DNA from: Planctomycetota bacterium
GTDB lineage: Bacteria > Planctomycetota > Phycisphaerae > SM23-33
DNA: 35,734 bases
Reading direction: 5' to 3'
Assembly: GCA_012729725.1 (NCBI GenBank)
Contig: JAAYCO010000154.1
Span: 1-35,734 of the forward strand
The notes under the pieces are model-generated. The model was not told the origin of the DNA. It made no database searches and saw only the letters and a list, made by a program, of their open reading frames with translations. This document shows, piece by piece, positions 1-35,734 of this stretch; the first letter of the stretch is position 1, and each line of letters starts with the position of its first letter. The position numbers and the translations under genes were made by a program.

Positions 1-24
1 CCCCGCATCGCCATGCGGGGCTTT
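1..24 (+). terminator. Hairpin terminator of an upstream gene
   Basis: An 8-bp perfect stem (CCCCGCAT / ATGCGGGG) closes a 4-nt loop at the very start of the window and is followed by CTTT. The T-tract is short, so this is a modest intrinsic terminator. It probably ends a gene lying left of the window and separates it from the hsp20-lon unit. Confidence 0.55.
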
Positions 25-78
25 ATGCATTGGGCTGGTTGCGCGCACGACCAGAGTGGTGCTCAATAATTCAACTTC

Positions 79-87
79 TGGTATAAT
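79..87 (+). promoter_or_regulatory. Extended -10 promoter of hsp20-lon
   Basis: The string TG-G-TATAAT is a perfect extended -10 element. No convincing -35 lies 16-18 bp upstream, which fits an extended -10 promoter. Transcription would start near 94, giving a leader of about 65 nt before the ATG at 161. No CIRCE-type inverted repeat was seen nearby. Confidence 0.6.
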
Positions 88-160
88 GTGTTTCTGGCGG
101 CGGCATTTCACACGCCGCCGCCTGGGACCGACGCAATTCGCACCTGCACGAGGATGCACC

Positions 161-571
161 ATGATCAGAATGCATGCTTTCGGCAAGGAAGAGCAAGTAA
201 CTGTCAAGATGATGCAGTGGGTCGAGCAGGCTCTTAGTCCGTCGCTCAGGAGATTCTGTCCCGGCGGCGCCTGGACCCCGGCGATAAACCTATACGAGGA
301 CGACGCCTATTATTACATGGTTGCGGACCTGGCGGGGATGGAGGTCCAAGAGGTTGAGTTGCGCGTCAAGGAAGGAACGCTGATTCTTGACGGCCAGCGA
401 GCGCTGCCCAAGCCTCCGAAGACCAATGGTTCCGTCAGCCTGCTGCTGATGGAGATCGATCATGGGCGCTTCTGCCGAACGGTCGATCTGCCCAAAAATG
501 CGGATGTCAGCAATATCAATGCATATTATCGTTCGGGATACTTGTGGGTGCGCATTCCCCGGAGAGGCTGA
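161..571 (+). CDS. Small heat-shock protein, Hsp20/alpha-crystallin family
   Basis: Encodes a 136-residue ATP-independent holdase that would bind unfolding proteins in the cytoplasm. The C-terminal two thirds is an alpha-crystallin domain. It opens with PAINLYEDDAYYYMVADLAGM, continues with VELRVKEGTLILDGQR, and ends with the strand-rich INAYYRSGYLWVRIP. The frame stays open upstream to 56, but ATG 161 is preferred because a GAGG sits 8-9 nt before it and the upstream residues are low-complexity and Arg-rich. The stop overlaps the start region of lon (7-nt gap to the preferred lon ATG), so the two are very likely co-transcribed and perhaps translationally coupled. The pairing joins a holdase with an ATP-dependent protease. 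The family call is firm; substrates cannot be inferred. Confidence 0.88.
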   Translation: MIRMHAFGKEEQVTVKMMQWVEQALSPSLRRFCPGGAWTPAINLYEDDAYYYMVADLAGMEVQEVELRVKEGTLILDGQRALPKPPKTNGSVSLLLMEIDHGRFCRTVDLPKNADVSNINAYYRSGYLWVRIPRRG

Positions 572-578
572 TGTGGCG

Positions 579-3068
579 ATGGATCAAGATCCATTCAATA
601 AATCCACCAGGATCATCAATGAAGACGGCGGCGCCGTTGAAATTCAGACAACCGCCCCCAAGGGACAAACACAGCAGGTTGCAATTCCCACTGAAGTGGG
701 GGTGCTTCCCGTTCGAAACATAGTGATTTACCCCGGCATGGTCATACCGCTGGGAGTGGGAAGAGCCAAGTCGCGCCGCCTGCTCGAAGCAACCCTGCCG
801 GAAAACAAGGTTATCGTCACCATCTGCCAGCGCAAGTTCGAGACAGAAGACCCGCGCCCGGAAGACCTCTACGAAATCGGCACGGCTGCGATGGTGCTCA
901 AGCTTCTGCGAATGGACGAGTCCAACCAGAGCGTCATTGTTCACGGCCTGGTACGAGTGCAGATAGAAGAATGGCTGGGCCTTGAACCGTATCTGAGGGC
1001 TCGCGTGCGCGTGCTTCAGGAGGATATGCCGCAAGGCACCGAAACTGACGCCCTGGTGATGAACGTCCGCAGCCTCGCCTCTCGCGTGATCCAGATGATC
1101 CCCAACATCCCCGAAGAGGCGGCGGTGGTCCTCGACAGCATCGACCAGGGCAGCGCACTGAGCGACTTCCTGGCGTCGAATCTTCTTCAGGCCGAGGTGC
1201 CCGTCAAGCAGAACCTGCTTGAGGAACTGAATGTAAACCAGCGGCTCAGGATGATCGGCGTCGAATTGCAGAAGCAGCTTGAAGTGACGGAACTGTCGCA
1301 GAAGATTCAGAATCAGGTCAAAAGCAGCATCGACAAGACTCAGCGCGAGTATTTTCTTCAAGAGCAGCTCAAGGCCATTCAAAAAGAACTCGGCCAGGTT
1401 GACGAGAAAGCGCAGGAGGTCGAAGAGCTTCGAGAGAAGATCGAGGCAGCCAAAATGCCCGAAGTGGTCAAGACAGAGGCCATGCGCGAACTGGGCAGGT
1501 TGGAAAAGATTCCCTCGGCCAGTCCTGAATACCAGGTTGTCCGCACGTACCTTGACGTCATGATCGAGCTGCCGTGGTCCATACAGACAAAGGATAAGCT
1601 GGACGTCAACGTGGCGCAGAAGGTGCTGGACGAGGATCATTACGATCTGGAAAAGGTCAAGCGACGCATTCTTGAGTATCTTGCCGTTCGCAAGCTTGCG
1701 CCGGAATCTCGGGGTCCGATCCTGTGCTTCGTTGGCCCGCCGGGCGTGGGCAAGACATCGTTGGGCCAGTCGATTGCGCGGGCGCTTGGCCGCAAGTTTA
1801 TCCGAATGAGCCTCGGCGGCATGCGCGACGAAGCCGAGCTTCGCGGCCACCGGCGCACTTACATCGGCGCAATGCCGGGCAGAGTAGTTCAGGAGATCCG
1901 CAAGGCCGGCACAAAGAACCCCGTGTTCATGCTCGACGAGTTGGACAAGGTCGGCGCGGACTTCAGAGGCGATCCCACCTCGGCGCTTCTTGAGATTCTT
2001 GATCCGGCGCAGAACAACACGTTCCAGGATCATTATCTGAATGTCCCGTTCGATCTTTCGACGGTCCTGTTCATCGGCACAGCCAACTACATGGCGCCGG
2101 TTCCCGCGCCGTTGCGGGACAGAATGGAAGTCATCGAGCTGCCCGGTTACACCAACCACGAGAAGCTGCACATTGCCACTCGTTACCTTGTGCCGAGGCA
2201 GCAGAAGGAAAATGGGCTCAAGCCGTCGCAGATCCGCTTCAGCGAGGCTGCGTTGAACGAGATTATCGACGGCTACACGCGCGAGGCCGGCGTTCGCGAT
2301 CTTGAGCGTCAGATCGGCACCATCAGCCGGGGCGTTGCGGCGCTGGTGGCCGGTGGAAAAGCCACCTCGCGCAAGGTCGACCACAAGTTGATTGTCGAGA
2401 TGCTCGGCCCCCGCAGATTTGAAAGCGAAGTCGCCATGCGCACAAGCATTCCGGGCGTGGCGACGGGTCTTGCCTATACGCCGTCGGGTGGCGAGATAAT
2501 CTTCGTCGAATGCACGAGCTACCCCGGCAAGGGCAATCTCACGCTGACGGGCCAGATAGGCGACGTGATGAAGGAATCGGCTTTGGCTGCATTGAGCCTC
2601 GTCAAGAGCCACGCACGAGATTTGATGTCGAACCCCGAGCAGTTGGCGGGGATGGACATTCACGTTCACGTGCCGGCCGGCGCGGTGCCCAAAGATGGTC
2701 CGTCGGCAGGCCTTGCGATGGTGATGGCGCTGACAAGCCTGGTCACCGGCAGGTCCGTGCGTTCAGATGTCGCCATGACAGGCGAAGTTACGCTCAGGGG
2801 CCTGGTGCTTCCAATCGGCGGAGTGAAGGAGAAGGTGCTCGCCGCACAGCGTGCAGGCATAAAAACTGTGCTGTTGCCCGAGGGCAACCGCAAGGACATA
2901 CCCGATGTGCCGCAAGAGGTGCGAGAGTCGCTTGAATTCATTTTCGTGAAGACGGTCGAAAAGGCCGTTGAAGCCGCCATCGGACCAAGAAAGGCCAGGA
3001 AGCGTGCCTCCCTTAACCGCGGCGGGCAGAGGAACCCACAATCGCAAGCCGCCAAAGGCAAGAGCTGA
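579..3068 (+). CDS. lon: ATP-dependent Lon protease
   Basis: Encodes an 829-residue LonA-type protease, a cytoplasmic homo-hexamer that unfolds and degrades damaged or regulatory proteins. Domains in order: the N-terminal substrate-binding LON domain (begins near VGVLPVRNIVIYPGMVIPLG), a coiled-coil linker, an AAA+ module with Walker A GPPGVGKT (386-393) and Walker B VFMLDELDK, and the Ser-Lys protease domain. The catalytic Ser is S709 in PKDGPSAG and the Lys is K752 in GGVKEK, with the same 43-residue spacing as the E. coli S679/K722 dyad. ATG 579 is chosen because GGAGAGG lies 11 nt upstream; an in-frame GTG at 573, 5 nt from that SD, is an alternative. The C-terminus has a short basic tail rich in Arg, Gln and Lys. 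The large open frame on the opposite strand is a composition shadow. Confidence 0.97.
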   Translation: MDQDPFNKSTRIINEDGGAVEIQTTAPKGQTQQVAIPTEVGVLPVRNIVIYPGMVIPLGVGRAKSRRLLEATLPENKVIVTICQRKFETEDPRPEDLYEIGTAAMVLKLLRMDESNQSVIVHGLVRVQIEEWLGLEPYLRARVRVLQEDMPQGTETDALVMNVRSLASRVIQMIPNIPEEAAVVLDSIDQGSALSDFLASNLLQAEVPVKQNLLEELNVNQRLRMIGVELQKQLEVTELSQKIQNQVKSSIDKTQREYFLQEQLKAIQKELGQVDEKAQEVEELREKIEAAKMPEVVKTEAMRELGRLEKIPSASPEYQVVRTYLDVMIELPWSIQTKDKLDVNVAQKVLDEDHYDLEKVKRRILEYLAVRKLAPESRGPILCFVGPPGVGKTSLGQSIARALGRKFIRMSLGGMRDEAELRGHRRTYIGAMPGRVVQEIRKAGTKNPVFMLDELDKVGADFRGDPTSALLEILDPAQNNTFQDHYLNVPFDLSTVLFIGTANYMAPVPAPLRDRMEVIELPGYTNHEKLHIATRYLVPRQQKENGLKPSQIRFSEAALNEIIDGYTREAGVRDLERQIGTISRGVAALVAGGKATSRKVDHKLIVEMLGPRRFESEVAMRTSIPGVATGLAYTPSGGEIIFVECTSYPGKGNLTLTGQIGDVMKESALAALSLVKSHARDLMSNPEQLAGMDIHVHVPAGAVPKDGPSAGLAMVMALTSLVTGRSVRSDVAMTGEVTLRGLVLPIGGVKEKVLAAQRAGIKTVLLPEGNRKDIPDVPQEVRESLEFIFVKTVEKAVEAAIGPRKARKRASLNRGGQRNPQSQAAKGKS

Positions 3069-3117
3069 TCAGGCCCAACGACGAGACCCTGTTTTGCTGC
3101 AAGTTCTGAAAAACTAT

Positions 3118-3145
3118 TTGCCTCGTGTGTTGTTCATGTTATCCT
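3118..3145 (+). promoter_or_regulatory. Candidate promoter of the zinc-ribbon membrane protein gene
   Basis: TTGCCT and TATCCT are separated by 16 bp in an AT-rich stretch between lon and the gene starting at 3202. Each hexamer matches the sigma-70 consensus at four positions. Placement is plausible but unproven. Confidence 0.35.
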
Positions 3146-3201
3146 AATGTCAAGTCATTGATCGCCGATAACCTATCTATCTTAAACAACTGGAGTCCGC
3201 G

Positions 3202-3678
3202 ATGGCATTTTCAGACATTACGAGAAAGCTGTTCAGCTTCGGCCAGTCGGGGGGCAATAAGACCGAGTACATCCTGGCGGCACTGCTGGGATTGGTAATT
3301 ATCGGTGCGCTGGCGCTGACGATTAATACCTATATGGGCGGCAACAAGCCCAAGGCGCAGGAGATTATCTTCGAGTGCGCAAGCTGCAAGCATCAGTTCG
3401 AAGTCAAACCCGAAGAGCTTTACAGCGAAGACAGCGCCTACGGTCCGATGATGGACATGCCGGTGCTTGACTGCCCATCATGCGGCACGAAGAAGTCATG
3501 CTGGCAGACGAGCAAGTGCCCGGCTTGCGGCGGCCGGTTCATCAGCCAGTCGATGATGGTTCAGATGCAGTACGAATCCCGCGGTCAGATGGCCCCACAG
3601 GAAATGATGAGGGATGTTTGCCCGCACTGCGGCCAGGACATCATCGAGTGGTACAAGCAGAACCGCAAGAGGCGCTAG
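3202..3678 (+). CDS. Membrane-anchored multi-zinc-ribbon protein
   Basis: A 158-residue protein of unknown function. After about 20 polar residues there is one transmembrane segment (about 24-45, YILAALLGLVIIGALALTI). The soluble part then holds several CxxC pairs: CASC near 59, CPSC, CPAC and CPHC toward the C-terminus. These could form two or three zinc ribbons or rubredoxin-like knuckles. The tail is basic (KQNRKRR). GGAG upstream of the ATG supports the start. It has no informative partner: lon precedes it with its own termination gap, and the dehydrogenase behind it is convergent, leaving only 11 nt between the stops. The ribbon-rich sequence suggests nucleic-acid or protein binding at the membrane, but no specific role can be assigned. 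Confidence 0.75.
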   Translation: MAFSDITRKLFSFGQSGGNKTEYILAALLGLVIIGALALTINTYMGGNKPKAQEIIFECASCKHQFEVKPEELYSEDSAYGPMMDMPVLDCPSCGTKKSCWQTSKCPACGGRFISQSMMVQMQYESRGQMAPQEMMRDVCPHCGQDIIEWYKQNRKRR

Positions 3679-3689
3679 GCGCCGTCTTG

Positions 3690-4919
3690 TCATACTGCCG
3701 CAAGGTGCATTCGCGGCACGAGTTCCACCTTGATCCATCCGGGCTGGCGCTCATCGAATGCTCTATAGGCTTCAAGCACCGAATCAAACGGTTCAACGTT
3801 TGAGATGTAGACTTCCGGATCGACCGCGCCGCTTTTGACCATCTCCATCAGCGTCGGTATGTACTTTCGGTGGTTGCAGTTGCCCATCTGGACGGTGATG
3901 TTGCGTTCCATCGCTGCCCCCAGCGGGAAGAACTGCGCGGTTTGAGGGTAAACGCCTATTATCGCAAGCGTGCCCGCCTTCGCCAGCGATTCAAGCGCCC
4001 AGATGATTGCCTGTGACGGCCCGTCGCCGGGCCTCCATGTTCCGTTCTGAGGATGAGTCTTGGGAGCAACCAGCTTGAGTTCCCGTTGGAACTCCTCTTC
4101 CATCTGGCGTGATTTTTCCGCAGCCGGGCCGCTATGAGCGTGAATCGCATCGATGCCCACGGCGTCTATCGAGCGATCAACACCAATGCCACCCGTCAGT
4201 TGCAGAATCGCCTCGACAGGATCATCCTCCTCAAAGTTCACCACTTCAGCGCCCTGATCACGCGCCATTTCCAGGCGCATCGGCACGCAATCGACCGCAA
4301 TCACTCGCCCCGCGCCAAGCAGCAACGCGCTGAGTATTGTGAACTGCCCCACGGGCCCGCACCCGAAGACGGCAACGGTATTGCCCGGCTCCACCTCGGC
4401 TATGTCGGCGCCGAAGTACCCGGTGGGGAAAATGTCGCTGAGCATGATGGCCTGATCGTCCGTCACCTCGTTGGGAATCTTGACCAGGCCGACGTTCGCA
4501 AAGGGCACTCTGGCTTTCTCGGCCTGCAACCCGTTTATCGCTCCGCTCTCGGCGGGCCCGCCGAAGAAGGCCGTGCCGGCTCGGGGACCGTTGGGGTTCG
4601 AGTTGTCGCACTGCGAGAAGTAGCCTGCCCGGCAGTAGCTGCAATATCCGCAGGCTATCGTGGGGCAGATAACAACCCGGTCGCCTTCCTTGACGTTCCG
4701 CAGCCCAGGCCCTGTCTTCTCGACAATGCCCACGCCCTCGTGCCCGATGATCGTTCCTTCCTTCATGCCGGGCATAGTCCCGCGAATGAAGTGGAGATCC
4801 GTGCCGCAGATCGCGCTTGCGGTCAGTCGGACGATTGCGTCATTGGATTCCTGAATCTTCGGCTCGGGCACTTCATCAAGCCTGATATCCCCGACGTCGT
4901 GAAAAACCACGGCCTTCAT
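3690..4919 (-). CDS. Zinc-dependent alcohol dehydrogenase (formaldehyde-dehydrogenase-like MDR)
   Basis: A 409-residue medium-chain dehydrogenase/reductase. Catalytic zinc ligands are visible as C38 (AICGTDLH) and H60-E61 (IIGHEG). The structural zinc loop carries C90, C93, C96 and C104 (CGYCSYCRAGYFSQC). The Rossmann motif is VAVFGCGPVGQ, near residue 190. The long insert after the cofactor domain and the total length resemble glutathione-independent formaldehyde dehydrogenase or threonine-dehydrogenase-like members rather than short ADHs. It would oxidise a small alcohol or aldehyde adduct with NAD(P). ATG 4919 is preferred because AAGGGG lies about 8 nt upstream and the protein then begins with the family-typical MKAVVFHDVG. 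It is divergent from the secreted unknown at 5056 and convergent with the zinc-ribbon protein. The exact substrate is uncertain. Confidence 0.87.
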   Translation of the reverse strand: MKAVVFHDVGDIRLDEVPEPKIQESNDAIVRLTASAICGTDLHFIRGTMPGMKEGTIIGHEGVGIVEKTGPGLRNVKEGDRVVICPTIACGYCSYCRAGYFSQCDNSNPNGPRAGTAFFGGPAESGAINGLQAEKARVPFANVGLVKIPNEVTDDQAIMLSDIFPTGYFGADIAEVEPGNTVAVFGCGPVGQFTILSALLLGAGRVIAVDCVPMRLEMARDQGAEVVNFEEDDPVEAILQLTGGIGVDRSIDAVGIDAIHAHSGPAAEKSRQMEEEFQRELKLVAPKTHPQNGTWRPGDGPSQAIIWALESLAKAGTLAIIGVYPQTAQFFPLGAAMERNITVQMGNCNHRKYIPTLMEMVKSGAVDPEVYISNVEPFDSVLEAYRAFDERQPGWIKVELVPRMHLAAV

Positions 4920-4957
4920 GAGGATCCCCTTCCACCCGCGCCCTTTCCCGTACTGCA

Positions 4958-4963
4958 ATTATA
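4958..4963 (-). promoter_or_regulatory. -10 element (TATAAT) for the dehydrogenase gene
   Basis: A perfect TATAAT on the minus strand would start transcription near 4950 and give a leader of about 30 nt with an SD. The -35 is weak: TTTGAT lies 15 bp upstream. Confidence 0.45.
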
Positions 4964-5000
4964 GGCACACCCAACGAGATCAAAGGCCGTTGCTTCGCTT

Positions 5001-5029
5001 TTGTGTTTTGCAATATCATATACGATTAT
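5001..5029 (+). promoter_or_regulatory. Candidate promoter of the secreted unknown
   Basis: TTGTGT and GATTAT with a 17-bp spacer lie in an AT-rich block. Transcription would begin about 20 nt upstream of ATG 5056. Each hexamer matches consensus at about four positions. Confidence 0.4.
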
Positions 5030-5055
5030 CCTTTGTTACTTCGTCGAGGCGAAAA

Positions 5056-6477
5056 ATGCATAGAACAAGCGTCCTGTTAATGGTGTCTCTGGCGTTCGCT
5101 GCCGCCAATGCGCAGGAAACACAAATCCCGGCCCTGGCCCAGCGACCTTATGTCGACAAGCTCAACGGTTTCTCGCTGCGCCCACCGGCCCAGGCGGTGC
5201 GAATAAGGGAAAAATCCGCTTCGCTTCTGGTCAGATGGGAACAGCGAGACGCCGCCACGGGCGCGATTGCCTGGACCTTCAGCGTCAGCCGCTTCGAACA
5301 GGCCAACGCCGATCTGACCCTGGATCAATACGCGGCCGCTCTTGCGCAAAACCTGCGTCAAGCGGAAGGCTTCGAGGTTGAAAGCACCCAACTGATCGAG
5401 CGATGCGGCAAGAAATCGATCATGATTCAGGGTCTGACTGCAAAGCCGTTGCGGCAATGGCGGCGGCAGGAATGGGTGCTTGTGAATCATGACGGCGTGC
5501 TGCTCTTTGAAATCGTGGGGCCGGTGACAATGCGCGATCGTCTTGGGCAACTGGCCGAGTCGATTATGGCCTCAGCCGCTTTTCTCGATCCCGAGGTTGA
5601 ACTTGCCCGTCAGCGGGAAAGCATCGACCGCGGCATGGCTCTGCTCAAGGAGATCGACGAAGGCCGCATAAGGGGTTCCATCGAATCAGCGCCTCAGTGG
5701 TTCACAATGCGTCTCAAGGGCAAACCCATAGGATGGGCGGTGCAGATGGAGCGCGTTGCGACTCGCGACAAATCATCGGGGCTTGAGCTTCGAATGGGGA
5801 CTATTCTTACTCTGCCCGACGGCAGCAGGTCGCAGAAGCAGGTCATCTTCGTTTCGTTTGACGGCAGGGTTGAACACTGGAGCGACAGGCTGCTTTTGAC
5901 CGCCAACGGGAACACGACTCTCATCAGCGAAAAGGGCTTCAGGCAGGACGAAGCCATCCTTTGCAGCGGCCGGCAGGGCGAACAAACATGGGAGCAGCAG
6001 AAGGCAATGCCTCCTGGGATGCTCGAACGGGACGTGATTCAACAAGTCGAGCGCAACATGCCGCAGGCGTCACCCGATCAGAAGGCTGCCGCCATCAAGT
6101 CGATGCTTATAACGGTGCAGGATTTCTATCTTTCGCGCGCTACAGGCATGATTCTGCCCAGATTGATGGACTTGTCTTCCTTGCAGGCATACAGCTTCGC
6201 GGTGTACAACACCCGCATAAACGACTTCGAGCTGCGAACCTTCACGATCCTTGGAAAGAGTTCGATCGACCTCAACGGGGCGAAGGTTTCGGCGGTGCAC
6301 CTGACTGATGTCAGCGCCGGGGGCGAAAGCGCGCCTGCCGACTGGTGGCTTGATGAAGGCGGCAGAATGCTGCGATTGTCTACTGATGATGGTTTTGTGA
6401 TGGAATCGGCCCCGCAGGAAGATGTATTTAATCAGGATCCTCGGGCGCGCCAGGCGATTGACGATCTGATGAAGTAG
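5056..6477 (+). CDS. Secreted protein of unknown function
   Basis: A 473-residue protein with a clear Sec signal peptide: a basic MHRTS, a hydrophobic core, and an AANAQE cleavage region around residues 18-20. No family was recognised. The first 170 mature residues (opening LNGFSLRPPAQAVRIREKS) resemble small periplasmic fold segments that describe a fitted signal, but they have no catalytic motif. The second half is beta-rich with regularly placed charged strands. ATG 5056 is chosen because GAGG lies 8 nt upstream and the signal peptide begins there; the open frame extends further upstream without a signal sequence. It ends 17 nt before the thioredoxin reductase start, so the two may be co-transcribed. 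That offers only a weak hint of an envelope or redox-related role. Confidence 0.72.
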   Translation: MHRTSVLLMVSLAFAAANAQETQIPALAQRPYVDKLNGFSLRPPAQAVRIREKSASLLVRWEQRDAATGAIAWTFSVSRFEQANADLTLDQYAAALAQNLRQAEGFEVESTQLIERCGKKSIMIQGLTAKPLRQWRRQEWVLVNHDGVLLFEIVGPVTMRDRLGQLAESIMASAAFLDPEVELARQRESIDRGMALLKEIDEGRIRGSIESAPQWFTMRLKGKPIGWAVQMERVATRDKSSGLELRMGTILTLPDGSRSQKQVIFVSFDGRVEHWSDRLLLTANGNTTLISEKGFRQDEAILCSGRQGEQTWEQQKAMPPGMLERDVIQQVERNMPQASPDQKAAAIKSMLITVQDFYLSRATGMILPRLMDLSSLQAYSFAVYNTRINDFELRTFTILGKSSIDLNGAKVSAVHLTDVSAGGESAPADWWLDEGGRMLRLSTDDGFVMESAPQEDVFNQDPRARQAIDDLMK

Positions 6478-6494
6478 TAGTCTGAAGGACACTG

Positions 6495-7505
6495 ATGGAC
6501 GAACAAGACAAGTTTGACGTCATTATTATCGGCGGCGGCCCGGCGGGGCTTTCCGCGGCCCTGTACAGCGCGAGGGACCGCTACAGCACGCTGATTCTCG
6601 AAAAGAACGGCCTGCCCGGCGGGCAGATCATGCTGACCGAGCGGGTGGAGAACTACCCCGGCTTCGAATCGATCTCAGGCCCCGACCTCGTCCAACGCAT
6701 GAGGCTTCAGGCAGAGAAGTTCGGCGCGAAGATACTCGCCAACAGCCCAGTTAACGCCATCTTCGGCCGAGATGACGGGACCATCGAGGTCCAGATCAAC
6801 GACGGAGAGCAGGCATTCTGCGCCCGTTCGGTGATTCTTGCCCCAGGCAGCGACTACAGGCAGCTTGGCGTGCCCGGCGAGGCCGAGATGCGCCAGGCAA
6901 CCAAAGTGAGCTACTGTGCAACCTGCGATGGCGCCTTTTACCGCGACCGTCACATCATGACCGTCGGCGGCGGAAACACCGCTGTTGAGGACACCATATA
7001 TCTGGCCACGCGCTTCGCTCGCAAGATAACCATGATTCACCGCCGCGAAGAATTCCGCGCCCAGCAAGTGCTTGTGGATGAATTGCAGAAACACGTATCC
7101 GCCGGCAAAATCGATCTCAAGACGCCATATAATCTCGAACGAATAGTGCCCACCCCCGACGGCGCGGAGATTCATCACGTTGAAATACGCCATGCCCAAA
7201 CAGGCGCCGTCGAATCGGTGAAGGTGGAAGGCGTTTTTCTATTCGTGGGCATGGTTCCGAACACGGGCTTCTTGCGCGGGCAGGTGGAGATGAACGAAGC
7301 GGGCTACATTGCTTGCGATCCCGCCACTCTTCGCACATCTCTGCGAGGCGTGTTCGTCGCCGGCGACTGCCGTCAGCAGGCGGCCATGCAATTGACCACG
7401 GCATGCGGAGACGGCGTGGTGGCCGCGATGATGACCAAGGAGTACTTCAGAAACCCGGACTTCTGGCTGCGACCCTCGGCAAAGGTTATCAGCCAGGGCT
7501 GGTGA
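6495..7505 (+). CDS. trxB: Thioredoxin reductase (NADPH, FAD)
   Basis: A 336-residue low-molecular-weight thioredoxin reductase that would pass electrons from NADPH through FAD to thioredoxin in the cytoplasm. The N-terminal FAD-binding motif is IIIGGGPAGLSAALYSAR. The redox-active pair is C141-A-T-C144 followed by D145. The NADPH motif is VGGGNTAVEDT, followed by the HRREEFRAQ segment. The C-terminal FAD motif is GVFVAGDCR. The length is slightly above the E. coli enzyme. A GAAGGA sits 7 nt upstream of the ATG. Thioredoxin itself is not in the window. Ferredoxin-dependent or other flavoprotein variants are possible, but the CATC motif makes the call strong. Confidence 0.94.
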   Translation: MDEQDKFDVIIIGGGPAGLSAALYSARDRYSTLILEKNGLPGGQIMLTERVENYPGFESISGPDLVQRMRLQAEKFGAKILANSPVNAIFGRDDGTIEVQINDGEQAFCARSVILAPGSDYRQLGVPGEAEMRQATKVSYCATCDGAFYRDRHIMTVGGGNTAVEDTIYLATRFARKITMIHRREEFRAQQVLVDELQKHVSAGKIDLKTPYNLERIVPTPDGAEIHHVEIRHAQTGAVESVKVEGVFLFVGMVPNTGFLRGQVEMNEAGYIACDPATLRTSLRGVFVAGDCRQQAAMQLTTACGDGVVAAMMTKEYFRNPDFWLRPSAKVISQGW

Positions 7506-7523
7506 GGCGACCGCCCGCGACCG

Positions 7524-7706
7524 TCAGCCTGCGTTTCTTCTGGGGGGCGGCTGGATGCGAAGACGCCAGACTTTCTGCGCGCTGAACGGCACCACGAACT
7601 GCTGCGAGCATTTGGCGCATTTCACCACAGAGCCAACAAGATGCTCGGGCACCAGCAGTATCTCTCTACAGTGCGGATTGACGCAACGAATCTCCATAGA
7701 CCGCAT
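7524..7706 (-). CDS. Small Cys4 zinc-ribbon-like protein
   Basis: A 60-residue protein with two cysteine pairs: C-VNPH-C near the N-terminus and CAKC about 20 residues later, inside VVKCAKCSQQFVVP. The second half resembles the small MJ0042-type zinc ribbons often found at the start of planctomycete proteins; the C-terminal Arg/Pro tail is unstructured. ATG 7706 is supported by GGGAGG ending 5 nt upstream; a second ATG three codons later is 14 nt away. It is divergent from the LuxR-type regulator at 7842 and convergent with trxB (18-nt gap). Such proteins may bind nucleic acid or act as a detached ribbon; no function is assigned. Confidence 0.62.
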   Translation of the reverse strand: MRSMEIRCVNPHCREILLVPEHLVGSVVKCAKCSQQFVVPFSAQKVWRLRIQPPPRRNAG

Positions 7707-7771
7707 ATAGACCTCCCATTAACAGTATCGGTACGGAATGACAACGTCTTAATGCGGGCCAGACCGGTGGC

Positions 7772-7800
7772 TGAACATTTATTGCGGCAAAGCCTATACC
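7772..7800 (+). promoter_or_regulatory. Candidate promoter of the response regulator gene
   Basis: TGAACA and TATACC are separated by 17 bp, each with about four consensus matches. Transcription would start near 7807 and leave a leader of about 35 nt with a GGAG SD at 7832-7835. Confidence 0.4.
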
Positions 7801-7841
7801 GCGCGCAGAGGGAGCATATCATTGTGTACGCGGAGTCATGC

Positions 7842-8513
7842 ATGGGAAAAGTGCGTCAGGAAGAAAAAACCAAAGTCGTAATCGTCGACGACCATCCCAT
7901 CGTACGCCAGGGTCTGGCTCAGTTGATAAACCAGGAACCGGATCTGGAGGTATGCGGTGAGGCCGAGAGCGCATCCGAGGCTCTAAGGGTGATTGCCGCC
8001 CGCCAGCCGGATGTTGCGGTTATCGATCTGTCGCTCAAGGACAGCAGCGGCCTTGAGCTGATCAAAGACATAAAGGTGCGCCATGAAGACCTTCAGGTGC
8101 TGGTGCTCTCAATGCATGACGAATCGTTTTACGCCGAGCGAGTTCTTCGCGCCGGGGCCAGGGGTTACGTAACGAAGGAGGAGGGCACCGAGAAGGTTGT
8201 CGAAGGCATTCGCCGTCTGCTTAACGGCGAAATCTATCTCAGCGACAGAATGTCCGGCAAGATGATCTGCAAGATAGTCGAGGGCAAACCCGGCGCCGGA
8301 CTCTCTATCGATCGCCTCAGCGATAGGGAACTCGAGGTCTTTGAACTTATCGGCCAGGGCATGGGAACACGGCAGATCGCAAAGCAGCTTCACCTGAGCG
8401 TCAAGACCGTCGAATCGCATCGCGCGCACGTCAAAGAGAAGCTCAAGCTCGAAACCTCAACCGATCTGCTTAAGCATGCCATTCAATGGCTTCAGGTGGG
8501 GAAGCGGATCTAG
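7842..8513 (+). CDS. Two-component response regulator, NarL/LuxR family
   Basis: A 223-residue transcription regulator. The receiver domain (about 10-125) has the acidic pair D16-D17 in VVIVDDHPIVRQGL, the phospho-acceptor D62 in VAVIDLSLKDSSG, and the conserved K in GYVTKEEG. The C-terminal LuxR helix-turn-helix is LSDRELEVFELIGQG followed by IAKQLHLSVKTVESHRAHVKEKL. ATG 7842 is chosen because GGAG lies 6 nt upstream and the receiver fold starts right after; the frame is open further upstream without an SD. No sensor kinase is adjacent. The only histidine kinase in the window is about 18 kb away at 26435, so this is an orphan regulator here. Its targets are unknown, although the divergent small Cys4 gene shares its upstream region. 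Confidence 0.9.
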   Translation: MGKVRQEEKTKVVIVDDHPIVRQGLAQLINQEPDLEVCGEAESASEALRVIAARQPDVAVIDLSLKDSSGLELIKDIKVRHEDLQVLVLSMHDESFYAERVLRAGARGYVTKEEGTEKVVEGIRRLLNGEIYLSDRMSGKMICKIVEGKPGAGLSIDRLSDRELEVFELIGQGMGTRQIAKQLHLSVKTVESHRAHVKEKLKLETSTDLLKHAIQWLQVGKRI

Positions 8514-8515
8514 CT

Positions 8516-8546
8516 AGAACTCGATGCCTCGTTGGGCCTCGATGCC
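8516..8546. repeat. 31-bp direct repeat, distal copy of the cobalamin gene 3' end
   Basis: Identical over 31 bp to 8654-8684. Read on the minus strand it would encode the same ten residues that end the adenosyltransferase (GIEAQRGIEF) and is followed by TAG. It lies outside the present reading frame, so it is an extra copy of the gene's 3' end. Confidence 0.9.
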
Positions 8547-8573
8547 CCTTCGATTCGCTGCGCTCACTCAGGG
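8546..8573. repeat. REP-like imperfect palindrome
   Basis: The segment begins CCCTTCGATTCGC and ends CACTCAGGG, so that CCCT and AGGG bracket a TTCG/GCTGCGC core. It resembles the dispersed intergenic CCCTTCGACTCGCT...CTCAGGG repeats seen in several phyla. This is recognition by eye; copy number in the genome is not known. Confidence 0.45.
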
Positions 8574-8651
8574 CCAGGGGGTTCTTTCACCTGCTGCTAC
8601 TCTGCGAAGTACGCTACGAAGCACGAGTCACCTGTTCACCTGTTCGCCTGC

Positions 8652-9182
8652 TCAGAACTCGATGCCTCGTTGGGCCTCGATGCCTTCGTTCATGCCGTGC
8701 TTGATGCACTTCATTTCGGTGACGGTGTCGGCTGCGTCTATTAAGCCCTTGGTTGCGCCTCGTCCGGTCATGACGATGCACTGGTCCTCGCGTGCGGCGT
8801 GAATGAGGTCGATCACGCTTTGCTCATCCAGAAGGCCCCTGTGGACCGCGTAGCATATCTCATCGAGTATGACAACGGGATAAACGCCGGAAATCACCGC
8901 CTGCATCGCGCGTCTGAGGCCCGATTGCGCCGCCTGGCGGTGGCTTTCCATGGCGCTGTCGGGCGCATCGGGCGGAATGAACCCGCAGCCGCTTTGAACG
9001 AATTCCACTCCGGGAATGGTCGCTGCCGTATGAAGCTCGCCAGTGGTGGCGTCGCTCTTGCAGAATTGGATGATGAAAACCGCCATGCCATGACCAACGG
9101 CCCTGAAAGCCATTCCCATGGCAGCGGTGGTCTTGCCTTTTCCATCGCCGGTGAAGACAAGGGTTCTTGCCGCGGTTTTCAT
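8652..9182 (-). CDS. cobO: Cob(I)yrinic acid a,c-diamide adenosyltransferase
   Basis: A 176-residue CobA/CobO/BtuR-type ATP:corrinoid adenosyltransferase that forms the Co-C bond of adenosylcobalamin from cob(I)alamin or a cob(I)yrinate precursor and ATP. The Walker-like loop is TGDGKGKTTAAMG near the N-terminus. The family strand VVILDEICYAVHRGLL and the C-terminal GIEAQRGIEF (compare the -GVKAQ-GI- end of E. coli BtuR) are present. ATG 9182 is chosen because GGGGA lies 6 nt upstream; an earlier ATG at 9188 abuts that SD. It starts 13 nt after the phosphatase gene ends, so the two form an operon. The last 31 bp are repeated downstream, beside a REP-like sequence. It could act in de novo synthesis or in salvage. 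Confidence 0.93.
   Translation of the reverse strand: MKTAARTLVFTGDGKGKTTAAMGMAFRAVGHGMAVFIIQFCKSDATTGELHTAATIPGVEFVQSGCGFIPPDAPDSAMESHRQAAQSGLRRAMQAVISGVYPVVILDEICYAVHRGLLDEQSVIDLIHAAREDQCIVMTGRGATKGLIDAADTVTEMKCIKHGMNEGIEAQRGIEF
8654..8684. repeat. 31-bp direct repeat, copy inside the cobO 3' end
   Basis: This copy codes for the last ten residues of cobO and begins its stop codon. Its identical partner is at 8516-8546, a period of 138 bp. A short AT-poor spacer containing an 8-bp tandem (cacctgtt twice, 8629-8644) lies between them. Confidence 0.9.
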
Positions 9183-9195
9183 GATCATTCCCCGT

Positions 9196-9813
9196 CTAGC
9201 TTTCAGCAGTCCCAAGATGGCATAAATCATTCAGGCCGCTAAGCACGCCCTTGCCGTCGAACAGATCAATCGTGGTCAGCGAGCCGGGCCGGATGTCGAA
9301 AAGCACGTGATTCGAATGGTCCAGACCCAGCAGGCAGCAGATCACCGCGCGTATGATGCCGCCATGCGTAACGGCAAGAACCGTTTGAGCATTGTCGGAG
9401 GCCAGCTTTTTTGCGCACCGCTTCGCCCGCTCGAGAAACGAGGCGGTGTTTTCTCCGCCGGGAAACGTAAACGAGTTGTCGTTGCCGCACCATTTCTCAA
9501 CCAGTTGAGAATGCTCTCGCTGAACCTGGCAGAAGGTCATGCCTTCCCACTGGCCAAAGTCGATTTCACGCAGATCCTCGTCGAACTGCGCCGAGATATT
9601 GAGCATATCTATCAGCGGTTTTGCAGTCTGCGTGGCCCGCAGCATGGGGCTGACGAAGCAGCGAGACACCTTCCAGCTTGCGGCAGCGGCGGCGATGGCC
9701 TGGGCCTGTTTCTGGCCTCGATCGCACAAAGGCACGTTGGTTCTGCCCACAAATCGTCCGTCATAGGCGGATGCAACACAAGCGTGACGGACCATAAGCA
9801 AGCGAGAAGCCAT
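9196..9813 (-). CDS. cobC: Histidine phosphatase, probable alpha-ribazole phosphatase
   Basis: A 205-residue histidine-phosphatase (phosphoglycerate-mutase-like) protein. The phospho-accepting histidine lies in LLMVRHACV near the N-terminus. The family has RHG, so the Ala after His is a mild variant. DFGQWEGMTF, FPGGENTASFLERAK and the second catalytic His in VLAVTHGGIIRAV are typical. In the cobalamin pathway such an enzyme removes phosphate from alpha-ribazole-5'-phosphate or cobalamin-phosphate. The assignment to that pathway comes from the 13-nt gap to the adenosyltransferase. ATG 9813 is favoured by GGAG 5 nt upstream; the open frame could also begin at GTG 9819. A general sugar-phosphate phosphatase is an alternative. 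Confidence 0.75.
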   Translation of the reverse strand: MASRLLMVRHACVASAYDGRFVGRTNVPLCDRGQKQAQAIAAAAASWKVSRCFVSPMLRATQTAKPLIDMLNISAQFDEDLREIDFGQWEGMTFCQVQREHSQLVEKWCGNDNSFTFPGGENTASFLERAKRCAKKLASDNAQTVLAVTHGGIIRAVICCLLGLDHSNHVLFDIRPGSLTTIDLFDGKGVLSGLNDLCHLGTAES

Positions 9814-9835
9814 GTTCACTCCGATAATGATTGGC

Positions 9836-9841
9836 AGTATA
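9836..9841 (-). promoter_or_regulatory. -10 element (TATACT) for the cobalamin operon
   Basis: TATACT on the minus strand would start transcription near 9829, 16 nt ahead of ATG 9813. No good -35 is seen. It lies in the 85-nt gap after the LAB_N gene. Confidence 0.35.
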
Positions 9842-9898
9842 GCGGACCAACTGGCTCCCGCACAGACTCAGGTGAAGGAATTAGAGCAATTGGACATC

Positions 9899-10255
9899 TC
9901 AATCGCTTATTGCTTTGGCTGGCAAATCGTCCAATTGAGGCGTCTGGGCCGAAGCCGAATCCCTGGCGCACCGCTGAGCGATGTGGAGATTCCGCACGTA
10001 AATGAAAATATTCAGCGAGTACGCGGCGATGAACACCGGGTCGGCCTTGTATATCGCGTACGCCAGAACCATCAATGTGCCGCACAGCGACAGATACCAG
10101 AACGCCATCGGCACAACCGTGCGTTTCTTGCGTTCCGAAGCGATCCACTGAACGACGAAGCGCATGAAAAACGTGAACTGCCCGCACAAACCGACGCAAA
10201 ACCAGATCCACTCGCCTATGGTTCCGGGAATCATGGATGTAACTTCCGACAGCAT
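9899..10255 (-). CDS. Lipid A biosynthesis N-terminal domain (LAB_N) membrane protein
   Basis: A 118-residue inner-membrane protein with three hydrophobic segments. The first begins around IWFCVGLCGQFTFFMRFVVQW, a strong match to the LAB_N domain, which in some species is fused to lipid-A-disaccharide synthase or stands alone beside sugar-lipid glycosyltransferases. The motif RFVVQWIASERKKRTVVPMAFWYLS is typical. ATG 10255 is supported by AGGAG 5 nt upstream. It is divergent from the YdjC deacetylase and GT2 genes, with a 63-nt intergenic region. Such proteins are thought to help handle a lipid-linked sugar, though the molecular role is not established. A separate lpxB lies at 28087. Confidence 0.83.
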   Translation of the reverse strand: MLSEVTSMIPGTIGEWIWFCVGLCGQFTFFMRFVVQWIASERKKRTVVPMAFWYLSLCGTLMVLAYAIYKADPVFIAAYSLNIFIYVRNLHIAQRCARDSASAQTPQLDDLPAKAISD

Positions 10256-10274
10256 TCAAACTCCTGGGCCGGGC

Positions 10275-10280
10275 ATTATG
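10275..10280 (-). promoter_or_regulatory. -10 element (CATAAT) for LAB_N gene
   Basis: CATAAT on the minus strand would place the start near 10268, about 13 nt before ATG 10255, with an SD in between. Confidence 0.35.
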
Positions 10281-10298
10281 GTTATGCCGCGGCAGCAT

Positions 10299-10314
10299 GG
10301 CGATTATAATCGCC
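10299..10314. promoter_or_regulatory. 16-bp perfect palindrome containing the deacetylase -10
   Basis: GGCGATTATAATCGCC is a perfect palindrome. It contains TATAAT at 10305-10310, which ends 8 nt before the ATG at 10319, and no Shine-Dalgarno sequence intervenes. Transcription would start about at the ATG (leaderless). A regulator binding this palindrome would block the promoter, but the palindrome could also be chance. Confidence 0.4.
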
Positions 10315-10318
10315 CCTG

Positions 10319-11167
10319 ATGTCCAAGACATGCGCAAAACGCCTGATTGTCAATGCGGACGACTACGGCTTCTCGCCCGGAGTGACCGAGGGCATTCTCC
10401 AGGCGCATCACGGCGGCATTGTGACCTCCACCACGTTGGCGGCGAATATGCCCTACGCAGGCGAGGCTGTGCGCCGGTTGAGCGAAGCGCCATGTCTTGG
10501 AGTTGGAGTACACCTGAACATATCGCAGGGGCCGGCGCTTTCGGATGAAGCCCGATCCGCCCTCGCCGGGCCGGACGGGTTGATGAACAGGACCGCGGCC
10601 GGCCTGATACGCGATTGCTTGCTGAATCCTCGCCTGCTCGATGCCTTCGAGGCCGAGTTCGACGCTCAAATTCGCTGGGCGCTTGACCACGGCCTCAAGC
10701 CGACGCATCTGGACACCCACCGCCACACCCATGCATTCGCCCCTATTTTCATTCGTGTCGCCAGGCTTGCCAGACGCTATAGTATCCCACATGTGCGACG
10801 CCACCGCGAGCCCGCAGCCTTGCTGGCCAGGGGCGTTTGCGTCAAGCAATCCTGCGTGTCGGCGGCCATCAACGTAATGGCCCGAGCCAACCGCCTGTTG
10901 GGCAGGGGCTTGTGCCCGACCCGCGGCACGTGGGGCGTTGCGGCTACAGGCGAAATCAACGCCCCGTGGCTGATACTGGCGCTGGGCATGCTCAAGCCGG
11001 GCGCAACCGAGATCATGACCCACCCAGGCGTCGGAGACGACCTGGAGCCAGGCGCAACGAGGCTCCGGCAGTGCAGGCAAAACGAACTTGATGCTCTTTG
11101 TGACGCCAGAGTGAAGGAAGCGGTAAAAAGAAATGAAGTTGAACTCGCCCACTACGGCAGCATGTGA
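10319..11167 (+). CDS. YdjC/ChbG-type carbohydrate deacetylase
   Basis: A 282-residue member of the YdjC superfamily of metal-dependent deacetylases that remove N-acetyl groups from sugars such as chito-oligosaccharides or glycolipids. The signature metal site appears as IVNADDYGFSPGV at the N-terminus and HLDTHRHTH in the middle (His and Asp ligands). A later MTHPGV supplies the conserved His. The protein looks cytoplasmic, without a signal peptide. The start has no SD but sits 8 nt after TATAAT. Its last 35 nt overlap the GT2 gene, so the two are one unit. With the divergent LAB_N protein and the GT2 it probably modifies a lipid-linked aminosugar. HpnK-type hopanoid-associated roles are an alternative. 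Confidence 0.87.
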   Translation: MSKTCAKRLIVNADDYGFSPGVTEGILQAHHGGIVTSTTLAANMPYAGEAVRRLSEAPCLGVGVHLNISQGPALSDEARSALAGPDGLMNRTAAGLIRDCLLNPRLLDAFEAEFDAQIRWALDHGLKPTHLDTHRHTHAFAPIFIRVARLARRYSIPHVRRHREPAALLARGVCVKQSCVSAAINVMARANRLLGRGLCPTRGTWGVAATGEINAPWLILALGMLKPGATEIMTHPGVGDDLEPGATRLRQCRQNELDALCDARVKEAVKRNEVELAHYGSM

Positions 11168-12161
11168 ACACGGCGCAGGGCAAGACGCTCCGCGCGTCAA
11201 ATACAGCATCATTGTGCCGTTTTATAACGAGGCCGGCATCGTCGCCAAGCTGCACAATCGAATCGCCCGCGTGATGCGGCACATGGGACGGACTTACGAG
11301 GCCATATACATCAATGACGGCAGCAGCGACTCGACCGCGGAGGTGCTCGAAGCGATAGCGCTTGAAGATCCTCATGTGACGTTCCTGGACCTTCGCCGCA
11401 ATTTTGGTCAGACGACGGCTCTTCAGGCAGGGCTTGACCATGCCAGCGGCGAAGTAATCATCGCCATGGACGGCGACCTGCAGCACGACCCGTACGAGAT
11501 ACCGATTTTCGTTCGCAAGATCGACGAAGGCTACGACATAGCCAGCGGCTGGCGTGTGAGGCGAGGCGACAACTACCTGCTGCGGCGCTTCCCGTCGCGG
11601 ATCGCCAATTGGCTTCTGGCCAAGGTTTCGGGCGTCGATCTGCATGATTTCGGCACGACGTTCAAGGCGTACCGGCGTGAGGTGCTTCAGGATGTTCGTC
11701 TTTACGGCGACATGCACAGGTTCATCCCCGCAATTTGCGCAAGACTCGGGGCGAAAATCTGCGAGGTGCCCATAAAGAACGTGCGTCGCGCCGCCGGCAA
11801 AAGCAACTATGGAATCAAGCGCACTTTCAGAGTGGCGCTGGACATAGTCACCGTGCGGTTCCTCAGCCGCTATATGACGCGCCCGCTGCACTTCTTCGGA
11901 AAGTGGGGCGCGGTTTGCGCCCTGGTTGGCAGCGGCGTGCTGGGCTTTGGCTTTGTCCGCAAGATCATCAGCATGATCGCCGGCGAAAACTACCACCTCT
12001 TCCAGCAGCACGGCCCGCTGATGGCGGCGGGATTCCTGCTGGCGATCATGTCTACGCTGTTCCTGGCGACTGGTCTTGTGGGCGAGATGCTCATGCGCAT
12101 CTACTTCGAATCGACACCGGCTCGAACGTATGCCGTGCGAAGAATAATCCGCAAGAGCTAA
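11133..12161 (+). CDS. Glycosyltransferase family 2, polyprenyl-phosphate type (ArnC/GtrB-like)
   Basis: A 342-residue membrane glycosyltransferase. The GT-A catalytic half begins YSIIVPFYNEAG and holds YINDGSSDST and the metal-binding MDGDLQHDP (a D-G-D variant of DxD). Two C-terminal transmembrane helices follow (HFFGKWGAVCALVGSG and AAGFLLAIMSTLFLATGLVG). This layout is that of dolichyl/undecaprenyl-phosphate sugar synthases, which load a sugar onto a lipid carrier at the inner face of the membrane. ATG 11133 lies inside the end of the deacetylase gene (35-nt overlap), indicating translational coupling. A plausible pathway is sugar-lipid synthesis, then deacetylation, with LAB_N assisting; the substrate is unknown. 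Confidence 0.9.
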   Translation: MKLNSPTTAACEHGAGQDAPRVKYSIIVPFYNEAGIVAKLHNRIARVMRHMGRTYEAIYINDGSSDSTAEVLEAIALEDPHVTFLDLRRNFGQTTALQAGLDHASGEVIIAMDGDLQHDPYEIPIFVRKIDEGYDIASGWRVRRGDNYLLRRFPSRIANWLLAKVSGVDLHDFGTTFKAYRREVLQDVRLYGDMHRFIPAICARLGAKICEVPIKNVRRAAGKSNYGIKRTFRVALDIVTVRFLSRYMTRPLHFFGKWGAVCALVGSGVLGFGFVRKIISMIAGENYHLFQQHGPLMAAGFLLAIMSTLFLATGLVGEMLMRIYFESTPARTYAVRRIIRKS

Positions 12162-12279
12162 GTTCAGCAAACACGGGAAGTTGCAATTGCGGATATCCCG
12201 GTTTTGTTTGATCCCTTCGCCGGTGCGGATCGTAACATAAGCACCTGAGCGCCGCCGTTGCAGGTAGACAAGAAATTAG

Positions 12280-12308
12280 CTGTCAAAGGCGGGAATTTGT
12301 GTCATAAT
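12280..12308 (+). promoter_or_regulatory. gyrA promoter
   Basis: CTGTCA and CATAAT are separated by 17 bp. Transcription would begin around 12315, leaving a leader of about 100 nt that contains the palindrome at 12368 and a hairpin before the SD. Confidence 0.5.
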
Positions 12309-12367
12309 AAGCCCGTATTCTTGAGGATTCGGATCGGCCAGGGAAGGCCGCCAGTTCCCCTCGCAAA

Positions 12368-12403
12368 GCGAAACGTTTCGCCGCTCGCGCATCTTTTGCG
12401 GCG
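12368..12403 (+). promoter_or_regulatory. gyrA leader palindrome and SD-proximal hairpin
   Basis: GCGAAACGTTTCGC (12368-12381) is a perfect 14-bp palindrome. It overlaps a possible second stem, CGCCGC (12379-12384) with GCGGCG (12398-12403), just before the GGAG at 12409. It could be an operator or a leader structure that controls gyrase production; nothing in the sequence decides this. Confidence 0.35.
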
Positions 12404-12418
12404 ATGATGGAGTGTTAG

Positions 12419-15181
12419 GTGTCAGAAGAACAGGAAAATGAAGAGCGTCAGGATGAACCGGCGCCGGTGACGGCCTTGGCGCCTGTCTCGATGTTCGGCA
12501 ACGAGAATGTCAGCGACCTGGCTATCGATGAGGAAATCCGCGAAAGCTACCTGACCTACGCCATGAGCACCATCATGGACCGCGCCTTGCCGGATGTTCG
12601 CGACGGCCTCAAGCCTTCGCAGCGCAGGGTGCTGGTCGCCATGAACGACTTGAACCTTGGCCCTCGCAGCAAGCACAGAAAATGCGCCAAGATCGCCGGC
12701 GACACCAGCGGCAACTATCACCCGCACGGCGAGTCGGTGGTCTATCCGACGTTGGTCCGCATGGGCCAGCATTGGAACCTGCGATACACGCTGGTGGATC
12801 CGCAAGGCAACTTCGGCTCGATAGACGGCGACCCGCCCGCCGCCATGCGATATACCGAAGCTCGCATGACCGCCCCTGCCGTCGACATGATGGAGGACAT
12901 CAACCTTGGCACCGTGGACATGGTGCCGAACTACGACGATACGCGAACCGAGCCAACCGTCCTTCCGTCGCGATTTCCAAACCTGCTGGTCAACGGCGGC
13001 CAGGGAATCGCCGTAGGCATGGCCACAAGCATCCCGCCGCACAATCTCAGGGAGGTCTGCGATGCGCTGGTCTTCCTGATGCGATCGCCAGAGGCAACCA
13101 TCGAGCAGTTGATGAAGCACATAAAGGGCCCCGATCTTCCGACGGGCGGCATCATCTGCGGCAGAAGCGGCATCCTGCAGGGCTACCGCACCGGACGCGG
13201 CAAGATCATCGTCCGCGGCAGGCTTCACACCGAGCAGGCCCGCAACGGCAAGACGCAGGTTGTCATTACCGAAATGCCCTACCAGGTGCTCAAGAGCACG
13301 CTTATCGAGCGCATCGCCGATGTCGTAAAGGCCGGGCGCATGCCCGATGTCCTGGACGTGCAGGATCACAGCGACCGCAACGGCATGAGAATCGTCGTCG
13401 ATCTGCGCAAGGGGTCAGAACCTTCGGTGGCGATTAACCAGCTTTACGAGTACACGCCGCTGCAAAGCACCTTCAGCATCATCAACATCGCACTGGTGAA
13501 CAAGGCGCCCCGGCTGCTGTCGCTCAAGGAAATGCTGCAGTGCTTCCTTGATCACCGCAAGGAAGTGGTTCGCCGCAGGACCATGTTCCTGCTGCGACGC
13601 GCAAGGCAGCGGGCTCACATACTTGAAGGCCTGATCCTGGCGGTGGCGGACATCGACAGGATCATCGAGATCATCAAGAAGTCGCCCGACGTTCCAACCG
13701 CAAGACAGCGGCTCATGGAGCACGCCCTGAGACTGACGGAGCGGGCGACCGTTCGCCAGATGCTGCCGGAGGTCTTTGTCAATCGCGCCTCGGCCAGCGA
13801 TCAGTTCCTCACCAATGTCCAGGCCGACGCCATCCTTAACATGCAGCTCCATCGCCTGACCGGGCTTGAAATCGAAAAGCTCGCACGCGACTACTGCAAG
13901 GTCATCGAGGAAATCGAAGGCTACGAGCTTATCCTCACCGACGAGCGAAGGCTTCTGGAGGTCATCGAGGAAGACCTGCTCGAGATCAAGGATCGCTTTG
14001 GCGACGACCGGCGCACCGAGATCATCAGCGACGTCGGCGAGTTCAACATTGAAGACCTTATCGCCGACGAGGACGTCGTCGTCACCCTCAGCCATGAGGG
14101 CTACATCAAGCGAATCCCCCTGACGACCTATCGCAGGCAGAGCAGGGGCGGCGTGGGCATAATCGGGCAGGATTCCAAGGAAGGCGATTTCATCTCCGAG
14201 CTGTTCATCGCCAGCACCCACGACTACCTGATGGTGTTCCTGAGCAACGGAAAGATGCACCTGCTGAAGGTCTACGATATCCCGTCGATGAACCGCACGT
14301 CCAAGGGCAGGGCCATAGTGAATCTGCTCAGGATGGACAAGGACGACAAGATCTGCGCCGTCGTCAACATCCGTGAGTTCGATAACAGGTTCGTGGTGAC
14401 CGCCACGCGAGACGGCTTCATCAAGAAGACCAGCCTCGAAGCGTACAAGAACACGAGGCAGGGCGGCATTATCGGCACCGGCCTCAAGGAAGGCGACATC
14501 GTAATCGGGGCTGCACTGACCACCGGCAACGACCAGATAGTCCTGGGAACCGCCAACGGAAAGGCCATACGCTTCCCCGAAACGAAGGTCCGTGGAATGG
14601 GCCGCAACGCTGCCGGCGTAAGAGGCATAAACCTCGCCGAAGGCGACGAGGTGGTCGATATGGCGGTTTACGATCCGCAGGCCACGCTGCTTACCGTGTG
14701 CGAGAACGGTTTCGGCAAGAGAACGCGGTTCGAGGAATACCGCATCACCAGCCGAGGCGGCAAGGGTGTTATCAACATCAAGGCCAACGATCGCAACGGC
14801 AAGGTTGTCGGCATGAAGGCCCTTCGCAACCACGACGAGTTGATGATGGTCACCCAGAACGGGCAGATCATACGCATCGGACTCAAGGAATTGAGAATGA
14901 TGGGCCGCGGAACGCAGGGCGTAAGGATGATCCGCCTTCGTGAAGGCGACAAGCTTGTGTCCGTCGCCCGCGTGGTGGCCGATGAAGACAATCCCGCCCA
15001 GAGCGGCGAGAACGCCATGCCGCTGCTAGAGGGCGAGCCCCTGGTGGAGCAGTGTCCGCCTGTTAACGAAGTCGAAGAAGTCGAAGAAGACATCGCCGAC
15101 TCGCAGGAAGAAATCGAAGACGAAGAAGAAGTCGAAGAGGATGAAGTCCTCGACGAGGAAGACGAAGGCGGCGACCAATAG
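12419..15181 (+). CDS. gyrA: DNA gyrase subunit A
   Basis: A 920-residue GyrA that cuts and rejoins DNA with GyrB during negative supercoiling. The breakage-reunion domain contains the catalytic tyrosine Y145 in AAMRYTEARM and the quinolone-determining stretch HPHGESVVYPTLVR. The residues matching E. coli S83 and D87 are S106 and P110. The C-terminal beta-pinwheel has blade repeats with RGGxG-type motifs (SRGGVGIIG, SRGGKGVIN). The last 39 residues form an acidic tail with 24 Asp/Glu. The start is GTG 12419 with GGAG 6 nt upstream. pgpA begins 20 nt after the stop, but has its own TATAAT. ParC is unlikely because of the GyrA-box-like repeats and length; gyrB is not in the window. Confidence 0.96.
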   Translation: MSEEQENEERQDEPAPVTALAPVSMFGNENVSDLAIDEEIRESYLTYAMSTIMDRALPDVRDGLKPSQRRVLVAMNDLNLGPRSKHRKCAKIAGDTSGNYHPHGESVVYPTLVRMGQHWNLRYTLVDPQGNFGSIDGDPPAAMRYTEARMTAPAVDMMEDINLGTVDMVPNYDDTRTEPTVLPSRFPNLLVNGGQGIAVGMATSIPPHNLREVCDALVFLMRSPEATIEQLMKHIKGPDLPTGGIICGRSGILQGYRTGRGKIIVRGRLHTEQARNGKTQVVITEMPYQVLKSTLIERIADVVKAGRMPDVLDVQDHSDRNGMRIVVDLRKGSEPSVAINQLYEYTPLQSTFSIINIALVNKAPRLLSLKEMLQCFLDHRKEVVRRRTMFLLRRARQRAHILEGLILAVADIDRIIEIIKKSPDVPTARQRLMEHALRLTERATVRQMLPEVFVNRASASDQFLTNVQADAILNMQLHRLTGLEIEKLARDYCKVIEEIEGYELILTDERRLLEVIEEDLLEIKDRFGDDRRTEIISDVGEFNIEDLIADEDVVVTLSHEGYIKRIPLTTYRRQSRGGVGIIGQDSKEGDFISELFIASTHDYLMVFLSNGKMHLLKVYDIPSMNRTSKGRAIVNLLRMDKDDKICAVVNIREFDNRFVVTATRDGFIKKTSLEAYKNTRQGGIIGTGLKEGDIVIGAALTTGNDQIVLGTANGKAIRFPETKVRGMGRNAAGVRGINLAEGDEVVDMAVYDPQATLLTVCENGFGKRTRFEEYRITSRGGKGVINIKANDRNGKVVGMKALRNHDELMMVTQNGQIIRIGLKELRMMGRGTQGVRMIRLREGDKLVSVARVVADEDNPAQSGENAMPLLEGEPLVEQCPPVNEVEEVEEDIADSQEEIEDEEEVEEDEVLDEEDEGGDQ

Positions 15182-15187
15182 CGGCCA

Positions 15188-15193
15188 TATAAT
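15188..15193 (+). promoter_or_regulatory. TATAAT directly ahead of pgpA
   Basis: A perfect -10 hexamer ends 8 nt before ATG 15202. No strong SD or -35 is present. It could drive a leaderless pgpA transcript in addition to read-through from gyrA. Confidence 0.45.
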
Positions 15194-15201
15194 CAGGCAC
15201 T

Positions 15202-15732
15202 ATGCCATCCGACGACGGACAAGACCGACCGCTGACAAAAACGCAACGGGTGCTGCTTGCGGTTCTGGGCACGTCGCTGGGCATGGGTTTCATCCCCGGC
15301 CCCAGGGGCACGTGGGGAACTCTGCCGGCAGTGGCGGTTTTCCTTGCCGTCGCGGTCTGGGCAAGGGATCAAGCCTTCTGGATTCTTCCGGCGTGCCTGA
15401 TTGCATCTTCCGCCCTGACGGTGATAACCGGAAACTGGGCTGAGCGGCAGTGGGGCAAGAAAGACCCCGGTCGATTGACGCTGGACGAGTTCGCGGGCTT
15501 TACGCTGACGGTTGTGGGTTTCTGGCCGTCGGTGGCGATGCCGTGGGCGTCGGCGCTGTGGGGCTTTATTTTCACCCGTATGTTTGACATCGCCAAGCCG
15601 TTCCCCGCCCGCAGGTTGGAACTGCTGCCTGGCGGGTGGGGCATTCTCCTGGACGACCTGATGTGCTCCGTCTGGGCGATTGGCGCCATGTATTTGCTGT
15701 TCCACCTGGCGCCGGGCCTGTTCGGGCTGTAG
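15202..15732 (+). CDS. pgpA: Phosphatidylglycerophosphatase A
   Basis: A 176-residue inner-membrane phosphatase that removes the terminal phosphate from phosphatidylglycerol phosphate to form phosphatidylglycerol. Family hallmarks are GFIPGPRGTWGTLPA near the N-terminus, RLTLDEFAGF in the middle, and FDIAKPFPAR followed by GGWGILLDD near the C-terminus. Four hydrophobic segments separate them. A possible -10 (15188) ends 8 nt upstream, so it may be translated from a leaderless mRNA as well as from the gyrA transcript. The assignment is strong. It lies between gyrA and a DNA-repair helicase with no obvious pathway link. Confidence 0.93.
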   Translation: MPSDDGQDRPLTKTQRVLLAVLGTSLGMGFIPGPRGTWGTLPAVAVFLAVAVWARDQAFWILPACLIASSALTVITGNWAERQWGKKDPGRLTLDEFAGFTLTVVGFWPSVAMPWASALWGFIFTRMFDIAKPFPARRLELLPGGWGILLDDLMCSVWAIGAMYLLFHLAPGLFGL

Positions 15733-15773
15733 CCGCCCTTGAACGGCCGGCGGGCTTCTGTCATTATGCGCTG

Positions 15774-18089
15774 ATGGACGCACGCGCATTCATCAAGGAA
15801 ATCACGTCGCGGCGGGACTACGCCGACCAGATCGTTCACGTGCGGGCGATACAGCCGCGCGAGGCCAGATACGCCGAGCCCTCAACCGAGATGCCACAGG
15901 TGCTCTGGTCGCTTCTGAGGCGCCAGAACATTCACAAGCTCTACACTCACCAGGCGAAGGCGATTGACGCGCTGGCGGCGGGCAAGGATGTATGCATCGT
16001 CACGGCGACCGCTTCAGGAAAGACGCTGTGCTACAACCTTCCGGTTGTCGCGCGTGTGCTTTCCGAGCCCAGGGCCCGGGCGCTGTACGTCTACCCGACC
16101 AAGGCGCTGGCGCAGGATCAGCTTGGCGTGCTGCAGCGCTGGGCCTCGCAGGAAGAGCTCATCGAGACGCTTCGGCCCGGCGTTTATGACGGCGATACGC
16201 CCAGCCACACGCGATCGAGAATCCGCAACAAGGCCAATGTTGTTCTGACCAATCCCGACATGCTGCACGTCGGCATTCTGCCGTATCACGCCAAGTGGCA
16301 CGAATTCCTGGCCAGCCTTGAGTACCTTGTCATCGACGAGATGCACACCTACCGCGGCATATTCGGCAGCCACGTCGCCGGCGTGCTGCGAAGGCTGCTG
16401 AGGCTGTGCGACCACTACGGCGGCAAGCCGAAGATCGTGTGCTGTTCGGCGACAATAGCCAACCCGATGGATCTGGCGCAAAAACTGGTTTCGCGCCGGT
16501 GCGAGCTGATAGACGACGACGGCTCGCCGCGCGGACGCAAATATTTCGCACTGTGGAACCCGCCTTACATGGACGCCGACAACGTCTGCCGCCGCAGCGG
16601 AAACGTCGAGGCGGTCAATCTGCTTGTGGAACTGGTGCGAAAGCGCGTTCAAACCATCGTGTTCGGCAAGGCGAGGATCGTTGTTGAACTTGTTCACAAG
16701 TACGCCCGGGACATGCTGAAGAATGAAGGCGATCTTGCGTCGCGCATTCGGCCCTACCGCGGCGGGTATCTTCCGGCGCAGCGCAGAGAGATAGAGCAGG
16801 AGCTTTTCTCGGGCAGGCTTCTGGCGGTGACGGCGACCAACGCGCTGGAGCTTGGAATAGACGTTGGTTCCATGGACGCGGCAGTGCTTGTTGGCTTTCC
16901 GGGCACGATCTGTTCAACGTGGCAGCAGGCGGGCAGGGCGGGGCGGGCCAGCCAGGACAGCCTTGTCGTGCTTGTCGGCTATGACGATCCGATAGACCAA
17001 TATCTGATGCGCCATCCTGAGTTTCTCTTCGGCGCTTCGCACGAACAGGCGATCATCGATCCGGACAACCCGCACATACTCAGCTCGCAACTGGCTTGCG
17101 CCTCGTTCGAGAAGCCCATTTCGCCGGACGACAGGCGGTATTTCGGGCCTCTTGCGGACAAGGTGGTCGAAATTCTCGCCGAAGAGGGCAAGGTCAAGAC
17201 CATCGATGACAGAACGTACTGGGCCCAGGGGCAGGCCCCAAGCCACCACGTGAGCCTGAGAAATATAAGCGAAGATACATATGCAATTGTAGATTCGACC
17301 AGCAGCCCCAAGGCGCTGGGCAACGTGGACGCGATTTCAGCGCCGGAGCTTGTCTACCCCGGCGCGGTCTACCTGCACGAGGGCAAGGGGTATCTTGTCA
17401 GAAAGCTGGACATGGAGGCGAAAATCGCGCACGTCGAGCCGGCGGAGGCGGACTACTACACCCAGCCGGTGCTCGCCGCCAGCTGCCGCCTGCACGAGCC
17501 CGAGGACCGCAAGGAGCACCGCGGAGGCAGGCTGTGCTTCGGGCCCGCCGATGTCACGTGGCAAACCACGGCGTTTCGCAAGGTCCGCTACTACTCGATG
17601 GAGCTTATCGGACAGGGCAAGCTCGACCTGCCCGCGCAGACGCTTTCCACCACCGGCATGTGGTACGATCCCGGCGATTCAATTCGCTCAAGAGTGGCGC
17701 GAGCGGGGCACAATCCAATCGAAGCGCTGCTTGGCGTGCGAAACCTGATGCTTGCCTCGCTGCCGGCGCTGGCGATGAGCGACCGAAGAGACATATCGGG
17801 CATGGTCGATTCGTCCAACCTGGGCGTCGCCATCATCTTCATATACGACCGCTACAGCGGCGGGCTGGGCTTCTCTCAGATGGGATTCGAGCGGTTCGAG
17901 GAATGGCTCGAAATGTGCAGGGCCATCGTTCGCGAATGCCCGTGCAACGGCGGTTGCCCCGCTTGCGTCGGTTTGGCCAATCTCCGCCCGCCGCTGCATC
18001 AGGATCCGGATCTTGGCGGGGGGTATCCCGTGCCAAGCAAAGAGGCCGCCACGCTGCTGCTGAAGCTGATAAGTCCCTCTGACGACTGA
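15774..18089 (+). CDS. mrfA: DEAD/DEAH-box helicase with DUF1998 domain, MrfA (YprA)-like
   Basis: A 771-residue superfamily-2 helicase. The RecA-1 domain has the Q-motif region ending with YTHQAKAIDAL, motif I TATASGKT (K83), motif II DEMH (188-191) and SAT (CCSATIAN). RecA-2 includes VTATNALELGIDVG and the QQAGRAGR motif VI. The C-terminal DUF1998 region ends with CPCNGGCPACVG (C722, C724, C728, C731), a metal-binding cluster. This arrangement fits the B. subtilis mitomycin-repair helicase MrfA. The next gene is a MrfB-like exonuclease, which is the known partner. ATG 15774 lies after pgpA, since the earlier open frame overlaps pgpA. CATTAT ends 6 nt upstream and there is no SD. It likely unwinds DNA 3' to 5' in crosslink repair. 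Confidence 0.88.
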   Translation: MDARAFIKEITSRRDYADQIVHVRAIQPREARYAEPSTEMPQVLWSLLRRQNIHKLYTHQAKAIDALAAGKDVCIVTATASGKTLCYNLPVVARVLSEPRARALYVYPTKALAQDQLGVLQRWASQEELIETLRPGVYDGDTPSHTRSRIRNKANVVLTNPDMLHVGILPYHAKWHEFLASLEYLVIDEMHTYRGIFGSHVAGVLRRLLRLCDHYGGKPKIVCCSATIANPMDLAQKLVSRRCELIDDDGSPRGRKYFALWNPPYMDADNVCRRSGNVEAVNLLVELVRKRVQTIVFGKARIVVELVHKYARDMLKNEGDLASRIRPYRGGYLPAQRREIEQELFSGRLLAVTATNALELGIDVGSMDAAVLVGFPGTICSTWQQAGRAGRASQDSLVVLVGYDDPIDQYLMRHPEFLFGASHEQAIIDPDNPHILSSQLACASFEKPISPDDRRYFGPLADKVVEILAEEGKVKTIDDRTYWAQGQAPSHHVSLRNISEDTYAIVDSTSSPKALGNVDAISAPELVYPGAVYLHEGKGYLVRKLDMEAKIAHVEPAEADYYTQPVLAASCRLHEPEDRKEHRGGRLCFGPADVTWQTTAFRKVRYYSMELIGQGKLDLPAQTLSTTGMWYDPGDSIRSRVARAGHNPIEALLGVRNLMLASLPALAMSDRRDISGMVDSSNLGVAIIFIYDRYSGGLGFSQMGFERFEEWLEMCRAIVRECPCNGGCPACVGLANLRPPLHQDPDLGGGYPVPSKEAATLLLKLISPSDD

Positions 18090-18114
18090 TAAGTTTCATG
18101 GGCCGGGCAATTGC

Positions 18115-18123
18115 TGGTACAAT
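18115..18123 (+). promoter_or_regulatory. Extended -10 ahead of mrfB
   Basis: TG-G-TACAAT is an extended -10 that ends 8 nt before ATG 18132. No SD precedes that ATG, so a leaderless transcript is plausible. It lies in the 42-nt gap after mrfA. Confidence 0.5.
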
Positions 18124-18131
18124 CAAGTTCT

Positions 18132-19031
18132 ATGGCTCAATCGGATTCACGGCGCAAGAAGCTTCAGATGCTCACCCGGTCGCTTGCTCGCAAGGACATC
18201 AAGGCGGCACAGGAGGCGATTTGCGCCGACCAGATCGATCCGCGGATCGGTTATCGCCGTTACGAGCCGGAAAATCCGCTTTCACTTGCCCATGCGTGCG
18301 CGGGCGAGGAAAGAACGGTTGGCATGCCGATGGGCACGTCGCGGTTCTGGTTGATCAATCGCACGCTTGAGCAGGTGAGTCCTGCAAGCCGGCAGGTTGC
18401 TCTGCAATTCGCCGGGGTGATGCGCGGCGCTCGCCAGCGGGTGGACGAGCTGGAGGCTTCTGTCGGGCTTTGCCACGCTGCCGACGGCGGGCCGGAAGAC
18501 CTGTTGTTCATGGACGTCGAGTCGTGCGGATTCAGCGGGGCGGTGATATTCCTCGTTGGAATGATGTACTACCGAAACGACGACCTGCATTTCGAGCAGT
18601 ATCTGGCTCGCAATTACGCCGAAGAGGCAGCGATTCTCACTGCGTTTATCGATCGCGTAGCTTCCGCCCGCGTGCTTGTCACCTTCAACGGCAAGGCCTT
18701 CGACATGAATATGATCCGCGAGCGCGCCATCTTCCACGGCCTCAAAATGCCCCCTGAAGGCCCGCACCTCGACTTGCTGACCGAGGCCCGAAAGCGGTGG
18801 CGAGGCCGCCTGCCGAACTGCAAGCTTCAAACCCTCGAACGCCACCTGTTCAAAAGAAATCGCGTTGGGGACATTCCCGGCTGGGCTATCGCAGATGCGT
18901 ATCACAAATTCGTGGATACCGCCGACGCGCGCCAGGTCAGGGACATAGTGCACCATAATCTGCTGGACCTTCTGACAATGGCGCAGCTTGTAAGCGTCAT
19001 TCTGACGGGCGAAGACCCCATGGACGCCTGA
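18132..19031 (+). CDS. mrfB: RNase H-fold exonuclease, MrfB (YprB)-like
   Basis: A 299-residue protein with a YprB-type ribonuclease-H-like fold of the DEDD exonuclease group. The metal ligands are D128 and E130 in FMDVESCGF, D191 in VTFNGKAFDMNM, and D279 in HHNLLDLLTM (residues 274-283), with a conserved neighbouring His. A possible N-terminal segment of about 100 residues is helical and basic. In B. subtilis MrfB is a DNA exonuclease that works with MrfA in repair of mitomycin-type crosslinks, so the tandem order here suggests the same job. ATG 18132 is favoured over the upstream in-frame start at 18111 because of the extended -10 placement and the MAQSDSRRKK start. The TPR region seen in some homologues is not evident. 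Confidence 0.84.
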   Translation: MAQSDSRRKKLQMLTRSLARKDIKAAQEAICADQIDPRIGYRRYEPENPLSLAHACAGEERTVGMPMGTSRFWLINRTLEQVSPASRQVALQFAGVMRGARQRVDELEASVGLCHAADGGPEDLLFMDVESCGFSGAVIFLVGMMYYRNDDLHFEQYLARNYAEEAAILTAFIDRVASARVLVTFNGKAFDMNMIRERAIFHGLKMPPEGPHLDLLTEARKRWRGRLPNCKLQTLERHLFKRNRVGDIPGWAIADAYHKFVDTADARQVRDIVHHNLLDLLTMAQLVSVILTGEDPMDA

Positions 19032-19046
19032 CGCCCGGAGGCATTG

Positions 19047-19604
19047 ATGAGCGCGAATGACAAGAACAGGGCGGTCTTCCTCGACCGCGACAAGACGGTA
19101 ATCGAAGATCCTGGATACATTAATGATCCCGATCTCATTCACCTGCTGCCTCGCGCCGGCGAAGCAGTGAAAATGCTCAACGCCGCCGGTTACCTGGTGG
19201 TAATTGTCACCAATCAGTCGGGCGTCGCCAGGGGGCTTGTAACCGAAGACAGGCTCACCGAGATACACCAGCGGCTGAGGGATGAACTTGGCGCCCGCGG
19301 CGCGAAGGTGGACGCCATCTATTACTGCCCGTTTCATCCTGAAGGCGTTATCGAGGAATACACCCGCGTCAGTGAAATGCGCAAACCCCAGCCGGGAATG
19401 CTTCTTCAGGCGGCCGGGGAGATGAACATCGATCTGACGCAAAGCTGGATGATAGGCGACAGCGCCATAGACGTCGAAGCCGGACAGCGCGCCGGATGCC
19501 GAACAATCCGCCTGGCGCCGAGCGAGGAAGCGCTCGAAGAGCCCAAAGCCGACATGGTCGCCCCCGATCTATACGCGGCAGCTATGCTTGTTCTGAAGCA
19601 ATAG
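19047..19604 (+). CDS. gmhB: HAD phosphatase, GmhB-like heptose-1,7-bisphosphate phosphatase family
   Basis: A 185-residue HAD-superfamily phosphatase of the GmhB/HisB-N type. The catalytic Asp pair is D13 and D15 in AVFLDRDKTVIED, then the TNQSG motif (IVTNQSGVARGL) and the KP motif in RKPQPGM, ending with MIGDSAIDVEAG. GmhB removes the 7-phosphate from D-glycero-D-manno-heptose bisphosphate in LPS core sugar synthesis. The zinc-binding loop, CxH and CxC in the family, is broken here: C94 remains, but the His position is F96, and S109 and M111 replace the two Cys. The DxDG position is also Lys. ATG 19047 follows GGAGG by 5 nt; mrfB stops 15 nt earlier. Another sugar- or amino-acid phosphatase is possible. 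Confidence 0.78.
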   Translation: MSANDKNRAVFLDRDKTVIEDPGYINDPDLIHLLPRAGEAVKMLNAAGYLVVIVTNQSGVARGLVTEDRLTEIHQRLRDELGARGAKVDAIYYCPFHPEGVIEEYTRVSEMRKPQPGMLLQAAGEMNIDLTQSWMIGDSAIDVEAGQRAGCRTIRLAPSEEALEEPKADMVAPDLYAAAMLVLKQ

Positions 19605-19610
19605 CGGTTG

Positions 19611-20039
19611 TCAGTCCTGAACGTCCTGCCGCCGATCCAGCGCCAGGTTCACCATTCTGTCGGCATGAGAATTCATTTCGCGCCGAACGTGGCTGATGGT
19701 GCAGGACTCGAAGCCGCTGGCCATATCCTTTGCCTTGATGAACAGCTCAAGCAGACCGGCGTTCTTGACGCGGTATTGCCCGTTCATCTGGCGGACAAGA
19801 AGCTCTGAATCGCTGAAGATCTGGATATCAGTGGCTTTCAGTTCGGCTGCGGCGGCGAGGGCCTTGAGCAGTGCGGTGTATTCGGCGACGTTGTTGGTGG
19901 CTTGTCCGAGGTAGCAGCCGCGTTGGCAAAGAACGGTTCCGTCGGTGGTTCTCAGGACAAAACCGGCGGCAGCGGGTCCGGGGTTGCCCCTGGCGCCGCC
20001 GTCGATGTTAACGATGACCTTTAGCGAAGCCTGGGCCAT
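19611..20039 (-). CDS. RNase HI-family ribonuclease
   Basis: A 142-residue RNase H that would cut RNA in RNA-DNA hybrids, with metal-binding acidic residues D13 (NIDGGARGNPG), E53 (NNVAEYTALLKAL), D77 (IFSDSELLV) and D127 (HADRMVN). It resembles the compact RnhA-like proteins without the basic loop of E. coli RNase HI. Its ATG overlaps the stop of the zinc-ribbon gene (TAATG), so the pair is translationally coupled. In actinobacteria a similar zinc-ribbon gene sits beside an RNase H domain gene, so the neighbourhood is widely kept. The stop lies 6 nt from the convergent gmhB stop. Confidence 0.9.
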   Translation of the reverse strand: MAQASLKVIVNIDGGARGNPGPAAAGFVLRTTDGTVLCQRGCYLGQATNNVAEYTALLKALAAAAELKATDIQIFSDSELLVRQMNGQYRVKNAGLLELFIKAKDMASGFESCTISHVRREMNSHADRMVNLALDRRQDVQD

Positions 20040-20791
20040 TACCGTGAGCGGCTTTCCTGACCCTGAGGCTCAACATACAGGATGCGCCCGCAGTTGTTGC
20101 AAGTTCGTATTTCGTCCCGCACGCGCAGCGCGTTGACGTGCTCGGCATTGAGAGCCATGAAGCATCCGCCGCAGACATAGTCGAACGGGGGCCTCTTGCC
20201 ATGCACCTCTATAACCGCCATCGCCTCGCCGTCATAGGTTGAGGCGACTCTCTCGAACGTCCGCAGGGCCTCCTGGGGAACCTTCTGCGCCGCTTCATCT
20301 CGTTTGGCGTTCAGGTCGTCAAGCATGGTCGTCAGGCGGTCGATCTCGTCCTTGCTGGTCTTTGTCACCTCGGCCAATCGGGCTTCTTCGGCGTTTATCT
20401 GCTCCTGAAGCTTGGCGGCCTCGGCTTTAATGACATCCACTTCCTGAAGAATCTTCAAAACCTGCTCTTCGAGCTTCGAGTTGTCGGCTTTGATGGTGTT
20501 GATGTGGGTCAGAAGGGTGGCGTATTCTTTGTTCGTCTTGGCGGTGTTGAGGGCGTTACGGTCTTTTGCTACTTCCTGGTCTCGTTGGCGCAGATCAAGT
20601 TCCAGCCGGTCGGCGCTTTTTCGAAGGTCTGTGCTTTTGGCGTGCAGCGCGTCATGGTCCTGGCGTAGCTGTTGAATGCGCCGCTCCTGGGCTGGGACGG
20701 CGTTCTTGCGTATCCTTAGCCGGCTCTTGACGTGCGTCAATTGGCGCTCAACCGACTGAAGGCCAAGCAGGGCCTCAATCATTGTTCCCAT
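20039..20791 (-). CDS. Coiled-coil protein with C4 zinc ribbon (CT398-like)
   Basis: A 250-residue protein, mostly a long heptad-rich coiled coil (about 5-185, starting IEALLGLQSVERQL). A C-terminal zinc ribbon follows, with two pairs: CGGC in FDYVCGGCFMALN and CNNC in IRTCNNCGRILY. It matches the family of C4-type zinc-ribbon coiled-coil proteins found near RNase H genes (Rv2229c-like, CT398). Proposed roles include tethering or nucleic-acid-linked adaptor functions, but the biochemistry is unsettled. ATG 20791 is supported by GGGAG 5 nt upstream; the upstream extension of the frame lacks conservation signals. The gene is coupled to the RNase H and has its own promoter at 20831-20859. Confidence 0.84.
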   Translation of the reverse strand: MGTMIEALLGLQSVERQLTHVKSRLRIRKNAVPAQERRIQQLRQDHDALHAKSTDLRKSADRLELDLRQRDQEVAKDRNALNTAKTNKEYATLLTHINTIKADNSKLEEQVLKILQEVDVIKAEAAKLQEQINAEEARLAEVTKTSKDEIDRLTTMLDDLNAKRDEAAQKVPQEALRTFERVASTYDGEAMAVIEVHGKRPPFDYVCGGCFMALNAEHVNALRVRDEIRTCNNCGRILYVEPQGQESRSR

Positions 20792-20830
20792 GCAGACTCC
20801 CTCTTCACTTGTAAAAAGGTTCAGTCCCTT

Positions 20831-20859
20831 ATTATTGCCGGCGGGGTGTGTTTGTTCAA
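20831..20859 (-). promoter_or_regulatory. Promoter of the zinc-ribbon/RNase H operon
   Basis: TTGAAC and AATAAT are separated by 17 bp on the minus strand, five of six matches for the -10. Transcription would begin near 20824 and give a leader of about 33 nt before ATG 20791. Confidence 0.65.
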
Positions 20860-20916
20860 GTAACTTTTTTCGCCCCGGCGTCACAATGGCCCGCCAATGC
20901 AGGTTTGCTTGTTTCG

Positions 20917-20924
20917 CCCCCCCC
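20917..20924. repeat. C8 homopolymer tract
   Basis: A run of eight C lies between TTTCG and GAAA in the divergent region upstream of the PEP-CTERM gene. Tracts of this kind can slip in length, but no regulatory role is established here. Confidence 0.7.
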
Positions 20925-21021
20925 GAAAAGCGCAAAATAAAGCCAGAGTCGTTGGGCAGTTGAGGGACTGAATCCTACCTTTCCTTCTGAAGCGACAAGA
21001 GCGCTTCTGGAGGCAACAAAG

Positions 21022-21695
21022 ATGCAAAACACCATTAAAGCGGCTACATGTGCAATTGTTCTGCTTGCGGCGGCGGCTGTGTCTCAGGCGGCCATAATCG
21101 TGTACGCCACCCATAGCGATTACAAGCCCGAGCCGGGCGCTTCGCTTACGGACGTTCAACTGACGGTTGACATGAGTGTGAAAGACGGCGTGGCGACGTT
21201 CAGTTTTCTCAACAGCTCGAAACGGCCCGAAACCAGCGTTTCCTTCAAGGAAATCGTGCTCGACGGGCATGCCCAGCTGACCGACACGAAGGTGCTGTGG
21301 GCGCCGGCAGTGCCGCCGGACACACGGGACATTGGCTACGCGACAGCGCGGGAGTGCCCGCATACAAGATCGAGGACGATGTGAACATGCTGGGGCTGTT
21401 CGCCCAATCGCCCGCGCCCAAAAAGGGCATCAATCCGGGCGAAACGCTGATGGTGTCGTTCAAGACCAGTATGGCCGATGGTAGTGACATATATGACTAC
21501 GTTTCGATGTTCCGCGGCCAGAGCGATTACGTGATTGGGTTCCATGGAATCAGCGCCGACATCATCAACGGCCAGAGTCTCACCGGCGTGCTGAGACCCG
21601 AAGTTCCTGAACCGGCGATCACCGCGATCCTCGCCGTTGGAGCAGCCATCCTGCTGAGGCGACGGAATAAACAAGTTGGATGCGGAAAAGCCTGA
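21022..21695 (+). pseudogene. Frameshifted PEP-CTERM exported protein
   Basis: Two abutting open frames form one protein. The first half (from 21022, SD GGAGG 8 nt upstream) begins with a signal peptide, MQNTIKAATCAIVLLAAAA, with cleavage near VSQAA. Its frame ends at 21384. The second half, in another frame, runs to 21695 and ends with the sorting signal VPEPAITAILAVG...LLRRR, a classical PEP-CTERM motif (VPEP, a hydrophobic helix, an Arg cluster) read by exosortase. A one-base loss near 21342-21343 would explain the break: adding a G there reads GYADSAGVPAYK. The protein is predicted to be exported and anchored or processed at the envelope. It could be a real pseudogene or a sequencing error. 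No exosortase gene is in the window. Confidence 0.8.
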
Positions 21696-21733
21696 ACAGT
21701 GGAATAGGTGAACAGGAGGCCGCATGCGAGGCG

Positions 21734-21764
21734 CCGGCCGGGATAATCCCGGCCGGTGTTTTTT
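21734..21764 (+). terminator. Strong intrinsic terminator after the PEP-CTERM gene
   Basis: CCGGCCGGG and CCCGGCCGG form a 9-bp GC stem around ATAAT, followed by TGTTTTTT. It ends the transcript of the PEP-CTERM gene and isolates it from the palindromic element downstream. Confidence 0.9.
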
Positions 21765-21837
21765 GTATTCAAGACGACGGGGCTGTTGTATTCCCTGCCT
21801 CAAATCGGCAGAATGTTGTTATTCCGGCGGCAGGTCT

Positions 21838-21995
21838 AGAGCACTTTGCGTAGCTCCTGTCGCCATCTTCTGGTTGCGGCTGCGCACAGCGGCGTCCGGC
21901 TGCATCGACGATGCCAAGGCATCGCCTGCTTCGCCGTCCTTGCCATGCTGGCCTCACCGACGAAGAATGACGACAACCTTTACGCAAAGTGCTCT
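21838..21995. repeat. 158-bp palindromic, MITE-like element
   Basis: AGAGCACTTTGCGTA at 21838-21852 and its exact complement TACGCAAAGTGCTCT at 21981-21995 are 15-bp terminal inverted repeats. Complementarity continues imperfectly inward (TGTCG-CAT region). The exact centre (21916.5) is also the centre of a second perfect inverted repeat, CGATGCC-AA-GGCATCG. The whole 158-bp unit is therefore one symmetric hairpin. No open frame or transposase is inside, and no clear target duplication is visible. It ends 7 nt before the SD of the next gene. Together with the terminator it fills the 317-nt gap between the PEP-CTERM and 22013 genes. Confidence 0.75.
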
Positions 21996-22012
21996 TGCTT
22001 CAGAGGAAATGG

Positions 22013-22765
22013 ATGAAGATTACTAGCTTAATCAAATGGCTGCTTGGGTTGGGGTTGTTCGCCGTGCTGGTAATGGCGGGGGCGGTGTATCTGATGGCGT
22101 GCAAGGCCCCCTCGCAATACCGGCCGGAGCTTCTGGATGCCCCAGCCCGCGAAGCGGCCGCCAAGCGATTCGCCAAGAAGACGCTGGAGGAATTCGGCAA
22201 CCAGGCGCAGGGCAGCGAGTCGTTCAGCATTTCATTCAGCCAGCAGGAGATAAACGAGTATTTCGCTTCCGTTGACGAAATCGCCGCCCAGGCCCCCAAC
22301 GGCAGAAGCGGGCAGGTTCGCCAACTGCTTGCCGATGCGGGCATTTCGGCGCCGATGGTAGTGCTTAACGACGGCTTGATGACGATGATGGTTCATCTCG
22401 ACGAGCACGAGAAGATACTCTCGGTCGATATAGGAATGGTGCAGGAAGATGACGGCCGGCTGAGGCTGTCGCTCTGCGGCGCGCGGATCGGCGATCTGCC
22501 CGTTCCAGCGGGGATGGCTCAGGACGGCCTGGAGAGGATCCGCCATGGCCTTGATCAAGCCGGCGCCATGGACGAGCCCGCGCAGAGGCTCACCATCGAG
22601 CACGTCGCCCGCGGCCTCGCTACAGCGGTGCGAGCAATAGGGCGCGATCCGATAGACCTTTCTCTTCCTCTGCGGATCAATGGCAGGGGAGTCAGGATCA
22701 GCCGCATAGTGCTTGCCCCCGAGCAGCTTACGCTGCGATTTGTTCCTTTCGAAGCCGGCGAATGA
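22013..22765 (+). CDS. Membrane-anchored protein of unknown function
   Basis: A 250-residue protein. A single N-terminal helix (about 7-30, WLLGLGLFAVLVMAGAVYLMA) ends in a CKAPSQ context and is followed by a soluble, mixed alpha/beta domain facing outward or the periplasm. It loosely resembles YpmS/DUF2140-type proteins because of the N-terminal anchor and a FSQQEINEYF motif near residue 77, but this is a weak resemblance. ATG 22013 is supported by AGAGGA 5 nt upstream. The stop overlaps the start of the LigD-like gene (ATGA), so both are one transcription unit and probably coupled in translation. Function remains open. Confidence 0.7.
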   Translation: MKITSLIKWLLGLGLFAVLVMAGAVYLMACKAPSQYRPELLDAPAREAAAKRFAKKTLEEFGNQAQGSESFSISFSQQEINEYFASVDEIAAQAPNGRSGQVRQLLADAGISAPMVVLNDGLMTMMVHLDEHEKILSVDIGMVQEDDGRLRLSLCGARIGDLPVPAGMAQDGLERIRHGLDQAGAMDEPAQRLTIEHVARGLATAVRAIGRDPIDLSLPLRINGRGVRISRIVLAPEQLTLRFVPFEAGE

Positions 22766-23142
22766 CAACCGTCGGCCGATTCGTCATCCTGTTGCACACC
22801 TGCGATGGCCGGGAGCATTACGACCTGCTGACGGAGCAGCCGGGCCTGGATCTTCTTGCCGCCTGGCAAACGCCATGCAACCCATCCGAAATCACCGGCG
22901 CCGCCGCCTGCACGCGATTGCCCGACCACCGTCGGGAATACCTCAGTTACGAAGGCAAAATCAGCCGGCAACGAGGCGAGGTTGAAAGGGTCGATGAAGG
23001 CGAGTTCCGAGTGCTCGTCTGGAGCGTAGACCTGATCATCCTGGACTTCCTCGGGCGGGGGCTCAAAGGTCCGCATCAATTCAAGCGCCTCACCGGCGAG
23101 GGCTGGGCTCTTGAGCGGTCAATTGCTGATGACACTCGTTGA
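22762..23142 (+). CDS. Stand-alone LigD 3'-phosphoesterase-domain-like protein
   Basis: A 126-residue protein that resembles the 3'-phosphoesterase domain of bacterial DNA ligase D, which trims 3' ends in non-homologous end joining. The motif series is kept in outline: H12 in FVILLH, H19-Y-D21 in REHYDLL, H56 in [13 protein letters not shown], and a [16 protein letters not shown] segment at the end. The usual Arg of the HYDFRLE motif is a Leu here, so activity is not assured. It has neither ligase nor polymerase domain. The ATG overlaps the stop of the membrane-protein gene (ATGA). A different small beta-barrel hydrolase is possible, but the match is good. Confidence 0.62.
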
Positions 23143-23148
23143 CGCTGC

Positions 23149-23157
23149 TGGTAAAGT
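23149..23157 (+). promoter_or_regulatory. Extended -10-like sequence ahead of purB
   Basis: TG-G-TAAAGT ends 7 nt before ATG 23165. No SD is seen, consistent with a leaderless start. Confidence 0.4.
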
Positions 23158-23164
23158 GTCGGGC

Positions 23165-24598
23165 ATGACCAGCGAAAAAGATCACTACACGACGCCGTTG
23201 GCGGGAAGGTACGCCGGCAAGAAGATGCAGGCCCTTTTTGGCGAGCGCCGCAAGTTCACAACCTGGCGGCGAATCTGGCTCTCACTGGCCCAGGCTCAAA
23301 AGGAACTGGGGCTCAACATCTCCACCGAGCAGATCGAGCAGATGTCGGAGCACCTGGAAGACATAGATTTCGCCGCCGCCGCCGAGTATGAGAAGAAATT
23401 CCGCCACGACGTTATGGCTCATGTTCACACCTTCGGCGACGCTGCCCCGCTGGCCAGGCCGATAATTCACCTGGGCGCGACCAGCCAGGACGTCGTTGAC
23501 AACACCGACATGATCATCATGCGCGAGGCGCTGGAGATTATCCGCGACGCACTGGTCAACGTGATCGACGCGCTGGCCGATTTCGCCGATGAACATCGCG
23601 AGCTTCCATGCCTTGGATTCACTCATTACCAGCCCGCACAGCTTGTCACCGTGGGCAAACGGGCCTCGCTCTGGTGCAGCGATTTCCTGCGGGATCTGCG
23701 CGAAGTTGAGCACCGGCTGGAGAATCTGGAATTCCGCGGCATAAAGGGAACAACCGGAACACAGGCAAGCTTTCTTTCGTTGTTCGAAGGCGATCATGAT
23801 CGCACCCGCCGCCTGGAACAGATGGTGGCTGAGAGCTTCGGATTCCAGAAGATCGCGCCGGTCACCGGGCAGACCTACAGCCGAAAGATCGATGCGATGA
23901 TCGCCCAGACTCTCTCGGGCATCGGCGCCAGCACGCACAAGATGTGCAACGACATTCGCCTGCTGGCCAATCTCAAGGAAATCGAGGAGCCCTTCGAAAG
24001 TTCCCAGATAGGCTCAAGCGCCATGGCCTACAAGCGCAATCCGATGCGCTGCGAGCGGGCGACGGGGCTTGCGAGGTTCCTCATGGATATCGCCGCCAGC
24101 CCGCTTCACACCGCTGCTGAGCAATGGCTCGAGCGAACGCTGGACGATTCGGCGAACAAGCGGCTTGCCGTTCCCGAGTCGTTTCTGGCTGCAGATGCGA
24201 TTCTGCGGATCGTGTTGAACGTGGCAAGGGGGCTTGTTGTCTACCCTGCCGCCATTGCCGCCCACATTCAGGCGGAACTGCCGTTCATGGCCACCGAGAA
24301 CATTCTCATGTCCGCGGTCAAGGCCGGCGGCGACCGCCAGGATCTGCACGAGCGAATTCGCCACCACAGCCAGGAGGCGGCCCGCCAGGTAAAGCAGTTC
24401 GGAAGGGCCAACGACCTTATCGACAGGTTGAAGAACGACCCCGCCTTCGACAGCGTTGACATCGACGCGCAGCTCGATCCCGCCCAGTTCGTCGGCAGAA
24501 GCGCCGAACAGGTCGAAGAGTTTATTGCCGAGTACGTCGAACCGGTAAGGGCAAGGTACTCCGGCGTGTTGGGCCAGGACAGCGAACTGAACGTCTGA
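23165..24598 (+). CDS. purB: Adenylosuccinate lyase
   Basis: A 477-residue fumarase/aspartase-superfamily lyase that cleaves SAICAR and adenylosuccinate in purine synthesis. N-terminal [21 protein letters not shown] and the mid-region [13 protein letters not shown] and FTHYQPAQ are typical. The superfamily signature is [14 protein letters not shown], where the family usually has P instead of the third A (SSAMPYKRNP). The region [13 protein letters not shown] completes the active-site set. The start ATG 23165 follows an extended -10-like sequence; the open frame extends 54 nt upstream, but that part overlaps the LigD-like gene. It stands alone from other purine genes here. The assignment is strong, although the Pro-to-Ala change should be noted. 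Confidence 0.93.
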
Positions 24599-24634
24599 TC
24601 ACTATTCCGAATCGCGCGACCCAACCGGCGGTTG

Positions 24635-24663
24635 TTGACACCGGACCGGGCAAACGATAAGGT
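24635..24663 (+). promoter_or_regulatory. Promoter of the SH3-domain gene
   Basis: A perfect TTGACA is separated from a weak TAAGGT by 17 bp. Transcription would start near 24670, leaving a leader of about 44 nt with AAGGAG before ATG 24714. Confidence 0.6.
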
Positions 24664-24713
24664 AAAACTGATGGAACATGAGGGTCTGTAAGCCACTCGG
24701 CAAGGAGCATGTC

Positions 24714-26423
24714 ATGAGAACGGCGTCGATTATCGTCTTGTGCATGGTGCTTTGCGTCGGCTCGGCCGTTGCGCAGACAACGCAGGCCGCCGGCGAAAGT
24801 TATTTGTTCGTGGGCGAAGTGACCGGCGACAACGTCAACGTTCGCAGCGCCCCGAGCCTTAACGCATACGTCTGCACAAAGGTTCATCGTCCCACCCAGG
24901 TGAAGGTGCTTGATCGTCAGCAGGGCTGGTTGAAGATTTCTCCGCCGGCGGGCTGCTTCAGCATGATAAGCAAGCAGTGGGTGCAGCTTGACGCCGGCGG
25001 CAGCACCGGCACGGTTCTGGGCAACAACGTGCTGGTCAGGGCCGGCGGCGATTTGAGAAGCTCAAACTTCCAGGAGCATCTCAAGTCGCTCAACAAGGGC
25101 GACAAGGTTTCAATCGAGGGCGACGCCGGCGAGTTCTACCGCATCGCGGCCCCTTCCGGCGTTGGTTTCTGGATTTCGGCGGACTACGTCAAGCCCATTG
25201 GCGACATGCCGGCTGTTGACCAGTTTCGGCAGGAAGTGGCGGTTTCAACCGGATCTAAGCCCGCCCAGAGCGGGGTTGTAGCCGCTGTGGCTCCGGCGCC
25301 CACAACGGCCGCCGAGGCTGCGTGGAAACAGGCCGAGGAATCTCTGATGGCCGAATACGCCAAGCCTGTTGAACAGCAGAATCTTGAAGCCATGCTGGCA
25401 AGATACAAGGCCCTGCCCTCCGATGAAGCCCTCAAGCCGTTCATTGATTACCGCGTGCGATTCCTGCAGCAGGCGATAGCCTCGCGCAAAGAGCAGCAGG
25501 CCGTCAACCAGATGCTTGCCGACGCCCAGGCATATCAGAGGCAGATGCAGGCGCAGCGACTCGAACTCGAGATGAATCCCGCGTCAGTGCCGTCGGCGCA
25601 GGCCCCTTACGTTGTGACCGGCGTTCTCTTCCCAAGCGAGATGTTCCCCGGCGGGGCGGGCAAGCCCAAGCGATATCTTCTGCGCGACGCCGCAACCAGA
25701 GAGATTCAGTCATACGTTCAGTCTTCGGGCGGGGTGGACCTCGAATCGTTCGTAGGCAAGAACGTTGGCATTCACGGCGCCAGGAGTTACGACACGTCCA
25801 TCAGGTTCCACCTGGTGGAGGCTCAGGAGGTTGTGATTCTTGAAGGCTTGCCGCCGGAAATGACAGAGGCTCGGCCCCAGGTTATCTTCACGCCGCCGCC
25901 CGCACAGGTGATCACTCCGGAGGTGACCGTCGAGACGCCCGCGGTTACGCCACCGCCGGTGGAGGCTGCCCCGGTTGAGACTCAGCCGGCCCCGGAGATT
26001 ATTGAGGAGCCGATCGTTATCGACATCGCGCCGCCGGCGCCGGTGGCGCCGACGCAGCCCGCCGCACAAGGCATTGTCGAGGCGGAGGTGATCGCGCCGC
26101 CCCAGACTGCCCCTGCCACCGTGCCCCCAAGCGCCCCCGCGCCGGTGGTTGCGCCCGCCACAATGCCCGCTGCCCAAACGCCGGCAGCGCCTGCGACCGC
26201 GCCCGCTACTGAAAGGCCAGCAGCACCAGCCGCCGAGCCTGCTTCCAAACCGCCAGCGCCGACCACCATGCCGGCGATCGCCGCCGTGGCGCCCGCAACT
26301 GCGCCTGTCGACGACGGCCAGCCCAGATCGCCTGGAAAACTGATTGATCTGCTGCCCGGCGTGAAAATGGAACCGCCTGCAAGCAGGCCCGGCCCCAGAA
26401 TCAACGCAAAAGAATACGAATAG
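24714..26423 (+). CDS. Secreted SH3-domain protein with Pro/Ala-rich tail
   Basis: A 569-residue exported protein. The signal peptide (MRTASIIVLCMVLCVGSAVAQ) is cleaved near residue 21. Two bacterial SH3-like modules follow: about 24-85 (GDNVNVRSAPSLNAYVCTKV) and about 88-155 (NNVLVRAGGDLRSSNFQEHL). A helical segment of about 100 residues, rich in Gln and Lys, comes next. From about residue 377 the chain is a long Pro/Ala/Val-rich low-complexity tail to residue 545, which could span peptidoglycan. SH3 modules of this sort often bind cell-wall peptides. AAGGAG 5 nt upstream supports the ATG. It is convergent with the histidine kinase (11 nt between stops). A cell-wall-associated role is inferred, not shown. 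Confidence 0.78.
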   Translation: MRTASIIVLCMVLCVGSAVAQTTQAAGESYLFVGEVTGDNVNVRSAPSLNAYVCTKVHRPTQVKVLDRQQGWLKISPPAGCFSMISKQWVQLDAGGSTGTVLGNNVLVRAGGDLRSSNFQEHLKSLNKGDKVSIEGDAGEFYRIAAPSGVGFWISADYVKPIGDMPAVDQFRQEVAVSTGSKPAQSGVVAAVAPAPTTAAEAAWKQAEESLMAEYAKPVEQQNLEAMLARYKALPSDEALKPFIDYRVRFLQQAIASRKEQQAVNQMLADAQAYQRQMQAQRLELEMNPASVPSAQAPYVVTGVLFPSEMFPGGAGKPKRYLLRDAATREIQSYVQSSGGVDLESFVGKNVGIHGARSYDTSIRFHLVEAQEVVILEGLPPEMTEARPQVIFTPPPAQVITPEVTVETPAVTPPPVEAAPVETQPAPEIIEEPIVIDIAPPAPVAPTQPAAQGIVEAEVIAPPQTAPATVPPSAPAPVVAPATMPAAQTPAAPATAPATERPAAPAAEPASKPPAPTTMPAIAAVAPATAPVDDGQPRSPGKLIDLLPGVKMEPPASRPGPRINAKEYE

Positions 26424-26434
26424 AGAGAGATCGC

Positions 26435-27271
26435 TTAGCGGGCCTGGCGAACAGGCTCGCCTTGCGCGGATGCGTATCGAGCCGCCTGCACGGTCTTGGC
26501 GGCAGGGGGGATTTCGGGCTTAATCCGGACGGTGAAAGTTGTGCCTTCCCCCGGCGTGGATGCGACGCTGATCGTGCCGCCCATTCCTTCAAGTATCTGC
26601 CGGCAGATTGCCAGACCCAGCCCGTTGCCGCCGTCCTTGCCCGCCTGCTTGGTGGTGAAGAACGGCTCGAATATCTTGTTCAGGTTCGCCTTGGGTATGC
26701 CGATGCCGTTGTCGTAAACGGTTATCTCTATGTCCTGGCCGGTCTGGACTGCGGAGATTTTTATATATCTTGATCCTGATTTGCTCATCACTGCCGAACG
26801 CGCGTTCATCAGCAGGTTAAGTATCACCTGCTGAAGCTCGACGCGGCGGGTGACTATCTCCAGGCGTGGGGGAATGCTGATTTCAAGACTGATCGAATCC
26901 TTAAGCGGCTCGCGAGCCATCGCCGCCACCGTCTGGGTCGTCAGCGCCAGAAGGTTTTCGCTGGACGCCTCGCCTCCCCTGCCGCTTGTGATGCCAAGAA
27001 GCGCATCGCAGATCGCCGCGGCGCGCTTGCCTCCGTCGGCGGCCTTGGCGACCGCCTTGGTCGCCATCGACGGGTTCATCCTGGCCAGTTGCGCGTAGTT
27101 GATTATCGGCGTCAGTATGTTGTTGAACTCATGAGCGACCATGGCCGTCATGGTTCCCACTGCCGCCAGTTGCTGTGAGCGACGCAACTGGTCGCGCAGC
27201 ATGTTCACCTGCCGCCTGAGGCGGACCACCTGCTGCTGATGGGCGTCTTTACGTTTGGGCGGCGATTTCAA
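26435..27271 (-). CDS. Histidine kinase (soluble, PAS-less)
   Basis: A 278-residue sensor kinase with no transmembrane segment and no recognisable sensor domain. A basic, coiled-coil N-terminus (about 12-35) leads to the phospho-acceptor H47 in MVAHEFNNILTPI. The kinase domain has an N-box (NLLMNARSAV near 156), G1 DNGIGIP, the F-box FEPFFTTK and G2 GNGLGLAICR. TTG 27271 is the best start: AGAGGA sits 6 nt upstream and the open frame beyond it lacks an SD and overlaps the divergent gene. No cognate response regulator is adjacent; the only one in the window is at 7842. It is divergent from a small unknown, with a palindrome between. Confidence 0.84.
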   Translation of the reverse strand: MKSPPKRKDAHQQQVVRLRRQVNMLRDQLRRSQQLAAVGTMTAMVAHEFNNILTPIINYAQLARMNPSMATKAVAKAADGGKRAAAICDALLGITSGRGGEASSENLLALTTQTVAAMAREPLKDSISLEISIPPRLEIVTRRVELQQVILNLLMNARSAVMSKSGSRYIKISAVQTGQDIEITVYDNGIGIPKANLNKIFEPFFTTKQAGKDGGNGLGLAICRQILEGMGGTISVASTPGEGTTFTVRIKPEIPPAAKTVQAARYASAQGEPVRQAR

Positions 27272-27331
27272 AGTATTCCTCTTGTCTTTTCCGCTGGCTG
27301 CGATTATGCAAACACACTGTCCGCTTATCCT

Positions 27332-27346
27332 GTTTTCGGCGAAAAC
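27332..27346. promoter_or_regulatory. Inverted repeat between kinase and small unknown
   Basis: GTTTTCG-G-CGAAAAC is a 15-nt inverted repeat in the 93-nt divergent intergenic region. It lies 19 nt ahead of ATG 27365 and 60 nt from the kinase start, so it could serve as an operator for either gene. Confidence 0.3.
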
Positions 27347-27364
27347 GCCGCGGAACTTGAGAAT

Positions 27365-27637
27365 ATGGAACCTGCCCATCAGCTTTCGGCATTGATGGAC
27401 CTGGCGGAATCGCTTGGCATAGAGATACGGCGCGCGCCGATGTCGGGCGATTTCTCGACGCATCCGGGCGGGTCGTTCATCCGCCTCAAGGGGCGATCCA
27501 TTCTTTTTATTGACCCCTCGGCCGCCTGGAACGACCAGGTTGCCGCTGCCGCTTTGGCGCTTAAGGGCAGAAAGGAACTTGACGGCATGTTCCTTCCGCC
27601 GGAGATTCGGGATCTCATCGAAAACACTTCGCAATGA
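27365..27637 (+). CDS. Conserved small protein of unknown function
   Basis: A 90-residue cytoplasmic protein. Its layout, LGIEIRRAPMSG..., then a Gly/Arg-rich turn, then GRSILFIDPSA, then a helix ending ELDGMFLPPEIRDLIE, recalls small conserved planctomycete proteins of unknown role. No metal or catalytic motif is visible. ATG 27365 is chosen; the frame is open upstream into the kinase region but without an SD, and only a weak GAG precedes this ATG. It is divergent from the kinase, and acpS begins 48 nt after its stop. A regulatory or adaptor role with the kinase is only a guess from position. Confidence 0.6.
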   Translation: MEPAHQLSALMDLAESLGIEIRRAPMSGDFSTHPGGSFIRLKGRSILFIDPSAAWNDQVAAAALALKGRKELDGMFLPPEIRDLIENTSQ

Positions 27638-27672
27638 CCCGCCGAACCCTTCGCGCGGGCCGTGCGCTGATG

Positions 27673-27678
27673 TATGAT
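27673..27678 (+). promoter_or_regulatory. -10-like TATGAT ahead of acpS
   Basis: TATGAT ends 7 nt before ATG 27686, again with no SD between, matching the leaderless arrangement seen at other genes in this window. Confidence 0.35.
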
Positions 27679-27685
27679 TCCTGCC

Positions 27686-28090
27686 ATGAATGTCATGCTT
27701 CCGGTTACAAGCGTTGTTTCTCACGGCGTCGATATGGTGGACTGCGCGCGGCTTGGTGAAATGATCAAGCGGCACGGCTCGCGGTTCGTGGATCGCGTTT
27801 TCACGCGTCACGAGCAGGATTACTGCATGAACAGGAAGCGTCAGATCGAGCACCTGGCGGGCAGATTCGCCGCCAAGGAGGCGGTGTTGAAGGTGCTTGG
27901 CACGGGCTGGCGAAACGGCATTCGCTGGACCGACATCGAGGTTCGCAACGAGCCTTCGGGACAGCCCGTGGTGCGCCTGAGTGGCGAATGCCGCCGACTT
28001 GCCGACCAGCTTGGGCTTGGTCGAATTCTTATATCCATCAGCCACATCGAGACGCACGCAATAGCATCGGCTATTGGAACAAGCGTATGA
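27686..28090 (+). CDS. acpS: Holo-[acyl-carrier-protein] synthase
   Basis: A 134-residue 4'-phosphopantetheinyl transferase that attaches phosphopantetheine from CoA to acyl carrier protein. The magnesium ligands D16 (SHGVDMVDCARL) and E65 (FAAKEAVLKVLGTG) are present, and the C-terminal SISH motif (ISISHIETHA) completes the active site. ATG 27686 is preferred because the in-frame start at 27674 would add MIPA without an SD. Its stop overlaps the lpxB ATG (ATGA), so the pair is translationally coupled. Linking ACP maturation to lipid A assembly makes sense because acyl-ACPs feed that pathway. Confidence 0.93.
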   Translation: MNVMLPVTSVVSHGVDMVDCARLGEMIKRHGSRFVDRVFTRHEQDYCMNRKRQIEHLAGRFAAKEAVLKVLGTGWRNGIRWTDIEVRNEPSGQPVVRLSGECRRLADQLGLGRILISISHIETHAIASAIGTSV

Positions 28091-29271
28091 GCCTCGACAG
28101 ATCCGTCAGGCGTCGCGGGCCGGCGACGATATTTCTGTCCGCGGCTGAGGCCAGCGGCGACGCACACGCCGCCAAGCTGATCCGCTCCCTTCGGACGCTT
28201 CTGCCCGATGCGCGATTCATCGGCGTCGCGGGCGAACAGATGGCTGCGGCGGGGTGCGAGGTTGTCGAGGACATGACCAAAAACGCCGGAATGCTGGCGG
28301 CGCCGGTGCTCAAGGCGGGCTATTACTATCGCCGTATCCGCCGCATTCAAAAGGTGATTGCCTCCCTGGCGCCCGACGTTCACGTGCCCGTTGACAGCCC
28401 TGCCCTGAACTGGCACCTGGCTCGCGCCGCCAAGGACGCCGGCTCTTCGGTTGTGTACTACATTGCGCCGCAGGTGTGGGCGTGGGCGCCGTGGCGAGTG
28501 AAGAAACTTGCCGCCCTTGCCGACCACGTGGCGTGCATCCTGCCGTTTGAGCAGGAGTATCTTCGCGCTCGCGGCGTGAACGCCACGTATGTCGGCCACC
28601 CGATATGTGAAGATGCGCCTCAGGCGCGGGAATTGCCCGACATTACGGATGCATGGTTCACGGGTTCATGGCGGGTTGCCTTGCTTCCGGGCAGCAGGCC
28701 CGCTGAGATCCGCGGCCATACAGATCCGCTGATTGCGGTGGCGAAGGCCATTCGCCGGCGCTGGCCGAAGGCCAGGTGTTCATTTGCCGCGATTAACGAC
28801 GCCTCGGCAGCCGACATTCGCAGGCGAATCGACAGGCAGGGCGCAAATGATATCGACGTTGTGGTTGGAACCAGCGCCGCCCTGGAAGTGCTTTCAACAT
28901 CAAGCTTCGCCGTCGCCGGCAGTGGAACAGTAACTCTGCAAGCGGCGTGGTACGGCGTGCCAATGGTTATTTTCTACCGCACGGGTCTGCTGATGCGGGC
29001 GCTTTACCGCACGGTAGGGCGATGCAAGCGTCTGCTGGCGACGCCGCACCTGTCGCTTGTGAACATTCTCGCCGGCAGGCGACTGGTGCCCGAGCTGATG
29101 CCCTGGAAGGGCGACACCCGCCAGTTGATCCGCAGCGTGCTGGAAGTGATGAACGACCTTGGCTACCTGCATGAAGTGCGCGCCGAGCTCAAGAACATTG
29201 TTGCCCGGCTGCACACGCCGCAATCAGCCAGCGATAACGCAGCGGGCATTATCGCCGGATACGTGCGTTAG
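28087..29271 (+). CDS. lpxB: Lipid-A-disaccharide synthase
   Basis: A 394-residue GT19 glycosyltransferase that condenses UDP-diacylglucosamine with lipid X to the lipid A disaccharide at the cytoplasmic membrane face. Typical segments are IFLSAAEASGDAHAAKLI, FIGVAGEQMAAAG, IAPQVWAWAPWR and YVGHPI, with the UDP-binding LLPGSRPAEI and VAGSGTVTLQAAW later. It overlaps acpS by 4 nt. The stop overlaps the stop of the convergent GT2 gene by 3 nt. The presence of lpxB, a LAB_N protein and a GmhB-like phosphatase suggests an LPS-type outer membrane. Confidence 0.94.
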   Translation: MSLDRSVRRRGPATIFLSAAEASGDAHAAKLIRSLRTLLPDARFIGVAGEQMAAAGCEVVEDMTKNAGMLAAPVLKAGYYYRRIRRIQKVIASLAPDVHVPVDSPALNWHLARAAKDAGSSVVYYIAPQVWAWAPWRVKKLAALADHVACILPFEQEYLRARGVNATYVGHPICEDAPQARELPDITDAWFTGSWRVALLPGSRPAEIRGHTDPLIAVAKAIRRRWPKARCSFAAINDASAADIRRRIDRQGANDIDVVVGTSAALEVLSTSSFAVAGSGTVTLQAAWYGVPMVIFYRTGLLMRALYRTVGRCKRLLATPHLSLVNILAGRRLVPELMPWKGDTRQLIRSVLEVMNDLGYLHEVRAELKNIVARLHTPQSASDNAAGIIAGYVR

Positions 29272-30803
29272 TTCTTGTCGGCTTCCACAAGTTGCAGCTG
29301 GGGCGCCGAAGCAAGCCGCCGTTCCCTGGCGGTCCTGCGCTCGCCAAGGAAGCTCATTATCGACACGTAGTAGAAGCCGAACGCGAAGATCAGCATGAAC
29401 GGCGTGCTCAGCAGGCGGTTTATGCTGGTGAGGCTCCAGATGAAGCACACCGTCATGTACAAGCCGAAGGCGAACTCGATGTAGGGCAGCAGGTTGCGGC
29501 GCTTCTTTCGCGGGCCGACGAACGTCTCCTGCGTGATGTCGCCGCAGCCGTACTTGGGCGTGCGAACGAACTCGCTCTTCTTTCCGATGAAAGCCTCGAT
29601 TACGCCTTTGGCGTTGGATACGCTCATGCCGACGCCAAGCGCCATGAGCATGGGCATGAACTTGATCGCGGTTCGCCAGTCGCCCATCACCTCCACCTGG
29701 CTTGCCATGTAGAACACGGTTACCGACATGGTGGCCAGTGCGAAGACGCCGATGTCGAATATCGCTCGCCAGGCGGTTCCATTCTCCAGCGGCACGCTCT
29801 GGATGCACATCGCCGGGAACAGCATCAGCACCAGCATCAGCATGTACAGGTGCACGGTGAAGCATGTCAGGTGGAAGAACGCTTCAAGCTTCACCTTCAG
29901 CGAGGCCTTGGACATCATCACCTTGGGCAGGATTTTCAGCGCGGTCTGCGCGCCGCCCTTTGTCCAGCGGAACTGCTGGGCCTTGAAGGCGTTCATCTCG
30001 GGCGGAAGCTCGGCGGGGGATTTCAGGTCCGGCAGGAAGATGAACTTCCAGCCCTTCAACTGCGCCCTGTAAGACAGGTCAAGGTCCTCGGTCAGCGTAT
30101 CGTGATGCCACCCGCCCGCATCCTCTATGGCCGTGCGACGCCACGTGCCGGCGGTGCCGTTGAACGCCATGAACCGCTCGCTGCGGTTGCGGGCGACGTG
30201 CTCGATGCCGAAGTGTCCGTCAAGGAACAGGGCCTGCGACCTGGTCAGCAGGCTGTCGTTGCGGTTGATGTGTTCCCATCTTGTCTGGACAACGCACACC
30301 TTGGGATCGGTAAAATAGTGAATCGAACGGTTGAGGAAGTCCTTGTCCGGCACGAAATCGGCGTCGAAGATGGCGATGAACTCGCCGGTGGCGGTCTGCA
30401 TGCCGTTGGTCAGGGCTCCTGCCTTGTACCCGCCGCGGTTGGTGCGGTGGATGTACTCGATATCGAAGCCTTGTGCGCGGGCCTGCTCGACGGCGCTTGA
30501 GGCTATCTGGACCGTGTCGTCGGTGCTGTCGTCGAGAACCTGGATCTGGAGCAGCTCGCGCGGATAGTCCAGCAGGCAGGTTCGCTCGATGATTCGTTTG
30601 GCAACCAGCCGCTCGTTATACATGGGCAACTGGATGGTAACCCTGGGCAACTGCTCGAACTTGCCCGCGACGGGCACCTTCTTGCGATGCCGGAAGTAGA
30701 GATACACAAGCACGTAGCGGTGCAGGCCGAACAGCGAGACCATCACCAGCATCAGCGTGTAAATCGACATAAACGCATTGTGCGCGGCTGCCGACCAATC
30801 CAT
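29268..30803 (-). CDS. Processive glycosyltransferase, GT2 (cellulose-synthase-like)
   Basis: A 511-residue membrane GT2. One N-terminal helix (about 11-36) leads to the catalytic domain with the D,D,D,QxxRW set: DDSTDD (91-96), DAD (147-149), TED (238-240) and QQFRW (276-280). About five hydrophobic segments follow. This is the plan of processive synthases such as BcsA-like and mannan or hyaluronan-type enzymes, which polymerise a sugar and move it across the inner membrane. No PilZ c-di-GMP domain is seen. ATG 30803 is preferred; the frame can also start at GTG 30809, 3 nt from an AGGAAGG. It is convergent with lpxB. The polymer is unknown. Confidence 0.87.
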   Translation of the reverse strand: MDWSAAAHNAFMSIYTLMLVMVSLFGLHRYVLVYLYFRHRKKVPVAGKFEQLPRVTIQLPMYNERLVAKRIIERTCLLDYPRELLQIQVLDDSTDDTVQIASSAVEQARAQGFDIEYIHRTNRGGYKAGALTNGMQTATGEFIAIFDADFVPDKDFLNRSIHYFTDPKVCVVQTRWEHINRNDSLLTRSQALFLDGHFGIEHVARNRSERFMAFNGTAGTWRRTAIEDAGGWHHDTLTEDLDLSYRAQLKGWKFIFLPDLKSPAELPPEMNAFKAQQFRWTKGGAQTALKILPKVMMSKASLKVKLEAFFHLTCFTVHLYMLMLVLMLFPAMCIQSVPLENGTAWRAIFDIGVFALATMSVTVFYMASQVEVMGDWRTAIKFMPMLMALGVGMSVSNAKGVIEAFIGKKSEFVRTPKYGCGDITQETFVGPRKKRRNLLPYIEFAFGLYMTVCFIWSLTSINRLLSTPFMLIFAFGFYYVSIMSFLGERRTARERRLASAPQLQLVEADKN

Positions 30804-30868
30804 TTGCACTAGCCTTCCTGATCTGAATGGAAAACCGCCGGCGGCAAAGCCCGCTCGGCGACCTCACA

Positions 30869-30896
30869 ATTGTATAGTGCCCCCACAGGGCGTCAA
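30869..30896 (-). promoter_or_regulatory. Promoter of the GT2 gene
   Basis: TTGACG and TACAAT are separated by 16 bp on the minus strand, each with five of six matches. Transcription would start near 30862 and leave a leader of about 59 nt. Confidence 0.7.
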
Positions 30897-31095
30897 GGGT
30901 CTAGCCAGCCCTCGAAAGGGCAGAGGGCGGCTTTGGCTTCCGCGTTCTGGGCGGGACGGGCGTGCAAAGCTCGAAAATGATTGCCAATGGGGTGGCTGGG
31001 CGGGATAATAACGCGAATTGTTCCGCCATACACTCTGTGTCTATCGGCAAACAACAAGTTCAAATTGTCTCTGCAAAAGTAAACTGGATAGAACA
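30897..31095. other. Intergenic region upstream of the carbohydrate genes
   Basis: The gap between the divergent GT2 and GH28-like genes is 292 nt. Besides the GT2 promoter it holds a small hairpin, GCCCT-CGAA-AGGGC (30908-30921). The AT-rich last 80 nt contain TTGTCT (31065) and GATAGA (31087) with a 16-bp spacer, but that leaves only 3 nt before ATG 31096, so it is not a convincing promoter. No small gene or clear operator was found. Confidence 0.5.
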
Positions 31096-32199
31096 ATGGA
31101 TATCGTAGTGCCTGTAGGCGGTCTGATTCAGGGAGCGATTGACGCGGCCCATCAGAAGGGCGGAGGACGCGTGGTTCTTGAACCGGGCGTGCACAGAAGC
31201 GGCTCTATTGTCATGAGAAGCTTTGTCGAGCTTCACGTCCCTGCCGGCGCAAAGATTCAGGGCGGATCGAAACCGGAGGACTATCACGATTTTGAGGCCC
31301 CTGATTATCCAGGGCATGCCCCGGAGAAGAGCAGGAAGTGTTTCATCTCGGCTGCCCACGCCGAAAACATCGCCATTACGGGAACGGGCGAAATTAACGG
31401 GGCTGGTCGGGACTTCTACGACACAAACGTGCCGGAAGGGGCCTTTTTCGTCAAGCCGCCGCACCCGCGGCCCAGGATGATACAGTTTTTCAACTGCCGC
31501 AACGTGCGTTTTGAAGGGACGTCGTTCGTTGACTCGCCCGGATGGACGTTTTGGCTCATCGGGTGCAATGATGTGTTCGTTCATCGTGTTCGTGTGCATG
31601 GCTGCCAGCAGATGATTAACAACGACGGCATCGACATCGACGGCTGCAGACGCGTCACGATCAGCGATAGTTTCTTCCGCACCGGCGACGATTGCCTCAT
31701 CCTTCGAGCGATCCCACAATCCCCGGACCACAAGCCCATTTGCGAAGAGGTTGTGGTGACAAACTGCGTGCTGGACAGTTGGTGCCAGGGCATTCGCGTT
31801 GGCTGCCCCAGCGACGACACGATCCGCAACTGCACGTTCAGCAACCTGGTCATCAGCGGCAGGGGCAATGGGATCAACGTGGACAACCCCAAGCGCTACC
31901 TCATGCCCAACTGCAACGGTCGGCTGGACCTGAACAACATTCTGTTTAGCAACATCGTGATCGAATCGAAGAACACGCCGATTCGCATTTTTGTTGAAGA
32001 GGGTGTCAAGCTTCGCCACCTTGGAGGGCTGACGTTTTCGCACATCCGCATCAAGGCCCAGAAGCCCTGTCTCGTGCAGGGTTCTTCGGAAACCTGCATC
32101 GATGGCCTTCGCTTCACGGACGTTCAATGCGATCACCAATTCGAGATCAGCAACGCAAAAAGCATAATCATGCAACAGGTGGGGGCCGACAATGCGTAG
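31096..32199 (+). CDS. Glycoside hydrolase family 28-like beta-helix protein
   Basis: A 367-residue right-handed beta-helix protein of the polygalacturonase (GH28) type. The catalytic acidic motifs are N175-N-D177-G-I-D180 (NNDGIDIDG) and T196-G-D198-D199 (TGDDC). The third GH28 motif, normally carrying a His (GHGxSIG), reads WCQGIRVGC at 229-237 and has no His. There is no signal peptide, so the protein is expected to be cytoplasmic, unlike secreted pectinases. It would therefore act on imported oligosaccharides or have another role. ATG 31096 is chosen because the protein then begins MDIVVPVGG; no strong SD is present. It overlaps the isomerase gene by 8 nt, indicating one operon. Confidence 0.78.
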   Translation: MDIVVPVGGLIQGAIDAAHQKGGGRVVLEPGVHRSGSIVMRSFVELHVPAGAKIQGGSKPEDYHDFEAPDYPGHAPEKSRKCFISAAHAENIAITGTGEINGAGRDFYDTNVPEGAFFVKPPHPRPRMIQFFNCRNVRFEGTSFVDSPGWTFWLIGCNDVFVHRVRVHGCQQMINNDGIDIDGCRRVTISDSFFRTGDDCLILRAIPQSPDHKPICEEVVVTNCVLDSWCQGIRVGCPSDDTIRNCTFSNLVISGRGNGINVDNPKRYLMPNCNGRLDLNNILFSNIVIESKNTPIRIFVEEGVKLRHLGGLTFSHIRIKAQKPCLVQGSSETCIDGLRFTDVQCDHQFEISNAKSIIMQQVGADNA

Positions 32200-33562
32200 C
32201 ATCAAAGCCGCTTTCGTCGCATTTGCAGAGGTTAACACGCCGCGGGAATTCATTGACAGTCGCTCTGCCGGCGCGGCAAAGCTTCTGGAGGAAGCGGGAA
32301 TAGATCTGCTCTTGGCGCCTATCGTCACAGACGATTCTGAAGGAAGCGCCGCCGCCAAAGCCCTTGAGGTACTGGCGGGGAAGGATTTCGACGTGCTCAT
32401 CCTCTGCATCGCCGGTTGGATTCCATCCTGGGCCGTGCTGAAGGTGATCGAACCGTTCAAGCATATTCCGATGGTCCTCTGGGGCCTGAGCGGCTGGCGG
32501 GAGGGCAAACGGTTCATCACAACCGCAGACCAGGCTGGAACGACCGCGCTGCGCCACCCGATGCGGGAAATGGGATACACGTTCAAGTACATCGTAACCT
32601 ATCGTGAACAAGCGCCGCGCGTCGAGGAGATACTTGCATATGCCACTGCCGCCCGCGCGGTGCGCTTGCTCAAGGACGCGAAACTCGGCATGGCCGGCTA
32701 TCGAGACATGAAGCTCTACGGCACAATGTACGATGGCGCGGCGCTGAAGAAGACCCTCGGGATGGAAATCGAACATTTCGAACTCCTTGAGCTTGACCGG
32801 ATCATGAATACTATCAGCCCAGCCGACGTCGAGAAGACGGCTGGGCAGGCGAGATCAAGATGGAAATTTCTTAAGGAGCCCCAGCCGGGCACGCTGGAAA
32901 AATCCGTCAAGCTCTACCTCGCGCTGCGCAAGAAAATCGAGGATCGCGGCTACCAGGCAATTTCCTACAGCGACGTCGATGGCATCAAGAAGCTCCTGGG
33001 GTTCGCCCCTGCCGGCGCAATGACGCTGCTGCATGAAAACATGGATATTTCTTCTGTGCCCGAAAACGACGCGTTGGGCATGGTCACGCAGATGATCGTA
33101 CGCAGCCTGACGGGACAGGCGGGGGCATACCTGGAGTTCTACGAGTTTATGCAAGACGGCGCGCTGATGGGCGTTCCGGATTACGTCCCCGCCGAGATCG
33201 TGGACGGTCCGATCACCGTCCTGCCAAATGCGTTCGGTAGTTTTGGCGAAGGTCTGTTGAACGTGTCCAAACTTAAGACCGGCATGGTGACCCTGGCAAG
33301 GCTGAGCGATACCGGCGGCAGGTACGTGCTGCATGTCGCAACCGCCGATGCCGCATCCCCCGTCTCGTGGGAAGAAGCCGGCTGGGCGCCCCCGGCGCCC
33401 CAGTTGCCAAGCCTGGACATGACGTTCCATTGTGACGCGGAGGACTTCATCCAAAACGTCATGAGCCAGCATTACATGATTTCATACGGCGACAACGTGG
33501 CTTATCTAAGGGACTTCTGCGACATCACAGGAATGACATTACGAGCCTGCGCCACAACTTAG
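32192..33562 (+). CDS. L-fucose/L-arabinose isomerase-like protein
   Basis: A 456-residue protein of the FucI/AraA superfamily, which converts aldoses to ketoses in the cytoplasm. Its N-terminal half has the alternating beta/alpha pattern with DVLILCIAGW and MVLWGLSGW. The centre carries a YRDMKLYGTMYD stretch, and the C-terminal half has the YLEFYEFMQDG and VLPNAFGSFGEG blocks. The conserved Glu and Asp metal ligands cannot be assigned with certainty by eye. The ATG overlaps the GH28-like gene by 8 nt, so both are in one operon. It would isomerise a deoxysugar or pentose released by the neighbouring glycosidases; the precise sugar is unknown. It might be a lyase-like relative with altered activity. 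Confidence 0.78.
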   Translation: MRSIKAAFVAFAEVNTPREFIDSRSAGAAKLLEEAGIDLLLAPIVTDDSEGSAAAKALEVLAGKDFDVLILCIAGWIPSWAVLKVIEPFKHIPMVLWGLSGWREGKRFITTADQAGTTALRHPMREMGYTFKYIVTYREQAPRVEEILAYATAARAVRLLKDAKLGMAGYRDMKLYGTMYDGAALKKTLGMEIEHFELLELDRIMNTISPADVEKTAGQARSRWKFLKEPQPGTLEKSVKLYLALRKKIEDRGYQAISYSDVDGIKKLLGFAPAGAMTLLHENMDISSVPENDALGMVTQMIVRSLTGQAGAYLEFYEFMQDGALMGVPDYVPAEIVDGPITVLPNAFGSFGEGLLNVSKLKTGMVTLARLSDTGGRYVLHVATADAASPVSWEEAGWAPPAPQLPSLDMTFHCDAEDFIQNVMSQHYMISYGDNVAYLRDFCDITGMTLRACATT

Positions 33563-33584
33563 TGTTCTGGAAGCCATAACGGTT

Positions 33585-33604
33585 TCTGCCGGCAAGCCGG
33601 CAGA
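33585..33604. terminator. Hairpin between convergent genes
   Basis: TCTGCCGGC-AA-GCCGGCAGA is a symmetric 9-bp stem with a two-base loop between the isomerase and ceramidase-like genes. Neither side has a clear T-tract, so it may act as a weak or bidirectional terminator or mRNA 3'-end stabiliser. Confidence 0.5.
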
Positions 33605-33631
33605 CCCTGAATGCGTATTGTCCCGCCAGGT

Positions 33632-35041
33632 TCACTCCGTCGCAAACACCTCATTGATTGCCGATATAGTCTCATCCACCAGCTTCTGTCCGCCGTCATA
33701 GCCCACAATGCCGTTGGAGATCAGCGCGCCATAGTTGCCAAGTTTCTCCGCCCGCCGGGTGGGAAGATATCCTTCATATCCGCAGCAGAGCTGAACGACG
33801 AATGTTTGGGAGGCCCTGCTGCGTGCTTTGATCTGGTGGCCGTAATCAAGGAACAGCTCAAACGGATTTGTGACGAATATGGCGTCGCCTACCCTCACCG
33901 CATGCAGTTCCATCTCGAAGTTCGGCGATTCGTCCTGCTCCTGGCGCCTCTTGATCACCGCCTGGGCGTTCCTGAGCAGAGAGAATGGATGCAGCTTGCT
34001 GTCATACGGTCCCGGGCGATTTGGAATCATCTCGTTTGCTTCAACTTGTGCACAGAAATCCGCGAAGACCCGCTTTTCGTCAACCCCCTCAATCTCTCGG
34101 AGGGCCTGGACGTAGTCGGTATAGCTCGCTCTGCGCTTGGGAAGAGTGATTTTCTCAACTCGATGCGCCAGGCAAGGTGAATAGTCTGTTTCGCCCCTGG
34201 CCTCGTATCCGCGAATGACGGCGTCGAACAAACGCGTGCTGAGCGATTCGACGCCGCGCGGCGACCAAAACTCGTTGTCAGTCGTTCGCACCAGGTCTCT
34301 GGGCGACTGGCAGCCGGCGGCGCTGATCTGGCAGAGGGTATTGAACTCGGGGCCGAAGCGACTTTTGAGTTTTTCGCGAAGCGCGCCCATGAAATCCGAT
34401 GAGATCTCATAGGTGGCTTCCATCACCTGCGAAGGGCAGGCTATGTTCACAATCGCGCCAGTGGCCTTTTGGCCGGCGTCGAATGTAAACATCAATTCGA
34501 CCGTCGAGTCTTCGTTGCCTTCCATCCCGATGAAATCTTGGCGGGATGTCTCGCCGTACATCTCGGCAGTGCCGTTGGAATACGCCGCCCGCCGGCAGTG
34601 GCCGATAGTGGCGAAATCAACTGCGCGTGCGACACCGGCTGGGGCTTTATTTCGCCATGCCTTCACCGACGCCTCCGTCAACTTGCCCAGCACGCGCTCG
34701 ATGAACGCATGTTCTTTGGCCGAAGCGTCTGGATTCCCGCCGATGCTCGGCGCATTGTGTGAATGCGTCACGTTGACTACGACTTTTGACGCATCCAAAT
34801 CGCTGATCGCCCTGCCCAGCCTGTCCCTCAGGGCGTTGAGAAACTCCTGCGGGCACCCCACGGCGTCGATGCAAATGAACATCGCCTGCTCATCCACAGA
34901 GCCCTCCATGGCGAGGATCGTCGCGCCTAAGCGGGAATGAACGCCCCTCGACAACCTTGGGTAATACTGGCCGCGCAGGGGCACTTGCTCATCGGGAGTA
35001 ATATCGACCTGGCTCCATCCAATGTTGAAGACTCGACTCAT
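33632..35041 (-). CDS. Neutral/alkaline ceramidase-like protein
   Basis: A 469-residue protein resembling the N-terminal domain of neutral/alkaline non-lysosomal ceramidases, a metal-dependent amidase family. [19 protein letters not shown] opens the domain and [11 protein letters not shown] carries the conserved histidines that bind zinc. No signal peptide is visible. Homologues occur widely in planctomycetes, often beside sugar genes, where their substrate is unknown; ceramide itself is doubtful here. AAGGAAG 7 nt upstream supports ATG 35041. It converges with the isomerase gene (69 nt) and is divergent from GH4. It may act on an amide or ester of a sugar derivative, but that is inference. 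Confidence 0.78.
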
Positions 35042-35109
35042 CAGTTATCTTCCTTATTAAGAACTGAAAAAAGTCCGTGGCGGCGTTGCAAGCCGGCGGC
35101 ACTGTCCCA

Positions 35110-35139
35110 AATATACAATACTCTGTCGGGTAGATACAA
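35110..35139 (-). promoter_or_regulatory. Promoter of the ceramidase-like gene
   Basis: TTGTAT and TATATT are separated by 18 bp on the minus strand in the divergent region between this gene and GH4. Transcription would begin near 35103 and give a leader of about 60 nt with an SD. Confidence 0.5.
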
Positions 35140-35254
35140 CCAAACATCGTTGCCGAACATTGGAAATATGGGGAATATTGGGGTGATGAGCGATTCGGCT
35201 CCTTTGGGATGGGAATCGGAATCGAACCATATTTACAGCATAGGAAACAGTAGC

Positions 35255-35734
35255 ATGCCGGACCAGGAGAAGATCGTGCTGATCGGGGCGGGCAGCGCCG
35301 TGTTCACGCAGGGTTTGATTGCAGACCTGATCGACCGCGGCTGGAGCGCCGAGTTGGCCCTGGTGGATGTGAACGGCCAGGCCCTGGAGGTGTCGCGGCG
35401 ACTGGCCCGGAAGATGGTGCAGGCGTCGGGGGCGCCGGTTCGTGTCTCGGCGGATACTGATCGCCGGAAAGTTCTGCCCGGCGCCTCCGCCGTCATCTGC
35501 ACAATCGGCGTCGGAGGTCGGCGGGCCTGGGAGCAGGATGTGTTTGTCCCTCGCAAGCACGGCATATACCAGCCAGTCGGGGACTCGGTGATGCCCGGCG
35601 GAGCGTCTCGGAGCCTGCGAATGATCCCGGCCATGGTGGAAATCGCCCGGGACGTGCTCGACCTGGCCCCCGAGGCGCTGTTCTTCAGCTACAGCAACCC
35701 GATGTCAACCATCTGCCGCGCGGTCCGCAAGGCC
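35255..35734 (+). CDS. Glycoside hydrolase family 4 (partial, C-terminus missing)
   Basis: The first 160 codons of a GH4 enzyme that continues past the right edge. GH4 uses NAD+ and a divalent metal to cleave alpha- or beta-glycosides by an oxidation-elimination route. The NAD-binding [15 protein letters not shown] begins at residue 7. The sequence [17 protein letters not shown] and N148-P-M with C154 ([10 protein letters not shown]) match the metal- and cofactor-site segments. ATG 35255 follows AGGAAA by 8-9 nt. It is divergent from the ceramidase-like gene. Members include alpha-galactosidases, alpha-glucosidases and alpha-galacturonidases; the neighbouring GH28-like gene makes a uronide substrate attractive, though unproven. 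Confidence 0.86.

Follow-up and report, generated by a model that had tools for sequence, protein, structure and literature searches.

A palindromic repeat of Planctomycetota, probably a non-autonomous IS630-type MITE, with an interior conserved as structure

A palindrome of 158 bp, located in a window of 35,734 nucleotides (the whole stretch of DNA analysed here, contig C105 of a 3.2-Mb Planctomycetota genome assembled in 250 contigs), is best understood, with a probability of roughly 0.8, as a non-autonomous MITE of the IS630 type and as one copy of a family spread through the phylum, which would be mobilised in trans and in which the core may have a role of its own. We come to this reading because an IS630 element of the host displays the layout of the same class of ends, while in a relative an IS630 copy and a palindromic element share an identical outer 12 bp.

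The palindrome and its setting

The ends of the palindrome are exact, AGAGCACTTTGCGTA on the left being complementary to TACGCAAAGTGCTCT on the right over 15 bp, and an inner inverted repeat (CGATGCC at 21909-21915 with GGCATCG at 21918-21924) has the same centre, 21916.5, as the original prediction had stated and as the window sequence bears out. No other 15-bp inverted repeat with arms at most 200 bp apart is present in the window, and none appeared in 20 block shuffles. The 'perfect symmetry' put forward at the same time has to be qualified: it holds for the ends, and folding goes beyond chance, but elsewhere symmetry is partial, with a palindromic identity of 53% over the 158-bp unit. Folded as DNA, the unit reaches a z-score of -4.2 against shuffles; folded as RNA, it reaches -5.6 for the plus strand and -7.5, the best value, for the minus strand, each strand beating all its shuffles. 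Inspection of the sequence and of its reading frames gave no credible ORF within the unit, which no gene fits, in line with what had been claimed.

The coordinates of the features are collected in Table 1. A weak promoter-like match lies inside the element. The original prediction rightly placed it just upstream of the Shine-Dalgarno sequence belonging to the gene at 22013, and as the stem stops 7 bp short of that site, blocking of the latter is not a necessary consequence.

Table 1. Features in and around the palindromic element (positions in the window)
Feature	Position	Strand	Basis or remark
Intrinsic terminator of the upstream gene	21728..21762	+	Precedes the element, which occupies the leader of the following gene
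Left TA, putative target duplication (C-TA-G)	21837..21838	.	Sequence; TA on both sides usual in this end class
Left terminal inverted repeat AGAGCACTTTGCGTA	21838..21852	+	Sequence
Palindromic MITE-like element (GAGCACTTTGCG...CGCAAAGTGCTC)	21839..21994	- (strand with the conserved core motif)	4 host copies; 102 related elements compared
Conserved structured core (R1), its helices covarying around unpaired bases that are themselves conserved	21875..21959	-	86.2 bits, E 2.4e-20
Tip hairpin P3 (CGATGCC-AA-GGCATCG)	21909..21924	-	Sequence and length vary among copies, pairing kept
AAGGA of the core, unpaired or weakly paired	21937..21941	-	(Nearly) invariant columns of alignment A1; partner side GACG 21893-21896
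Right terminal inverted repeat AGAGCACTTTGCGTA	21981..21995	-	Sequence
Downstream gene, 250 aa, no Pfam match	22013..22765	+	Shine-Dalgarno AGAGGA 22002-22007, 7 bp past the element

Copies, borders and a candidate transposase

The host genome holds four close copies (96-98% identity over 158 bp), at unrelated sites and with paired ends in each, and three that are more diverged, so that R1, a covariance model built on the aligned cores, finds seven in the host altogether. Dispersed copies, which it had been proposed to look for, are thus present and the unit is not unique in its genome. BLAST against 100 relatives recovered diverged relatives of the element in 27 genomes, the middle of the unit being best conserved, and R1 has matches in 32 of 392 sampled genomes of the phylum. 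The exact core pattern was met in records named as Planctomycetota, in one Lentisphaerae bin and in one Thermoplasmatales bin. Related elements are nearly constant in length (about 150-165 bp) and share the core; other genomes contain up to about 50 copies, and matches to the ends, about 90 in each of two genomes, amount to tens of copies each. Contigs of several genomes, assembled from short reads, stop near copies of the element. Phage, plasmid and viral collections contained no match to it.

Several variants deserve to be recorded. In the bin Thermoplasmatales archaeon SW_10_69_26 the core is found in four contigs (L081, L091, L142 and L156), within longer palindromes devoid of the usual ends, as a result of either horizontal transfer or a binning error. 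The host itself has a second, diverged type of element with the variant core GGCGAACGAGGCATATCC (contigs C216, C56 and C192; L356-L358), of which two copies have different ends, GAGCCTGTATGATAAAC and GAGCCTGCATGAGAAC. Another small repeat (about CGGACAACCTCGGTTGCCTTGATCCGACAATGGCTGCGAAGCAGCC) is nested in an element arm at L198/L220, and also at L115 and L116, while a 52-bp derivative by internal deletion (L217, 1462-1514) retains both ends (GGCTCTGTCTGAAA...TTTTCAGACAGAGCC). Finally, on the minus strand of L093 (about 4640-4740), a truncated right half accompanied by a duplicated flank lies 2.2 kb from a full copy, which suggests recombination or gene conversion at the element.

When borders were compared over 102 related elements with clear ends, two classes could be distinguished. 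Class B, with ends such as GAGCA, GAGCGT or GGCTCT, is flanked by YTA and TAR, and includes the window copy, whose end class follows the pattern YTA-GAGCA...TGCTC-TAR (hyphens at the borders). TA is present on both sides in 78-90% of two class B end groups, it being understood that TA borders alone cannot tell a duplication from a TA fixed within the element. The border of the window copy is imperfect, with TA on its left side but TT (21995-21996) on its right, and its putative target duplication would be degenerate (TA/TT). Class A has ends such as GAGTGCC or GAGCGCC, and its largest group (GAGTGC) displays a 3-bp TNA duplication in 62% of cases, against 21% expected by re-pairing; a single genome, G310, shows TCA/TCA, TTA/TTA and TGA/TGA at different sites. 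Since this second class duplicates TNA, one and the same core goes with two types of ends or more. A search for empty sites with joined flanks among G474-G476 gave no clean one, orthologous sites there being only 71-76% identical. Apparent matches to the element in L277 and L278 were discarded as false positives of a loose pattern.

The sites chosen by class B offer a further lead, and a lead only, as the ORF calls behind the following counts are simple: 11 of 33 reconstructed targets coincide with the stop codon of a called ORF and, among sites outside ORFs, 11 of 26 fall at a stop codon compared with 29 of 185 control sites (p 0.003). Examples are found at L004, L065, L129 and L201; the G that opens a class B element makes TA into TAG, and the stop is regenerated.

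Transposases of the DDE_Tnp_1 and DDE_3 types were inspected for matching ends in five genomes. Contig C58 of the host carries an IS630-family element of 991 bp (DDE_3, Pfam E 4e-34) bordered as CTA-GAGCAGTTCACG...CGTGAACTGCTC-TAA, which is the layout of class B, and IS630 copies with comparable ends occur in G001, G021 and G035. In G001 the IS630 copy and the palindromic element both begin with GAGCAGTTCACG....GTAGC at the same spacing, their outer 12 bp being identical, and the end of another G001 element matches that of the host IS630 at 25 of 28 positions. Between the ends of the window copy and those of the host IS630, no more than 9 of the 12 outer positions agree, and at most 18 of 28, and its exact partner was not found among the IS630 ends compared. 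The transposase with matching ends which the original prediction suggested seeking thus exists, fully in this relative and partly in the host. The proposed mobilisation in trans by an IS630-type enzyme is, as judged from these ends, well supported for class B as a whole and likely for the window copy.

Other sources were considered. The copy-rich genomes G473 and G474 showed no intact IS with the ends of the element, all their end pairs being about 145 bp apart, and none of the DDE_Tnp_1 (IS4/IS5-type) transposons of G474, G475, G310 and the host has these ends. Where contigs end in short matches to the C-terminal part of a transposase, these resemble IS copies collapsed in assembly more than MITEs, and the loci fetched contained no convincing case of a core split around a gene. 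As for the transposons themselves, the IS630 copies of the host (C58, L314) and of G001 (C557, L355) have a run of at least seven A before the catalytic part, and in the host copy the frames before and after this run differ, as if by programmed frameshifting. One Y1_Tnp gene of the host (L194) is bordered, near its start and after its end, by AAAAGGGGTCAGGAACC repeats, which are also found at the borders of a DDE transposon in L293.

A core conserved as structure

Read on the minus strand of the window, the core as framed in alignment A1 is arm-GNC-AAGGA-(4 bp)-GAA-GCAGG-(hairpin)-YCGATGCA-(4 bp)-GACGNN-GNC-arm. Over 101 matches, standard pairs fill 93.0% of cells, against 66.6% after shuffling and 26-40% when partners are slid; the covariation score is 0.645 against 0.165 in the control, and all 25 core pairs show two-sided changes. 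While that alignment was fitted to model R1, alignment A1 was made independently and gives the same picture (91.9% against 73.5%). The sequence of the outer arms is wholly different between genomes, and the ends nonetheless pair. In A1 it is the bases without complementarity in the internal loops (AAGGA/GACG, GAA/A and the GA bulge) that vary least across the phylum, and this speaks for their recognition by something.

What is it that folds, DNA or RNA? Counted from fixed anchors that ignore pairing, 58 G-T stand against 51 A-C (p 0.57), helices P2 and P3 consist almost exclusively of Watson-Crick pairs, and outside one conserved G-U/G-C pair of the core there is no G-U excess; an excess noticed on the model-fitted alignment, which would have indicated selection at the RNA level, vanished with the pairing-blind anchors and was dropped. 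Strict Watson-Crick covariation lacking a G-U excess suggests a hairpin of DNA with a putative role of its own, or a symmetry maintained by exchange, and not selection on a regulatory RNA. One could see in it, instead, a structured RNA, the elements spreading a regulatory or catalytic domain that would be transcribed from the window minus strand and act on neighbouring transcripts. The strong covariation, the conserved unpaired bases and the G-U/G-C pair would suit such a domain, as would the motif strand folding better as RNA (z -7.5 against -5.6), but the equal frequency of G-T and A-C outside that pair, the strictness of P2 and P3, and a gene neighbour and orientation that are not constant among copies make it unlikely, as does Rfam, which gave only chance matches and no credible one, whether for the window or for eight related loci. 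The match to PtaRNA1 at the neighbouring terminator was likewise rejected as due to chance.

It might also be argued that the complementarity of the arms stems from template switching during replication, repair of quasi-palindromes creating covariation as a mutational by-product around a core devoid of function. Strict Watson-Crick changes with no G-U excess are what this process would leave. Moreover, in G473 copies of class A and class B have the same short tip hairpin TCCCCTGGGGA (L125 compared with L111 and L199), which suggests that cores were exchanged between elements with different ends, and exchange among copies of one genome fits such a process. Symmetrising repair would however erase the non-complementary bases of the internal loops, which are precisely the best conserved ones, and we consider this explanation improbable.

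Returning to a non-autonomous element of the IS630 type, we may propose how it would move. An IS630 transposase, provided in trans, would probably recognise the outer 12 bp together with, at 19-23 bp, an inner box (TGTCGT/GTAGC), and would insert the element at TA, with YTAR preferred. The core, with its short, variable helices set about unpaired bases that stay fixed, would fold as single-stranded DNA or as a cruciform and might aid mobility as a recognition or assembly structure, a role that may be the reason for its retention while the ends change. A bolder view, which we put forward tentatively and think somewhat less probable than its contrary, is that the core is a transferable module of folded DNA (or RNA), passed between MITEs with different ends; a single structural parasite would then exploit several unrelated transposases in Planctomycetota, in Lentisphaerae and possibly in archaea.

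Known repeats and the place of this family

Dispersed palindromes, known from Planctomycetes too, make up a different class, that of the GTAG/CGTC-tagged REPs and of the TIR repeats of RAYT and TIRYT genes. These units are 20-40 bp long, have an unpaired tag on one side, do not duplicate TA or TNA, and are associated either with Y1 transposases or with no transposase (PMC3733652). A REP or REPIN-type element moved by a Y1 (RAYT) transposase would likewise be palindromic, intergenic and multicopy, and the host has two Y1_Tnp genes. Yet the present element measures about 158-160 bp, its ends are GAGC...GCTC with no tagged unit of that kind (PMC3733652), the Y1_Tnp genes belong to contigs C117 and C127, in which R1 finds no match and no copy flanks them, and short target duplications indicate a DDE enzyme. 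Such an origin is therefore very improbable, and of the 'MITE or REP-type' alternative in the original prediction the second half has to be given up, while the first stands, with dispersed copies, inverted ends, TA or TNA borders, the lack of an ORF and an IS630 with matching ends. That ordinary intergenic DNA made a palindrome by chance, for which partial symmetry of the arms is the sole argument, is refuted by the copies at other host loci and across the phylum.

Bacterial MITEs that insert at TA are known, namely RUP of S. pneumoniae, for which IS630-Spn1 has been proposed as partner, Correia/NEMIS and ERIC (PMC2229807). Like the present element they have 100-200 bp, no transposase, inverted ends, TA termini and a long stem-loop, and are mostly intergenic; unlike it, each family keeps to one primary sequence over a narrow range of hosts. 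In the present family nearly every genome has arms and ends of its own, while pairing and a few unpaired bases are kept phylum-wide, and at least two types of border, TA and TNA, are used. With the IS630 family the element shares the outer 12 bp, the inner box and the YTA...TAR borders (partly for the host copy, fully for that of G001); it differs in having no transposase, and nothing comparable to its core is present in the terminal regions of those IS630 copies that were inspected.

A folded DNA strand in which the structure is conserved instead of the sequence, and in which extrahelical bases are fixed, is familiar from the attC sites of integrons. The comparison is one of analogy only: the element is conserved in the same manner, but no R'/R'' core sites, integrase or cassette context were seen. 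The literature searched contained no description of this family, which is weak evidence, many papers being outside its coverage.

TA-inserting MITEs and the link of RUP to IS630 were thus already known, and what is unusual here is an interior structure conserved throughout a phylum together with two border types or more. The usual definition of a bacterial MITE is based on its ends, and the interior is regarded as filler. In the present family the conserved part is the interior, as witnessed by covariation across the phylum, while the ends and the type of target change. The possible dependence of a MITE on a folded DNA structure, and a possible switch of transposase, become testable, and the genomes of Planctomycetota gain a class of repeats, sometimes abundant, that had been left unannotated.
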